A DNA stretch of 58,274 bases from Candidatus Woesebacteria bacterium. GTDB taxonomy: Bacteria; Patescibacteriota; Microgenomatia; UBA1406; GWC2-37-13. Position numbers and translations under genes: made by a program. Positions 1 to 58,274 of the stretch are shown here, in pieces. The notes beneath the pieces were generated by a model, which saw nothing but the letters and a program-made list of their open reading frames with translations, searched no databases and had not been told where the DNA came from. The stretch is taken from the NCBI GenBank assembly GCA_020429045.1, contig JAGQLS010000008.1, positions 1 to 58,274 on the forward strand. Direction: 5' to 3'. Positions within the stretch are counted from its first letter, which is position 1; every line of letters begins with the position of its first letter.

Positions 1-128
1 AGTGTTTTAATGATTTTTTGCTTTAATGATTTCATGATATGTTGATATGTTGATTTATTGTTTTCTTGATTTTTTTCCTAACATCTAAAACAACTAACTA
101 TCTAGCCTTATGACTTTTTAGCTAATTC

Positions 129-1208
129 ATGTCCATAAAACTGATCAATTCGGAAACAGAATGGAACAATTTTTTTGACCGCGTCGGCAGCCCATCGTTC
201 CATCATGCGTGGGAGTGGGGGACATTCCAGGAAAAACATGGCTATCCGATAGAGCGTCTGGGCGTCTACCACAAAAACGATCTCATAGGTATCTGTCTCG
301 TGGTAAAAATTAGATCAAAAAGGGGAAACTTCCTCCTCATACCGCATGGGCCACTCTTTGAGACACTCAAGCTCGATCAATTGGGTTTTGTCATTGAGCC
401 AAACAAATACGAATCAATAAAAAATATTTTTTTTGAACTCAACGAACACTTAAAATCAATTGCAAGAAATGAAGGATATTGGTTCATCCGTATGGCTTCC
501 CCACTCCTTGACAACAAAATAAATAGGCAACTATTTCACGATTTGGGTTTTCGCAAAAGCTCAACCTATATCCATGCCGAAACTATGCACGTCATCGACC
601 TGCGCAAATCAACCGATGAGTTGCTTTCAAAGATGCGCAAAAATACGCGCTACTATGTCCGCAAAGCGATAAAAGAGTCATTGGAGATCGAATGCCGCAC
701 AGACGACCGTGCAATGGATATATTTTGGGAGCTACTTGCGATTACTGTTAAACGAGAACGATTTGTATCCTACTCAAAAAAATATATAGATAACGAATAT
801 CGTGTCTTCCGTAAAAATAATAATGCGGTTTTCTTCCTCGGAAAAGCACCCCCAAAATTCGCCGAAATAGGCCCTTCAAATTATTTGGCTGGGTCATTAG
901 TCATCTTTACAAAAACCGCAGGCTTCTATCATCACGGTGCATCAATCCATACCAAGATTCCTATCGCATACAAATTACAATGGGATTCAATTCTGTACGC
1001 AAAAAATCGTGGTTGTCATTTCTATAACCTGCATGGTGTGTACCGCCCAGGTCGTGCGCCACGCGCCTGGAAAGGATTAACGCTCTTCAAACAAGGGTTT
1101 GGTGGAAGTCAAATGGATTACGTCCCCACTCAGGACTACGCTGTTTCACCAAAATACATCATAAGCTTTGCCGCGGACCAATATATCAACCTAAAACGTG
1201 GCATGTAA
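129..1208 (+). CDS. FemAB-family peptidyltransferase
   Basis: This 359-residue protein resembles FemA/FemB/FemX enzymes, which use aminoacyl-tRNA to add amino acids to the peptide stem of peptidoglycan precursors at the inner face of the membrane. The N-terminal part has the family pattern of a short strand followed by SPSFHHAWEWGTF and a KHGYP segment. The C-terminal part ends with HGVYRP, AWKGLTLFKQGFGG, the usual family ending in which the substrate chain enters the second GNAT-like fold. Length fits the family. The 128 bases upstream are AT-rich with a short TGATATGT tandem repeat and no evident Shine-Dalgarno. The specific amino acid added cannot be told from sequence. Confidence 0.85.
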   Translation: MSIKLINSETEWNNFFDRVGSPSFHHAWEWGTFQEKHGYPIERLGVYHKNDLIGICLVVKIRSKRGNFLLIPHGPLFETLKLDQLGFVIEPNKYESIKNIFFELNEHLKSIARNEGYWFIRMASPLLDNKINRQLFHDLGFRKSSTYIHAETMHVIDLRKSTDELLSKMRKNTRYYVRKAIKESLEIECRTDDRAMDIFWELLAITVKRERFVSYSKKYIDNEYRVFRKNNNAVFFLGKAPPKFAEIGPSNYLAGSLVIFTKTAGFYHHGASIHTKIPIAYKLQWDSILYAKNRGCHFYNLHGVYRPGRAPRAWKGLTLFKQGFGGSQMDYVPTQDYAVSPKYIISFAADQYINLKRGM

Positions 1209-1954
1209 CTTCACAAAAATCAATTGTGATGATATAAACGAATGACGTGCAACCTTCAATGATTATAGCATCACAAAGCTATATTTTACCTCATACTCTT
1301 CTTTTCGTGCCCGCACAGAGGCGTAGAGTGGAGAAATAGGCAAGTAAATTTAGTATTTAGCGCTCCAGAACAATAAAAATGAATAAATAGAGTAATGCTA
1401 TGCAAATCAAAAAAGTACCACTAGAGCTATCTAAGAGGGACAAGCCAATAAATAACCAAATTAATTACAAATAAATAGCAAAATAAAAGGAAAATCTCAA
1501 ACATGATGCATAGGCGCAGTCCTCTCTCGAGAATATATTTAACGTCGTAAAAGATTCATTTTACGACGTTACTGATGCATAATTCCCTCACTGTATGTAC
1601 CCCTAAAATGACCACGCACACTCAGATGAAGGAACTCTGCCTATTTCTCTTATTCTCCGGACATTAGTGATGTATAAATAAAATAATTTGATTTAATGTG
1701 TATTTTTTACCTCTCTTGGAGAGTATCGCTTGGGAGAAGGAGGTGCTTGATAGTATGTATTGGCTCTGCAATAAAGTGTATCGACATAATGAACCGATAC
1801 AAAGCCTTCAAGAAGAATATAACCTAACTTATCCACATACGTTTATGTATAACTACCCTATAATTATTATAGGTTTATATATTATAGGATAGTTTATATT
1901 TCTCACGCTCGTACACTTTTCCCTCTCCTCTCTCCTCTATCTTTTTGTCTATGC
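1209..1954. other. gene-poor region with inverted repeats
   Basis: About 750 bases lie between the FemAB gene and the next gene. No convincing gene was found. The stretch holds a perfect 12-bp inverted repeat (1541-1570), a pair of 12-bp inverted copies of GAGAAATAGGCA (1331-1342 and 1638-1649) and a short palindrome CCTATAAT/ATTATAGG (1857-1873). A GTG-initiated 64-codon frame at 1698-1892 has an unexceptional composition and may be a gene remnant. The layout could be a small non-autonomous mobile element or a decayed locus, but no transposase is present. Confidence 0.5.
1541..1570. repeat. perfect 12-bp inverted repeat
   Basis: AACGTCGTAAAA (1541-1552) and its exact complement TTTTACGACGTT (1559-1570) flank a 6-base loop. 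There is no T-run after it on either strand beyond the stem itself, so it is not a clear Rho-independent terminator. It is flanked by GATGCATA on both sides (1504-1511 and 1574-1581), adding to the impression of a structured element. Confidence 0.75.
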
Positions 1955-2815
1955 TTACCATTGGATTGTCAGGAAAGCAATAACTATAACAAAACATAAT
2001 ACAAAAATGTATTCTCGGATGATATTTTTAAATAAACGCTCGTTATAGTGGTGATATAGCACTCCTCCGAGTGAGTAAAAAACAGCAGACACAACGAGCG
2101 CAGCAATATTGATTTTAATAGGTATGAAAGAGAGGGCTATGAAAAGCTCTGCCATGACTATTCCTGCCAATAATCCATATAAATATAACGAATGATCGTT
2201 GGTATCTGATGGTTTTACCGACCAAATAAGTTGGAAAGTCAAAAAGAATATAACAACGAAAAGGAGAAACCCATTCAACAAAAAACCAACTCGCAACGAC
2301 GCGATGACGATAGTGAAGGCAAACACGATGATTGTCTGAAGGAGATAATTGATTGAAAAAGCTGCTCTATAGAGTTGCAGACTTCTTTCTACACCGATGT
2401 TGAATATGTTTGAAGTAAGGAGCACCGCGTAAAACAATAATGCAAAAAGAAATAAAAATGGGATACGAGTCAGCCAACGTACCGGAATGAGCGAAAACGC
2501 AAAATAGAGCGCAAGGGAAAGAAAAACAGGCATAACAAACAGCATGACCCATTCAATGCCGGAAATGCCCTCAAAAATACCTACGTAGGTTACAAAAAAC
2601 GATGCGCAAACAATAATAATAAAAAATATAAACCAGGAAGAAGAGAAGCTAAAAAACGTTGACATGAGCATAAGTGTGGTCATGGCCAAAACCCCTGTCA
2701 CGATACGAATACGCTTGGGGATAAAATTAATCATTCGAAACCATCGGAGACGTAATGGTTTTGTATATTGGAATAATGAATCTATAGCTGATGTGTAACG
2801 TTCTTTTACGTTCAT
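1955..2815 (-). CDS. multi-pass membrane protein of unknown function
   Basis: The 286-residue protein is almost entirely hydrophobic after a basic N-terminus (residues 1-36, rich in Arg/Lys). About eight membrane segments can be seen. I do not recognise a family and see no catalytic motif. Its start codon overlaps the stop codon of yebC (positions 2812-2815), so it is translated from the same message, directly after yebC. The basic N-terminus suggests the amino end stays in the cytoplasm. Confidence 0.7.
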   Translation of the reverse strand: MNVKERYTSAIDSLFQYTKPLRLRWFRMINFIPKRIRIVTGVLAMTTLMLMSTFFSFSSSWFIFFIIIVCASFFVTYVGIFEGISGIEWVMLFVMPVFLSLALYFAFSLIPVRWLTRIPFLFLFALLFYAVLLTSNIFNIGVERSLQLYRAAFSINYLLQTIIVFAFTIVIASLRVGFLLNGFLLFVVIFFLTFQLIWSVKPSDTNDHSLYLYGLLAGIVMAELFIALSFIPIKINIAALVVSAVFYSLGGVLYHHYNERLFKNIIREYIFVLCFVIVIAFLTIQW

Positions 2816-3516
2816 AATTTTGCATTGGTAAATACTGACTGGATATCTTCCTCTTCTTCAAGTACCGCGACGAGGTCTATTATGCTTTCCTGTTGTTTTT
2901 CAGAAAGCGGGATAGATGATGATGGTCGATAAATCACGTTCGGTCCGTCAAGGATTTCCACGTCAGATTCTTCCATAATAGCACTCATATGCTCAAGTGA
3001 TGTAAAAAAGGTGACGCACTCTGGTTCAACTTCGATATCAAATGCGGAAATAGCTTCTGCATATGCCAATATGTTCGACTCAGGCATAGCGGTAGTCACT
3101 ATTTCTATACATTTTTGAAAAAGGTACCGGACAGAACCCGATTCGCCCAGTGATCCACCATGACGAGAAAGAAGTTGTCGCATAGAGGCGACCGTGCGGT
3201 TGACGTTGTCGGTTGCCGTCACAATCATGAACCCAACTCCAAACGGACCAAAAGCCTCATACTCCCCTTCTTGTATTTCTTCTCCACTCCCTCCGCTTGC
3301 TTTTTGTATCGAATGTTCAATCGTATTTTTGGGCATATTCCACTTTTTTGCTTGTTCGATAGCAAGCCGAAGAGAAAGATTGGCATTTGGGTCTTCTCCA
3401 CCCTGCTTCACCGCAACAATAATTGCGCGGGAAAGTTTAGAAAATATTTTTGCCCGTTGTTTATCTTGAGCTTCTTTTTTTCGCTTAATATTGGACCATT
3501 TGGAATGACCGGACAT
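2812..3516 (-). CDS. yebC: YebC/PmpR/TACO1 family protein
   Basis: The protein begins MSGHSKWSNIKRKKEAQDKQRAKIFSKL-like, the hallmark N-terminus of YebC proteins, and continues with the conserved IEQAKKWNMPKNTIE and YEAFGPFGVG segments. At 234 residues it has the usual length. YebC-family members act as transcriptional regulators or help ribosomes through difficult peptides such as proline runs; which applies here is unknown. I chose the internal ATG at 3516 over an upstream start because it gives the conserved N-terminus and because a TATACT hexamer (3523-3528) ends 6 bases before it, which predicts a leaderless mRNA. The gene diverges from the TPR protein at 3617. Confidence 0.92.
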   Translation of the reverse strand: MSGHSKWSNIKRKKEAQDKQRAKIFSKLSRAIIVAVKQGGEDPNANLSLRLAIEQAKKWNMPKNTIEHSIQKASGGSGEEIQEGEYEAFGPFGVGFMIVTATDNVNRTVASMRQLLSRHGGSLGESGSVRYLFQKCIEIVTTAMPESNILAYAEAISAFDIEVEPECVTFFTSLEHMSAIMEESDVEILDGPNVIYRPSSSIPLSEKQQESIIDLVAVLEEEEDIQSVFTNAKL

Positions 3517-3581
3517 GTGTATAGTATACTGCATATTGGGCTTTAAACTGTTTTCTTTTTTTTGCTGCATACATTTTCTAC

Positions 3582-3609
3582 TTGACTTTTTGTTCTCTTA
3601 TTTTATACT
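3582..3609 (+). promoter_or_regulatory. sigma70-type promoter, leaderless start for TPR gene
   Basis: TTGACT (3582-3587), a 16-base spacer and TATACT (3604-3609) form a good promoter. The ATG of the TPR gene follows after 7 bases (3617), so transcription should start at or next to the A of the start codon. Confidence 0.75.
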
Positions 3610-3616
3610 CAGAAAA

Positions 3617-4429
3617 ATGGTCGACACATCTCTACTTGAAGAACAAGCCATCGAGGCAGCACTCAACTCGGATTGGCATAGGGCAGTTACTCTCAATAAA
3701 CAACTTGTCACACAAGACAAAAAGGATTTGCAAGCTTATTTGAGGCTTGGTTACGCTTTGGTTCAACTCTCGGAATTTGACAAAGCAAAAAAAACATACA
3801 AAAAAGTCTTGCGTTTACAGCCCAAACACACATTGGCGACTGAACATCTCAAAAAAATTGCGGTCTTACAGACACAAAAAAAGGCTGCAGCACGCACAAT
3901 CACCTATGATCCTGATACATTTCTTGAGATGCCGGGAAAAACCAAAACCGTACACCTTATGAATGTAGGCCCCAAAGAACATCTTGTTGGTAAGAATAAT
4001 GGCGAAGAAGTCTTACTCAAAGAGAAAAAAAGAAGACTCGAAGTGCGCAGTAGTGACAACGAATATCTCGGCGCAATCCCCGACGACATTTCCAAACGCC
4101 TTCTCTATTTCATAAAAGAAGGTAGCGATTACAAAGCATTCATCAAAGATATTGATTTGACTGACGTCTATATCTTCATCAGAGAAATAAAAAAAGGGAA
4201 TAAAGTTAAACATTACCCCTCATTTCCGTCGGACCCGCACGTTATGCTTACCGACATCCAAAAGGCTGAAAGTGAAGAAGAAAGCGACGATGATTCGGAT
4301 GACGATTCAGACGATGACGACGAAGTTGATATAGAAGATGAACAATGGGGTAACATTGAAGAAAGAGATAGCGATATTGAACGAATCGTTCAATTTGACA
4401 ATAGCGACGATGACGATTCGGATGAATAG
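3617..4429 (+). CDS. TPR protein with long acidic tail
   Basis: The 270-residue protein starts MVDTSLLEEQ and has two TPR-like helical pairs in the first 80 residues (DKKDLQAYLRLGYALVQL and FDKAKKTYKKVLRLQPKH). A middle domain of unknown fold follows. The last 55 residues are dominated by Asp, Glu and Ser, with three DDDS-type repeats. TPRs usually bind partner proteins; acidic tails often bind basic proteins or metals. The start was placed at 3617 because a promoter lies immediately upstream; the longer frame from 3515 would add a spurious hydrophobic leader and read through that promoter. The 3' end overlaps an antisense small gene at 4390. Confidence 0.8.
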   Translation: MVDTSLLEEQAIEAALNSDWHRAVTLNKQLVTQDKKDLQAYLRLGYALVQLSEFDKAKKTYKKVLRLQPKHTLATEHLKKIAVLQTQKKAAARTITYDPDTFLEMPGKTKTVHLMNVGPKEHLVGKNNGEEVLLKEKKRRLEVRSSDNEYLGAIPDDISKRLLYFIKEGSDYKAFIKDIDLTDVYIFIREIKKGNKVKHYPSFPSDPHVMLTDIQKAESEEESDDDSDDDSDDDDEVDIEDEQWGNIEERDSDIERIVQFDNSDDDDSDE

Positions 4430-4581
4430 TGCGTCACTTTATCTTTGAAAAAAACAATACTCCCTCGTATTTTCTGCATATTGAGCATATCAACAATCTC
4501 TTTTGTTGAGTCAAATCCCTTCATTGAGCAAAGAGCGAGAAAAAAGGAAATAAAAAATAAAATGCATAGAATAATGACCAT
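4390..4581 (-). CDS. small single-pass membrane protein
   Basis: The 63-residue frame has one N-terminal membrane segment (about residues 2-17), then a KIRGSIVFFKDKVTHYSS segment and a Ser-rich end. Small proteins of this plan (membrane segment, then a basic strand, then a serine tail) look familiar from CPR genomes, but I cannot name a family. Support for it being real: a TATAAT hexamer (revealed on the minus strand just upstream, about 4590-4595) ends 8 bases before the ATG, matching the leaderless pattern of neighbouring genes. It overlaps the end of the TPR gene in antisense by 40 bases. Confidence 0.5.
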   Translation of the reverse strand: MVIILCILFFISFFLALCSMKGFDSTKEIVDMLNMQKIRGSIVFFKDKVTHYSSESSSSLLSN

Positions 4582-4605
4582 ATTGCCCTATTATACCAAA
4601 AACGC

Positions 4606-5535
4606 TTACTGCTGTTTGAGCAACTGCCAGTCTTTTTCTGTGTTATTAAGTACCACAATAATGTCATAGACATCGGTGCTTCCTTCCTTTGTGCTGCATC
4701 CAAAAAAGGAAGCTATGGCTTTTGTTGTGATTGAATGTTCTTGTGTATTTTCCACAACAACACAAGGTTGCTTACTGTCTTGATCGGCTTTTTCGGTTTG
4801 CGCTATGTCGTTTATGCGAATACCATTCCCTTCCAAGATGGTGCCTACCCCACGGGCTGTTATATAACTTTGTGAGTATTGAATTTGTACAGTCTTATTT
4901 TCTTTACGAAAACGTTCTTGATACATAAGTCCAAGTGCCCGTTTGCGAAACGAATCGCTATCAAAGGTAACATCATCGTGCACCGAATCTATTTCTTGCT
5001 TGTAGTTGAGCGATGTGAGGCTCCCATCCTTGATTTGTGTTAGCTTCAGAAACAAAAATAGTCGATCAAATATGTTGGCGTTTGAACTAAGCGTCAAAAA
5101 AAGTCTCGGATTGTGTTTAACAAATTCATCGTCGCGCAAACCACCATAGTAAATAGGCTCGTCTGAAGTATAAAAATAATACGTAACGAAAGAAGAAGTG
5201 GCCAAAGAAAACCCTTTTTTAAGTATTTCGGGCTTTTTTTCTAGTGCAACCAATTTCGTAAGCGACCCAACACGATACGCTCCATAACCACCAGGTACAT
5301 TTATTTTAATATCTGCCGGCAAACGCATAACATATTGCCGATCATCGGTAAGTGAAAGTGAATACACCGTGGTTTCTTTGCCAACAATGACAAACTGTAT
5401 TCTATCTGCTGAAGTAAAAAAAAGCGATTGAGACAATATTATCGCTAATTTATAGAGTAGGTATACGACAACAAGGGTAAAAACAAAAACAAAGAGCGTG
5501 TTTCTTGTCGTTGTAGGAAAATTTCTTCTTGCCAT
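4606..5535 (-). CDS. membrane-anchored protein with LytR_C-like domain
   Basis: The 309-residue protein has a short basic N-terminus, one membrane segment (about residues 13-35) and an extracytoplasmic body. The last 65 residues (CVVVENTQEHSITTKAIASFFGC ... DIIVVLNN, broken here) resemble the LytR_C domain that accompanies LytR-CpsA-Psr wall-assembly proteins. The catalytic LCP domain itself is not recognisable in the middle region. A role in envelope assembly is inferred. It ends 24 bases from the small membrane gene at 4581 and reads away from the DksA-like gene. Confidence 0.65.
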   Translation of the reverse strand: MARRNFPTTTRNTLFVFVFTLVVVYLLYKLAIILSQSLFFTSADRIQFVIVGKETTVYSLSLTDDRQYVMRLPADIKINVPGGYGAYRVGSLTKLVALEKKPEILKKGFSLATSSFVTYYFYTSDEPIYYGGLRDDEFVKHNPRLFLTLSSNANIFDRLFLFLKLTQIKDGSLTSLNYKQEIDSVHDDVTFDSDSFRKRALGLMYQERFRKENKTVQIQYSQSYITARGVGTILEGNGIRINDIAQTEKADQDSKQPCVVVENTQEHSITTKAIASFFGCSTKEGSTDVYDIIVVLNNTEKDWQLLKQQ

Positions 5536-5577
5536 AATGTTCTGCTGGCGCTTCTATACGCCATCTAACGGGTCGTG

Positions 5578-5925
5578 TCATCCTTTTATTTGACTTTCGC
5601 ATGCAACGCAATAGATGGATTCAGGAATGAGTGCGAGCCGTTTTTCGGGGATTGTTTTGTTGCACCTTTTGCAATAGCCGTATTGTCCTTTTGTCAAACG
5701 ATCAAGCGCTATCTTGATGTTACTAAGACGTGTATTAAGGGTTTTGATTTCTGCTTCGATACGTTGATGCGTTTCTTGCTCGCGCACGTCTGTGTCTACC
5801 GCGGCGTTGTCGATCACGTGGTCTGGATTCGAAAACGGATCATTCTCAACCAGTTCGGCGATCTGATTTTTGATATGGGTTTGTTCTTTTTCAAGCTGTG
5901 CCTGAATTTTTTTGCTATTCATCAT
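5578..5925 (-). CDS. TraR/DksA-family zinc finger protein
   Basis: The 115-residue protein has an N-terminal coiled-coil helix pair followed by a C4 zinc finger CKRC-x17-CVAC near the C-terminus, the TraR/DksA arrangement. Family members bind the RNA polymerase secondary channel and modulate transcription, often with ppGpp. Two adjacent ATG codons (5920-5925) are possible starts. The gene follows the Lgt-like gene with a 16-base gap and is probably cotranscribed with it. Confidence 0.88.
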   Translation of the reverse strand: MMNSKKIQAQLEKEQTHIKNQIAELVENDPFSNPDHVIDNAAVDTDVREQETHQRIEAEIKTLNTRLSNIKIALDRLTKGQYGYCKRCNKTIPEKRLALIPESIYCVACESQIKG

Positions 5926-5941
5926 AGAAAACTTAAATGAT

Positions 5942-6730
5942 TTATTTTTTTCGTTTGGAAAATTTTTGTACGAAAAAGGTCTTAATTGTAACCCTAAAAT
6001 AATATATTAGATATATCGTAGTTGTCAAGGCTATTGGAAATCCGATGACGAAGGTGAAACTGTAACCAAAGATTGTCGTCCTGAAGGCTTTCATCCAATC
6101 AAACGCGCACATAGTCAACGCGACTCCCCAAACGAAAAGCAACAAGTTAAACCCCTCGAAAAGATGCTCTCGACGAATACTGAATATGATTTTTTGTGTC
6201 ACATATGCCAATCCAAAATATGCCACACTTTCGTAAAGCGCGACCAAATGTCGTGCTCCATCGAGGTTCGGGTAACGCACTGAAAGGAAAAAATTGGTTT
6301 GTGCTCCTACCTCCCCCCCTCCGAAAAAACTTCCCAGGGTAATGATTCCTATGGCAAGGAGCAGCGGTGGGATAAGATAATCAATACTTTTTTTGAACGT
6401 AATTTTTTTCGCGTTGCAAAAAAACCAATACGTCAAGACGCCACCAGCGATAAGGCCGATGGGGTGAAGTCCTGGATAGCCATTGATAAGGATAAATCGC
6501 AAAATACTGAAGCCAAAATCGCTAAAATGAAGAAACACAAACAACAATCTGCCAAAAAAGAGTCCGCCTAAAAGCGCGATAAATATACCGTCGAAAACGG
6601 TTTCTTCGTCAAAGGAGGTAAGTTGTAAATTTTTCCAAAGCAGAAAGCTTCCCCAAAATAGTGCCAGCACCAGAAAGACCCCAAAAGTATAGATGGTAAC
6701 AAAACCAATATGTGCAAGTACTGGAAGCAT
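5942..6730 (-). CDS. prolipoprotein diacylglyceryl transferase-like protein
   Basis: The 262-residue protein has seven or so membrane segments and the Lgt topology: an early GYPGLHPIGLIAGG segment, a central GSFFGGGEVGAQTNFF stretch and a RHLVALYES segment corresponding to the family RHPTQLYE. Lgt attaches diacylglycerol to lipobox cysteines at the membrane. The usual central signature GRxGNFxNGE is altered here: Ser stands where the Arg is expected and the NF.N part is absent. It may be a divergent CPR Lgt or an Lgt-like enzyme with another substrate. Predicted lipoproteins at 47688 and 21417 would be substrates. Confidence 0.72.
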   Translation of the reverse strand: MLPVLAHIGFVTIYTFGVFLVLALFWGSFLLWKNLQLTSFDEETVFDGIFIALLGGLFFGRLLFVFLHFSDFGFSILRFILINGYPGLHPIGLIAGGVLTYWFFCNAKKITFKKSIDYLIPPLLLAIGIITLGSFFGGGEVGAQTNFFLSVRYPNLDGARHLVALYESVAYFGLAYVTQKIIFSIRREHLFEGFNLLLFVWGVALTMCAFDWMKAFRTTIFGYSFTFVIGFPIALTTTIYLIYYFRVTIKTFFVQKFSKRKK

Positions 6731-6881
6731 GTATGATCGATAATTAATAATATAAGCCTATCGTGTTAGTCTGAAAGAGCTGTTGTTTTGTATATTTTTT
6801 TGTTTGGCTTTCTGACTTTCAAACGATCTTGTATAATTTTACTGTGAAAATGTCATTTTAACAATATTTTTCTTACGATAT

Positions 6882-7454
6882 ATGGTGAAAAAACCTCTCA
6901 AAGTTGGCTTTGACCTTGATGGCGTACTCCTCTACAATCCTGCCAGAATAGTCAGACCTTTTATCGCACACGTAAAAAAGCAATTCTTTCCGCAAGAAAA
7001 AACTACCTTTCATATCCCGCAAGGTGAAATTGAAAAAAGGTTGTGGGAGTTTCTCCATCTTTCGAGCTTTTTCATATCTCCAGGATTTACAGACATCAAA
7101 GAGTTGGTACAACTCAAAAAAATAGATGGGTATATTATTACTGCTCGCTATTCTTTTTTGCAAGGCAATTTCGAAACATGGAAGCGAAAATTGGAAGCTA
7201 AACGGTGGTTCAAAGCATCGATTATGAATAGCAGTAATATGCAGCCCCATTTGTATAAAGAAAAAATGGTCAAGAGGTACAACCTTGATTATTTCATCGA
7301 AGACAACTGGGATATTGTAAAATACCTTAATAAAACGTGCAAACACACCAGCGTTTTTTGGATCTACAATGTGTTTGATCGTGGAATTGATTATAAATTT
7401 AAGTTTCCTTCCTTATCTGAAGCGGTAAAGGAGATAGGACGTAAGGTGAAATAG
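6882..7454 (+). CDS. HAD-superfamily hydrolase (5'-nucleotidase-like)
   Basis: The 190-residue protein starts with VGFDLDGVLL, the HAD motif I (DxD, nucleophile and acid Asp). IITAR matches motif II, a lysine lies in YKEKMVKRYN (motif III), and DYFIEDNW carries the motif IV acid residue. Small HAD proteins of this type dephosphorylate nucleotides or sugar phosphates. It is the first gene of a plus-strand surface-sugar cluster with a 25-base gap to the epimerase, so a sugar-phosphate substrate is plausible but unproven. A TATAAT lies about 45 bases upstream. Confidence 0.75.
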   Translation: MVKKPLKVGFDLDGVLLYNPARIVRPFIAHVKKQFFPQEKTTFHIPQGEIEKRLWEFLHLSSFFISPGFTDIKELVQLKKIDGYIITARYSFLQGNFETWKRKLEAKRWFKASIMNSSNMQPHLYKEKMVKRYNLDYFIEDNWDIVKYLNKTCKHTSVFWIYNVFDRGIDYKFKFPSLSEAVKEIGRKVK

Positions 7455-7479
7455 TCATCTTATCTGATTGTTATCTGAC

Positions 7480-8499
7480 ATGAACATCATTATTACTGGA
7501 GGCGTCGGATTTATCGGTACCAACGCCGCACTCGCTTTCTTAAAAAAAGGTAACAATGTCACGTTGATTGACAATTTTTCCCGTGATGGTGTTGATGTGA
7601 ATGCCGGTGTCATTAAAAAACGGTATTCGCAAGTTGACATTGTGCAAACACCGGTACAAAAGATTGACGCCTATCTTCCGCAGCTCAAACGTGCCGATGT
7701 AGTGATTCACCTTGCTGGACAAACCGCGGTGACGACTTCGATAGCCAACCCACGACATGATTTTGAAAATAATATCACGGCTGGTTTTCATCTTTTGGAG
7801 GCTGTGCGGAAACACAATCCACAGGCTATAGTCCTCTACTCTTCGACCAACAAAGTCTATGGTGATTTGAGTCACCATAACATCGTGACAAACAAAAAAA
7901 AGCATCGAGTCGAAAATCGTTCGTGCCCCCAGGGTGTTGATGAAACCGAGTCTATCGATCTTATTTCACCGTACGGCTGTTCAAAAGGCGCACTGGATTG
8001 CTACATGCTCGACTACGCACGGATATTTAACCTTAACACTGTCGTGTTTCGACAATCGTGCATCTACGGCCCGTTCCAGATGGGCGTCGAAGACCAAGGA
8101 TGGGTCGCACATTTTACCAAACAATTTCTGTACCAAAACCCTATCACTATTTTTGGAAATGGATTGCAAGTGCGAGACCTTTTGTATGTTGAGGATCTTG
8201 TTGAAGCCTACAAAAAAGCAATACAGCGCATAAAAACAGTAAAAGGGCAGGCAATAAACATCGGAGGTGGAACAAAAAACAGTTTCTCTCTTGTTGAAGT
8301 GATAACTATGATCGAAAAAGTATTGGGATATACAATTCCCATACACTATGAAAAGGAACGGAGCGGCGATCAACAATATTTTGTTTCAAAAAACGGAAAG
8401 GTAAAAAAATTGCTTTCATGGCAACCGAAAACTGCCTTTGCGATAGGACTTGAAAGTCTCATTGATTGGCAAAAAAAACACCTTCATGATCTTGTGTAG
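7480..8499 (+). CDS. CDP-paratose 2-epimerase-like NAD-dependent sugar epimerase
   Basis: The 339-residue extended SDR begins NIIITGGVGFIGTNAA (nucleotide-binding GxxGxxG) and has the catalytic YGCSK (Tyr-x3-Lys) after SPYG. The segments LYSSTNKVYGDL, YMLDYARIFNLNTVVFRQS and DQGWVAHF with GNGLQVRDLLYVEDL are those of the tyvelose/CDP-paratose 2-epimerase branch rather than GalE or RmlB. It would epimerise an NDP-sugar for surface glycan. The ATG at 7480 was preferred over 7468 because it starts directly at the first beta strand. Genes on both sides (HAD, GT4, methyltransferase) support a glycan role. Confidence 0.82.
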   Translation: MNIIITGGVGFIGTNAALAFLKKGNNVTLIDNFSRDGVDVNAGVIKKRYSQVDIVQTPVQKIDAYLPQLKRADVVIHLAGQTAVTTSIANPRHDFENNITAGFHLLEAVRKHNPQAIVLYSSTNKVYGDLSHHNIVTNKKKHRVENRSCPQGVDETESIDLISPYGCSKGALDCYMLDYARIFNLNTVVFRQSCIYGPFQMGVEDQGWVAHFTKQFLYQNPITIFGNGLQVRDLLYVEDLVEAYKKAIQRIKTVKGQAINIGGGTKNSFSLVEVITMIEKVLGYTIPIHYEKERSGDQQYFVSKNGKVKKLLSWQPKTAFAIGLESLIDWQKKHLHDLV

Positions 8500-8523
8500 T
8501 GGTTCTGTGATCAATATGAACAT

Positions 8524-9678
8524 ATGCGTATGACAAAAAAACAAAAAAAAATACGGATACTTTTTTTCTCTCCCTATTTTTATCCGTATATCTCAGGTAT
8601 TACGACTTATCCTTTCGAGCTTTTTACTCATTTGGGAAATGATTATGACGTCACTGTTTTGACTTTCAAACACGACAAACAGATATCGTCTGAAGAACAG
8701 ATACACAATATACATGTTGTACGGATGCCTTATCTATGTAGAGTCACAAAGGGTTTTATTGCTCCCCAATCGCCTATGTATTTTTATAAATATGTAAGAA
8801 AAACTGATGTGGTAATTTTGAATATGCCCAACGTTGAAGGGTTACCTCTTGCATTGCTTGCGAATTGGTTTAAAAAGCCAAGCATCGCTCTATTTCATTG
8901 TCTGGTTTTTCTGCCAGTATCGTTTTTTAACATGCTTGTTTCTGGCGTTTTATTTGTTTCCATGTATTTACAGTACGCTCTTGTGGACACAATCGTCGGA
9001 TATACGCAAGATTACGTGCAGCACACGTGGGTCGGCAAATGGTTTGGTAAAAAAGTGAACATAACATTCCCGCCCGTTCCTTCTCTTGTTCCGGATACGG
9101 CATTTCTCAAAAAACTCCGCGCTGAAAAAAAAGGTGGATATTGGGTCGGTTTTGCCGGCAGAATAGCCCGGGAAAAAGGAATAGAACACATCGTCGAAGC
9201 GGTGTCGAGAATGAAAAAAAGGAATGTATGCCTCGTGTTTGCTGGGCCATATGGCAAAGATGTCGCCGGCGAAGAGCCATATTATCACAAGATAAAAATG
9301 GTATTGGAAGAAAAAGAAGTGAACCATATTTTTTTAGGGAGCCTCAATAAAAAACGATTGACAGCATTTTATCAGACCATAGACGTACTGTTGCTAACTT
9401 CCGTGAATAGTACTGAAGCCTTTGGGATGGTCCAGGTCGAAGCGATGCTTGCCGGCAAACCGGTAATTGCATCGAATTTGCCCGGAGTGCGTGTCCCGGT
9501 CAAAAAAACAGGACTTGGTATGATCGTAGAGCCTGGTGATGTTAATGCGTTATCAGAAGCTATTGACCGCATGCGTTCTTCGCCGCCAAAAGCGACTGCA
9601 AAACCTGTGGATGTATTTTCTCTCAAGCGCGTTTTGGATTTTTGGCGTAGGCTGATTAAAGGAGCAGTTCGTGTATAA
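8524..9678 (+). CDS. GT4-family glycosyltransferase
   Basis: The 384-residue protein has the GT-B plan. The N-terminal half starts RILFFSPYFYPYISGITTYPFEL. The C-terminal half has VGFAGRIAREKGIEHIVEAV and the GMVQVEAMLAGKPVIASNLPG segment with the E-x7-E nucleotide-sugar site (first Glu replaced in context by Gln-Val-Glu). It transfers a sugar from an activated donor at the cytoplasmic membrane face. It lies 24 bases after the epimerase and 15 bases before the methyltransferase, so the four genes probably form one transcription unit. Confidence 0.86.
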   Translation: MRMTKKQKKIRILFFSPYFYPYISGITTYPFELFTHLGNDYDVTVLTFKHDKQISSEEQIHNIHVVRMPYLCRVTKGFIAPQSPMYFYKYVRKTDVVILNMPNVEGLPLALLANWFKKPSIALFHCLVFLPVSFFNMLVSGVLFVSMYLQYALVDTIVGYTQDYVQHTWVGKWFGKKVNITFPPVPSLVPDTAFLKKLRAEKKGGYWVGFAGRIAREKGIEHIVEAVSRMKKRNVCLVFAGPYGKDVAGEEPYYHKIKMVLEEKEVNHIFLGSLNKKRLTAFYQTIDVLLLTSVNSTEAFGMVQVEAMLAGKPVIASNLPGVRVPVKKTGLGMIVEPGDVNALSEAIDRMRSSPPKATAKPVDVFSLKRVLDFWRRLIKGAVRV

Positions 9679-9693
9679 TTTTTTACATAATCG

Positions 9694-10506
9694 ATGAAAC
9701 ATGCCACGCACCCAATGAACATCAAACAACCACTCGTGCGCCATAAAGCACGCCAGTTTTTGGCCCACTATCCCCTTTTTATGTCTGTTATACGAACCCC
9801 GGAAGCATATCTATTTGCACACTATAAACACTATCTCAAAAATCCGATTTTAGATTACGGTTGCGGCGACGGCATGTTTGCAAAGATTGCATTACCCAAC
9901 AGCACGATTGATATTGGATTGGATCTTGTCAAGAGCCGTATCGAAGAAGCTGAATATGTAGGTAATTACCAGTCGCTCGTGCACTACCAAGGCAGTACGA
10001 TACCCTTTCCTGACGAATTTTTTGCTTCGGTTATCTCAAATTCGGTGCTCGAACACGTCGACGGTATTGTGCCGGCGGTGGATGAAATCCACCGCGTGAT
10101 GAAAAAGGGTGGCTATTTTATAACGTCTGTGATGACTGACAAGTGGGAAGATTATTTGTGGGGAACAAAACTCTTTGGAGTATCGTACAAGCATTTTATG
10201 AGAAAAAAGCAGGTGCACTTCAATTTGTTTTCCCGAAAAAAATTGATTCGATTATTTACGAATTCTGGATTCGAGGTGATAAAATGTATTGGCTATCTGC
10301 CGGAAAAGAACGCCCAACTGCTTGATGTATTCCACTATTTTTCAATTCCTGCATTGTTTAATTATATGCTGTTTAAAAAGTGGGTGCTCTTTCCGGGTTT
10401 GTATACGCGACTAGGAATAGATATGTGGATCACCAAGCGCGTGATTGAAGGGATGAAAAGCACACAACCTTCGGCTTCGTTGTTCTTCGTCCTCCGTAAA
10501 AAATAA
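9694..10506 (+). CDS. class I SAM-dependent methyltransferase
   Basis: The 270-residue protein shows the class I motif I ILDYGCGDGMFAKIAL, an acidic residue at the end of strand 2 (IGLDLVKSRIEEA) and the motif NSVLEHVD followed by HRVMKKGGYF, typical of methyltransferase_11 proteins. It probably methylates a lipid-linked glycan or small molecule given its neighbours. A TATAAT (9674-9679) lies 14 bases before the ATG, giving a possible short leader. A second in-frame ATG at 9715 is an alternative start. Confidence 0.8.
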   Translation: MKHATHPMNIKQPLVRHKARQFLAHYPLFMSVIRTPEAYLFAHYKHYLKNPILDYGCGDGMFAKIALPNSTIDIGLDLVKSRIEEAEYVGNYQSLVHYQGSTIPFPDEFFASVISNSVLEHVDGIVPAVDEIHRVMKKGGYFITSVMTDKWEDYLWGTKLFGVSYKHFMRKKQVHFNLFSRKKLIRLFTNSGFEVIKCIGYLPEKNAQLLDVFHYFSIPALFNYMLFKKWVLFPGLYTRLGIDMWITKRVIEGMKSTQPSASLFFVLRKK

Positions 10507-10533
10507 CGCGCTGTCCTTAACGTTATTTTTTTT
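10498..10533 (+). terminator. possible Rho-independent terminator
   Basis: AATAACG (10502-10508) pairs with CGTTATT (10521-10527) and runs into eight T residues. The stem is AT-rich and includes the methyltransferase stop codon, so it is modest, but the position at the end of the glycan operon fits. Confidence 0.5.
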
Positions 10534-10581
10534 GCCGTAGGAACGTGAGAAATAAATTGTTCAAATGTTGTAGTGATGCGT

Positions 10582-10636
10582 AGCGACAAGTCGCTCAGAT
10601 GTTACCAACCCGTACGGACAAGTCGCGACTTGTCCG
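10582..10636. repeat. REP-like palindromic element
   Basis: A perfect 22-bp palindrome built from CGGACAAGTCG and its complement spans 10615-10636. A related hairpin AGCGAC-AA-GTCGCT lies at 10582-10595; both share GACAAGTCGC. Such short GC-rich palindromes in pairs resemble REP-type intergenic elements. It lies between convergent genes and has no T-run. Confidence 0.6.
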
Positions 10637-10694
10637 AACAAATTTAAAGTAACCTATCCGTATGAAGTTCAATGGACTTATCAGCGCCATGTTC

Positions 10695-12455
10695 CTAAAT
10701 TTTTTTGTAAATCAACACCCGCTGGTGATCGTAGACCGTGAAAGCTTCGTCCGCCCACGGACCTTGGTCGACAATTTCCCAACAAAAGGTAGTGAAAGGA
10801 ACACACAAGCGCGGATACTGGGTAAATTCGGCAACCTTCGTAAACTGCAGTCGTTCATTAAATAAATCTTGATAAAACATCGTGGTCACCGGGTACCGCT
10901 CTGGAACAGTCATGATGCTGCCATACGCCCTATTTGAAGATAAGATATAATAATCTGCCGTTTCCATGCGCGTTGCTGCGTCTCTCCACTTTTCTTCGGT
11001 GTCTTGGCCAAAAATGGGAAATTCAACAAAGATAAAACGTTTGTTGTAGACCTCCCCCATCGGGAGCGGCAGTGCGTCGTCCCAATGTTCTACAAGCAGA
11101 GACGAACCGTCGGGAACATGTTGGTATAGCCATTGCGAGGCTCTGATTCTACTATTTTCCCGTGTATAAACCGACATGAACATGATTGGCCAATACAAAA
11201 TAAGCGCAAATATGATCATACGTATCCCCCACGAACGCTTTTTATGAACATAAATGTGCATTCGGTGGAGTCCAACGGCAGCAAACAAAGCAATATACGG
11301 GTACAAAAAAATAAAATAGCGCATGGTTTTGGTAAATTGTACGGATTGATACAAAAAGAACACCCCCATCCACAACGCAAGGATCACAATGGGGAGTTTT
11401 TGCATATTCAATACCATGGTGTAAGAAAAGATGCTCAATTTAGCCTTTTTTTGAGCCTCGATGTATTTATCAACCTTTCTACTATATATTGTTGTAAAGC
11501 CGATAAGCATACAGAAAAATATGCCAAAACCTACGCCAAACATCGCGAGGTTATACAGACTAAAAAGAACCGGCGTTTTGTGAATCCATTGGACAGATGG
11601 CGGAAACCACACTTCAGGAGTTGAGAGAGCTCGCAGCTCGTTGATGCTTTTTAAAAAGTTAGGATTGAGATGAAAAGAAAAAAACGATGAAGAAGCAAAA
11701 TAATATGGATCAGCCAGCCTCAGAAGGACATATGCCACAATACCAAACAGCAACACCCGTTTGATTATTGTAGTGATTCGTAACTTTTTGGCTTGGAAAC
11801 GCGCAAGAAATAACAGAATTAAGAGAACCGGCAGAAGGAATATCGCGCTGAGCTTACTCGCAAGGGCAAGGCCGAACAATACTCCGCTGAGGGCGATGAC
11901 GCCATAGGATTCTTTCTTTTTTTCATAATACATTGTGAGCATAAAATAGAAACTTCCGGTCATGAAGGTATTCAAAAATGTATCAACAGCAAAAAAATGA
12001 GACAACTGAATGGGAAGGACAGAAATCGCATAGAAAAAACCACCAAGAAGCGCAACGCGAGGTTTTTCAGAAAATAATATTTTCCCAATGCGGTAAACAA
12101 AAATGAGGGTGAACACGTCAAATATGGCAGACAACATTCTCCCCTGCACGGTAAACAGATTGTATGTATCGGTTTGCATGACGAGGGCAATAAATTTGTT
12201 TAAAATAATCGGAAAAATACCATACACATAGAATGTAAAGCCGATATTTTCTGGATTCATTGGCGAGGTGTTCGTATCGAAATAGGTAGAAATGTTCTTG
12301 GGTATCTGCATAGCGTTGCCAACCATGGTCAAAAATCGCTCATCGGGATGCAGGTGAAAATTTTGATCCCAATGTATATTGTAGGTGCGCAAAACGGTCG
12401 CTAAAACGATGATGCAAAGCAGTATCAATTTTTCAGTGCGTTTTCGAGTAAACAT
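10695..12455 (-). CDS. GT-C family (PMT/ArnT-like) membrane glycosyltransferase
   Basis: The 586-residue protein has about ten to twelve membrane segments and a first external loop with the acidic pair in NFHLHPDERFL, matching the DE/DD motif of polyprenyl-phosphate-sugar transferases such as PMT and ArnT. These enzymes move sugars from lipid carriers to protein or lipid outside the cell. The C-terminal 120 residues form a soluble domain. A TATACT (12463-12468) ends 7 bases before the ATG, predicting a leaderless message. It faces the glycan operon at 6.9-10.5 kb. Confidence 0.82.
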   Translation of the reverse strand: MFTRKRTEKLILLCIIVLATVLRTYNIHWDQNFHLHPDERFLTMVGNAMQIPKNISTYFDTNTSPMNPENIGFTFYVYGIFPIILNKFIALVMQTDTYNLFTVQGRMLSAIFDVFTLIFVYRIGKILFSEKPRVALLGGFFYAISVLPIQLSHFFAVDTFLNTFMTGSFYFMLTMYYEKKKESYGVIALSGVLFGLALASKLSAIFLLPVLLILLFLARFQAKKLRITTIIKRVLLFGIVAYVLLRLADPYYFASSSFFSFHLNPNFLKSINELRALSTPEVWFPPSVQWIHKTPVLFSLYNLAMFGVGFGIFFCMLIGFTTIYSRKVDKYIEAQKKAKLSIFSYTMVLNMQKLPIVILALWMGVFFLYQSVQFTKTMRYFIFLYPYIALFAAVGLHRMHIYVHKKRSWGIRMIIFALILYWPIMFMSVYTRENSRIRASQWLYQHVPDGSSLLVEHWDDALPLPMGEVYNKRFIFVEFPIFGQDTEEKWRDAATRMETADYYILSSNRAYGSIMTVPERYPVTTMFYQDLFNERLQFTKVAEFTQYPRLCVPFTTFCWEIVDQGPWADEAFTVYDHQRVLIYKKI

Positions 12456-12489
12456 GATTTTTAGTATATATGTCTTTGAAGAACTTACG

Positions 12490-13587
12490 TTAGCGCCTCA
12501 TGTTTCTCAACTTTCCAAGGAGATGTTTTTTGATTTTTTTGATAATTTTTCCTTTGTCTTTTCCTTCTTCTGCGACCACTTCTTGTTTGCCCTTTCGTGG
12601 AAAAATGTGCGCTTTGATGGAAAGCATATGGCCTTCTTTTTCTTCTTCAAACACGATATTGATATCTTTGATATGAGAAAATTTGCCAGCATTGCGCTCG
12701 ATAAATTGTTTGAGTTCGACAAGCTCTTTTTTGTCAACGAGCGCGTCATGGCTGAACACAACGTTCGCCTTGCGTGGTTTGTTTGACTGAGCAAGAAGAG
12801 AAAGAATATCTTTCGTGGTCACGATCCCGACCGGGTGGCTCTCGTTATCGACAATGATCACGCTACCAATACTTTTGTCAAGGATTTCGCGAACAGTCTG
12901 CGACACCGTTTGCTGAGGATTCATGATGATCGAACTGCGCTTTGCATAATTTTTGACTTTCATCTTGGCGAGTTTATTTTTGTCTGTAGTGCTTTGTTTA
13001 CGGTCAGTACGTGAAGATATATTGGTAAGATATGGAATAAGGTCATAATTGCTGAGAACGCCCCTAAGCTGCATATTGTCGTTTATGACGATGAGCTTTG
13101 AAATTCTATATTGTTTGTATAATTCAAGCGCCTCAAGAAGGGTTTGATTCAATTTGACCGAAACGAGTGGCTTGTTCCCTTTCATATCCAACACGTGGCG
13201 CAAGTTGAGGTTGGCAATTTTCTCATCATCCATCATAGCCCGCATGATTCTCCGCGCCGTTATGATCCCAACAAACTTCTGTTTACCATCAAGAACCGGC
13301 AGATAGTGAATTTTTGAGTCAATCATCATCTGGGCGACGCGGGCCAAACTGTCTTGCGGATATATTTTTGGCGGATGGAAGAGGACGTGTTTGACTTTGG
13401 TGCCAGGGTCGGTGCTTGTTTTGATAATGGTGTAATACGGGTTGATCACGCCGAGAATATTGTCCTTTTCGTCAAATACAAAAGCCGCATCGTGGGAACT
13501 GTTGAGTTGTCTGAGTGCGGAAGATAATGTTTCCTCGGGAGATGTTTTGATAACGTTTGTAGTTTTGATGAGATTAGAAATATTCAT
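12490..13587 (-). CDS. four-CBS protein with HPF/RaiA-like C-terminal domain
   Basis: The 365-residue protein contains four CBS motifs (approximately residues 1-55, 60-120, 128-190, 210-265), each with the typical GVI/GII-T-x-x-D or similar ending. CBS pairs bind adenine nucleotides. The last 95 residues (VELKQFIERNAGKFSHIKDINIV, then KAHIFPRKGK) look like the beta-alpha-beta fold of hibernation-promoting factor/RaiA. This would join nucleotide sensing to ribosome binding, which is an inference. I used the ATG at 13587 because a TATACT (13596-13601) ends 8 bases upstream; the longer frame to 13605 would cross this promoter. Confidence 0.75.
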   Translation of the reverse strand: MNISNLIKTTNVIKTSPEETLSSALRQLNSSHDAAFVFDEKDNILGVINPYYTIIKTSTDPGTKVKHVLFHPPKIYPQDSLARVAQMMIDSKIHYLPVLDGKQKFVGIITARRIMRAMMDDEKIANLNLRHVLDMKGNKPLVSVKLNQTLLEALELYKQYRISKLIVINDNMQLRGVLSNYDLIPYLTNISSRTDRKQSTTDKNKLAKMKVKNYAKRSSIIMNPQQTVSQTVREILDKSIGSVIIVDNESHPVGIVTTKDILSLLAQSNKPRKANVVFSHDALVDKKELVELKQFIERNAGKFSHIKDINIVFEEEKEGHMLSIKAHIFPRKGKQEVVAEEGKDKGKIIKKIKKHLLGKLRNMRR

Positions 13588-13649
13588 ATATATACAGTAT
13601 ACCAAGCATCACTGCCCTACAGGTAGAAATAATGTATACTACTTTTCTA

Positions 13650-14489
13650 ATGGAGCTACACAGTAACCCAGAATTATTTATACCGCAAACTATTCAGAGA
13701 CATTTGAAGTCGAGTTGGCTACAAACACCTCAAGATGCAGTAGGGTTAATACAATCTGATCCTAACAATAAAAATTTGGAACTTTTCGGAGCAAATAGAA
13801 GTTTTGCGCTCCACGGAACCAGCAGATATGCACTTGAACAGGTATTAAAAGCAGGGTATTTCCCCAACTCAGAAAGTGGATTATATATTCTGCCACATAT
13901 TAGGTTGATACAACAATATGCACATATTGACCAGGCCTACCACGAAAACCTTCTCCAATTAGCGCCAAGACTTAGCAATTGGCCACACGAACAGCCTCAC
14001 CCTATCGATCTTCCTATTCATACGGTCTGCGGATACGCCGAAAGAACTCATTACTATCACAGCCTTATCCGTGATGTGTTTGGACCAAAAGTTTTCACTC
14101 TTTTGCAGCCAGAAGTAGTACGTTCTATGTCTTCACTCTTAATCGGCGTGGAAAATGAAAGAGAGATAATACCACAATTTGCTCAACAATATGATGGATG
14201 TTTAAGTTTAAAAAAAAATACTATCATTGATCTCCTTTCGGATGCTGTCGAAAGTCAACACAGTGATGCAGGTATTATTCTTGGCTTTTATCCGGAAGTG
14301 GCACAAGCTGCAGCGTATTGCAAAAAAGGTACCGTAAACCAAAATGCAATGGTCAATCTCATTCGTGGTGACGATATAGACCTCTTTATTTATCTCCATG
14401 GAAAACCTATTCCGTACTTTTTTATCAATAGTTTGTGGCCTGTATCTGAGGAAGATCGACTATGGATTGAGGAACAATTTGCTTCATAA
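13650..14489 (+). CDS. possible ADP-ribosyltransferase-like protein
   Basis: No family is certain. Residues 53-58 read ALHGTS, followed after LEQVLKAGYF by SGLYILPHIRLIQQYA (76-91). This matches the PARP/Tpt1-type order: His-Gly-Thr/Ser motif, IL..G helix, then G-[IL]-Y with an (A/Q)-x-x-Y. The third catalytic position (Glu/Asp) could lie in the DDIDLFIYLHG strand (241-251). Length is 279 residues. The ATG at 13650 is preferred over the frame opening at 13632, because a TATACT (13635-13640) lies 9 bases before it. If the assignment holds, it transfers ADP-ribose to an unknown target; the fold is a hypothesis from motif spacing only. Confidence 0.5.
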   Translation: MELHSNPELFIPQTIQRHLKSSWLQTPQDAVGLIQSDPNNKNLELFGANRSFALHGTSRYALEQVLKAGYFPNSESGLYILPHIRLIQQYAHIDQAYHENLLQLAPRLSNWPHEQPHPIDLPIHTVCGYAERTHYYHSLIRDVFGPKVFTLLQPEVVRSMSSLLIGVENEREIIPQFAQQYDGCLSLKKNTIIDLLSDAVESQHSDAGIILGFYPEVAQAAAYCKKGTVNQNAMVNLIRGDDIDLFIYLHGKPIPYFFINSLWPVSEEDRLWIEEQFAS

Positions 14490-14503
14490 TGTTTAGCTTT
14501 TTT

Positions 14504-15838
14504 TTAAAACAGTGTGCCACTGGTGAAGTGCCATCCTCGAATGTGCAGTGTGGGCATAAGACCGACGAGTTCTCCCTCGAAACTTGCCAGGCGTGTCAGT
14601 TTACTTTCGATAGCAACGACATTGTTGAGCGCCTCGGGAATACTCTGATTAAAGCGAAGATTCTTTACCGGTTTGACGATCTTGCCATTTTCGATAAGGA
14701 ATGTACCGTCGCGTGTCATGCCGGTGATGTTGAGCATCTTAGCGTTGAGCACACGCACATACCAGAGTCGGGTGACCAACAGTCCACGTTTAACTGAGGC
14801 AATCATCTCATTTCTTGTTTTATCCCCTGGTGCGATATACATGTGTAGTGGAATCGGCCCAAGCGTGTTGGGGGCGGGTAAAGCGTGGCCGGTATTTTGC
14901 GCGTCATAGCGCTTTGCATAATACGAATCATATGCGATGTTCTTGAGAATCCCCTTCTCGACAATCGTCATTTTTTTCTTTGGCTGGCCTTCATAATCAA
15001 ACGGCATGGGGAAAATGTCAGGGTGAAATGGATCATCGATAAGTGTGATATTTTTCCCAAAGACTTGCTTACCCATTTTGCCGGACAATGGACTGGCTTG
15101 TTCGTGGTAGATGCGTGCATTTGGTCCGTACCATTGGAAAAACGCCATCATTTCGGATGCTGCTTGCGGTTCAAAAATAACATCGTACTCCCCAGGGTCG
15201 ATGTTTTGGGGATGTGCACTTTCTAAGGTTTTTTGCACGGCGATGTTTCCTACTTCGGCAGGATTGATTTCTGATGTATTTTTTGCCACATCGGAAGCAA
15301 AACCGCTTGAGTCTTTGCCAAGAACAATCGTAGAGAGATTGCATGAGCTCCCTTTATGATAAGCCCACACGCCAAGCGAATTTGCAATTGCGAGTTGATA
15401 AGTATCGTTTGAATACGCGCCAGATGCAGTAAGATTTTTTGCTTGTGCAGCACTTATGATCTCGTTTACTCCTGCAGCAAGTTCTTCTTCTGTTGCACTA
15501 TATGTTGACTGATCGACTGTGGGGATTATGTGCGGTGAAGGAAGCGATTGAAAATACGGATCAGGTTGTTGCAATTTTGCAAGCTCAATAGCTCGTGCAA
15601 CAGTTTGCTTGAGTGAAGCCTCGTCGAAACTGTTTGTTGAAGCAACGCCGATCTTGTTTTTTTCCACCACAACGCGTATTGAAACGCCGAGATTCTTCCA
15701 CGCGACATTTTGGTGGATTTGATTGTTGGCAAAACGAGTGAGCGAATTATTTGACACAGAAAGAATAATCTCGGTTTGTTGAGCGTGTGAGGATGAAAAT
15801 ATTTGTTCTGCTATACTTTTCAATTTTGATTTATTCAT
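14504..15838 (-). CDS. tldE: TldE/PmbA-family protein
   Basis: The 444-residue protein is the non-metallo partner of the TldD/TldE protease. It lacks HExxxH and has the TldE-type NPAEVGNIAVQ region and the C-terminal RDGTFLIENGKIVKPVKNLRFNQS block. With TldD it forms a heterodimer that cleaves unstructured peptides and matures some RiPPs in other bacteria. It is encoded 96 bases downstream of tldD on the same strand. No RiPP precursor gene is visible nearby. Confidence 0.9.
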   Translation of the reverse strand: MNKSKLKSIAEQIFSSSHAQQTEIILSVSNNSLTRFANNQIHQNVAWKNLGVSIRVVVEKNKIGVASTNSFDEASLKQTVARAIELAKLQQPDPYFQSLPSPHIIPTVDQSTYSATEEELAAGVNEIISAAQAKNLTASGAYSNDTYQLAIANSLGVWAYHKGSSCNLSTIVLGKDSSGFASDVAKNTSEINPAEVGNIAVQKTLESAHPQNIDPGEYDVIFEPQAASEMMAFFQWYGPNARIYHEQASPLSGKMGKQVFGKNITLIDDPFHPDIFPMPFDYEGQPKKKMTIVEKGILKNIAYDSYYAKRYDAQNTGHALPAPNTLGPIPLHMYIAPGDKTRNEMIASVKRGLLVTRLWYVRVLNAKMLNITGMTRDGTFLIENGKIVKPVKNLRFNQSIPEALNNVVAIESKLTRLASFEGELVGLMPTLHIRGWHFTSGTLF

Positions 15839-15934
15839 AATCGCGACGATATATTTTATAATTTGTTCTAACTTTGCTATTTGACATTTATGGTTCGTTT
15901 GTATCTTGTGATTTGTTCCTTATAATTTTTTTTC

Positions 15935-17503
15935 TTACCATTTCACAACGCCTACTTTTACATTGCGGAATCGTGCCGGACTCGCGCCATGACCCGTGTA
16001 CATAATCTGGCTTGGTTGTCCTTTGCCACAGTTGGGTGTACCCCACACGGTCCATTCCCCGCGACCACAGATTGCATCGCAGCTATTCCAAAACTCCGGC
16101 GTGATTCCTTGATAGGTAGGATTTTTGAGCATCCTTCCCAACTTACCGTCTTTTATTTCCCAAGCGATTTCTGTCCCGAATTGGAAATTGTAGCGCTTGT
16201 CGTCGATGCTCCACGAGCGGTTAGTAGACATGAAAATACCATATTTTGTGTCGGCGATGAGTTCTTCAAGCGACCCACCATGAGCGGAAGAAATTTTCAA
16301 TCCATTTCTCCATGATGCGCCAGGTGCTTTCGAACCATTCGAATTATGTAATGTTTGCGCTTGCCGAGAAATGTCTCGTTTGTCTCCCGGTTCAAGATTG
16401 ATATTTGTCATCCGAATCATGGGCAACCTAGACCACGAAGAAGCACGGACTGTGCCGTTACTTTTTTTATTGTATTTTGGGTTGATTTTGTGCAACGTGG
16501 TTACGGTCTCTCGCGAGGTTATGTAGTCTTCAAACATGCCGTTTTTGACTAAAAATGTACGTTGTGCAGGCACCCCTTCATCATCATAGCCAAACGTGCC
16601 TAAGCCACCGGGAATAGTCGCATCCGCAGTCAAATTGACGATCGGCGAACCATATTGAAAATCAAATAATTTTTCGGGTGTAAGAAAACTCGTGCCCGCG
16701 TACGACGCTTCGTAACCAAGCACGCGGTCCAGCTCAACTGCATGGCCACAGCTTTCGTGAATCTGGAGGCCTAGCTGATTGCCGTCGAGGATGATGTCGA
16801 ATGTACCGCTCGGACACAAATCTGCAGTCAAAAGATCGACGGCTTCTTGTCCTATGCGCGGTGCATGTTCAGCAAGCTTTAGTTCTCGGACAAGCTCAAA
16901 ACCGCGGGTCTGATTCTGTCCACGAAACGAATTAGGGTACGATCGGTTTTGAAATTCTCCTCCAGAAACTGCCGAGGCTTCGATACCTGCGCCTGTCCAG
17001 GTAATTTCCTGTTCGATTTCCGAACCAATGGTGGAAACAAAATATTTTTTTTCTCGATTGGCTTGATACGATGTTTGGGAAATCGCTATTGTATCGCTCA
17101 CGCGTTGAGCCTTGTCTGCCTCAAGTAAAAGTGTGATTTTCTCCTCCATCGGTACCGCAAACGGATCTTCTGTCACTGGCGTTTTGTAGGTGGCTTTGAC
17201 TGGTTTCTGATCGTCGAGCGCAACGTCTTCTTGTTTGTAGCGCGTCGATGCCCTGGTAATTTCCATGGCTTTTTTGATTGTTGCCTCTACGCCTTCTTTC
17301 GAAGAGTCGTTTGAAGCGGCAAAGCCCCAAACACCGTTTTTAAGTATGCGTACGTTGTACCCGCGCGATGTAGAAGATTCGAGCGCTTCCACTACGCCAT
17401 CTTTGGTGGCGATTTGTTCGGATTGTTGATCGACGATGCGCACATCTGCGTATTGTATCGATGAAGGAAGTAAGCTGAGGATTTCTTGTGCCTGTTTAAT
17501 CAT
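15935..17503 (-). CDS. tldD: TldD-family zinc metalloprotease
   Basis: The 522-residue protein carries the HESCGH metal-binding motif (HExxxH) in QIHESCGHAVELDR and the family segments GTFGYDDEGVPAQRTFLVKNG, broken across two strands, and SSAHGGSLEELIADTKYGIF. It is the catalytic subunit of the TldD/TldE protease. It is longer than the common 475-480 residues, the extra lying mainly at the C-terminus. A TATAAT (17510-17515) ends 6 bases before its ATG, so it probably has its own leaderless promoter. Confidence 0.92.
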   Translation of the reverse strand: MIKQAQEILSLLPSSIQYADVRIVDQQSEQIATKDGVVEALESSTSRGYNVRILKNGVWGFAASNDSSKEGVEATIKKAMEITRASTRYKQEDVALDDQKPVKATYKTPVTEDPFAVPMEEKITLLLEADKAQRVSDTIAISQTSYQANREKKYFVSTIGSEIEQEITWTGAGIEASAVSGGEFQNRSYPNSFRGQNQTRGFELVRELKLAEHAPRIGQEAVDLLTADLCPSGTFDIILDGNQLGLQIHESCGHAVELDRVLGYEASYAGTSFLTPEKLFDFQYGSPIVNLTADATIPGGLGTFGYDDEGVPAQRTFLVKNGMFEDYITSRETVTTLHKINPKYNKKSNGTVRASSWSRLPMIRMTNINLEPGDKRDISRQAQTLHNSNGSKAPGASWRNGLKISSAHGGSLEELIADTKYGIFMSTNRSWSIDDKRYNFQFGTEIAWEIKDGKLGRMLKNPTYQGITPEFWNSCDAICGRGEWTVWGTPNCGKGQPSQIMYTGHGASPARFRNVKVGVVKW

Positions 17504-17527
17504 GAAGGAATTATAACAGCCACCACG

Positions 17528-18223
17528 CTATTGTTCATAGGAAGTTTGAAATTCTTGCCACATCCTGAGAACTCCTTTTCCAATAGTTCCTATGCCAAAG
17601 GGCACTTGTATATCCTGTTCTTTCAATGAATAATATAATTGTGCTCCAAGCAAATCAGCAAGTTTCGTTGTTCCCGAAAAATATTGACCAGCAACTTGCA
17701 TTCTTCCTGGGTATTTATAATTACTATCGTAGGGAAGATTATTAGAAGTTGCTGTCGTATCTTGTGTTCGGAGAAGGGGGTAAGCTCTGTTCTTTACATA
17801 CAATATGTGCATATTATGGCGAAACGGAGGTATTAGATAAATAAATGGAGGGGTGTGTGCAGCATAGGATTCAACACCATACGTAGCCAATGATAGTCCC
17901 GGAACAGCATCCACTCGGATACCAATATACCCGAACTGCTGAGCCATCTCCATTTGATTAGATAATAGATTTTGAAGGGCGATATTTTCTGCATCTTTAA
18001 AATCTATCAAAGGGAACGCTCCGGTTCCTGACATAATTCCGCCATGCTCATAAATAGCGTTATATTTTTGCAAAGCCCCTAACATTTCTCTTTTTATTGC
18101 ATGTTCTTGATCAGATCCAATACCCAAATCACCTACCCCTCTGAGTATATTCATATACGTAGCTGGTGATTGGCCTCGAATTACTATTTTCCCCCCAATT
18201 ATATTTAATCCTTCTGTTGTCAT
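17528..18223 (-). CDS. protein of unknown function
   Basis: I do not recognise this 231-residue protein. It has no signal peptide or membrane segment. Visible features are the Gly-rich LRGVGDLGIGSDQEH segment, a YEHGGIMSGTG loop and a hydrophobic PPFIYLIPPFRH strand pair. A TATAAT (18231-18236) ends 7 bases before its ATG, which supports it being a real, leaderless gene. It is the first of three same-strand genes with tldD and tldE, so it could be a client or accessory of the protease, though the spacing and separate promoters do not require that. Confidence 0.6.
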   Translation of the reverse strand: MTTEGLNIIGGKIVIRGQSPATYMNILRGVGDLGIGSDQEHAIKREMLGALQKYNAIYEHGGIMSGTGAFPLIDFKDAENIALQNLLSNQMEMAQQFGYIGIRVDAVPGLSLATYGVESYAAHTPPFIYLIPPFRHNMHILYVKNRAYPLLRTQDTTATSNNLPYDSNYKYPGRMQVAGQYFSGTTKLADLLGAQLYYSLKEQDIQVPFGIGTIGKGVLRMWQEFQTSYEQ

Positions 18224-18279
18224 AAATGGAATTATAACACGATTTGAATTCGATTCTGTGCCTATACAAAACTATTTTG

Positions 18280-18909
18280 TTATGACGAGGATTTTCTCCC
18301 GTGACCAACCTGTGTATTTATCGGTACGTGTTCTTTGCACAAAGGGCAGTCCGTTGCTTCCCACGCTTCTGCCGGATACTCAGCAAGAGGTACAAATAAA
18401 GGCACGCCGAGACCTGCGGCATTCACTTCTTTTGGGTTTCTATTCACCATAACGCACACACCAACCACTTTTCCTTTTGCCACACGTACGCTATTGATGA
18501 CCTTTTGCACTGAACCGCCGGTGGTGGTCAAATCCTCCACCACAAGAACCTTCTTATTTCTGACAAACACATCATACCCACGCGTGAAAATCTGATTTTT
18601 TTCAGCATCTTTTTCGGTATAGACACCATATACTTTTTTTCCTTTGAATTGAGAAAGATGATACGCAGTCCATTGGGAAAGAATAATACCGCCCAGCGCT
18701 GGTCCTACAACAGTATCAATTTCTTGATCCTCAAAATGTCTTGCCATTTCCTGCCCTACAAATGAAGCATACTCGGTGTGAGGATAAAGCGCATCTTTGT
18801 TGATATAGACTGAACCATGTTTGCCCGAAGTGTAAATAAAATGATCGTCTGTCATGAGCGCTCCAACTTCTTTGAGGATGGTGATTAAGTCTTTTTGACC
18901 ACTCGACAT
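18280..18909 (-). CDS. pyrE: orotate phosphoribosyltransferase
   Basis: The 209-residue enzyme converts orotate and PRPP to OMP in de novo pyrimidine synthesis. It has the PRPP-binding motif VLVVEDLTTTGGS and the VVGPALGGI loop. The C-terminal segment CPLCKEHVPI is typical of one OPRTase subgroup. It lies 23 bases after pyrF, the next enzyme of the pathway, on the same strand and is almost surely cotranscribed with it. Confidence 0.94.
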   Translation of the reverse strand: MSSGQKDLITILKEVGALMTDDHFIYTSGKHGSVYINKDALYPHTEYASFVGQEMARHFEDQEIDTVVGPALGGIILSQWTAYHLSQFKGKKVYGVYTEKDAEKNQIFTRGYDVFVRNKKVLVVEDLTTTGGSVQKVINSVRVAKGKVVGVCVMVNRNPKEVNAAGLGVPLFVPLAEYPAEAWEATDCPLCKEHVPINTQVGHGRKSSS

Positions 18910-18932
18910 AATAAAAATGAATAATTAATAAT

Positions 18933-19766
18933 TTACGTTGTGAATTTTGTAATGTGAGAATAGATTTTTTTTGCCTCTTCTCTACTCTTTTGAGCAAAAT
19001 CTTCTCCCGAACCTGCGTATATAATAGAGCGAGAAACCGTGATAATCAGCCCTTTCTTTGACGATGTCAAGCCAGCAGAAAGGGTCTTTTCAAGATCGCC
19101 TCCTTGTAAACCTATGCCAGGCACGAGGATGGGTATATCTCCTACAATATCCCGTACTTCTTTTAATTCCTCTGGATAGGTAGCTCCTACAACGAGCATA
19201 CAATTTTCATGGTCATTCCATTCTGAACAAATTTGTTTTGCGACATGTTGATACAAAAATGTTTTCCCTGCGCGATCCACAGGTATATTTTGAAATTCAC
19301 CGCTGCCTGGGTTAGAAGTTTTACAGAGAAAAATACACCCCTTGTCTGTCCGGTTGAGAAATGGTGCATTGGCCTCCTTGCCAAGATATGGATGAAGCGT
19401 AACGGCATCGACTCCCAAATAATCAAATGCGTACTGCGCATACGCTTCATTTGAGCTCCCAATATCGCCACGTTTGGCATCGAGAATGAGCAATAGGTCG
19501 GGGTATTCGACATTTATGTAATCACAGATCATGCGTAGCTGTCGAATGCCATCCCGGCCCAAGGCTTCAAAAAAAGCCGAATTTGGTTTATACGCGCATA
19601 CATACTCGTGTGTGGCATCGATAATTTCTTTTGCAAAAGTAAAAACCGTATCGTCGACTTCCAATAGATGTTTTGGTAGTTTGGAAAGAACCGGATCGAT
19701 ACCTACACAAAGGAGCGAGTTATGAACGCCCCATGCTTTCTTAATTATCGAGTTGAATTTGTCCAT
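18933..19766 (-). CDS. pyrF: orotidine 5'-phosphate decarboxylase (type 2)
   Basis: The 277-residue enzyme decarboxylates OMP to UMP. It has the catalytic LDAKRGDIGSSNEAYA segment (Asp-x-Lys-x-x-Asp) and the type 2 signature around LHPYLGKEANAPF. VPGIGLQGGD is the phosphate-binding end. The start codon lies 26 bases inside the end of the PIN-domain gene, so translation is coupled to the toxin. It precedes pyrE. Confidence 0.94.
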   Translation of the reverse strand: MDKFNSIIKKAWGVHNSLLCVGIDPVLSKLPKHLLEVDDTVFTFAKEIIDATHEYVCAYKPNSAFFEALGRDGIRQLRMICDYINVEYPDLLLILDAKRGDIGSSNEAYAQYAFDYLGVDAVTLHPYLGKEANAPFLNRTDKGCIFLCKTSNPGSGEFQNIPVDRAGKTFLYQHVAKQICSEWNDHENCMLVVGATYPEELKEVRDIVGDIPILVPGIGLQGGDLEKTLSAGLTSSKKGLIITVSRSIIYAGSGEDFAQKSREEAKKIYSHITKFTT

Positions 19767-20166
19767 ATTGTGAAATGGGAATAATAGTAATCTCTTTGAT
19801 CTTACCGTGATGTTTCATATCTCCTGTAACAAAGGGTAATTTAAGCTGATGAGATAATTGTACAAAAGAAGCATCATAAAAGGTAAGATGATATTTTTGT
19901 GCCAATCTATATATCTGAACTGACGAGATTTCGTCGATGGCGTGAAACACAAACGGGATGGTATAAAAAAACGCCAATGCTTGCTTTGCATTCGGTAACG
20001 TTTGTTTCTTTGCTTTGAGAATAACATTCCCTATTTCATGTTTGACTAATTCTAAAACATGTAATTGTTCACCTTGAATCAAAAGCAAATCTGCGTTTGA
20101 TTTATATCGTTCATCTACGCTTGTTATCAACTTTACAATTACCAAAGAATCAATAACGTACTGCAT
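19741..20166 (-). CDS. PIN-domain toxin, VapC-like
   Basis: The 141-residue protein shows the four acidic residues of PIN nucleases: D6 (VIDSLVIVK), E44 (VKHEIGN), D98 (FYDASFVQL) and D116 (VTGDM). VapC toxins cut tRNA or rRNA. It starts 2 bases after the stop codon of an AbrB-type antitoxin gene, the normal arrangement of a vapBC module. Unusually, the pyrF gene begins inside its 3' end, placing the module at the head of a pyrimidine operon. All active-site residues are present, so it may be functional. Confidence 0.85.
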   Translation of the reverse strand: MQYVIDSLVIVKLITSVDERYKSNADLLLIQGEQLHVLELVKHEIGNVILKAKKQTLPNAKQALAFFYTIPFVFHAIDEISSVQIYRLAQKYHLTFYDASFVQLSHQLKLPFVTGDMKHHGKIKEITIIPISQYGQIQLDN

Positions 20167-20168
20167 AA

Positions 20169-20432
20169 TTATAGTCTGTTTTGTCGATCGTTAATAACAA
20201 ACTGCGTGAGGTTGGTTTTTGCACTGGGGAGCTTTCGTATTTTTTTCATTGTCTGAAGCAACATTTTTCTTTGCTTTCCTTGTACTTTCTTTACGGGTTG
20301 TAATACAATTTCGTGTTTCCCCCTCACCGCGATGGTAATGGGCATTGAAGTCTCAACCCAATCGAGTTGTTCACGAATTTTATCGGGAATGGTTAATTGT
20401 CCACGATTACGAATAATTGCTGTGTATGTCAT
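20169..20432 (-). CDS. AbrB/MazE-type antitoxin
   Basis: The 87-residue protein has an N-terminal swapped-hairpin DNA-binding domain: AIIRNRGQLTIPDKIREQLDW is the AbrB pattern (broken after 20). The C-terminal part is basic and would wrap the toxin. Such antitoxins repress their own operon. TATTCT on the minus strand ends 6 bases upstream of the ATG, with an imperfect inverted TTTTC/GAAAA pair around it (20434-20452) that could be its operator. Confidence 0.83.
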   Translation of the reverse strand: MTYTAIIRNRGQLTIPDKIREQLDWVETSMPITIAVRGKHEIVLQPVKKVQGKQRKMLLQTMKKIRKLPSAKTNLTQFVINDRQNRL

Positions 20433-20462
20433 ATTTTCAGAATATCAGAAAAATGCAATTCT

Positions 20463-21401
20463 TTATGTGAGTAACGATGTATGATCTTCTTTCCCATCGT
20501 GAAATAGTTGAATGAGCCGCATCGTCTCCTCGCCTATTTTTTTTACCGAATAATCCGAAAAGAAAGCTGCATGAGGAGTAATGACTACATTGTCAAAGGC
20601 CAAAAGTGGATTGTCTTTGCGGAAATGTTGTTCATTCTCAACCACGTCTAATCCAACAAAGTGGAATTTTTTGATGTGTTTGACGAGCGCTTGTTCGTCG
20701 ATTATTTCTCCGCGAGCGGTGTTTATTAGAATCGAACCTTTTTTCATAAGGCTCAACATGTTGTCGTTTATGAGATGATGGGTTTCGTCTGATAACGGCA
20801 CGTGCAACGAAACGACGTCTGACGACATGAGCAGCTCTTCAAGTTGGACATATTCGTAGCCATAGTCAAATGAGGCTTTCGTTTCGGCGATGCTATCGGG
20901 GCTTACGTCGTAGGCCAGGATGTTCATCCCTACGCCTGCTGAGAGTTTGATCATTTCTCTTCCGATTCGACCCGTGCCCACAATGCCGATAACCTTGTCT
21001 TTCAACGATAACGAAAGATGGTGTTCGTAGGCAAAGATACCTTGTTTGGTCTCGGCGCTGTCTTGGATAATATTTTTTGCGCCCGCAAAGACCAAGGCCA
21101 TAGCGTGTTCTGCGATGTTGAAGGCTCCATAATCAGGAATTCGATACACTGTGATTCCTTGTTTCTTGCAATAATCAAGATCTATGTGATTGAATCCTGC
21201 GGTACGGGTTATAATCAGTTTAACATGCGGGAAAGCCTTGAGTGTCTGTTTGTTGACTGGCGAGGTGTGTTTGAGGGTGAGCACAGTTGCATAAGAAAGT
21301 TCGATGTCATCTGGTATCTGGCTAATTGAGTATGAAAAAATATCGCCTTTGTTTAGAAAAGACGCGGTTTTTTTATCTACATCAAGATGAACGATATTCA
21401 T
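20463..21401 (-). CDS. D-isomer-specific 2-hydroxyacid dehydrogenase
   Basis: The 312-residue NAD-dependent enzyme has the dinucleotide motif GIVGTGRIGREM, the catalytic Arg in NTARGEIID, a Glu in DVVENEQ and the catalytic His in ITPHAAFF. It reduces 2-oxo acids to D-2-hydroxy acids; D-lactate dehydrogenase is the closest common relative by motif content. It could reoxidise NADH in a fermentative cell. It lies 30 bases upstream of the antitoxin gene on the same strand. Confidence 0.88.
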   Translation of the reverse strand: MNIVHLDVDKKTASFLNKGDIFSYSISQIPDDIELSYATVLTLKHTSPVNKQTLKAFPHVKLIITRTAGFNHIDLDYCKKQGITVYRIPDYGAFNIAEHAMALVFAGAKNIIQDSAETKQGIFAYEHHLSLSLKDKVIGIVGTGRIGREMIKLSAGVGMNILAYDVSPDSIAETKASFDYGYEYVQLEELLMSSDVVSLHVPLSDETHHLINDNMLSLMKKGSILINTARGEIIDEQALVKHIKKFHFVGLDVVENEQHFRKDNPLLAFDNVVITPHAAFFSDYSVKKIGEETMRLIQLFHDGKEDHTSLLT

Positions 21402-21416
21402 ATATTCTATGAAATG

Positions 21417-21755
21417 TTAAAAAGTTGGTGTAATTTCGCCACTACATTGATCAACATCATACCAATTAAATGTTGCGGTGTGTCCGTCTGTTTCAGTTCC
21501 TACAATCTCGTATACATGTACCAGATAGCTATTTTTCTCAGATAGTTTCGAAGCATCAATGTGATAGGTTTTCGCTCCATTATCCATGATTCTTTTTACA
21601 TACTGTAACACTTCTGGTCGTTGAGCAATAAGCGCGGTTGCTTCATCTTGTGATATATTTTTGCACGAAATCAAACCTGACAAACCAACGTAAATGATGA
21701 ATGCGATAATCACAGCTCCGAGGGCAAAAAAATACTTTTTTATTTTTGTATCCAT
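21417..21755 (-). CDS. small predicted lipoprotein or membrane protein
   Basis: The 112-residue protein has a basic start, a membrane segment (residues 9-28) and LISC at 28-31, which fits a lipobox. The rest (TYHIDASKL, WYDVDQCSGEITP) is extracytoplasmic and unassigned. Its ATG overlaps the end of polX by 16 bases. A TATAGT lies about 11 bases upstream of the start. Confidence 0.65.
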   Translation of the reverse strand: MDTKIKKYFFALGAVIIAFIIYVGLSGLISCKNISQDEATALIAQRPEVLQYVKRIMDNGAKTYHIDASKLSEKNSYLVHVYEIVGTETDGHTATFNWYDVDQCSGEITPTF

Positions 21756-23548
21756 GCTTTAAGTTTACTATACGCCCACGTATTTATAACTGATTTTTTG
21801 GTGACCCAGCCTCTGCGTGCCACCTGGACAGCATATTTCATGAAGGAAAGGTGTTTCAAGTCATGCGTGTCGGTATTGGTCGAAAAAAGACATCCTAAAT
21901 CATTTGCCTGCTTGACGAGAATATCCGGAAGGTCGAGCCTAGCAGGACTTCCGTTTATTTCCAAGGCAATACGGTATTTTTTTGCAAAGGTGAAAATTTC
22001 TTTCCAATCGGCATCTATGGATTCGCGCTTCTGGATGATACGTGCTGTTGGATGACCAAAAATCTTTACCTTTGGATGCTGCATTGCGGTAAGGATACGC
22101 TTTGTCATGTCGTGCGTGCTCATGGAAAAGGAACTGTGAATAGAAATAATGATATAGTCGAGATATGGTGAGGCTTCTTTTGGGAGTGCAAGATTTCCAT
22201 CAGGGAGAATATCGACTTCAAGACCGATAAAATACTTCATACCCATTGATGATAATTTTTGATCAATGTATGCTTTCCGCTCTTTTAAAATGGTTATAAT
22301 CTGATTTGGATCTAATTTCATTTTTGGGTTGTGGTCGGAAAATCCAATATACTTATAGTTTTTACTCTTTGCAGCTGAAATGAGCTCTTGGTACGAACAT
22401 GTGCCATAATCGTGCGAAGATTCGAGCTGATAGGTCGAATGCGTGTGCAAATCGCCTTGTATGTCGTCTAACGTGATGAGGTTTGGTATGTTCTTTTTTG
22501 TCGCAATTTCGATTTCGTCTTTCCCTTGCCTCAGCTCTGGTGGAATATATTGAAGCCCTAAAAAACTATAAAGCGCTATCTCGGTTGCAAATGTTTGATG
22601 TCTGTCCTCGCGACCCTTTTGCTTCTTTTCATTCAATGATGACTGTGTAGAACGTTTAACGCCATATTCATTGAGCGACCATTCTTTTTTGAGCGCGTAT
22701 TCTCTTAGTTTGATGTTGTGCGCTTTGTTCCCGGTGAAATACTGCAACATAGAGCCCCACGTATCTTTGTTTTGCACGCGTAAGTCGACACGCACGTTGT
22801 TGGTTATGAGTATCGACGCTTTCCTATCTCCTGCGCCTTCGACCGATCGAACCGCCGGGTATGCGACAAAATGGTCGATAATGGTTTGCGCATCTTTGTC
22901 GCGGGCCATGACCGCGATATCGATATCACCTACTGTTGCTTCCCCGCGTCGCAAAGACCCCATGCCAACTACTTCGTGCACAACTGACAATGTTTTGAGG
23001 TATGTAGCAATTTCTGAATAGAGCTTGTCGGCTTTCCCCAAAAGCATGCGCTCAGTTTGCCGGTCGCGCTGTTTATGTGTTTCAAGTGCAGAAATGATGT
23101 CGCGCTCAGACTTTTCTCCGAACCCTTCCAACGGTGCGATGTTCCCTTCTTTTGCGATGCGGAGCAAATCTTCAACAACGGATGAAGGATCTACGAGCAA
23201 AAATGTGTGTACTAATTGGAATGCTTTTTTTGGTCCGATACCTGGCGCTTGCATAAGCACAAAAACGCTTGCCGGCACGCCTTTGAGTACGTCATCAAAG
23301 TGGCGTGAACCGCCGGTGCGAAAAAATTCTTCAAGATTTGAGCCAATCCCCGACCCAATACCGTTGACACGATAGAGCCCGCCTTCCTGCCAGATGTCAT
23401 AGAGTTCGCGGGATAAATGTTCGACTGCGTCTGCAGCTTTTTCGTAGGCTATGGTGCGAAACCGATTAGCGCCTTTGAGCATATGGGCAGTCGCGATATT
23501 GCGCAGAAGTTGCGCGACAGATTTGTTGGTAGGATGCTTCTCAGGCAT
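21740..23548 (-). CDS. polX: family X DNA polymerase with PHP domain
   Basis: The 602-residue protein is a bacterial PolX. The N-terminal helix-hairpin-helix region has VNGIGSGIGSNLEE and APGIGPKKAFQL. The polymerase centre is GSLRRGEATVGDIDIAV with the paired metal-binding Asp. The C-terminal PHP exonuclease begins DLHTHSTYQ, with further metal ligands in GFSDHNP, IISIHSSF, FGHPTAR and NTDTHD. It fills gaps and trims ends in base excision repair. A TATCAT lies 5 bases before its ATG. Confidence 0.93.
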   Translation of the reverse strand: MPEKHPTNKSVAQLLRNIATAHMLKGANRFRTIAYEKAADAVEHLSRELYDIWQEGGLYRVNGIGSGIGSNLEEFFRTGGSRHFDDVLKGVPASVFVLMQAPGIGPKKAFQLVHTFLLVDPSSVVEDLLRIAKEGNIAPLEGFGEKSERDIISALETHKQRDRQTERMLLGKADKLYSEIATYLKTLSVVHEVVGMGSLRRGEATVGDIDIAVMARDKDAQTIIDHFVAYPAVRSVEGAGDRKASILITNNVRVDLRVQNKDTWGSMLQYFTGNKAHNIKLREYALKKEWSLNEYGVKRSTQSSLNEKKQKGREDRHQTFATEIALYSFLGLQYIPPELRQGKDEIEIATKKNIPNLITLDDIQGDLHTHSTYQLESSHDYGTCSYQELISAAKSKNYKYIGFSDHNPKMKLDPNQIITILKERKAYIDQKLSSMGMKYFIGLEVDILPDGNLALPKEASPYLDYIIISIHSSFSMSTHDMTKRILTAMQHPKVKIFGHPTARIIQKRESIDADWKEIFTFAKKYRIALEINGSPARLDLPDILVKQANDLGCLFSTNTDTHDLKHLSFMKYAVQVARRGWVTKKSVINTWAYSKLKAWIQK

Positions 23549-23587
23549 ACTCTATGATAGCACGATTTGACCGGTTATGCGGTTGGA

Positions 23588-24094
23588 TTAAAGCTCTTGA
23601 TCCTGAAATTTCCCAGCATATTCGGCCGTACCCTCGCAACGCTGGAGGATAAGCTGGCACAAACGCTGACCAGGGATGAGGTCGAGAATGTTTGGTCCGG
23701 TGTTGTAGATCTCGAGCACTTGCTGCCCTGTTTGTCCGGGTTGGATAAACGGCGCTGTTATGTGCACCATGAGTCCGAGTCGGGCAAAACGCGAACGAGA
23801 GTTGAGCCAGCCGGCGATATTGCCAGGGAGCTTGATACGCTCTTTGGTTATACCGAGAATGAGCTCGTTGGGCTTGATACGGTAGGTTTCTTTGACGGTT
23901 ATTTTACGGGTAATGTCGCGATAGTCGCTGAGGTCGGTGACAGAAACGATGTCGTCGATGCGCTCGAAGACCCGAATTTCGTTATCGAGCGTAAGGTCGA
24001 TAGATGCCGGTCCGACCATGTCTGGCGTGAAGGGATCAACAACAAGGTTGCCTTTTTCGATTTCGGTTAAGATATGTTGTTTAGTGAGTATCAT
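23588..24094 (-). CDS. dcd: dCTP deaminase family protein
   Basis: The 168-residue protein has SRSRFARLGLMVH and the PGQTGQQVLEIYNTG strand with the catalytic Glu, characteristic of dCTP deaminase/dUTPase trimers. It makes dUTP (or dUMP in bifunctional forms) for dTTP supply; the sequence alone does not decide which. TACAAT (24102-24107) ends 7 bases before the ATG, predicting a leaderless mRNA. It diverges from the GH1 gene with only 66 bases between the starts. Confidence 0.87.
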   Translation of the reverse strand: MILTKQHILTEIEKGNLVVDPFTPDMVGPASIDLTLDNEIRVFERIDDIVSVTDLSDYRDITRKITVKETYRIKPNELILGITKERIKLPGNIAGWLNSRSRFARLGLMVHITAPFIQPGQTGQQVLEIYNTGPNILDLIPGQRLCQLILQRCEGTAEYAGKFQDQEL

Positions 24095-24141
24095 AAAGTA
24101 TATTGTATACCATCTTTTTTAAATTTGTGTTTTCTAAAATT

Positions 24142-24160
24142 TATAATATAATTTCCTTCA
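24142..24160 (+). promoter_or_regulatory. -10 region of GH1 gene
   Basis: Two overlapping TATAAT hexamers (24142-24147 and 24147-24152) precede the GH1 ATG by 13 and 8 bases. No Shine-Dalgarno is present. The opposite strand carries the dcd -10 at 24102-24107, so two promoters diverge here. Confidence 0.6.
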
Positions 24161-25513
24161 ATGATTAAGTTTCAAAAAAACTTCATTTTTGGTATCGCCG
24201 AATCAGATCTCCAAACAGTAGGCTCTCAAGAGCCTTATATGCAAGAAAACGCACATTTGACTATGTGGGATGAATATTCAAAAAAAAACAAAAAAGATTT
24301 ACCAGATCGAGGTGGATTAAAATACAATTATTTCAAACAAGATGCCGATCTCATTTCAAATTTAGGTGTTAACTCCTATCGAACTTCAATCTCGATGTCT
24401 AGAACTATTGACAGACATGGAAAAATTAATAAAAAAGCTTTAAAATGGTACAGGAATTATCTCACAAAACTTAAAAAAAGAGGTGTAGATATACATTTAT
24501 GTTTATATCATTGGGAAGCACCTAAAAAATTTACTAATAAAGGAATTCTGCATCCAGATTTTATAAACGTTTTTCTTAAGCATGTCGATATATCACTAGA
24601 TTATCTTTCAGATCTCGTCGACTATTACATCCCAATGAATGAGTTATGGTGTATTTGTTATCTTTCTTACTACGTAGGCATTCATGCTCCAGGAATAAAT
24701 AATTTAAAATCATTCTTTCGTGCGTATTTCCAATCAATGCATTTGCAGAATGAGACAATTAAAAAAATTCGATCTTTTCAGCCCAGCGCAAAAATCGGAG
24801 TAGTCAACATTCATTTCCCAACTTATATCCGTGTTATTAATGCAAAATTTATGAAGGCGAGAGCAATTGCTGATGACTTAACAAACTTCATATATAGTGA
24901 TCCGCTTTTTTTTGGCGATATTCCTCAAAAAATAATATATAAATTTAAAACTAATTTTCCAAAAAACTACAAAACCATTCTCTCAGAATCTAAATTAGCA
25001 GATGCAATAAATTATTATGGAATTAATTATTATAATGGGCAATTTGTAAAGCCCTCAAATAAAGCTATTGGTTTTGAGCTCGATGAAGATTATATTTCTA
25101 TCAAAAATAGTCTTGGTTGGCCTGTCTTTATACCACCTCGACTACCATCGGGATTGACGGATATCATTCAAACGTATTATCAAAGATATAATCGAAATGG
25201 GCTTAAAAAATTATTTATAAGCGAAAATGGAACTCCAGCATATTCTCATTGCACAGATGGTCAAATTCCACAAGATAATGAACGCATTTTATATATTCAT
25301 GAGCATCTAAAGCAAATTGAAAAAGCTATTGCTAAAGGCTGTACAGTTAATGGTTATTTTTTATGGACCCTCCTTGACAATTATGAATGGCAATCTGGTT
25401 ATAGTCCCGAAAGTGCTTTTGGTTTAGTACAAGTGGATCCAAAAACGGGTTCAAGAATACCCAAAAAAAGTTATTACTGGTATCAACAATTAATTCATTC
25501 ATACAAACAATAA
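24161..25513 (+). CDS. GH1 family glycosidase (beta-glucosidase-like)
   Basis: The 450-residue protein has the GH1 plan. It opens FQKNFIFGIAESDLQT. The acid/base Glu lies in PMNELWCICYLSYYVGIHAPG (broken in quoting), where NEL replaces the usual NEP. The nucleophile Glu is in LFISENGTP. The C-terminus has GYFLWTLLDNYEWQSGYSP. GH1 enzymes cut beta-linked glucose or galactose from small glycosides. No signal peptide is visible, so it should act in the cytoplasm. It is 3 bases from a GT-A glycosyltransferase. The pair is visibly more AT-rich than the flanking dcd and polX genes, suggesting acquisition. Confidence 0.9.
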   Translation: MIKFQKNFIFGIAESDLQTVGSQEPYMQENAHLTMWDEYSKKNKKDLPDRGGLKYNYFKQDADLISNLGVNSYRTSISMSRTIDRHGKINKKALKWYRNYLTKLKKRGVDIHLCLYHWEAPKKFTNKGILHPDFINVFLKHVDISLDYLSDLVDYYIPMNELWCICYLSYYVGIHAPGINNLKSFFRAYFQSMHLQNETIKKIRSFQPSAKIGVVNIHFPTYIRVINAKFMKARAIADDLTNFIYSDPLFFGDIPQKIIYKFKTNFPKNYKTILSESKLADAINYYGINYYNGQFVKPSNKAIGFELDEDYISIKNSLGWPVFIPPRLPSGLTDIIQTYYQRYNRNGLKKLFISENGTPAYSHCTDGQIPQDNERILYIHEHLKQIEKAIAKGCTVNGYFLWTLLDNYEWQSGYSPESAFGLVQVDPKTGSRIPKKSYYWYQQLIHSYKQ

Positions 25514-25516
25514 TAT

Positions 25517-27157
25517 ATGGAAATGTCCTATCACGAAGACCTAATAAAAAGAGCATCGCAACCTTATATTGTTAAATGTCCTCGACATTATACTCCGAAT
25601 GCAGCTTTGATTGAAGAAATCAACAAAGGCGAGTTTGTTTCTGAAGAAACTGCTTTTCATAATTACTTTTCAACAATGCAAAGAGTCGACCCTGATTATT
25701 TCTTTCAACTTGAAAGAATGGTTAATAATAGACAAAAACTTGGCTTTACTAATAATAGTCAGCTACAAATAGTCGTTCCTGCGTACAGAGAAGGACCTAG
25801 CATGAGCTGTTTTTTACGTCAAATTAAGGATCAGTGTAATAACTATGGACAACTGCCCTGTGATTTTACTTTTGTTTTTGATCATGCAGTGCCTTATCGT
25901 AATAGATATGAAAATACGGCTAGAAAAGAAATGGAGCTTGCTATCAAACTATTTCTTGAAAGCTTCCCAGAAATAAGTCCACATATTAATTTTGTTTCTT
26001 ACAAAAGAAGAAAGTCTACTAATGAGCCAGTTTTGCCTGTTGGGTTAGCTCGAAAAGTAGGTGAAGATGTACTTATGCTTGAGAGATTAAGAAAAAAGGA
26101 AGAATCTTCGGTAGAGTTGCCACCATTGTATTTAGGATTAATGGATATAGATACTAGTAACCTTTCTTTCGGATTATTTGAGGAAATGCATAATTTATTA
26201 CCTTCATTATCCACGGAAAACCCAAGAATCGTCAGAGTGCAAGGATCATATGATCGTAATTGGCTACGTATGTATCCTCAACTCCATGCTCTAGAAATGA
26301 TGTGGGAAGGTGTTTTTTCTGCAATTGGAAATAAAACAAGGCATAACCCATTCAATATTGGAAGATTGAGCGCGGTACCAGCAAGAGAACTTGCCATAAC
26401 CGGTGGTGGATTTCCAGGAAAACTCAACTTCACTGATGAAGATATCCGACACGGCATCCAGATAGCATGGCAACTGAAGAATATACAAACCGTTGAACCA
26501 AAAGGTAAATACGCAACAAGTCCAAGAAGAGAAATCCATACCGTAAATGGAGTAAAACAGTTATTATCAGAAAGCAGTGACTTAACTGTTGATTTGCTTC
26601 AATGTGCCGCTCTTATTAAAATGTATGCTCATTGGTCGCAAAATATGTATAGAGATCAAGCAACGCCTCATGAAGATGCATTGTTAACATATGATGCGTT
26701 TATGCAACACACATCAGCTCCGCTTATAGAGGGTTTTACAAATGCTTTTTTCAGATTTACGGCTTTTTCAATAATTGCAATTGACGAATTATCTGATTTA
26801 GCTCCTGAAATAACTGAGCTTAAAAATAAATTCTTATCCGGCGAAATAGCATATTTTGAAGTCGAACTAGGAACTATAGATTTTTTACGTCAGTTAAGTA
26901 AGAATCCCGAAAGGACTGCTTCTCTCTTAAGCAAACTTCAAAATATTGTGAAAAAATCAACGGATATTATTTCTCAGATACTTCAGAAAAATGGAATTGA
27001 TTTTGACTTGCTGGATTTAAGCGAAATTCCTTTAGGCATAAATGAAGGGAATGTTAACGCCTTTTTGCATCTCGATCCAAACCAAATACTACAACCTGTT
27101 TATAAAATTCATGGTGATCTAACAGCCTATTATGATAATTTTGTTAAGATGCTATAG
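25517..27157 (+). CDS. GT-A fold glycosyltransferase
   Basis: The 546-residue protein has an N-terminal extension of about 90 residues, then LQIVVPAYREGPSM, the first strand of a GT-A (GT2-like) domain. GLMDIDTS supplies a DxD metal motif and GGGFPGKLNFTDEDI looks like the acceptor-side acidic motif. The C-terminal 200 residues are helical and unassigned. It starts 3 bases after the GH1 stop codon, so the two are cotranscribed and may build and trim the same glycoside. A second ATG lies two codons on. The donor and acceptor are unknown. Confidence 0.72.
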   Translation: MEMSYHEDLIKRASQPYIVKCPRHYTPNAALIEEINKGEFVSEETAFHNYFSTMQRVDPDYFFQLERMVNNRQKLGFTNNSQLQIVVPAYREGPSMSCFLRQIKDQCNNYGQLPCDFTFVFDHAVPYRNRYENTARKEMELAIKLFLESFPEISPHINFVSYKRRKSTNEPVLPVGLARKVGEDVLMLERLRKKEESSVELPPLYLGLMDIDTSNLSFGLFEEMHNLLPSLSTENPRIVRVQGSYDRNWLRMYPQLHALEMMWEGVFSAIGNKTRHNPFNIGRLSAVPARELAITGGGFPGKLNFTDEDIRHGIQIAWQLKNIQTVEPKGKYATSPRREIHTVNGVKQLLSESSDLTVDLLQCAALIKMYAHWSQNMYRDQATPHEDALLTYDAFMQHTSAPLIEGFTNAFFRFTAFSIIAIDELSDLAPEITELKNKFLSGEIAYFEVELGTIDFLRQLSKNPERTASLLSKLQNIVKKSTDIISQILQKNGIDFDLLDLSEIPLGINEGNVNAFLHLDPNQILQPVYKIHGDLTAYYDNFVKML

Positions 27158-27159
27158 TA

Positions 27160-28839
27160 TTAGTCATCCATTAAGCCTTCAAGGTCTTCTTCTGTTGGAA
27201 ACGCACATTGGTCCATAAACAATACCGGTTCACTTGAAGGAATTGTGTCGGTAGTAAAAATAGCAGCCTGAGATGGAGCCTCGCCAAAATTACTCACCAA
27301 ATCCCAAAAAAGCTTGCGATCTTGATCCGAGATACCATAAAGAAAAATGAATTGGTCAAGCACTTCATCCATTAATTCTTTAAATAATGCGATATCTTGG
27401 GGAGAGTAATTTCTACTCATAAATTTCATAGACTTTTGATGCAACGAAAGTATTACTTTGTCTTGTTCCTTTTTCAAATTTTCCTCATAGATTTTGAACC
27501 CATAAAACAATGTATCAAGGTTAGCGTCTTGTGCTTTTGCCGCTGTTTGCTCATTGAGTAATTCAATTCTAGCACTATATATACCTTCAATAACTTCATA
27601 GTTTGCCTCCATTATCGCTATTCCAAGTTTGCGCAAGGCCATTGCTCCCATGACCCTGTGTTCTAGAGCAAATCGTTGGATACTGGGAAGAACAAAAAAT
27701 ATTGATTTTTTTGATAAGGACTCAAGATGAATAAATTCCCAAAGTAGTCTTTCGACATCGGTTGCTAGAGTGTTTGCCGCTGCCGGATCATTTATGTTCC
27801 GCAAGATTTTGCCAACTTCTTTATCTTTATGTTTTTGGCTTTTCGCATGTTGAGATCTAAAAAAAGGTCGTGTCTGAGAATATGCCGACAACAATGTCCT
27901 TGTTATTGCTGACCAAACAGGGGCAACCATGGGTACCATATCTCCCCAATAGGCAATGTCTACGGCGGTCTTAACAATATTATGCTGTTGAGGGGTAAGG
28001 TTCAATAATGGGTTGTCATCTTGTTCCATTGCTTGTAATTTTTTAGCAAAATCGTTTTCAAATTCCGGCAACAACCCGTGTGGCCGCAGAGACGTTATGA
28101 AACCGGCTTTTTCTTTCTGGTAGCGTAATAGTACGATCATTTGTCGTGAGGACAATCTGTGAAGCATAAGTTGATCAGCCTCAAACAATGAAGCTAATTT
28201 TTCATCGTCTTCAATTGTTACCGGGTCAACGTTTTCCGAGTTGAACGTCTTATCTATGTTGCCCGGTTCGTCATGTCGCATTGCTAAAACTGCATAAATG
28301 CTCGTAATCTCGTCGGCATCGTCAAAGGATATGTGAAGTATTTGAGCAATATGTTCTGTCATTGCTTTGACCATGACAGCAGAAGCTATAGCATGGCCTT
28401 TTTTCTCATTACGTTGAGGCTCCCAGGGCATTTGATTCATATATGCGCCATTCACCTGGTCCCAATCATGAAAATGCGGGAATAGCATAAGCGCATACAA
28501 TGTTTTTATACCAAAAGAAGAATTAAAAAAATCTGGATGGGCTTTTTCTAACTCTGTTACACCATATCGAATCGACTTTTCGACGTGCCTGCCATGGCGA
28601 AAACCATGATCGGCAAAATCAGGAAGTTCTTGCCCCATTTCGTAGACAGCTGCTGTACCTCTATAACTTTCTGTTCCATCTCGTAGGTCGCCACGACGAA
28701 ATCTATTGATTTGAGAGTCAAGAAATATGAGTAGCTTATTTATATCGTAGTTTTCGTGTGTGGGAGGCAACAAAGGATCGTTGGCGTCTGCCCAATCTAT
28801 CTTTTGCAAAGGCGAATTTCCATTTACATTTGCTTCCAT
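27160..28839 (-). CDS. large HD-domain phosphohydrolase-like protein
   Basis: The 559-residue protein carries an HD-type metal site in its first 180 residues: DHGFRHGRHV, then FPHFHDWDQ, KGHAIASAVM and AMRHDEPGN, the order H...HD...H...HD of HD/PDE-like hydrolases. The rest is helical and has no recognised domain. HD enzymes remove phosphates from nucleotides or cleave cyclic nucleotides; the substrate is unknown. It converges on the GT-A gene with a 2-base gap. A TATACC lies 6 bases before the ATG, suggesting a leaderless message. Confidence 0.68.
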   Translation of the reverse strand: MEANVNGNSPLQKIDWADANDPLLPPTHENYDINKLLIFLDSQINRFRRGDLRDGTESYRGTAAVYEMGQELPDFADHGFRHGRHVEKSIRYGVTELEKAHPDFFNSSFGIKTLYALMLFPHFHDWDQVNGAYMNQMPWEPQRNEKKGHAIASAVMVKAMTEHIAQILHISFDDADEITSIYAVLAMRHDEPGNIDKTFNSENVDPVTIEDDEKLASLFEADQLMLHRLSSRQMIVLLRYQKEKAGFITSLRPHGLLPEFENDFAKKLQAMEQDDNPLLNLTPQQHNIVKTAVDIAYWGDMVPMVAPVWSAITRTLLSAYSQTRPFFRSQHAKSQKHKDKEVGKILRNINDPAAANTLATDVERLLWEFIHLESLSKKSIFFVLPSIQRFALEHRVMGAMALRKLGIAIMEANYEVIEGIYSARIELLNEQTAAKAQDANLDTLFYGFKIYEENLKKEQDKVILSLHQKSMKFMSRNYSPQDIALFKELMDEVLDQFIFLYGISDQDRKLFWDLVSNFGEAPSQAAIFTTDTIPSSEPVLFMDQCAFPTEEDLEGLMDD

Positions 28840-28986
28840 AATTTAGGTATAATGAGAAATTGTAGCAAGTAACAATACATATTTATTGTGTAAATCACTT
28901 TTTTTTCTTAAAATTCATCATTTATTGTTCTTTTTTCTATAAAAAAGGTGTATTATTGGTAAATAATTAAAATTTTATCAAATTCT

Positions 28987-29598
28987 GTGAAAAAAACATT
29001 CATCCTCGGTATTTGTGGTGGAACCGGATCCGGGAAAACAACCCTAGCAACGACCATCCACAAACGCTTTGCCAAATCTTCTATCCTCATACCCCACGAC
29101 CACTACTACAGAGATCAGTCGCATCTCACTATGGAGGAGCGTGTCAAGACAAACTACGATCATCCCGATTCTCTTGAAACGAGCCGAATGATTGATGACA
29201 TAACAAAACTCACGCAAGGGAAAACAGTCACCATACCAACATATGATTTCACTAAACATAATCGTGCCAAAAAAACCAAAACCCTCTCCCCTGCCCCTCT
29301 CATCATCATCGAAGGTATTCTCATTTTCCACGAAGAAGCATTGCGCAATCTCATGTCGCTCAAGGTGTTTGTCGATGTCGAAGAATACATTCGTCTCTGC
29401 AGAAGGATCAGACGCGATGTCGAAGAGCGTGGTCGCACGCTTGAGATGACTACCAATCAATATCTTACCCTCTCGGGTCCTATGCACCACCAGTTTGTCG
29501 AACCGAGCAAGAAACACGCCGACATTATCGTCCCCCAAGGTGGCTACAACAAGGTTGCTATCGAAAGTATCGTCGCCCTTATCAAAGAGCGTCTATAA
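28987..29598 (+). CDS. udk: uridine kinase
   Basis: The 203-residue enzyme phosphorylates uridine (and cytidine) in pyrimidine salvage. It has the P-loop GGTGSGKTT, HDHYYRD in the nucleoside site, YDHPDS and PTYDFTKHNR, and RRIRRDVEERGR in the lid. The start is GTG. The stop overlaps the convergent pyrC gene by 17 bases. The approximately 140 bases upstream are AT-rich without a clear promoter. Confidence 0.93.
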   Translation: MKKTFILGICGGTGSGKTTLATTIHKRFAKSSILIPHDHYYRDQSHLTMEERVKTNYDHPDSLETSRMIDDITKLTQGKTVTIPTYDFTKHNRAKKTKTLSPAPLIIIEGILIFHEEALRNLMSLKVFVDVEEYIRLCRRIRRDVEERGRTLEMTTNQYLTLSGPMHHQFVEPSKKHADIIVPQGGYNKVAIESIVALIKERL

Positions 29599-30631
29599 CT
29601 TTTCCGCTTCCGGGTTTTGTAAGAACAGCCTCTCCGTCGTAGATCTTTTTGCCTCTCATGTTCACGGAGTGTATTTTTCCAAACACATTCCAGCCGGCAA
29701 ATGGCGTCCAACCGCATTTTGTTTTTAATGCGTCGTTTGATAAGGTATACCGTTCATTTTCATCGATCTCAACCCAAGTATTTTGCTGCTCCGGTAGGTG
29801 CAAGATACGGCGCGGATTATCGTACAACAATCTGGTTATATCTTCGCGTTCGATTTTGTTTTCGTGCACCGCAGTGACAAGAAGCGGCAACGTTGTCTCC
29901 AAACCCGGCACACCAAATGGCGGGTTTTCAGAATCCTTCTCTTGTTTTGTGTGAGGCGCATGGTCCGACTCGACAACGTCGATGTCCTGGATGTGAGACC
30001 ACAGAAAATCAACGTCTTTTTGTGACTTGAGATTTGGCTTCATAAGAGCATAAGGTCCAAGGCTGTCGACCACGTCGTTTGTCAAAAAAAGATGATGAGG
30101 GCAGGCACCACAAGTCACAGGCAATCCTTTTTCTTTTGCACGCAAAATAGCTGAAAGTTCATGTTCGCTTGAAACGTGACAAAAATGAGAAGGTTGCCGT
30201 GTTTTGCCGATGATGTCGATCACGTTCTCGATCACGTCTTCTTCGCTGTGAAGGAGAATGGGTTTCTTGCTGTCCCACGCACGATAAATACGCTCAACCG
30301 TAGCAAGATCGATTTTGTAATGCCCCGTGGTGATATTAAGATACAATTTCAATCCAAAAACGCTGTCTTGAACTTGTTTAAATGTGTCGAGATTGTCTCC
30401 CAAGGAACCATAGTAAAATCCAATGTCGATAACAGTTTTTTTCTTTGCCAATGCTATTTTTTCATCGAGTCGCGCTTTTGTCGTGATTGGCTGCGCGTTA
30501 TTGGGCATATCAAAAACTTGAGTAAAACCGCCAGCAAGTGCCGCTTGTGTGCCGGTCGTGAAATCTTCTTTGTGCGTTTGTCCTGGATCGCGCAAGTGCA
30601 CGTGTATATCGATGAGTCCGGGAAGTTTCAT
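29582..30631 (-). CDS. pyrC: dihydroorotase
   Basis: The 349-residue enzyme interconverts carbamoyl aspartate and dihydroorotate. It has the HxH metal motif in IDIHVHLRDPG, a Lys in GLKLYLN fit to be the carboxylated bridge, further ligands in HSEEDVI and HFCHVSS, and the catalytic Asp in ESDHAPHTK. Length is somewhat short for type I enzymes. It overlaps the end of udk and diverges from argF. Confidence 0.92.
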   Translation of the reverse strand: MKLPGLIDIHVHLRDPGQTHKEDFTTGTQAALAGGFTQVFDMPNNAQPITTKARLDEKIALAKKKTVIDIGFYYGSLGDNLDTFKQVQDSVFGLKLYLNITTGHYKIDLATVERIYRAWDSKKPILLHSEEDVIENVIDIIGKTRQPSHFCHVSSEHELSAILRAKEKGLPVTCGACPHHLFLTNDVVDSLGPYALMKPNLKSQKDVDFLWSHIQDIDVVESDHAPHTKQEKDSENPPFGVPGLETTLPLLVTAVHENKIEREDITRLLYDNPRRILHLPEQQNTWVEIDENERYTLSNDALKTKCGWTPFAGWNVFGKIHSVNMRGKKIYDGEAVLTKPGSGKVIDAL

Positions 30632-30738
30632 AAGAAATTAAGTAATAATTGATAATGATGAGTGCTTTGACTCATTATGCCAGATACACCCTATTGATTG
30701 TATAGATTTGAGCATATATTTCCCCTGTTATTTTAGAC

Positions 30739-30767
30739 TTGACATCCTTCAATCATTAGATTACCAT
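30739..30767 (+). promoter_or_regulatory. argF promoter
   Basis: TTGACA (30739-30744), 17 bases, then TACCAT (30762-30767). The predicted start near 30774 leaves an AT-rich leader of about 55 bases before argF. No riboswitch-like fold was recognised in the leader. Confidence 0.55.
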
Positions 30768-30829
30768 AAAATTGGAAAAAAATACAATTTTTCTTTGTTT
30801 TTTGTTAAAATTTACTTTTTTTTTACTGT

Positions 30830-31768
30830 ATGAATAAAAAAATACGCCACTTTTTGGCTATCGATGACCTCTCCGCGGACGAAATTATGCACGTCCTTGA
30901 ACTCTCAAAAAAAATGAAAGATGAACTCAAGAAATCTGGAACAAATGATCACCTTCTCCAAGACAAAACAATGCTCATGATTTTCGAAAAACCTTCGCTT
31001 CGCACGCGTATCTCGTTTGAAATTGGCATGACACAACTTGGTGGTCATGCGATTTATCTTGGTCCTTCGGATATTGGTTTGGGGAAACGTGAACCAGCAA
31101 GTGATGTTGGAAAGGTAGGTTCAAGCATGGCAGACATCATCATGGCGCGTACATTTAAACATGAAACGATTGTAGAACTAGCTGGAGCTTCGACTGTGCC
31201 GGTGATAAACGCTCTTTCGGATAAAGAACACCCCTGCCAGATCCTTGCCGATCTTATGACTGTCTGGGAATACAAAAAAACGCTCAAAGGCCTAAAAATC
31301 GCCTTTGTCGGCGACGGGAATAACAATGTGACCCATTCGCTCGCTGTTGCATCGGGTCTTCTTGGTATCGATTTTTCAGTTGCAGCTCCAAAACAATACT
31401 GGATGGCAAAAGAAATCGTCAAAAAAATACAATCTTTGAGTGCAAAAACCGGCATGAAACTCGTGGAGACAGATAAACCCGAAGAGGCAGTACAAAAAGC
31501 CGATGTCGTGGTAACAGACACCTGGGTGAGCATGGGAGCAGAAAAAGAAAAAGCCGAACGTATCCAAACCCTTCGACCCTACCAAGTGACAACAGCGCTT
31601 ATGTCGCATGCAAAACACGATGCTATTTTCATGCACTGTCTACCGGCTTACCGCGGCAACGAGATGACCGCAGAAGTGATCGATGGACCACAGTCTGTAG
31701 CTTTCCCGGAAGCGGAAAACAGATTGCACGCACAAAAAGGATTGATTCAATTTCTCATGCAAGAATAA
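30830..31768 (+). CDS. argF: ornithine carbamoyltransferase
   Basis: The 312-residue enzyme has the carbamoyl-phosphate site FEKPSLRTRISFE (the usual STRT reads SLRT), HPCQ, and the ornithine-side motifs DTWVSMG and HCLPAYRGNEMT. These separate it from aspartate carbamoyltransferase. It makes citrulline from ornithine, or runs backwards in arginine catabolism. It sits directly before pyrB with a 68-base gap; no other arginine gene is in the window, so a catabolic role (ArcB-like) is equally possible. Confidence 0.9.
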   Translation: MNKKIRHFLAIDDLSADEIMHVLELSKKMKDELKKSGTNDHLLQDKTMLMIFEKPSLRTRISFEIGMTQLGGHAIYLGPSDIGLGKREPASDVGKVGSSMADIIMARTFKHETIVELAGASTVPVINALSDKEHPCQILADLMTVWEYKKTLKGLKIAFVGDGNNNVTHSLAVASGLLGIDFSVAAPKQYWMAKEIVKKIQSLSAKTGMKLVETDKPEEAVQKADVVVTDTWVSMGAEKEKAERIQTLRPYQVTTALMSHAKHDAIFMHCLPAYRGNEMTAEVIDGPQSVAFPEAENRLHAQKGLIQFLMQE

Positions 31769-31836
31769 GCGCCGATGAATTCTCAAAATAAAGCTGAACA
31801 TACAAGCGCACCATTATTAATTTATTTTAACAATCT

Positions 31837-32793
31837 ATGAAAAATGATTTTTACAACAAATCATACATTTCGATTGATCAAATTACTTCGAAAGAACAGG
31901 TTATGTCGCTCTTTGCTGTAGCTAACACTATGGAAAAGCATGTGCTTTCCGGTAAAGTCTATGAACCCCTCAAAGGTATGTGTGTTGCGGTTTTGTTTTA
32001 TCAGCCAAGCACGAGAACCTTCACCTCTTTTTCTGCCGCAGCAAAAAGACTTGGCGCGTACGTTATTGGTCTTAACGAAATGAATAGTTTCAGCTCCGCC
32101 GCAAAAGGAGAAAGTTTGGAAGACACCATCAAAGCAATCCATCAGACAACTGGTGCCAATGCCATTGTTATCCGTCACCCAGACGATAATTCAAGCGAAG
32201 TCGCAGCAGGAGCAAGCTACGTCCCTGTCGTAAACGGTGGATCGGGAAAAAAAGAACATCCCACCCAGGCACTGCTTGATCTATACACAATCTATAGAAA
32301 ATTTGGTCGATTTAACAATCTGCATATAGCTATGGTTGGCGACCTTAAGTTTGGCAGAACCATAAAATCTCTTTCCAAACTTCTTACGGTTGTCGGGGAA
32401 AAAATTACGATCACTTTTATCTCTCCAAAAGAACTGCGCGCGCCCAAAGAGTTAATAAAGGAACTTAAAGAAAAAGGTGTAACTATTTCTCAGAAATCTC
32501 AGTTTGGCCACGTGCTCGAAGAGGTAGATGTTGTGTATATGACGCGTGTGCAAAAAGAATGGTTTGAAAAAGAAGGAAAAATGGAAGAATACGAAAGGCT
32601 TAAACTCAAATTCATTCTCGAACAAAAACACGTTGACAAGATGAAAAAGGAATCCATTGTCATGCATCCGCTCCCACGCGTCGGAGAAATTCTCCTTGAG
32701 GTCGACAACGACCCACGCGCTTGGTATTTCAAGCAAATGCGATCGGGTTTGTATGTGCGCATGGCACTGCTTAAATCAATTTTACTCAAGTAG
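31837..32793 (+). CDS. pyrB: aspartate carbamoyltransferase
   Basis: The 318-residue catalytic chain condenses carbamoyl phosphate with aspartate, the first committed step of pyrimidine synthesis. It has YQPSTRTFTSF, KEHPTQALLDLY, MVGDLKFGRT and HPLPR. No pyrI regulatory chain is adjacent. With pyrC (29582), pyrF and pyrE (18.3-19.8 kb) it provides four of the six de novo steps in this window. Its stop overlaps an unknown convergent gene by 8 bases. Confidence 0.94.
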   Translation: MKNDFYNKSYISIDQITSKEQVMSLFAVANTMEKHVLSGKVYEPLKGMCVAVLFYQPSTRTFTSFSAAAKRLGAYVIGLNEMNSFSSAAKGESLEDTIKAIHQTTGANAIVIRHPDDNSSEVAAGASYVPVVNGGSGKKEHPTQALLDLYTIYRKFGRFNNLHIAMVGDLKFGRTIKSLSKLLTVVGEKITITFISPKELRAPKELIKELKEKGVTISQKSQFGHVLEEVDVVYMTRVQKEWFEKEGKMEEYERLKLKFILEQKHVDKMKKESIVMHPLPRVGEILLEVDNDPRAWYFKQMRSGLYVRMALLKSILLK

Positions 32794-33154
32794 ATGGGTC
32801 TTGCTGCCAAACATAGGAATAGTAAATGACTGTTTTGTCATAAGGCGAAGTGGGATCTTTTGAGTAGTCAATAATTTCTTGTTCGGGTTGGATGTGTGGC
32901 ACATAAGGATATATTTTTCTAAGCAATATTTCTCCTATTACATGAGCGACAGATATATTTTTTGCCAAAACACTCAGACACAATGACTGATGTGATCCTA
33001 TCATGAGGATATAAAGTTGTATTGACGCACCGGCTTCTCTTATCATGTGTTGATGCGGATATAGAACCATCTTCCGAATTTCATCGCTCGCCAATTGCAA
33101 CTGAGATATGTTTGGATCTGATAAAAAATGCCCAAAGCCGTCTTCGCGTCCCAT
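32786..33154 (-). CDS. small protein of unknown function
   Basis: The 122-residue protein is not recognised. It lacks a signal or membrane segment; the middle (IQLYILMIGSHQSLCLSVLAK) is moderately hydrophobic. Support for expression: TATAAT on the minus strand (33162-33167) ends 7 bases before the ATG, the leaderless pattern seen elsewhere here. It diverges from tRNA-Leu, whose own -10 is at 33184-33189, and converges on pyrB. Confidence 0.5.
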   Translation of the reverse strand: MGREDGFGHFLSDPNISQLQLASDEIRKMVLYPHQHMIREAGASIQLYILMIGSHQSLCLSVLAKNISVAHVIGEILLRKIYPYVPHIQPEQEIIDYSKDPTSPYDKTVIYYSYVWQQDPST

Positions 33155-33183
33155 AATGCATATTATATATCGTTGTGAAGATG

Positions 33184-33189
33184 TATAAT
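33184..33189 (+). promoter_or_regulatory. -10 hexamer of tRNA-Leu
   Basis: TATAAT lies 25 bases before the mature 5' end of the tRNA, giving a short precursor leader. The -35 is not clear. Confidence 0.5.
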
Positions 33190-33214
33190 ATATTTTGTGC
33201 TGAAAACAAACTCA

Positions 33215-33301
33215 GCCGCGGTGGTGGAACGGTAGACACGCAGGTCTCAAAAACCTGTGAGTATTGCACTCATGAGAGTTCGAATCTCTCCCGCGGCACC
33301 A
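33215..33301 (+). tRNA. tRNA-Leu (CAA)
   Basis: The acceptor arms GCCGCGG and CCGCGGC pair fully. The anticodon stem CAGGT/ACCTG encloses the loop CTCAAAA, giving anticodon CAA, which reads UUG. The long variable arm (TGAGTATTGCACTCA) marks a class II tRNA. The T arm is GAGAG-TTCGAAT-CTCTC. The 3' CCA is encoded in the DNA. Confidence 0.96.
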
Positions 33302-33335
33302 ACTTAGCACTGTTACAAAAGAATAACAAGATATT

Positions 33336-34661
33336 TTAAAATCTGCTCTTAAAATGAGTATTGATTTCCATTTGCCCGGTTTGAACCGCTCTTTCTCTTC
33401 TGAAAATGGGCATATTACATTCAAGTAGTAATCCTCCAGGCGCAACTATTTCTTCTATTGTCGAACTGGCTGTTCCTTCAATATTATATAGTGATTGCTG
33501 TAAAGCACTTATCGGAGTCAAGTATTGTTGGGGTGTTTCTTGGTCTAAAAACCGATTTCCAAACCTTTTTAGAGTTTTAATTTCGTCTACATTTAAAACA
33601 ATCACCAAGCCATATCTTCCTTTAAGATATTCTATATCTATTGCTGAGCTGAAATAACTTATTCGTTGAGCATGTTGTCTAAAATTATTTATTTGCTCTA
33701 AAAAGAATTGCCCCGTCCCATTATCGTTTCTTGCAGAATTAGCCCTCCCAATAATTTCTTGCCATCTCCTATCAAGCCCCGATGGTTTGCTTTCTGAATA
33801 TACATGAATAGCTGGTGTAAAGGATTCTGTTCTGACTTCTCCCATACCTTGCGGTATTACATTCACTTGCTCAGATTCGTGAAGTAATTGACTTAACAAA
33901 ACATGTATGGTTAACGGTAATTGACCTGCTTCTACTCCATACTCCGGAGGAGAAATAATTTGAATGCATATATTCTGATTAAGAAGTCGCGGTGCACCTG
34001 ATAATAACTCATTCAGTAACTGTTCTACATTGAAGTCCAATAAAAGAAACGGGTCATTTACCACTTTTTCCCATGCTCGTTTTTCATTGATATCATCTTG
34101 ATCAACAAATATCTCATCAAGAAATTGCCGTGTTTTTTGAGTCCTTTCATTAGGCGCGAGTTGTTCGCTCAATATCTCATATAATCGAAATGGGACAACT
34201 GCTTTTAAAAAATGCGCTTTGACAGATTGTAGTAAAAATAATAGAGATTGCGGCGAGAAAACAAATTCGTGATTATCTACAGGAATAATACCTATTGAAG
34301 TTAGCCCTGGCTCAGAAGCTATTTGCGCTTGTCGTTGTTGGTTAGGTTCAAATAATGCGTGATTGTAAGGTGAATTAACTGCAAATATATTTCTTATATC
34401 TGGATCAATGTCTCCACCGACGGGCAGTCGTTGAGAAACGGTAGTATCTTGGTGAGCAAAACTCGCTGGAGTAGTGTCAGGCTGTAGTACACCTGCAGCA
34501 TGTGCAACTGCGCTTAAATACTGTCGTAATAATCGTTGTGAAACAGTTCTCCGAGGATGACCAAGATCAATGATTGTATCATATTGCTCTTGCTCGACTG
34601 TTGGACCGATATATTTTTCCACAGTTACTATTGTAATATATGTCTTATAGTTTTCAACCAT
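33336..34661 (-). CDS. protein of unknown function
   Basis: The 441-residue protein is not recognised. It has no membrane segment. The N-terminal 30 residues include TIIDLGHPRRTVSQRLLRQY, and a predicted helical core spans residues 140-230. The C-terminal region (IEYLKGRYGLVIVLNVDEI, then STIEEIVAPGGLLLECN) looks like alternating strands. Codon use is more AT-rich than dnaB or argF. It lies between tRNA-Leu and a methyltransferase gene it diverges from, with 37 bases between the two starts. Confidence 0.6.
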   Translation of the reverse strand: MVENYKTYITIVTVEKYIGPTVEQEQYDTIIDLGHPRRTVSQRLLRQYLSAVAHAAGVLQPDTTPASFAHQDTTVSQRLPVGGDIDPDIRNIFAVNSPYNHALFEPNQQRQAQIASEPGLTSIGIIPVDNHEFVFSPQSLLFLLQSVKAHFLKAVVPFRLYEILSEQLAPNERTQKTRQFLDEIFVDQDDINEKRAWEKVVNDPFLLLDFNVEQLLNELLSGAPRLLNQNICIQIISPPEYGVEAGQLPLTIHVLLSQLLHESEQVNVIPQGMGEVRTESFTPAIHVYSESKPSGLDRRWQEIIGRANSARNDNGTGQFFLEQINNFRQHAQRISYFSSAIDIEYLKGRYGLVIVLNVDEIKTLKRFGNRFLDQETPQQYLTPISALQQSLYNIEGTASSTIEEIVAPGGLLLECNMPIFRRERAVQTGQMEINTHFKSRF

Positions 34662-34663
34662 TC

Positions 34664-34692
34664 TTGTAAACCGTGTCCATGCGTGTTACAGT
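34664..34692 (+). promoter_or_regulatory. promoter with leaderless start
   Basis: TTGTAA (34664-34669), 17 bases, then TACAGT (34687-34692). The ATG of the methyltransferase-like gene follows after 6 bases, so transcription should begin at the start codon. Confidence 0.6.
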
Positions 34693-34698
34693 TTACCA

Positions 34699-35286
34699 AT
34701 GCATTTTTTTCTTCTTGCCGGCATTGTTATTTTTATCGCTATCGTTCTCATCTTGTTCAGCTTTACTTCTTCTACCGCCTCTCCTATCCCCTACTTCCCG
34801 ACAAACACCAGAGATATGAAGAAAATAATTGACCTCATGGATCTCAAAAACGATGAAGTGATGATCGATTTTGGCGCCGGCGATGGTGGCATCATCTTTC
34901 GGGCGGCACAACGAGCATATCAACACAATCAAAACACGAAGTTTGTCGCGGTTGAAATAAACACGATGCTCTGTTTCATTATGAACCTAAGAAGGATATT
35001 TCACCTTAATCGTAAAAATATTTATATCGTTAAACACGATATGTTTGTACTCGACTATCCTGCGCTTATTGCTTCCCTACATCTGGAGAAAAAACCAAAA
35101 CTTTTGTTTTATCTTTACATTTCGCCATGGTTTATGCCGCAAATCGGCGAAATGATCAAATGTTTAGGCTACCAATCGCGTGCAATCACGTACTTTTACC
35201 CGATCGCAGGGGTGAAAGAAAGTAGAAAATACACGTTCACCAACGCAGTTTACTCTTACAATCATCTGGGAAATGAAACGCAATGA
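34699..35286 (+). CDS. membrane-anchored methyltransferase-like protein
   Basis: The 195-residue protein begins with a membrane segment (residues 2-24) and then has a class I SAM fold: VMIDFGAGDGGIIFRAA is motif I, and FVAVEIN ends strand 2 with an acidic residue. NIYIVKHDMF would be the third strand region. The catalytic part resembles histone Dot1-like and small CPR methyltransferases; the substrate is unknown. The anchor suggests a membrane or envelope substrate on the cytoplasmic side. Confidence 0.68.
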   Translation: MHFFLLAGIVIFIAIVLILFSFTSSTASPIPYFPTNTRDMKKIIDLMDLKNDEVMIDFGAGDGGIIFRAAQRAYQHNQNTKFVAVEINTMLCFIMNLRRIFHLNRKNIYIVKHDMFVLDYPALIASLHLEKKPKLLFYLYISPWFMPQIGEMIKCLGYQSRAITYFYPIAGVKESRKYTFTNAVYSYNHLGNETQ

Positions 35287-35443
35287 GGATACATGTTGAA
35301 ACCACACATGTAAGAAGCGACAACGATGGCATGTACAGATTTTAGGCTTTCACGATAGGCGTAGCCGAAAAATGGTTATTGATGAAAACTACGTGTAGAA
35401 ATAAAATATAGGTTATAAAGAGAAAGTGAACAAAAAAATTTGA

Positions 35444-36127
35444 CTACACAAAGGCTTTGATGTATTGCTCAATGTTCGCGTCTGTGATGTCTTGCGGTCT
35501 AAGCGAAGTGCCGGCAAAAATCTGCTTTTCAAGCTTGCGCAGATATGAAGCCATGGTCTTAAAAAATGAAGAGCGTGCTTTTTCGTTTGTTTTATTTATG
35601 CGAAATCGCTTATTGCCATCTTCCAAACGTTTTGTGAGCGATGTAACGCCGATGGGCATGACGCGCATATCGGCATATGCGCATATTTTTTTTCCGATGT
35701 CTGCACTCTCATAATTTTGTTTTGCTTTAGAAAAACCTATCGCATCAATAAGTTCAAACACTCGTTGACTTGCGATAACACTGCGTAACGATGGATTATG
35801 TTTAAAAAAGAGCCCGCTTTCCAGAATTTCTGTGCTTATCATCATCGTCGCTGTGTGTTCGTCATCCCCATAACGTGCTACAAAGTCATCTCTAACGTTT
35901 TGCCAAAAATCCAATCCTTCGGGTTCTACAAACTGAGGGAAAAGGTCAAGTTTAAACTTTATAATATTTCCCATATCGTGCAACAAACATGCCAAAACAA
36001 TATTTTCTTGGCCTACAGGCATAGCTAAAGCCCGTGTAATCATCTGCGCCACGCCCGCTACCCTCATCATGTGCATCTGAAGCGATGGCATTATCTGATA
36101 TTTCTGATACATTGATTGCATGTGCAT
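35444..36127 (-). CDS. HD-domain protein
   Basis: The 227-residue protein has an HD motif in LACLLHDMGNIIKF with an upstream His in QMHMMRVAGVAQM and a later DDEHTATMM. This fits a small HD hydrolase acting on nucleotides or nucleic acids. Several ATG codons near the start (36127, 36121, 36112) are possible. The 75 bases between it and the divergent gene at 36203 contain partial copies of the palindrome half-site found at 51481. Confidence 0.7.
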   Translation of the reverse strand: MHMQSMYQKYQIMPSLQMHMMRVAGVAQMITRALAMPVGQENIVLACLLHDMGNIIKFKLDLFPQFVEPEGLDFWQNVRDDFVARYGDDEHTATMMISTEILESGLFFKHNPSLRSVIASQRVFELIDAIGFSKAKQNYESADIGKKICAYADMRVMPIGVTSLTKRLEDGNKRFRINKTNEKARSSFFKTMASYLRKLEKQIFAGTSLRPQDITDANIEQYIKAFV

Positions 36128-36190
36128 ACTATTTTTGAATGCTCAATATGTAATATTATACGATAGCATATCATTGTTGGGAAAATCTGC

Positions 36191-36202
36191 TACAATAATA
36201 GT
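36191..36202 (+). promoter_or_regulatory. -10 hexamer with leaderless start
   Basis: TACAAT (36191-36196) ends 6 bases before the ATG at 36203. Upstream, GAATGCT (36137-36143) and ATAGCAT (36163-36169) each match seven bases of the half-site of the 51481 palindrome, in the everted order. Confidence 0.45.
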
Positions 36203-36742
36203 ATGAAAATTGTATATATTGACTCACCATTCAAAAAAAATCCGGTCAACAAATCTGTCATGAAGTATTTGGAAGACGCAAAACACAAGGTCTTTGATGG
36301 TACCTTACCCAAAGAGATTGATGAAGAGATACTTCACTCTGTCAATGCGAAACTGACACGAGAAATAAAAAAATGCGACTGTGTGGTGGTCGAAGCAACG
36401 GAGTCTTCCTTTGATATGGGCCGATTCATCATGTTGGCGCTTTTGCAGCATAAACCGGTCCTTATTTTGCAGGAAAAATCAAAAGCACAATCATATCTTC
36501 TTAGTTCTCATCGTCTGGTTACTGAAAAAAAGTATAAAATGAGTCAATTGGAAAAAGACTTGCAAACAATTCTCGAATCGTTTATTAAGATCGTCAAAAA
36601 ACAACGCCTCACCTATCGCTTTAATCTCATGCTGAGCAAAGACCTCAATATATTCCTCATGGATCAATCTCAAGTGCAAGGAATCAGCAAGGCAGACTAT
36701 ATCCGCAATCTCATTGTGAGCGACATGGAAGAATCGGCCTGA
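36203..36742 (+). CDS. nucleoside deoxyribosyltransferase-like protein with RHH domain
   Basis: The 179-residue protein is a paralogue of the gene at 51509. The N-terminal part has a Rossmann-like deoxyribosyltransferase shape: IKKCDCVVVEAT, then MGRFIMLALLQHKPVLIL. The residue matching the catalytic Glu of the family (E91 of the paralogue) is Phe75 here, so catalysis is doubtful. Residues 135-177 (YRFNLMLSKDLNIFLMDQ, then SKADYIRNLIVSDM) have the strand-helix-helix pattern of a ribbon-helix-helix DNA-binding domain. It is inferred to be a ligand-sensing regulator rather than an enzyme. Confidence 0.62.
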   Translation: MKIVYIDSPFKKNPVNKSVMKYLEDAKHKVFDGTLPKEIDEEILHSVNAKLTREIKKCDCVVVEATESSFDMGRFIMLALLQHKPVLILQEKSKAQSYLLSSHRLVTEKKYKMSQLEKDLQTILESFIKIVKKQRLTYRFNLMLSKDLNIFLMDQSQVQGISKADYIRNLIVSDMEESA

Positions 36743-36867
36743 TGTAAAATACATCGACGGCATCGCGGTTTATGTTACTACACATCATATACTTATATTT
36801 TGAACCTTTTCTCTCGACAAATGAAGGAGTGATCATATACAATATTATGTAATTACATACATATTAT

Positions 36868-37425
36868 ATGACTAAACATCTTTCTATTTCTTATCCATCG
36901 TACGTTATCACTGATATTCTTGCCCATGGCGGCAAAGAACTTTCACGCGATATCCATCAGATTGAATATTTTGATTTCCGTGACAGTGATGCTCAATATT
37001 TTTCTCTTCCTAAACATGCACCTCACATGCTGGAAACAATATTAAAAGGTTCAGCAAAATGTGCACGAAAAAATAAAAATTTGGACGAACTGGGGTATGT
37101 ACTCCAACTTGAGGACGTAAACGACCAATGTGTTATCTCGCTTGTCGACACGAAAAACACTCAAAACATGATTGAACAAACATTCAATAAAAAAGATTGG
37201 GCTACGGTCGAGGAAGTGCTTCTCCTTGCTGGTATGGAAGCAGTCGGTCGACGTGAATATCAAACATTGACTTACAGTTACGCACCATGTACAGCGACAT
37301 ACACGCTCACGATTGTCGACGATGATGATGCCCTTCTTACAGTGAAAGCCCCAAATGAAGAAAAAATGATAGGGGCGTTAACTATCATTGGTTATTCAAT
37401 GGCAGATGTGGAAGAAATAGATTAA
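36868..37425 (+). CDS. CYTH-like protein (tentative)
   Basis: The 185-residue protein has a C-terminal run RREYQTLTYSYAPCTATYTL, TIVDDDDALLTVKAPNEEKM and IGALTIIGYS that resembles the second half of a CYTH (CyaB/thiamine triphosphatase) beta barrel. The N-terminal ExExK signature is missing, so activity cannot be claimed. It converges on dnaB with a 6-base gap. A very AT-rich 125-base stretch precedes it. Confidence 0.4.
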   Translation: MTKHLSISYPSYVITDILAHGGKELSRDIHQIEYFDFRDSDAQYFSLPKHAPHMLETILKGSAKCARKNKNLDELGYVLQLEDVNDQCVISLVDTKNTQNMIEQTFNKKDWATVEEVLLLAGMEAVGRREYQTLTYSYAPCTATYTLTIVDDDDALLTVKAPNEEKMIGALTIIGYSMADVEEID

Positions 37426-37431
37426 AAATTT

Positions 37432-38784
37432 CTATAACGAACCGCTATCATTAGTTTGTTTGTCTATACTGAAAAACCGTAATCTATTGCCGACAAACAT
37501 AAGATCAATTTCGCCCGTTGGACCGTTGCGGTGCTTGGCGATATTGAGTTTGATAATACGCTTACTTGCATCGAGTAAATCTTCTGTTTCTTCTTCAGAA
37601 TAAATAAACATCACGACATCTGCGTCTTGTTCTATAGCGCCAGATTCGCGCAAATCGGCAAGTTGTGGTTTTTTTACTCCCCGCTGTTCAACAGCCCGCG
37701 AAAGTTGAGAAAGTGATAACACAGGTACTTGCAGCTCACGAGCCAAATTCTTCAAATTTTGCGAAATGTATGAGACTTCTTGCACGCGCGATTCAAACCG
37801 TTTTCCCCCATTAACAAGTTGCAGATAATCAACAATGATCAAATCGAGTCCGTGCTCTGCCCGGAGTTTGCGCGCTTTGGTGCGAATTTCAAGGATTGAA
37901 TTGCCCGGCGTGTCGTCTATAAATATGTTTGCTTCGGTGAGTTCTCCCATGGCAGCGACTACGCGTTTGGTGTCGTCATCGGACAGCCTACCGGTTTTGA
38001 GACGCCAGGCATCGATATCGGCCTGCTCAACCAGCAAACGATCAACGAGTTCCTCCTTGCTCATTTCTAGCGAAAAAAATCCAATGTTCTTCTTTTCGTT
38101 GAGTCCTGCGTGCAGAGCAATGTTGAGTCCAAGAGTTGTCTTACCCACACCCGGGCGCGCAGCAAGAATAACGAGATTAGATTTTTGCAGTCCAGATAGT
38201 TTATTGTCCAGTCCGGCAAAACCGGTTGGGATACCTCGTGTGTCGCGACCGCTTTTGACAAATTCTTCCAAACGCTCGAAACTTTCCCCCAATATTTCTT
38301 TGAGTGAAATGAAGTCGCGGTGTTGGTGCTCTTGGGCTACCGCAAAAATTTCTGATTCTATGGTGTCGATGAGTTCCTGCACTTCGCCTTCTTGTTGAAA
38401 TGCTTTCTCAACAGAACGCGAGCCGATTTCTATGAGTTTGCGTTTGGTAAATTGGCTCCTTACGATGCGCGCGTAATGTTCGATATTGGCAGACGTTGGC
38501 ACCGCATTTATAAGGTCAGAAAGATACTCTTTTCCTCCTGCTTGGGAAAGTTTCCCATTTTTCTCCAGTTGATTTTTCAAAGTAATCACATCTATGGGTT
38601 CCTGTTTCTCAAAAAGCATCATCATGCCCTCAAAGATAGCACGGTGCTCGGGAGCGTAAAGATGAGGGGGTCTGAGCATCTCGGCAACGAGAGACATAGC
38701 AGAACTATCGATGAGTATGCCGCCAAGAATAGACTTTTCGGCCTGCAGGTCGTGAGGTGGAGTTTTATACAAATCAGGGTCCAT
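37432..38784 (-). CDS. dnaB: replicative DNA helicase
   Basis: The 450-residue hexameric helicase has the N-terminal DnaB domain (PPHDLQAEKSILGGIL) and the RecA-like core with Walker A AARPGVGKTT, Walker B LIIVDYLQL and FSLEMSKEEL. The SRAVEQRGVKKPQLADLRESG region (broken here) is conserved. No intein is present. The ATG at 38784 is preferred to an upstream TTG; it lies 5 bases after the stop of the MBL gene. The two genes form an operon. Confidence 0.95.
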   Translation of the reverse strand: MDPDLYKTPPHDLQAEKSILGGILIDSSAMSLVAEMLRPPHLYAPEHRAIFEGMMMLFEKQEPIDVITLKNQLEKNGKLSQAGGKEYLSDLINAVPTSANIEHYARIVRSQFTKRKLIEIGSRSVEKAFQQEGEVQELIDTIESEIFAVAQEHQHRDFISLKEILGESFERLEEFVKSGRDTRGIPTGFAGLDNKLSGLQKSNLVILAARPGVGKTTLGLNIALHAGLNEKKNIGFFSLEMSKEELVDRLLVEQADIDAWRLKTGRLSDDDTKRVVAAMGELTEANIFIDDTPGNSILEIRTKARKLRAEHGLDLIIVDYLQLVNGGKRFESRVQEVSYISQNLKNLARELQVPVLSLSQLSRAVEQRGVKKPQLADLRESGAIEQDADVVMFIYSEEETEDLLDASKRIIKLNIAKHRNGPTGEIDLMFVGNRLRFFSIDKQTNDSGSL

Positions 38785-38789
38785 AGGAA

Positions 38790-39437
38790 TCAAAGCTTGA
38801 AGACGACCAGACGGGTTGCTTCAGGATTAATATCGATTTTGCGGATTGACAATGTATCTACATATTCTACTTCTTCGCCAAGTTCTTCAATGAATGCAGA
38901 AACCGGTGAAAGTTGTGAAAATGTTTCTTGATTGAGTTTCTCATGATTGTAGTGCATGGGAATGACGATTGCCGGATCAATTTCTTTGACTACTTTGGCA
39001 GCATCTTTGGCATCAATGGTATAAAAACCACCGGTCGGGATCATGAGTGCGTCTACATCACCGATTTCTTCGACCAGTTGATCTTCAAGGATGTGCCCGA
39101 GATCGCCGCAGTGCAAAACCGCAAGATCTTCGACTTCGAATTTAAACATGGTATTGGTTCCCCGTTTTGCGCCTTTTTCTTTGTCGTGAAAGGTAGAAAA
39201 GCCAAAGATGCGCACGCTGTTTTTTTCATATTCACCTGGCCAATCAAGAATGAATGTGTTTTCACCAAGGTCAGCACGATAGTTGTGATCTGCGTGCTCG
39301 TGTGAGATCGTCACGATGTCCGCCTGTTTTTTTGGAAAGGGTAATCCGACCATTTTGGGGTCAAAGGGATCGGTAAGAATAGTTGCAGGTTTTGTTTTGA
39401 TGAAAAAGGATGCATGTCCAAGGTATGTTATATCCAT
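38790..39437 (-). CDS. metallo-beta-lactamase-fold hydrolase
   Basis: The 215-residue protein has the MBL metal motif SHEHADHNY (HxHxDH) and further ligands in HCGDLGH and PMHYNHE. It resembles the UlaG/YycJ-like L-ascorbate-lactonase type fold used for varied hydrolyses. It is cotranscribed with dnaB. TATAAT on the minus strand (39446-39451) ends 8 bases before the ATG; GGAGGT lies between, too close to the ATG for normal Shine-Dalgarno spacing. Confidence 0.85.
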   Translation of the reverse strand: MDITYLGHASFFIKTKPATILTDPFDPKMVGLPFPKKQADIVTISHEHADHNYRADLGENTFILDWPGEYEKNSVRIFGFSTFHDKEKGAKRGTNTMFKFEVEDLAVLHCGDLGHILEDQLVEEIGDVDALMIPTGGFYTIDAKDAAKVVKEIDPAIVIPMHYNHEKLNQETFSQLSPVSAFIEELGEEVEYVDTLSIRKIDINPEATRLVVFKL

Positions 39438-39491
39438 AGACCTCCATTATAGCGAAGAAGTGCTCGTAAAAAAAGTGGATTGAAATAATAT

Positions 39492-39531
39492 CAAAAAATA
39501 CCTGCGACAAATATATGTATCGCAGGTATTT
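39492..39531 (-). terminator. Rho-independent terminator of hsp20
   Basis: AAATACCTGCGA and TCGCAGGTATTT form a 12-bp stem (39496-39507 with 39520-39531) around a 12-base loop. Read on the minus strand, it ends in six T residues. It lies 22 bases after the hsp20 stop codon. Confidence 0.85.
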
Positions 39532-39552
39532 CATAAAACTTGGTCAGGTCTA

Positions 39553-39981
39553 CTATTTTCCGCTTGCTCTGACAGGTATTTTCTTCATTTGAGCAGATTC
39601 GGCAATCTTTGCCGTAACACTCAAAACGCCATCTTTTACTTCCGCTTGGATGGTTTTTGGGTCTACCGGTCGCGGAAGTGTTGTTGTATATTCAAACGAA
39701 ACAACCCGTTCTTGTTTGTACACTACCTTTTTCTCCTTCTTTTCTTCTTCAGATTCTTCTTGATGGGCTTGTATACGGAGAACACCATCTTCAAATTCGA
39801 TATCAACATTTTCTGATTGGACACCCGGCACTGAAGCTTTCACTTCAATAGTGCCCGTATCTTGGTGTTCGACGATATCTAACCCTTCGGTCATGGTCAT
39901 TGATGGCCATTCTTCATCTAAGTCAAACATTGGCCTAAACATATAGCGTGCAAGTGGTGATGTTAGTCTTACTTTTGTCAT
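39553..39981 (-). CDS. Hsp20 small heat-shock protein
   Basis: The 142-residue chaperone has an alpha-crystallin domain: VEHQDTGTIEVKASVPGVQS, DIEFEDGVLRIQA and FEYTTTLPRPVDPKTIQAEVKDGVLSV with the family A-x-x-x-n-GVL motif (LSVTAKIAE). It binds unfolding proteins. The ATG at 39981 follows a strong Shine-Dalgarno (AAGGAGGTGA on the minus strand, about 39986-39995), the best in the window. The GTG three codons upstream is part of that Shine-Dalgarno. A CIRCE-like operator and promoter lie 80-115 bases upstream, and a terminator follows. Confidence 0.93.
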   Translation of the reverse strand: MTKVRLTSPLARYMFRPMFDLDEEWPSMTMTEGLDIVEHQDTGTIEVKASVPGVQSENVDIEFEDGVLRIQAHQEESEEEKKEKKVVYKQERVVSFEYTTTLPRPVDPKTIQAEVKDGVLSVTAKIAESAQMKKIPVRASGK

Positions 39982-40060
39982 GGTATTCACCTCCTTTCTT
40001 TATTTAATGTAATAAATCATAACTCATCGCTCCCCTTCTTTATGCGGTTTGTGATTGATA

Positions 40061-40094
40061 TTAGCAGTTTAACTAATCATCTGCTAATTGTCAA
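40061..40094 (-). promoter_or_regulatory. hsp20 promoter with CIRCE-like operator
   Basis: On the minus strand, TTGACA (40089-40094), 17 bases and TAAACT (40066-40071) form the promoter. Overlapping it, TTAGCAGTT-N9-ATCTGCTAA spans 40061-40087. Its 9-9-9 layout and TTAGCA/TGCTAA ends match the CIRCE element bound by HrcA (TTAGCACTC-N9-GAGTGCTAA) with changes only toward the centre. Predicted leader is about 80 bases. Confidence 0.75.
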
Positions 40095-40125
40095 GCCAAA
40101 ATTTGAGACTGAGAAAAAATTAAAT

Positions 40126-40616
40126 CTATGGAGAAATCTTTTTATACAAAATGTTCATCCTGTGAACAAACTCGCACTGCTTTTTGCAAAAATTAACAGC
40201 GAGATCATTGAAAGCTGATGCTTCTAAAAGTAAAAAATCGATTCCTTTTTTCTTAAAAAACAATTCTGCTTAGTCCATCAACATCTTTCCTATTCCTCGT
40301 TTTCTAAACTTCTGAGAAACAAATAGCTCAAGAATGTTTCCATGTTTAACGATGTTCGTATCTAAATAATTTGTTTTGGAATCTTCAAAAGTAATAAACC
40401 CAACAATTTCCTCTTTTTCTTTCGCAATTAAAATGTATGGGTCGTCTTTCTTGATGGCTTGAGCGATATATGTTTTAAATTTATCTCGTAATGCACCCGG
40501 CATTGCACGTAGTAGACGGGGTCAAGATCGTGATGATATACATATTGAACCTCCCAAAGGGGCATGATTTGAGAAATATCACTAAGTCGAGGTTTTTGTA
40601 TAACAATATTATTCAT
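40126..40616 (-). pseudogene. broken GNAT acetyltransferase gene
   Basis: The N-terminus (MNNIVIQKPRLSDISQIMPL ... DPVYYV) lies in one frame up to about 40510. The remainder continues in a second frame (PGALRDKFKTYIAQAI ... KRGIGKMLMD), including the acetyl-CoA loop RKRGIGKML. A TAA at 40270-40272 then interrupts that frame, but the reading continues past it in frame as AELFFKKKGIDFLLLEAS and ends at 40126, completing a normal GNAT C-terminus. So the gene carries one frameshift and one nonsense change (GAA to TAA is the simplest). It is probably recently inactivated, unless these are sequencing errors. Confidence 0.82.
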
Positions 40617-40619
40617 AGA

Positions 40620-41081
40620 TTATAAATACTCTTGACACACCGATTGAATAAATTTATGTTGCTGATCTTTGGGAAGAGATAGAATCAATCCGCGAATCAT
40701 GGCGCCAAGAGTGTTGTCGTAGGCTGCGTCTACAACTGTTTGTGTTGCTTCGCTTTGCACATCTTTAGCCACCTTTGTCGCTTCACCCATGACATAGCTG
40801 GAAGCTGAATCTGCCGATTGTTGGGCCGTCTCGTATATACCGCTGTCTGATAATCCTTGAAGCACTTCTTTCTGCAATTCTGCGGCATAAGTAGCAACAT
40901 ACGCCGAAGTCGTTGCTTCGTTTTGACGAGTAAAAAAACTGCTCCCCCGCTCTGAAAGGATGTTGACACCAAAAGTGGTAATAGCCACGATTACAATAAT
41001 TTTAAGATACAAAGAAAAAGGAACATGGAGTGTTTCTTCCCTATCATCGTTTTGGAAATTGTCACTATCACGGCTTGCCAT
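40620..41081 (-). CDS. single-pass membrane protein of unknown function
   Basis: The 153-residue protein has a short acidic N-terminus, one membrane segment (residues 24-41) and an alanine-rich helical outer part (residues 58-120) likely to form a coiled coil. No family is recognised. TATCAT on the minus strand (41088-41093) ends 6 bases before the ATG, consistent with a leaderless mRNA. It lies just upstream of the broken GNAT gene, with 3 bases between them. Confidence 0.65.
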   Translation of the reverse strand: MASRDSDNFQNDDREETLHVPFSLYLKIIVIVAITTFGVNILSERGSSFFTRQNEATTSAYVATYAAELQKEVLQGLSDSGIYETAQQSADSASSYVMGEATKVAKDVQSEATQTVVDAAYDNTLGAMIRGLILSLPKDQQHKFIQSVCQEYL

Positions 41082-41188
41082 ATCTATATGATAGCATAAA
41101 TAGAAAATTGACTAGATGAAGGCTTTTTGATCTTTTGAACGGACCACTTTTTTTGAAGAATATCGACCGTTTTGATATGTTTTTTCTG

Positions 41189-41260
41189 AGCCCGAGGGGG
41201 GAATCGAACCCCCGACTTCATTCTTACCAAGAATGCGTTCTGCCACTGAACCACTCGGGC
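41189..41260 (-). tRNA. tRNA-Thr (GGT)
   Basis: Acceptor arms GCCCGAG and CTCGGGC pair fully. The anticodon stem CATTC/GAATG holds the loop TTGGTAA, so the anticodon is GGT, reading ACC. The T arm is GGGGG-TTCGATT-CCCCC. The discriminator is T and the following bases are CAG, so CCA is not encoded and must be added by a nucleotidyltransferase, unlike tRNA-Leu at 33215. The 5' end touches the terminator of the SpoU gene. Confidence 0.93.
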
Positions 41261-41287
41261 AAAAAAACAATTGGCCGATGAGCCAAT
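41261..41287 (-). terminator. Rho-independent terminator of SpoU gene
   Basis: ATTGGC (41270-41275) pairs with GCCAAT (41282-41287) around a 6-base loop. On the minus strand the hairpin is followed by TG and seven T residues (41261-41267), ending at the first base of tRNA-Thr. Confidence 0.75.
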
Positions 41288-41307
41288 GAGGCAAGATGTA
41301 TTATACC

Positions 41308-41850
41308 TTAGTCGACAAGATGTTTGGATACTTCGTATCCTACTATCGCAGCGCTAACAATCACGTTGAGCGACTTGTTGATACCCCACATGGGAATTTC
41401 TACGATCTGATCGCAGAGATCAAGCGTTTCTGGGAGTACTCCATAGGTTTCGTTGCCAACCAGAATGGCTACTGGAAAAGAATAATCAATGCTTGTATAT
41501 TCTACAGAACGTTCGTCTTGCTCTACTGCAATAATAGCTGGTTTTTGCTTTAACGCCTTTAATTCTTTTATAGCAATAGAGGCGGATTTTTTATACTCCC
41601 ACGGTACGATTTTGTAGGTGCCTATTGAGGCTTTTTGTATTTTATGGTTTGGGGGGGTTTCCATTTCGCCGCAAAGATAGATTTTTTCTACCGCAAGTGC
41701 ATCGGCAAGACGAAACAATCCTCCCACGTTGTATGTGTCGTATACATGTTCCAAAATAAAATAGATCGGGTTGCGTTTCACATTTTGAGAAAGATCTTGT
41801 CCAATGTGAGGATTTATATTGCGCAATTGACTAGAATTCATTTTTTTCAT
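41308..41850 (-). CDS. SpoU-family RNA 2'-O-methyltransferase (TrmH-like)
   Basis: The 180-residue protein has the SPOUT knot motifs: an early NVGGLFRLADAL, VGNETYGV (motif 2) and IPMWGINKSLNVIVSAAI (motif 3). It methylates a ribose in tRNA or rRNA; the target cannot be assigned. It lacks an N-terminal RNA-binding domain. TACAAT (41857-41862) on the minus strand ends 6 bases before the ATG at 41850, predicting a leaderless mRNA. An alternative ATG is at codon 4. Confidence 0.9.
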   Translation of the reverse strand: MKKMNSSQLRNINPHIGQDLSQNVKRNPIYFILEHVYDTYNVGGLFRLADALAVEKIYLCGEMETPPNHKIQKASIGTYKIVPWEYKKSASIAIKELKALKQKPAIIAVEQDERSVEYTSIDYSFPVAILVGNETYGVLPETLDLCDQIVEIPMWGINKSLNVIVSAAIVGYEVSKHLVD

Positions 41851-41931
41851 GCCCCTATTGTATCAATAACATGGATGAATGGATATTGTGGATTGACTAT
41901 GTATATAATATGTAAACAATTTAGCCTATAA

Positions 41932-41960
41932 TTGACTTCTAAACTATCTTATAGTATAAT
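41932..41960 (+). promoter_or_regulatory. strong sigma70-type promoter of DUF11 gene
   Basis: TTGACT (41932-41937), 17 bases, TATAAT (41955-41960). The ATG at 41971 is 10 bases downstream, giving a leader of 3-4 bases. The string ATCTTATAGTATAATT is shared with the promoter at 49221-49248. Confidence 0.8.
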
Positions 41961-41970
41961 TCTCAAGCTT

Positions 41971-42612
41971 ATGAAAAGAATCATTTTTTTATTACTTGCC
42001 AGTTTTCTATTTACGTCTAACGTCCTGGCTGATAACAATCAGTATGGCCAATATGGCGGAAACGTTCCTTCTTATACCATTTTTATTGATAAAATGGTAA
42101 GTAACGGAATGCAAACAAAAGGAGGTATTGTAACATATGTTGATAATGTGTCCCCTGCTGATTATCGATTTTCTCCAGGTCAAGAAGTCTTCTTTCTGGT
42201 GAAAGTAAAAAATACTTCCAACGTTATTCTACATAATGTATATATTAAAGATGTTATACCTGATTATTTGTATCCAGTCAAAGGGCCGGGTTCATATAAT
42301 AGTAATAATCACACTATATCGTGGACATATGATAGTTTACAGCCAAACGAAGAACGTTCAGAATACCTTTCTTTTAAGTTATTTGCTCAAAATGAGCTTC
42401 CTACCGATCGTGGAGTAATTTGTCTGCGAAACCATTCAGAAGTTTCTGCAGATAATGCTCATGATGCGGACGACGCACAATTCTGTGTAGAAAAACAGGT
42501 TGTTGAGTATTTGGAAACTGTTCCTAAAGCAGGTCCAGGGCTTGGGTTAGCCCTTACCACCCTAAACATCGCCGGGTTAGGCTTGGGAATCTATATTAAA
42601 TCAAAAGGTTAA
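41971..42612 (+). CDS. secreted DUF11-type surface protein with PKAGPG tail
   Basis: The 213-residue protein has a Sec signal peptide (residues 1-20, ending SNVLA before DNNQ), then a beta-sandwich DUF11-like domain (FSPGQEVFFLVKVKNTSNVI, VYIKDVIPDYL, ISWTYDSLQPNE). Near the C-terminus VPKAGPG precedes a hydrophobic segment (GLALTTLNIAGLGLGIYI) and KSKG. This resembles the PKTGP-plus-helix tails of CPR surface proteins, a likely sorting signal. The longer frame from 41932 is rejected because it covers the promoter and would bury the signal peptide. Confidence 0.82.
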   Translation: MKRIIFLLLASFLFTSNVLADNNQYGQYGGNVPSYTIFIDKMVSNGMQTKGGIVTYVDNVSPADYRFSPGQEVFFLVKVKNTSNVILHNVYIKDVIPDYLYPVKGPGSYNSNNHTISWTYDSLQPNEERSEYLSFKLFAQNELPTDRGVICLRNHSEVSADNAHDADDAQFCVEKQVVEYLETVPKAGPGLGLALTTLNIAGLGLGIYIKSKG

Positions 42613-42821
42613 ATATACTACTAGAGGGTAGAGCGAGGCTTCCTTTAACAATGAATTAATAGACATAGCAAAAAGAGAAATGCAATATTCGTATCATCTT
42701 AGGTCTCATATCCTTTACTACTCTGTTATACCCAATCTTCAACTTCTGATAAACAAAAAAAACGTGCTTGCAAAGAGGCACAAAATGTAAAAATGGTTTT
42801 AGTTTCATTTTTTGGCTTTAT
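42613..42821. other. intergenic stretch, nothing assigned
   Basis: About 210 AT-rich bases between convergent genes. Short open frames exist but none has a clear start signal or recognisable product. No T-run hairpin was found on either strand. Confidence 0.4.
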
Positions 42822-45800
42822 TTAGGGGTTATGTTTTTTTGCAAGTAAGTAAATTGAGTGAGCAATGATACAAATATAACCAATAAACTGAAGATATTGA
42901 GGCCAAAATATTATAATTATATTTGAATTTGATGCAACTTCGTCTACTGAGCGTTCTTCACTACGAACAATCCAACCATTTGCCCAATTATTGATTTTGA
43001 CATGATTTAATAACTTCTTGCCACCAACGAATGGAAAGATTTTATTAAATATATTTGGATTTGAAAAAGAGTAGGCTACCCAACCTTCATTATATGATTG
43101 AAACAATACTAAATTGTCAGCATTAAAATCGTTAATAAGGTAGCTAAAATAGCTATTTCCAATATCTATGTAGTTAGCTGATAAATATGAATTTGTTTTG
43201 TTTTTTGAGTAAATGATTTTGATTTTTTTAACGAAATTAAATGGTATCGGATAAATATTCACTTCCCCAAATTGGTTAATAGTTGTGCTGTCGTCTAATG
43301 AAATATTGTCCAAATTCATAACATATCCTATCCCATCATTACTTTTTGGGGGTAATATAAATTTATTTATATTTTCTCCTGAAGAGAGCAAGGTAAAAAT
43401 ATCATTTTTTTTTGAAGTGTTGTTATAAATGCTAAATTGGAGAGGTTTTCCTTTAATATTTCGCGATTTAAATTCTATCAAATAACCTGAATTATGAATT
43501 AGATTATCCAGTGGAAGCATAATACAATTATTTGAATGCGTTGATTCTAATTCAATATAATAGTCGTTAATATTATTTTTAAAAAAAACTCCTTTATTTA
43601 TTCTGTTGCAATTTTCACTTTCTATTTTTTTTATATCTTCTATTGAATAATGATAAGAAAGTTTGCCAAAAGTTTTCGGAACCGAAACAGTTAGTTTTAT
43701 TTTGCTGTCTGGTTTAGTGCTAAAATTGGTGGTAGTTGAATGAATTAGGCTGTCATCAAAAAAAACGTCTATTGGATAGCTTTCTTGTTTATAATCACTA
43801 TCATAATTCACTAGTGGTTCTTTCCCTGGCAATATCAAGCTGACTTCTTTAGCTACTGAAGGTAAAACGGAAGAAAAAATTATCCTTTCATTTTCTTCCT
43901 TTATTTCAAATTCACGATTCTCTTGCTTCTCTCCTGAAAATAACGTTCTGAATGGGTAATAAACGTCTATTTGTGCATCTGTGCTTGAATAATACGTTTT
44001 GTAATCGCTATATGCTTCATCATGATAAGCTAAATCATAAAAAGGTTGTATATTCATTAAATCACCATTAATACCAATAATATTTGCTGATTGTGATTTA
44101 ACTTGATATATTTCGATCTGTCCAAACTGCTTCTCCTTAATAATATTTGACTGATGACTGAGAATTTCATTTATTGTAGTTATATATAATGACTTTGAAG
44201 ATCCATAAGCCCTAATGTTATTATCTACAATAATCCATGATATATGGTACTTATTAATAATTTCATCAAATTTCTTGTAATCTTTGGAATAAATCGCGTC
44301 TGATAACTCCCAATAATACGCTTCATTTGATCTATTCCAGACATCAAATGCCCTATCTAAAATTGAAGCTTCAATACCGTACCACAAAAAACCAGAACCA
44401 TTATATCCCCATGCGTATTGATTCCATCCGTCGGCTTGAAACTGCGGCAGATTCATGATTCTTCCTCTATTTTTATTATGAGTTTTAAAATAGTCAAAGA
44501 GTTCTAAATACTCTTTAGGTATCTCCTGTTTCATTGACTTTGATATCAAGTTCCCCTGCCATATTGGTAAACTATAAATAAATAATAATACTATTGGAAA
44601 TAGTAGCAGGAAGATTCTTATAGAGCGTCTATCAATTATTAGTGGTAATTTATTCAACAAACCTTGAATCAAAAAATTTAAAGAAATAGCTATCATAATA
44701 ATTTCAAATATTAGTAGAGAATTAGCAAATTTTGTGAAAGGGGTTCTAAAAACTTGATTGAACAAAGCTGATGATCTTAAAAAACGATCCAAAAAGTCGA
44801 AAGGTACCGTTTTAATGCAAAGCAAACTAAAAAAAAGGACATAAAGAATAACATACGCCAAATTTCTTTTTTTCTTAATTGAGTAATAAACACCAACAAT
44901 TGAGATGGTAAATAAGGTATAGCCAATGAGTTGAAATGCAGTAGATTGTGTATGCTTTGACCAATTCGCTAACAAAAGTGATACATTTCCATCTAAAGAA
45001 AAATCAAAATAATTGAATAAATAACCTTTTAATAAAGTAGTATTTTCTATCGTGCCGTACATCAAATTTTGTATATAAGTGTCTTGTGAATATAAGTAAT
45101 TGAGGTATGATTCTATTTGCGAATTAATATTGTTATATATGTAATAAACAAAATTTAGCAACCAATATAAATTCGCCGTCAAAATAATGAATATTGATTT
45201 TAATAGTATTTTTAAAGTATTTAGGTTTCTCTTTCGAGTTATTTGAATAAGGGATATAACACAAATTACTAAAAGATAAACAAAAAAAAGAGTTGGAATA
45301 TAAAATTGCCAACTAGCAAAAAAATTTACGATCAATAAAAAAAGTGAATTTTTTTTTGAAGGTTTATCTAAAAATTTCTCTAAGGCATAAAGAAGCCAAG
45401 GATAAAAACCATAGTGAGCTAAAAAAGCTTCGTAAGGGAGAAAATAAATCTGCACGGTTGCCAAATGAACCAAATAAAGCAACGCACAAAAAAAAGCAAT
45501 ATATTGTTGAAAAAAATATTTACTCTTTAATGTGCCAGATACTAATTGATATATTCCTATAGCGCCTAAAAGTAACGTTAATGCAATATATAATTTTCTG
45601 ATAAGATATGAAGGTGAAAATAAGTCAATTATGTATAATAAAATTTCCCTACTAAGCTCTGTGGCATGTCCGTGTCCAGCGGGAAGACCTAAACCTTGGT
45701 ATTCTTGCCAAGATGCAAAAGCAGCTCGCTTAATATTTGCAGTATAATTAAATTCGGGGTGTAAATTATCCCAACCCGTGATCCAATAATTTCCATGGAG

Positions 45801-45887
45801 ATTTAGAAAATAAATCAATAAAATGATAATAGCTAATGTAAATATGAACAAATAATCATTTCTTTTTTTCTTAGAAGCCAATTTCAT
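42822..45887 (-). CDS. large YfhO/GT-C-like membrane protein
   Basis: The protein (1021 residues from the ATG at 45887) starts with a basic patch and about a dozen membrane segments. The first outer loop WITGWDNLHPEFNYT carries the acidic residue expected in GT-C enzymes. The second half is a large soluble outer domain rich in Asn, Ser and Tyr, and a last membrane segment (WPQYLQFIGYICIIAHSIY) lies at the C-terminus. The layout matches YfhO/arabinofuranosyltransferase-like proteins that move sugars from lipid carriers. A start at 45950 is also open but would run 59 bases into the opposite gene. Composition is strongly AT-rich. Confidence 0.7.
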   Translation of the reverse strand: MKLASKKKRNDYLFIFTLAIIILLIYFLNLHGNYWITGWDNLHPEFNYTANIKRAAFASWQEYQGLGLPAGHGHATELSREILLYIIDLFSPSYLIRKLYIALTLLLGAIGIYQLVSGTLKSKYFFQQYIAFFCALLYLVHLATVQIYFLPYEAFLAHYGFYPWLLYALEKFLDKPSKKNSLFLLIVNFFASWQFYIPTLFFVYLLVICVISLIQITRKRNLNTLKILLKSIFIILTANLYWLLNFVYYIYNNINSQIESYLNYLYSQDTYIQNLMYGTIENTTLLKGYLFNYFDFSLDGNVSLLLANWSKHTQSTAFQLIGYTLFTISIVGVYYSIKKKRNLAYVILYVLFFSLLCIKTVPFDFLDRFLRSSALFNQVFRTPFTKFANSLLIFEIIMIAISLNFLIQGLLNKLPLIIDRRSIRIFLLLFPIVLLFIYSLPIWQGNLISKSMKQEIPKEYLELFDYFKTHNKNRGRIMNLPQFQADGWNQYAWGYNGSGFLWYGIEASILDRAFDVWNRSNEAYYWELSDAIYSKDYKKFDEIINKYHISWIIVDNNIRAYGSSKSLYITTINEILSHQSNIIKEKQFGQIEIYQVKSQSANIIGINGDLMNIQPFYDLAYHDEAYSDYKTYYSSTDAQIDVYYPFRTLFSGEKQENREFEIKEENERIIFSSVLPSVAKEVSLILPGKEPLVNYDSDYKQESYPIDVFFDDSLIHSTTTNFSTKPDSKIKLTVSVPKTFGKLSYHYSIEDIKKIESENCNRINKGVFFKNNINDYYIELESTHSNNCIMLPLDNLIHNSGYLIEFKSRNIKGKPLQFSIYNNTSKKNDIFTLLSSGENINKFILPPKSNDGIGYVMNLDNISLDDSTTINQFGEVNIYPIPFNFVKKIKIIYSKNKTNSYLSANYIDIGNSYFSYLINDFNADNLVLFQSYNEGWVAYSFSNPNIFNKIFPFVGGKKLLNHVKINNWANGWIVRSEERSVDEVASNSNIIIIFWPQYLQFIGYICIIAHSIYLLAKKHNP

Positions 45888-45891
45888 CAAT

Positions 45892-47691
45892 ATGTCTGAT
45901 TTAATTGTTAAAAAATTTGATAATGTAGATAGATACATTTTAGCTGTCATATTATCTTTCTTTTTATCTAATTTTCTCCTTTGGTTTAATACTAATTATA
46001 TACATAGTACCGATCATTACATTCTGTTTTTTTATATCGTTTTTTCTTTATTCTTTGCTTTCAAATTTTTTTGGGGCAAAATATTTATACCTTGCAAATG
46101 TTTCTTTCCCATAATCCTTTTTTCTATTTGCCTGATGTTCTCAAGTAGCTATCTGGTTGAACCAATAATGTCTGGGTCATTAGCCACAATTGGTATTCCT
46201 AATAAAGATCTTCATGATGGTATTATTAGTTATATTCATGACTTCGGTAAGCCCCCAGGAGAAAAAAAGGATTTAACGAATAATTATATACCTAACTCGA
46301 AAAATGGTCTATATTTAGGCTATCCGAACGAATTCCATTCTGTATCTGCACTACTCACATCTTTTAATGTTCATATATTTTACTCAGGTTGGGTAGCCAT
46401 AATAATCGGAATTACAATTTCAAGCTTATCCATTTTTCTTCTTTCAAAATTATTTTTTGATGATTTGACAATTGCTGCAATTAGTGGTGGTTTATTTGCA
46501 ATTTCCTCAATCAGAATTCCACTAGGTGTGGTGACTTCTATTTCTATGTTTTACTCATACACCTTGCTATTGCCCAGTTTTTTACTAATAATATATTTAC
46601 TTAACGATCCACTCCGTACATACACAAATTACATTCTTGCTTCAATTGTCTTTTGTGTAGTACTTGCATCATACTCAGGAACCGTTGTTATCCTCCTATT
46701 GCTATTAACAACATTAATATTTTTTGAAATATTGTTATATCAAAAAAAAGGCTATAAAACCTATCTAATTTTTGTAGCCGTAGTTATTCCATTCTTAATA
46801 ATTACTTTGCTTCCTCAAAAAACTATTTATTGGCAAAATATCTTTCCAACCAGCATCGACTATGATCCATATGAATTATCTCAAAAAATGCTTCCTATTG
46901 ATCAACCAATTTATATGCTGTTTTATTCCCTTTCATTTTTATTGATACTAATCCAAATGATCAAAAAAGTTATAAGTAAAGATAAAATTAATTTTGCAGG
47001 ACCATTTTTTTTATTTATCAATTTAGCTCTTATGTCTTTGTTTTTTTACGATGTTTTATTTAATTATTATCACCAGATTAATAATACTAAAGATTTGATT
47101 TCTATCGATCCGGATGGATTTTTTGGTGGACTAAATCATCAGAAAGTTTCCCGCCTGGCACTTTTCCAACCATTTATATTTGTTTTCTATGTTGGTCTTA
47201 TTGGAGTAATTTTTAAGAATAAAATTTTCAAAATTATTATATTGATAAGTCTTTTTCTATGTTTTTCTCTAGTGAGAATCAACCCTTATGCTTATCCTTG
47301 GATTGAACCGGAAATATACCAATCATATTACAATGAAAAAGATAAAACAAAAATTCTGTCATTATTATCACATCAAAGACTGTTTAAAAATAAGATAATA
47401 TGGAATATAGATAATATCAACGTCTTGAATTTTTTTAAAAAACAAAATTTGCAAAAAAGCAAAATTTTACTTGTAGATCAGCGTAAATGGACTGAAGAAA
47501 CTATTGCAAACTGGGGAAGCGTTTATATAAGACACAAAATCAATTTGGTCGAAGAAGGATCGAAAATAAATGATTATGACTATATTTGGTTTATTAAGTC
47601 AGAGAATAATAATCAAGATATTATTAATCTCAATAATTTTAGTATTACTTACCAATCTGATCAAAATTATGTTTTATTACCTCGATTCTAG
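45892..47691 (+). CDS. multi-pass membrane protein, GT-C-like
   Basis: The 599-residue protein has about eleven membrane segments and a first long outer loop (SGSLATIGIPNKDLHDGIIS, then NSKNGLYLGYPNEFHSVSAL) with acidic residues suited to a GT-C active site. The C-terminal 130 residues are soluble. It is divergent from the 1021-residue protein; the two ATG codons are only 5 bases apart. No promoter could be placed with confidence. Together they may act in one glycan pathway. Confidence 0.6.
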   Translation: MSDLIVKKFDNVDRYILAVILSFFLSNFLLWFNTNYIHSTDHYILFFYIVFSLFFAFKFFWGKIFIPCKCFFPIILFSICLMFSSSYLVEPIMSGSLATIGIPNKDLHDGIISYIHDFGKPPGEKKDLTNNYIPNSKNGLYLGYPNEFHSVSALLTSFNVHIFYSGWVAIIIGITISSLSIFLLSKLFFDDLTIAAISGGLFAISSIRIPLGVVTSISMFYSYTLLLPSFLLIIYLLNDPLRTYTNYILASIVFCVVLASYSGTVVILLLLLTTLIFFEILLYQKKGYKTYLIFVAVVIPFLIITLLPQKTIYWQNIFPTSIDYDPYELSQKMLPIDQPIYMLFYSLSFLLILIQMIKKVISKDKINFAGPFFLFINLALMSLFFYDVLFNYYHQINNTKDLISIDPDGFFGGLNHQKVSRLALFQPFIFVFYVGLIGVIFKNKIFKIIILISLFLCFSLVRINPYAYPWIEPEIYQSYYNEKDKTKILSLLSHQRLFKNKIIWNIDNINVLNFFKKQNLQKSKILLVDQRKWTEETIANWGSVYIRHKINLVEEGSKINDYDYIWFIKSENNNQDIINLNNFSITYQSDQNYVLLPRF

Positions 47692-49190
47692 ATCGCTGTA
47701 CAGGCCATAATACTTGCACGAATCCTTTCAACAAAAAGTTCATGAGCTACTGTTCCATAAAAATGGTAATACCATGAAAGTTCATCAAGAAATTCGAGCA
47801 TATCAACATACTCAAACTCATTGGTTTCGTCGTTCCACAACTGTACTTGAACGGTTCCATCTTGCACATTGGGATCATTTTCAATTGCGAGTCTTACTCC
47901 ATTTATAGCTTCACTTCGACCTTTTTTTTGGGAAGAAGGATATACAGGATCATTATCAGCATCCGGGGTAGGAGGACAATCTCCAGGTACTATTCTAATA
48001 ACCGCTTGTTCTACTTCTTCTAACATTGCCTCTCCGTATCCAAATCGGAGTATATTAGGGTTTTTAGGATTACCGCCACCAGTCCAGCCAGAAGCATATA
48101 CGCCATAGGCATCGGAACGATTGTTTAAGGCTCCAATATTAATATCTTGCCACTGTGGAGCTTGACTAAAGTCATATATTTCATCTGGTGAAAAAAGAGC
48201 GTTTCCATTAGCATCACGATGAAATCCGTCTTGATATACTACTCCAGGTTTAAGAGGAAAGGCTTCGAAAACAAATGTGGTTCCATCCCAGGCCCAGGCG
48301 CCATCTGGTCCCATGTATGTATCCCTTCGCCAATTCTGAGCAGCGCCACCTACTATAGCAGCTATATCATCTGGACTGACTGGGTATTCTGAGGGACTTT
48401 TTGCAGCTAATATAGAAATTTCATTTTTAGATTGAGGATCAACATACTCAAACTCATTGGTTTCGTCGTTCCACAACTGTACTTGAACGGTTCCATCTTG
48501 CACATTGGGATCATTTTCAATTGCGAGTCTTACTCCATTTATAGCTTCACTTCGACCTTTTTTTTGGGAAGAAGGATATACAGGATCATTATCAGCATCC
48601 GGGGTAGGAGGACAATCTCCAGGTACTATTCTAATAACCGCTTGTTCTACTTCTTCTAACATTGCCTCTCCGTATCCAAATCGGAGTATATTAGGGTTTT
48701 TAGGATTACCGCCACCAGTCCAGCCAGAAGCATATACGCCATAGGCATCGGAACGATTGTTTAAGGCTCCAATATTAATATCTTGCCACTGTGGAGCTTG
48801 ACTAAAGTCATATATTTCATCTGGTGAAAAAAGAGCGTTTCCATTAGCATCACGATGAAATCCGTCTTGATATACTACTCCAGGTTTAAGAGGAAAGGCT
48901 TCGAAAACAAATGTGGTTCCATCCCAGGCCCAGGCGCCATCTGGTCCCATGTATGTATCCCTTCGCCAATTCTGAGCAGCGCCACCTACTATAGCAGCTA
49001 TATCATCTGGACTGACTGGGTATTCTGAGGGAATACTATTTTTTGAATCTATATTTAAGAGATTAAAGCCACGATCAGTTGTTAAAGCTTGTTCACTATT
49101 GGTAGAAGATTTACAGCCTATCGCATTTATCGAACCTGCCAAAAGCCCAACCGAGGTAAAAATTCTAATAACAGTTTCTGTTCTACTCAT
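47688..49190 (-). CDS. predicted lipoprotein with exactly duplicated domain
   Basis: The 500-residue protein has a signal sequence ending AIGC (Cys at about residue 26), a plausible lipobox. The body is two copies of an approximately 200-residue domain (SEYPVSPDDIAAIVGGAAQN ... WNDETNEFEYVD) that are identical in amino acids, separated by a 13-residue linker, then a 45-residue tail ending SIMACTAI. The domain includes WAWDGTTFVFEAFPLKPG and DAYGVYASGWTGGGNPKNP and is not recognised. The underlying 595-bp DNA repeats appear identical. The stop overlaps the end of the convergent membrane protein gene by 4 bases. Confidence 0.78.
   Translation of the reverse strand: MSRTETVIRIFTSVGLLAGSINAIGCKSSTNSEQALTTDRGFNLLNIDSKNSIPSEYPVSPDDIAAIVGGAAQNWRRDTYMGPDGAWAWDGTTFVFEAFPLKPGVVYQDGFHRDANGNALFSPDEIYDFSQAPQWQDINIGALNNRSDAYGVYASGWTGGGNPKNPNILRFGYGEAMLEEVEQAVIRIVPGDCPPTPDADNDPVYPSSQKKGRSEAINGVRLAIENDPNVQDGTVQVQLWNDETNEFEYVDPQSKNEISILAAKSPSEYPVSPDDIAAIVGGAAQNWRRDTYMGPDGAWAWDGTTFVFEAFPLKPGVVYQDGFHRDANGNALFSPDEIYDFSQAPQWQDINIGALNNRSDAYGVYASGWTGGGNPKNPNILRFGYGEAMLEEVEQAVIRIVPGDCPPTPDADNDPVYPSSQKKGRSEAINGVRLAIENDPNVQDGTVQVQLWNDETNEFEYVDMLEFLDELSWYYHFYGTVAHELFVERIRASIMACTAI
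47802..48396. repeat. 595-bp direct repeat, copy 1
   Basis: This copy matches 48438-49032 base for base wherever compared, with a 636-bp period. The boundaries are sharp: flanking bases differ at once. It lies in the lipoprotein gene and keeps its frame. Confidence 0.88.
48438..49032. repeat. 595-bp direct repeat, copy 2
   Basis: Second copy of the repeat at 47802-48396, separated from it by a unique 41-base spacer. Perfect identity suggests a very recent duplication or gene conversion. Confidence 0.88.
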
Positions 49191-49220
49191 AATAATTTAA
49201 TAAATTAATCGTTGAAGATA

Positions 49221-49248
49221 ATTATACTATAAGATAAATAATAGTCAA
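49221..49248 (-). promoter_or_regulatory. promoter of duplicated-domain lipoprotein
   Basis: On the minus strand TTGACT (49243-49248), 16 bases, TATAAT (49221-49226). The start codon at 49190 is about 25-30 bases downstream, so this message has a short leader. It overlaps the 3' end of the upstream GT4 gene. Confidence 0.65.
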
Positions 49249-50610
49249 TACGCTGATCACTGAATTTAATATGTATTTAATAAACTGAAAATTATTTTCA
49301 AATTTCAAGATTTCACAGTTTTTAATTTGAGCTACGCTCGATTTATACATACTTCCTATTAAATCATAACTCCTTTTTTTTGAAATTAATTTTGTCATTA
49401 ATACTGCTTTTTTCATTTTATCTTTTTGGATAAAGGATCGTAATGAAGTTAAGGCGTTCTTTTTAGTATTCTTAAATATTAAATCTTCAAAACGTAAATT
49501 TGATTTCTTGAGCGCTAAAGCCAAATCTCTATATTCCAACATGTATGATATGTTTGACGATATTAAAAAAGGTTTATTATATGAAAAAACTAAAGACAAA
49601 ACCCCAGATGAAGTCATGAAATATCTATACGGTAGTATAACGAGATCTGATGCGCAAAAATATGTTGAAAGTTCATTCTCCTTAATAAGACCGGTAATAT
49701 TCATATTCTTCGAAGATCGTATTTTTTTCTCAATATTACTATAATACTTTTGATAATATTTCTGATGTCTAAGCGTTGGACTTTTGCCGCCAGCTAAAAC
49801 AAAATGTACGTTTTTACCCCCTATTTTGACCGTTTTGTGAAAAAAGTCAACAAATAAATCTGCTCCTTTAAACCAATTGATAAAACCAAAAAACATTATA
49901 ACTATTTCTTCGGACTTCATTTTTAATTTTTTTCTTGCTCTTTTTTTTGATACTTTGACAACGTTTTCGTCTATTCCATGTGGTATTACTTCCACTTTCT
50001 TTATATCTATAACCTTCGTCAATCTTTTTTTTAAAATTTCTTCAAGAACTATTACTTTGTCTGATAATAATCCTATAAATAAATAAAAAAATTTTAATAA
50101 TAAATTAAATATAAATCCTTTTATCAATCCACTAACATCATCTCTTAGGCCAATATGCCCCTTCAATCTAAACACATCGGTTACAACATGATGCAACGTT
50201 AAAATTATTCTGTATCTTTTAAGCTTTACACCTAATAGAAAAGGTACTATTAGTGAAGAAACCATAACGCCCCCATATACTGAAAAGTCGTGCTGAATAA
50301 TAATGTCCTTACAATTCGTAAAATACTTGAGAAATGAAACGACATCATTCCAAAGGGCTAAAGTATTTTTTTTATAACACTTGATCACCAACACATTCCT
50401 TTCTTGATAGATTTCGGGCACATCTTCATATTCAGCTAAAACAACAACTTTTCCATTAATATTGAGCGCAAGATTTTTTGTGTAAGAAGCCAATCCTGAT
50501 GTTTCGATAGAATATAGCTCTTTTTTACGTGGATACGGAGAAATCAATATTAATGTTTCTTCTCTATTGTATTTTTCTAATAATTGACTCCAATTTTTTG
50601 GAAAGTGCAT
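49222..50610 (-). CDS. GT4-family glycosyltransferase
   Basis: The 462-residue protein has the GT-B plan. The N-terminal half begins ILISPYPRKKEL with an acceptor-side TSGLASYTKNLAL loop. The C-terminal half contains IPHGIDENVV, IVIMFFGFINWFKGADLFVD, broken, and FVLAGGKSPT with the donor-site region YFMTSSGVLSLVFSYNKPFL. One C-terminal hydrophobic segment (residues 446-462) may anchor it. It is in the AT-rich envelope block and probably acts on a surface glycan. Confidence 0.78.
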   Translation of the reverse strand: MHFPKNWSQLLEKYNREETLILISPYPRKKELYSIETSGLASYTKNLALNINGKVVVLAEYEDVPEIYQERNVLVIKCYKKNTLALWNDVVSFLKYFTNCKDIIIQHDFSVYGGVMVSSLIVPFLLGVKLKRYRIILTLHHVVTDVFRLKGHIGLRDDVSGLIKGFIFNLLLKFFYLFIGLLSDKVIVLEEILKKRLTKVIDIKKVEVIPHGIDENVVKVSKKRARKKLKMKSEEIVIMFFGFINWFKGADLFVDFFHKTVKIGGKNVHFVLAGGKSPTLRHQKYYQKYYSNIEKKIRSSKNMNITGLIKENELSTYFCASDLVILPYRYFMTSSGVLSLVFSYNKPFLISSNISYMLEYRDLALALKKSNLRFEDLIFKNTKKNALTSLRSFIQKDKMKKAVLMTKLISKKRSYDLIGSMYKSSVAQIKNCEILKFENNFQFIKYILNSVISVLTIIYLIV

Positions 50611-50665
50611 ATATTACATACATTTTTAATAATCCTATAATAATATATGCTGAGGGAAAAATCAA

Positions 50666-50917
50666 TTACTTTTCACTCTTAAGCGAGGTAGAAATCTTTT
50701 TGAGGACAAAAGCAACAAGGGGTACAACAATGGCTGAGGCCGCCTGCGTTTTTTTAATCTTTACAAAAGCATCAATTGCCTCTTTGCCTTTTTCACGTAT
50801 TTCTTGGACTGTTTGATAGCCCTTGAAAACGAGTACCGCAACGGCAATGAATATGCCAATCGACAAGATAAGATAAATCAATGCCAAAATATAGACAATG
50901 TTTTGAATAAGTTCCAT
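50666..50917 (-). CDS. small single-pass membrane protein (DUF948/YtxH-like neighbour)
   Basis: The 83-residue protein starts MELIQNIVYI, has one membrane segment (residues 6-28), then a basic helical segment (QTVQEIREKGKEAIDAFVKI) and a short hydrophobic stretch (ASAIVVPLVAFVLKK) before its end. It resembles the small membrane proteins that accompany YtxH genes in Firmicutes and CPR. The ATG at 50917 is used rather than the TTG at 50926. It lies downstream of the YtxH gene on the same strand. Confidence 0.68.
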   Translation of the reverse strand: MELIQNIVYILALIYLILSIGIFIAVAVLVFKGYQTVQEIREKGKEAIDAFVKIKKTQAASAIVVPLVAFVLKKISTSLKSEK

Positions 50918-50991
50918 TTCACGCAAATAAATCGTAAATCACTAAGCTAAAAAACGTGCACGATATATACACAAACAAGAATGCTTCTTTA

Positions 50992-51402
50992 TTACATTTC
51001 TTCGCTTTCTCTTTTTTTCATGAAATAATCGCTTAGTTGTGAGAGCCTTTTTTGTGTTGCTTCTTTTTCCTTTGACAAACGGCCGAGTACTTCTTTCACT
51101 AGAGCCATGTAGTCATCTTTATCCATGTCTTCCATGGTTTCTCTGATCTCTTTCATCTTTGCGCCGAATTCTTTTTGTGCTTTCTCAAGGAGCACTTTGC
51201 CCTCTTCAGAAGCCATACCATAGACTTCTTCTGCGATCTGCTCGATGTCTTTGTCTTTGGTGAAATCGCGCACTTCTTCTAGTTTTCCTTTTACCCACTC
51301 TCTGTTCTCTTCCCCTGATCCTGGAGAAAGAAATAATGCCGTAATACTACCGATGACTGCGCCAAGTGCCAGCCCGAGTCCGAATTTGGATTTTTTTCCC
51401 AT
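50992..51402 (-). CDS. YtxH-family protein
   Basis: The 136-residue protein starts MGKKSKFGLGLALGAVIGSI and has the YtxH glycine-rich membrane segment ending LFLSPGSGEENREWVKGKL, then a long charged helix. YtxH proteins are small stress-linked envelope proteins in Bacillus. The internal ATG (51402) is chosen because it begins at the conserved segment; the longer frame from 51459 reads through a possible promoter. It diverges from the gene at 51509. Confidence 0.8.
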   Translation of the reverse strand: MGKKSKFGLGLALGAVIGSITALFLSPGSGEENREWVKGKLEEVRDFTKDKDIEQIAEEVYGMASEEGKVLLEKAQKEFGAKMKEIRETMEDMDKDDYMALVKEVLGRLSKEKEATQKRLSQLSDYFMKKRESEEM

Positions 51403-51474
51403 GTTTGCGTTTTTAAATTGTAATACGTTATTGTAGCATGAATATTTCTCAAGAATCAATAGAGGAAAATCCCC

Positions 51475-51502
51475 TTCACATATAGCATTCGAATGCTATA
51501 AT
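51475..51502 (+). promoter_or_regulatory. promoter overlapped by 20-bp palindrome
   Basis: TTCACA (51475-51480), 16 bases, TATAAT (51497-51502), then 6 bases to the ATG at 51509. A perfect palindrome of half-site TATAGCATTC spans 51481-51500, covering the spacer and the -10. A protein bound there would block RNA polymerase. Confidence 0.72.
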
Positions 51503-51508
51503 TTCACT

Positions 51509-52087
51509 ATGAAACGGAAAGGGCTCAAACTCTATTTCACTGGTTCTATTGCAGCAAGGGATAAGTACCTTGACCAGTATAAAAAAATCGTTGCCTATGC
51601 CAAAGATGGCGGGAAAAATGAAGTAATCGCGGACCACATGTTTAAGGTCTCAGAAAAAGAGATAAATATGTCTACGCGAAAAGAACGATTAGCCTTCCAC
51701 GCCAAACTTGAACGTTGGATACATTCGTGTGATGGTATAATTGCCGAAACCTCGTTCCCAAGCATCAGTGTAGGGTATGAAATTTCTCTTGCTCTTAAGG
51801 TCGGCAAACCAGTGCTGATCCTCTATAGCGAGGGAGGACCACCCTCACTTCTTGCTCATCACAAAGATGAAAAATTGTTGTGTGAAAAATACTCATCAGA
51901 TACGCTTAAACGTCTTGTTTCTGAGTTTCTCGAATATATTCAAAGTAGTTCCGATCTTCGGTTTACTTTCTTTATCACCCCAAAAATCTCTTCGTATCTC
52001 AATACGGTGGCGAAAAAAGATAAACTTCCAAAGTCGGTCTACCTCCGAAAGCTCATTGAGAATGATATGAAGGAACGAATGGAATAA
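51509..52087 (+). CDS. nucleoside deoxyribosyltransferase-like protein with RHH domain
   Basis: The 192-residue protein has a Rossmann-like N-terminal domain with the deoxyribosyltransferase pattern: LKLYFTGSIA, D75 in IHSCDGIIAET, and E91 in SVGYEISLAL followed by GKPVLILY. E91 fits the catalytic nucleophile. The C-terminal 43 residues (RFTFFITPKISSYLNTVAKK then LPKSVYLRKLIENDM) match a ribbon-helix-helix DNA-binding domain. Its paralogue is at 36203. A 20-bp palindrome overlaps its own promoter, so it may be an autorepressor that senses a nucleoside. This role is inferred. Confidence 0.68.
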   Translation: MKRKGLKLYFTGSIAARDKYLDQYKKIVAYAKDGGKNEVIADHMFKVSEKEINMSTRKERLAFHAKLERWIHSCDGIIAETSFPSISVGYEISLALKVGKPVLILYSEGGPPSLLAHHKDEKLLCEKYSSDTLKRLVSEFLEYIQSSSDLRFTFFITPKISSYLNTVAKKDKLPKSVYLRKLIENDMKERME

Positions 52088-52108
52088 ATAGCTCGTTTGA
52101 AAAAAACT

Positions 52109-53329
52109 TCAGGAAACTTGTGCAAGCCATTGTCGAAAATATTTCCTAAAAAGAAAGAGGGCGTAAACAAGGATGAAAGAGTAGACGATAAACATATACT
52201 GCTTCATGTGAGCATACAGTATACCGGCGGTAAGCGGTGCAAGAGCAGATGAAGCTGCCCAAACCGACTGATCTATACCATTTATCTCACCTTGTTCTTC
52301 TCTTTTTACTGCAGACGTGATGAGCGTTTTAAAAGTGGGCATATAGATAGAAAACCCTAAATTGTTAAGGTATATAACCGGCAAAAACCACCAAATATTC
52401 GGCACGATGACCATAAGCACTTGTGTCACCATGACCAATACAACGCCGAAAATATGGCTTTTTAGTTCTCCCAGCTTTTTTGCAAAATACGGAGCCAAAA
52501 ATGCTTGGTTTACCATGATGAAAAATCCAATAAGAAGAAAAAGGTACGTAACTTGCTGTTCGTTGAGCCCAAATTCATCGATAGTAAAAAAGATAAAAAT
52601 TGAAGTAAACCCAGAAAAAACAAAAAGGAAAAACGCCCGTAAAAGAAAAAGGGATTGAATGCGTTTACCAAATTTCCTGATTTTCTTAAAAAATTTGAAT
52701 TCGTCCGTAATGCTAAAATGGATGCTTCGTTTTCTATGTTCTGGACCAAGCGATTCGGGCACGTACAAATACATAAGCAAGAGCCCCAAACCAGAAATGA
52801 CGATAGTCAAAAGGGCTGTCCCCAAAAAACCAATGGAAAAGGAATTGCTAATACTCCCAAGTACCGGCCCGATGACCAGAGCGATTCCCAAGACACCACC
52901 CGTGATGCCGTACACCTTGGTTCGCTCTTGCGGTTTAGAAACGTCGGCTAAATATGCTTCTGAAACAGCCGCGTTCCCCCCAGTCACCCCGTCAATGCCA
53001 CGAGAAAGAAAAATCATGATAAGCGGGAGCGCGATACCCAAGATGCTATAATTTCTCAAAAAATAGGCCATGATAAATACCACCCAACTGAGCACTGTGC
53101 CTGCTTGGCTAATGAGCAGGATGGGCCTTCTTCCATACACATCGCTCAAGTTTCCAAGAAGTGGCGCCGCGAAAAATTGAAAAAAAGGATATGCAGACAA
53201 AATAATGCCGTAGGTTATTGGTCCACCACCATAGGTCTGGATGATAAATGGCAATACAGGAATGAGTACGGTGAAGTTTAAGGTGTTAACAAAGGTAAGA
53301 AAGACGATAGGAATATATATTTTTTTCAT
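52109..53329 (-). CDS. MFS transporter
   Basis: The 406-residue protein has twelve membrane segments and the MFS motif A in GNLSDVYGRRPILL between helices 2 and 3. Overall it resembles tetracycline/multidrug efflux transporters. The substrate is unknown. Its ATG overlaps the stop of a short upstream frame (53330-53460, about 44 codons, no good start codon), which may be a remnant. Confidence 0.87.
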   Translation of the reverse strand: MKKIYIPIVFLTFVNTLNFTVLIPVLPFIIQTYGGGPITYGIILSAYPFFQFFAAPLLGNLSDVYGRRPILLISQAGTVLSWVVFIMAYFLRNYSILGIALPLIMIFLSRGIDGVTGGNAAVSEAYLADVSKPQERTKVYGITGGVLGIALVIGPVLGSISNSFSIGFLGTALLTIVISGLGLLLMYLYVPESLGPEHRKRSIHFSITDEFKFFKKIRKFGKRIQSLFLLRAFFLFVFSGFTSIFIFFTIDEFGLNEQQVTYLFLLIGFFIMVNQAFLAPYFAKKLGELKSHIFGVVLVMVTQVLMVIVPNIWWFLPVIYLNNLGFSIYMPTFKTLITSAVKREEQGEINGIDQSVWAASSALAPLTAGILYAHMKQYMFIVYSFILVYALFLFRKYFRQWLAQVS

Positions 53330-53468
53330 ATCTTGAAATTGTTGAATATGCGTCGTCTGCTATCAAACTCTTCACGTTGTTTTTGATATTCTTTCAAACT
53401 ATCGTTGCATAGATAGACCACAAAAATATTTTTTGAATTCGAGCTATTGTAGTCTTCTACACAATCAG

Positions 53469-54572
53469 TTAAATATTGGGCGAGGTATCTTGAGTATCTA
53501 CATTAAATTCTTTTTGCATCTTCTCCATCATCTGTTCCATTTCCATTTTAAATTCTTTTTCCGTCATGCCGGTTGGTTTGATTTCTCCGGTCATTCCATC
53601 ATAATCGTATTGCATCATGCCTTTGGAGTCAGTCTTGCTATCAAAATCATCTTGCATCTGTTGGGTTTTGTCGATTTCTTGCTGAATGAATGAGGGCAAG
53701 CTGTTTTTAGAATTATCGATATTCCTTGCTTTAGAGGCAACACCGGCCACGATAGCAATCACTATAATCAATATGCCTATGAGCCACCCTATGCTAGAAA
53801 TGATCCACATCCACGCGATTGATTTCTTCTCAGGCTTCTTCAAAGCTTTAACTTGTTTATACATCACAAAAAAATAAACGTTCATGTACCAAGCGAAAGC
53901 TGTAGAAATAATCGGCGTCAGTAATCCTAAAAACCCAGAATGTATACCAGTTAATCTCCCTAATCCAAACATCGTGAATAAATACAAAGTAGTCATGATG
54001 AGTGACCGTACAAATATCCCCCCAAAATTTTGCACTATCATTGCTACGCTTGATTTTATTGCTCCCAGAGGACTTTTATCTTGGCCCAACACAACTTCAA
54101 AAGTGGCAAAACTCAAAAAGAAAGCAATCAAAAGGCCGGGGAAGAAAAAAAAGAAATACCCGCCAATAGCCAAAAATCCCGTCAATAGACTAAGGATGAT
54201 AAGCGGTCCAATAAATGGTTTACTTTTTTTAAGCAAGCGGAAAATATCAAACGGTTCTGAATCGTCAAGCATCAAAATAACGACTGATTTTATATATGCT
54301 CCGATGATGATAAAAAAAATTGAAGAAATAATCAGAAGAACGCCTAAAACTATAAAACCGACTGATTTGTCAATTAATGATGCAAGAATCGATGGTATGA
54401 CAACAATGAGGGAAAGAGTAATGAAACTTAAAAATACAGCAACGAATGTAAGTAAAAACCCGAGCGCTTTTTCTTGAAATAATTCCCACGATTCTTTAAA
54501 CAAAACTTCCATTGAAGGTAATTTTTTTTCTGAAGTCGTAGCGGGTTTGTTGGATGTTTGTGATTTTTCCAT
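53469..54572 (-). CDS. multi-pass membrane protein of unknown function
   Basis: The 367-residue protein starts with a 30-residue polar segment, has about seven membrane segments (residues 38-280), and ends with a 75-residue acidic and Met-rich tail (QQMQDDFDSK, EMEQMMEKMQK). It resembles glycerophosphodiesterase-type membrane domains often seen next to envelope genes. TATAAT on the minus strand (54582-54587) ends 9 bases before the ATG. Confidence 0.68.
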   Translation of the reverse strand: MEKSQTSNKPATTSEKKLPSMEVLFKESWELFQEKALGFLLTFVAVFLSFITLSLIVVIPSILASLIDKSVGFIVLGVLLIISSIFFIIIGAYIKSVVILMLDDSEPFDIFRLLKKSKPFIGPLIILSLLTGFLAIGGYFFFFFPGLLIAFFLSFATFEVVLGQDKSPLGAIKSSVAMIVQNFGGIFVRSLIMTTLYLFTMFGLGRLTGIHSGFLGLLTPIISTAFAWYMNVYFFVMYKQVKALKKPEKKSIAWMWIISSIGWLIGILIIVIAIVAGVASKARNIDNSKNSLPSFIQQEIDKTQQMQDDFDSKTDSKGMMQYDYDGMTGEIKPTGMTEKEFKMEMEQMMEKMQKEFNVDTQDTSPNI

Positions 54573-54587
54573 TTGAAAAATATTATA

Positions 54588-55400
54588 TCATAAACCATTA
54601 ATGTTTTGTTCAATGGCATCAAGGTCTTGCTGAGGCTCATTGAGGTCCTTTTCAAGATCAATATTGACGATGTCTGCTTCTTCTTGTGTTGCTGGGCTTA
54701 TGGAAGGAGCTTCAGAAATAGTTTTTTCTTCCTGTGTTGCTGTTGAAGCCGTTCCCTTTGATCGGAAAAAGAAGAAAAGCCCTACTCCCAATAGAATTCC
54801 TAGGACGACCAGGACAATGATAATTATGAGTGGGCCTTTTGAGGCGTGCTCTTCTACTCCCATAATTTCTGGTTCGGCTGCTGCAGGTTCTGGAATTGTT
54901 GGTTGAGCTGGTGAAGGGGTAGCTGCTGGACTTTCTGCTTGTTGCATGGTTGGTGGTGCCATCGAAGATGTGGCGGGCGATACGACTGGTGCGCTGGGTT
55001 GTACAGATGCTTGTTCTGGTGTCGTGGATGTGGATGGAGTTGTGGACGCTAAAGGCGCCACGGTTGATGTTGAAGAAGTTGAGCTTTCTTCTTTCTGAAC
55101 TACAGACGGTTTGATAGTTGGCTCGGCAGGAGGAACCACAGGAGTTACGGTTGGTGTTGCTGGCTTTGTAGGTGGGGTAGGAGTTGTGGGCGTGATTATT
55201 GATGGCGTTGAAGGTGAAGAAGCTGCTTCAGAATTGCTAACGGTGAACCCTGCAGGCGTATCGGAACTTTTTTCCGCAGTTTGAGATTGCGCTTCCTTTT
55301 TTGTTTCCTCTTTTTTGGTATCTGTTGAGGGAGTAGGTGTTGCTGTCTTTTTTTCATCTTCTTTCTTTTTTGTATCGGTGTCTGATTTTTTAGTAGCCAT
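54588..55400 (-). CDS. Pro/Thr/Ser-rich single-pass membrane protein
   Basis: The 270-residue protein has a highly charged Lys/Asp/Glu N-terminus (residues 1-45), a long low-complexity Pro/Thr/Ser/Ala region (about 50-185), one membrane segment (LIIIIVLVVLGILLGVGLFF) and an acidic 45-residue tail. No signal peptide is visible, so the Pro-rich part is likely cytoplasmic if the basic residues after the helix (RSKG) face in; topology is not certain. It may act as a spacer or scaffold in the envelope. Confidence 0.72.
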   Translation of the reverse strand: MATKKSDTDTKKKEDEKKTATPTPSTDTKKEETKKEAQSQTAEKSSDTPAGFTVSNSEAASSPSTPSIITPTTPTPPTKPATPTVTPVVPPAEPTIKPSVVQKEESSTSSTSTVAPLASTTPSTSTTPEQASVQPSAPVVSPATSSMAPPTMQQAESPAATPSPAQPTIPEPAAAEPEIMGVEEHASKGPLIIIIVLVVLGILLGVGLFFFFRSKGTASTATQEEKTISEAPSISPATQEEADIVNIDLEKDLNEPQQDLDAIEQNINGL

Positions 55401-55436
55401 AGGTAAACGAAAAATATTTATAATTGTGTGCTGTTG

Positions 55437-56201
55437 TTATGGTGTCACTGTCTCGGTATCGGCTCCTCGGGCTGGTATTTTGTTTTCGGTCACAAGGGTA
55501 CCAACCATACGCGCCAGTGTGTGCAGTTCATCGTGTGCGGTCTTGAAATATTCTTTAACTGCTTTGAAATCGTCTTTCATTTCCTGATGGGTTGCTCGAG
55601 CGGCTTCTTTGAATCCTGTTTCGTCTTCTGGCAGATCAATTACGTATTCTTTGGTCGCCTGTTCCTCTGCCGCGGCTTGCGCTGTTGCGAGGGCCTGTTG
55701 TGCAACGTCCAATTGAGCGCTTGCCTCGGTCGTATCGATTCCCCTATCTTCAAGGTCTGCGATGCGTCCTTCAAGGCGTGATAGTATGTCTTCAAGTTTG
55801 GTACCAATATTCCCAGCAGCTTCTACGAAACGCTCGTTAGCTGAAGCCAAATGGGAGTCTATGCGCTCGAGTGCGGCTTGTTTTTCTTCGTCGGTTAGCT
55901 CTTTCACACGAAAGCGGAATGTTTCTCTTCTTGCTTCTACGCTTGCTATGTGTTCTTGTTTACGCTCTTCCATTTGTAGGCGCATCTCTTCTTTTTTGTT
56001 TTCATAGTTTGTACGAAGTTCTTCTTGTTTTTGATCTCGAATTTCTTTAGTCATGCGGTCGGTGGAGGCTGTAGAAGTTTCGGCGTCTGTTGTTTGTGTG
56101 TCTGAATTTTCGGTTTGTGCCAGTACGGTTGTATGGAATGTATAGATAAAAAAGCTGAGGATAAGGAGGTAGATTAAAATCTGACGAATTGTTTTTTGCA
56201 T
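55437..56201 (-). CDS. secreted coiled-coil protein
   Basis: The 254-residue protein has a Sec signal peptide (residues 1-28, ending TVLAQ), a Thr/Ser/Asp linker and a charged helical region (about 50-190; EIRDQKQEELRTNYENKKEE, LEDILSRLEGRIADLEDRG) likely to form coiled coils. Proteins of this type are common in CPR genomes, of unknown role. A promoter TTGACA (56237-56242), 18 bases, TAGACT (56213-56218) lies on the minus strand, 11 bases before the ATG. Confidence 0.78.
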   Translation of the reverse strand: MQKTIRQILIYLLILSFFIYTFHTTVLAQTENSDTQTTDAETSTASTDRMTKEIRDQKQEELRTNYENKKEEMRLQMEERKQEHIASVEARRETFRFRVKELTDEEKQAALERIDSHLASANERFVEAAGNIGTKLEDILSRLEGRIADLEDRGIDTTEASAQLDVAQQALATAQAAAEEQATKEYVIDLPEDETGFKEAARATHQEMKDDFKAVKEYFKTAHDELHTLARMVGTLVTENKIPARGADTETVTP

Positions 56202-56212
56202 ATATTGCTTAC

Positions 56213-56242
56213 AGTCTAGCGGATAAGAACGACTGGTGTCAA
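56213..56242 (-). promoter_or_regulatory. promoter of coiled-coil secreted protein
   Basis: TTGACA (56237-56242), 18 bases, TAGACT (56213-56218) on the minus strand. The leader would be about 5 bases. Confidence 0.65.
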
Positions 56243-56370
56243 GTTGAGTGAGATTTGTAAAAACATGTATATAGAATCATTTTCGTCCTTATCCTGTAGA
56301 AAAATGCTCGAAGCGAGCAAGAATGAAACAAAATGAGCTTTGTGTTGTGTGAACAAATTACCTATAGTTG

Positions 56371-56399
56371 TTGAAAAATACACAACGATGATGTATAAT
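56371..56399 (+). promoter_or_regulatory. sigma70-type promoter, near-leaderless
   Basis: TTGAAA (56371-56376), 17 bases, TATAAT (56394-56399). The ATG at 56410 follows after 10 bases, so the leader would be 3-4 bases. Confidence 0.78.
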
Positions 56400-56409
56400 T
56401 TCGCAAAAT

Positions 56410-57771
56410 ATGGAAAATAGAATTAGACGTCTCTCAAAACTAGCCTGTTTAGCTTTTTTAACCTTTGGGCACGCATACGATTTAGCACCATTGCCAGTAA
56501 ATGGAACCATGCCTTGTGACCAAAATGGTCAACCAATGCAACCGCAAGATGTCAGAAATGGCGAAGTTTGTACCGGATATGCCGCGAACGACCCAAACAA
56601 TCCTGGAGCAATAAGATTAAACTGCGCTCAACTCAATAAATATATGGCTGATCCGGGTGAGTGGGTTACTATCGTAACTGCCGACGGTAGAGTAAAAAAA
56701 GTTCCAGCTTCTTATTTTACTATTGATGAAGAAGAGGTAGGTAGTTCTACCGATATGCTTCCTATTTTTCAAGAGGCTTGCAATGAAGGTCTTTCTCCTG
56801 GCTCTGGTGTCGAAACTGCCGCAAATGCTCCTGTTGCCGCTCCTGTTCAAGTCGTACCTCTTTCCCCGCCTGCCGATGGGCAAGCTGGTTCTCAATTATC
56901 CCAACCGGCTGGTCAACCTTCGGGTATGGCTTCTCAAGAAGCTCCTACTACTCAACAAAGTGATAATGAAGTTACCAATACAACAGAACCTACTGAAGGC
57001 AAACGATTTCCGTGGGGGTGGGTTTTAGGTGGTGGTGGTGGTTTATTAGGATTATTGGATATACTCCGAAGAAAAGCTCAAAACGACATACTGGCGAGTC
57101 GAAATGATGCCGGCTCTAGTGGTTCAAATTTGTTGCCACAAACACAACCTAGGGCTACAACTGGAAACACGCCTAGGGGACAGAGGTTTCACCCTCAACA
57201 AGGAGCCGTAGGATCTCGTTCTAGAACCCCCGGCATGGGATCAACGAATGGTAGAAGAATAGGAACAACATTACAGCAAAGAATGAGATTGAGCGCTGCC
57301 CGTAGAAGACAAGAAGCGCTAGGAAACAATAACAATCAAAACTATTTTGTCAACATTGCTATTGGTCAAGACGGTAAGCCGTTTTTTCAAGTCGTTGATT
57401 CTGATAGATTAGGCAAAATACCAGAACCTGAGAGATCCATTGTATCTCTTTTTATACCTAGTGATGCTTACACTCAATTAACTACAGGTCTAAAAAGCCA
57501 GTGTGTCGAGGGAGACGATTATTCTTATTTCAATATAGATGCTCAACAGTTTCTTCGGGTTTTGAATGACCGAGATAGAGTTGGTGAAAATATCAACCCA
57601 GACACTGTAGTAGTCATACCTGTCACTGCACAACGATTAACTCAAATTTTACAGCATCAAGATCAAAACCTTACAGTTCCAATTTATGATATCAATACAC
57701 AAGCAGGAAATGAGTTTTTGCAATTTGAAAGAGGAAACATTCAAAATATGTCCGGTCTAACCCGCACGTAA
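56410..57771 (+). CDS. secreted/membrane-anchored protein of unknown family
   Basis: The 453-residue protein has a signal-like N-terminus (LSKLACLAFLTFGHAYDL), a Gln/Pro-rich region (about 140-195), a glycine-rich membrane segment (WGWVLGGGGGLLGLLDIL, about 203-220), a low-complexity Arg/Gln/Gly region and a folded C-terminal domain from about residue 305. That domain contains LFIPSDAYTQLTTGLKS and YSYFNIDAQQFLRVL and is related to the next gene. Function is unknown. Confidence 0.7.
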   Translation: MENRIRRLSKLACLAFLTFGHAYDLAPLPVNGTMPCDQNGQPMQPQDVRNGEVCTGYAANDPNNPGAIRLNCAQLNKYMADPGEWVTIVTADGRVKKVPASYFTIDEEEVGSSTDMLPIFQEACNEGLSPGSGVETAANAPVAAPVQVVPLSPPADGQAGSQLSQPAGQPSGMASQEAPTTQQSDNEVTNTTEPTEGKRFPWGWVLGGGGGLLGLLDILRRKAQNDILASRNDAGSSGSNLLPQTQPRATTGNTPRGQRFHPQQGAVGSRSRTPGMGSTNGRRIGTTLQQRMRLSAARRRQEALGNNNNQNYFVNIAIGQDGKPFFQVVDSDRLGKIPEPERSIVSLFIPSDAYTQLTTGLKSQCVEGDDYSYFNIDAQQFLRVLNDRDRVGENINPDTVVVIPVTAQRLTQILQHQDQNLTVPIYDINTQAGNEFLQFERGNIQNMSGLTRT

Positions 57772-57793
57772 TACTTCTTAAAATCTAAATACT

Positions 57794-58274
57794 ATGGAAG
57801 GAATACACTTTGTGCTACTTGGAACAGGTTTTGTTGGTGCTGCTTATGGATGTATAAGTTTATTTAAACTAAAGAAACAAATAGCTCAAGAACAAAGGCA
57901 ACAAGCATATGAAAATGCCAGAATCACCACATCCGGCCCAACTCGGCGAGATAATCATTATCATGAAAACCCGCTCCTCAATCGTGATAGAGCGTTGACA
58001 AATGTTGCTGAAATGGTTCGCCGCAGCAATGGTAAAACTCAAATATTCTACGCGCTCACTGGTTTTGAGCAAACAATGAATCTCCCGCCAGATGCCAATG
58101 TTGACTACTTCATGCCGCAAGATGTTTACGCGCACCTTATTTGGGGCGCTGAAAAGATTATTCGATCGGACAACAATCGATACTTTGCCGCTGTGCCCGC
58201 AGCATGGTTCTGTGCAATTTTTTATAAATTTTTTCAGGATTACTTGCAAACAGGCAAGATTCTTTTCTGCCGCA
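57794..58274 (+). CDS. membrane-anchored paralogue, cut by window end
   Basis: The frame is open from ATG 57794 to the last base (160 codons, no stop), so the gene is partial. It starts MEGIHFVLLGTGFVGAAYGC, a membrane segment, followed by a basic helix and a C-terminal domain with YFMPQDVYAHLIWGAEKI and NRYFAAVPAAWF. These segments align with LFIPSDAYTQLTTGLKS and YSYFNIDAQQF of the preceding protein, so the two are tandem paralogues. It lies 22 bases after its neighbour and is likely cotranscribed. Confidence 0.75.
   Translation, partial: MEGIHFVLLGTGFVGAAYGCISLFKLKKQIAQEQRQQAYENARITTSGPTRRDNHYHENPLLNRDRALTNVAEMVRRSNGKTQIFYALTGFEQTMNLPPDANVDYFMPQDVYAHLIWGAEKIIRSDNNRYFAAVPAAWFCAIFYKFFQDYLQTGKILFCR

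Follow-up and report, generated by a model that had tools for sequence, protein, structure and literature searches.

Does a perfect palindrome that lies over a promoter serve as the operator of the protein encoded behind that promoter? This question is raised by a gene in a 58,274-nt stretch of DNA (hereafter, the window) from a Candidatus Woesebacteria bacterium (GenBank assembly GCA_020429045.1, contig JAGQLS010000008.1). The gene product joins a domain resembling DNPH1/Rcl, a member of the deoxyribosyltransferase (NDT) superfamily, to a ribbon-helix-helix (RHH) domain. The features of the locus are listed in Table 1.

Table 1. Features of the window gene, its promoter region and related genes in the window
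Feature	Position	Strand	Basis
-35-like hexamer TTCACA	51475..51480	+	Consensus scan, paired with the -10 hexamer
Candidate operator, perfect 20-bp palindrome TATAGCATTCGAATGCTATA	51481..51500		Sequence
-10 hexamer TATAAT with extended TG (TGCTATAAT)	51497..51502	+	Consensus scan
Window gene, NDT/DNPH1-like and RHH protein, 192 aa	51509..52087	+	Translation, domain search, homologues
DNPH1/Rcl-like domain, residues 3-147	51515..51949	+	PDB profile search, structural match, alignments
RHH domain, residues 151-191 (strand RFTFFI, helices 158-171 and 175-191)	51959..52081	+	Pfam, structure prediction, PDB matches
Divergent YtxH-like gene, candidate second target	50992..51402	-	Pfam YtxH
Promoter-like site of the divergent gene, TTGATT-18-TACAAT	51430..51459	-	Consensus scan
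Distant paralogue, catalytic Glu lost, RHH-like C-terminus	36203..36739	+	Alignment

The palindrome reported in the initial annotation matches the sequence exactly, and its position over the -10 element and spacer of a leaderless promoter was confirmed by the consensus scan. It takes up the whole spacer, reaches four bases into the -10 hexamer (TTCACA-16-TATAAT) and is flush against the -35-like hexamer. The promoter agrees with the consensus at 11 of 12 bases and has a 16-nt spacer. Because the ATG lies 7 nt past the -10 hexamer, the mRNA is plausibly leaderless. Across 632 kb of the window's genome, the occurrence of TATAAT before ORF starts peaks 11-15 nt ahead of the ATG, so that leaderless promoters look usual in this genome; a -10 hexamer (TATAAT) in the leaderless position is also present in most promoters of the group A homologues.

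Chance rates for palindromes were computed on the same 632 kb. Four perfect palindromes of at least 20 bp were found (0.9 expected from base composition); two lie inside reading frames, and the one described here is the only one that adjoins a gene start. Among about 728 upstream regions of 60 nt, it is the second strongest inverted repeat. A repeat of equal strength was found in one of the 727 other regions, a DnaA-box-like pair before a comF-like reading frame (L050, around position 312; inverted pair TTGTGGATAACTTATCCACAA), which is possibly near a replication origin. None of 100 shuffles of the window gene's upstream region reached the score of the palindrome, nor did any of 3000 mononucleotide shuffles of the upstream 60 nt. 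From the palindrome and upstream-region counts, we estimate that ~0.1 such promoter palindromes are expected by chance per genome. Noise is an unlikely explanation, with the caveat that the palindrome was picked after it had been seen.

With up to three mismatches allowed, neither the window nor the rest of the genome yielded a second copy of the palindrome. The sequence does not by itself reveal which protein binds it, and with a single genomic copy it could be the operator of another regulator in the genome. We regard this as very improbable: a site that occurs once, beside the gene of an RHH protein, speaks for local autoregulation. The palindrome was not found to belong to a tRNA or to any known RNA family. 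Matches with three mismatches occur in five other genomes of the family, and in two cases the locus has tRNA-Gln genes at or next to the match; the TTCGAATCC-type matches look like tRNA T-arms. The window holds another perfect palindrome, CGGACAAGTCGCGACTTGTCCG (22 bp, 10615-10636), which lies outside long reading frames, with the related GCGACAAGTCGC ~30 bp upstream.

We then turn to the protein. Its Pfam PF05014 score falls just short of the gathering cut-off (28.3 against 28.8 bits, E 2e-6), and all nine aligned family members match this profile (best E 2e-8). When a profile of nine homologues was compared with solved structures, DNPH1/Rcl was the only match below E 1e-10 (E 4.5e-15). In an AlphaFold2 model (mean pLDDT 77), residues 5-146 match rat DNPH1 with a VIA-align Z of 18.2 and an rmsd of 2.6 Å over 137 residues. 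The initial annotation had called the domain deoxyribosyltransferase-like; membership of the NDT superfamily stands, but by profile and structure the domain resembles DNPH1/Rcl, with the fold of a nucleoside 5'-monophosphate N-hydrolase, rather than a transferase. The window protein had no match above the cut-off in defence-system or curated NCBI families, and its weak Pfam matches (e.g. to glycosyl transferase) were set aside as below the cut-off.

Relatives of the domain occur in other fusions. In the same bacterial family, proteins of ~375 aa join the same NDT-like domain to a thymidylate kinase domain (L042:1095-2270 on the minus strand, also L043, L044 and L045; Pfam Thymidylate_kin E 6e-16 in L042), which ties the NDT-like domain to nucleotide salvage. 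Two further relatives on the minus strand are fused to a PfkB-family kinase (L147:520-1941; E 3e-57) and to a methyltransferase (L149:544-1914).

The assignment of the C-terminus to the RHH class, also proposed in the initial annotation, agrees with both sequence profiles and fold prediction. Pfam RHH_3 gives E 0.007 for the window protein alone and matches nine of nine full-length aligned members (best E 1.8e-4); with C-terminal segments alone, RHH_3 was matched in 13 of 18, and RHH_1 reached 4e-6. Modelled separately (pLDDT 88), the C-terminus forms two helices; the RHH strand is not formed in monomer models. Nearly all of the matches listed for it by Foldseek and VIA-align belong to the RHH class (CopG, Arc, PutA, NikR, CdbA and antitoxins), with VIA-align Z-scores of 7.2 for PutA, 6.6 for CopG and for Arc, and 6.4 for NikR. 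Foldseek E-values above 0.1 and Z-scores near 7 are modest, as expected for 47 residues, and the fold assignment relies on the consistency of the structural match list and on the agreeing sequence profiles.

The initial annotation knew of no described regulator that combines an NDT-like with an RHH domain, and we likewise found no description of it in the open-licence literature, where the one paper that contains both terms mentions each a single time and deals with Bacillus phages; a search of this literature with the group name returned nothing relevant on NDT-RHH proteins. The protein family itself is real and widespread, and a wider search turned up RHH-fused homologues across Patescibacteria, but the palindrome is unique to the window's genome. 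Counts of distribution refer to the sampled genomes, many of which are incomplete assemblies.

Is the DNPH1-like domain an enzyme or a sensor? DNPH1 catalysis employs the triad Y24, D80 and E104, in addition to E55, H56, S98 and R30 (PMC10603095; PMC12751057). By alignment, Y24, D80, E104, E55, H56, S98 and R30 correspond to Y9, L67, E91, D42, H43, S85 and A15 of the window protein. The triad is thus incomplete, with Tyr and Glu kept and the general-acid Asp replaced by Leu. At the D80 column of the MAFFT alignments from which columns were assigned, none of the 78 RHH-fused copies examined from across Patescibacteria (related sequences, not 78 independent events) has Asp or Glu, whereas Asp is present in seven of seven stand-alone Patescibacteria copies and in rat Rcl. 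Within group A, S85 is found in all copies and E91 in nearly all, but the general-acid Asp is replaced by Leu or Ile and the Arg equivalent to R30 is also replaced; in the group B paralogues, the nucleophile Glu is lost in addition.

As in PutA, the window protein could still be an active enzyme to which a DNA-binding tail is attached, cleaving or transferring nucleotides and exerting RHH feedback on its own promoter. The nucleophile Glu is retained in 53 of the 78 RHH-fused copies, Y9, D42, H43 and S85 are kept in the window protein, and nucleoside diphosphate kinase genes lie near three of the loci (L008, L023 and L025). The replacement of the general acid and of the R30 equivalent in group A, and the complete loss of Glu in group B, argue against this reading, which we consider improbable. 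A weakened or altered enzyme, instead of a pure sensor, would be a less simple reading. The loss of the catalytic Asp in RHH-fused copies favours a sensor, and the simplest reading is that the RHH-fused domain derives from an enzyme and now probably serves as a sensor.

The initial annotation had expected the palindrome to be kept upstream of orthologues, and this expectation was not borne out. Homologues of the window protein at 45-69 % identity were found in Roizmanbacteria and Gottesmanbacteria. The palindrome was absent from all 17 promoters of group A homologues, among them those of four positional orthologues that share the divergent neighbour. Scanning 72 family genomes revealed no copy at homologue promoters. 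Compared with other TATAAT promoters, those of group A showed no excess of inverted repeats (p 0.34). No shared non-promoter word or dyad upstream of groups A and B held up under multiple testing. The RHH strand, by contrast, is nearly identical among group A homologues.

The protein may therefore be a regulator that acts at other sites, with the palindrome as an accidental or recent sequence rather than its operator. The lack of conservation in any homologue fits this explanation, as do the numbers of perfect palindromes in the genome and inside reading frames given above. On the other hand, the palindrome fits the promoter spacer exactly and is rare among upstream regions, and operators of related regulators can drift fast, as seen for NrtR (PMC6800001). 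Taking both sides into account, we judge this explanation unlikely, though it has the most in its favour after autorepression at the palindrome. Since even the nearest homologue has no more than 69 % identity and a single species represents the window's genus in the genomes sampled, the palindrome may be an operator that arose recently in this lineage, and we consider such a role plausible.

The divergent neighbour is a second potential target. A similar divergent ORF lies upstream in the closest homologues (L004, L005, L007 and L015), with a Pfam YtxH match in the window and in L004, and the intergenic regions of the window and these homologues therefore correspond. Both the promoter-like site of the divergent gene and the palindrome contain ATTC(GA)ATGCTAYAAT. 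This common motif of the two divergent promoters was suggestive by eye but was rejected as not significant (61 of 300 shuffles). Besides the paralogue in Table 1, further copies in close proximity were observed on a Gottesmanbacteria contig, where a stretch of 4 kb holds three homologues of the window protein (L009:798-1355, 1684-2217 and 4001-4561, plus strand) and the middle one has a degenerate active site. On the minus strand of the window, a 500-aa reading frame (47688-49190) carries an apparently exact duplication of ~190 residues (SEYPVSPDDIAAIVGG...), which either is a genuine tandem duplication or arose as an artefact of the assembly.

A conserved site was found in a sister subfamily, termed C, which comprises 18 loci from several families and more than one class. 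A ATATGTATA-like AT-rich site with at most one mismatch covers the start of the own gene in 16 of 18 loci (shuffle p 4e-5). In 12 of the 18, a second such site lies 50-97 bp upstream, close to the divergent gene (p 2e-6). The subfamily C site had been noticed before testing and its p-values are descriptive. Mean identity was 0.51 at the proximal site compared with 0.32 in the unconserved background between the sites. The exact octamer TATGTATA was present in 14 of the 18 upstream regions but only in 14 of 722 in the window's genome (p 8e-19); in the genes flanking the subfamily C loci it was found in 16 of 110, though some of these probably coincide with the intergenic regions already counted. 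Upstream, the usual neighbour is a glyoxalase-like gene in divergent orientation, replaced at some loci by an EamA transporter gene; the Pfam searches covered two glyoxalase-like genes and one EamA gene.

Local regulators that also control their own gene usually have one site close to each of two divergent starts. The two-site arrangement of subfamily C has this layout and appears operator-like; it is the best evidence for a regulator role, albeit from another subfamily than that of the window gene. Given that the palindrome is not conserved in orthologues, autorepression through it rests on its geometry and on the analogous site in the sister subfamily. On these grounds we find such autorepression plausible, with the chances about evenly divided.

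The window protein shares with DNPH1/Rcl (2'-deoxynucleoside 5'-phosphate N-hydrolase) the fold, the Tyr, the phosphate-binding Ser, the nucleophile Glu and the His, and differs from it by Leu at D80, Ala at R30 and the added RHH domain. An RHH DNA-binding unit coupled to a metabolite is also found in PutA, NikR and CdbA. The ligand part of PutA is a proline dehydrogenase and that of NikR an ACT-like nickel domain. CdbA binds c-di-GMP (PMC7156744) and has its ligand site on the RHH surface itself; in none of the three is the ligand part NDT-like. The closest analogue in mechanism to what we propose is NrtR, a Nudix-derived autorepressor that has lost catalysis and leaves DNA on binding ADP-ribose, with palindromes that differ between lineages (PMC6800001). 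Both join a nucleotide-hydrolase fold to a DNA-binding domain, with catalysis lost in NrtR and probably lost in the window protein, and NrtR represses its own gene, has neighbouring targets and recognizes a lineage-varying palindrome. NrtR, however, has a Nudix fold and ADP-ribose as ligand (MsNrtR, PMC6800001), whereas the window protein has a DNPH1-like fold and an RHH tip.

Taken together, we read the window gene as most likely a member of a one-component regulator family, comparable to NrtR, whose operators change quickly. That it is itself such a regulator, with an Asp-less DNPH1-like nucleotide sensor and an RHH domain and with autorepression at the palindrome, we hold to be slightly more probable than its negation. 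We infer DNA binding, dimerization, the identity of the ligand, the direction of control and the palindrome as the binding site, and the mechanism would run as follows. Lacking the general-acid Asp, the DNPH1-like domain would bind a nucleotide, most likely a nucleoside 5'-monophosphate, with no efficient turnover. A dimer would contact operators through the RHH domain, and in the window's genome the likely operator would be the palindrome. Occupation of this site by RHH dimers would block RNA polymerase at the -35 and -10 elements and so repress transcription of the gene that encodes them. Ligand binding would alter the grip of the RHH dimers on DNA, and repression would end.

A broader proposal, which we put forward tentatively and with a little less than even confidence, is that such proteins act as regulators throughout the phylum Patescibacteria. 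A disabled DNPH1-like nucleotide sensor joined to an RHH domain would use clade-specific operators, and the gene and its divergent neighbour would be switched by the (salvaged) nucleotide pool.

Patescibacteria have tiny genomes and few described regulators, and they are held to depend on nucleotides from other cells. The Asp that is kept in stand-alone copies and lost in RHH-fused ones, together with the subfamily C site, makes the idea open to in vitro testing. If it is true, the DNPH1-like domain would be a new sensor fold in the RHH class, and these proteins would offer a direct handle on how Patescibacteria sense nucleotide supply.
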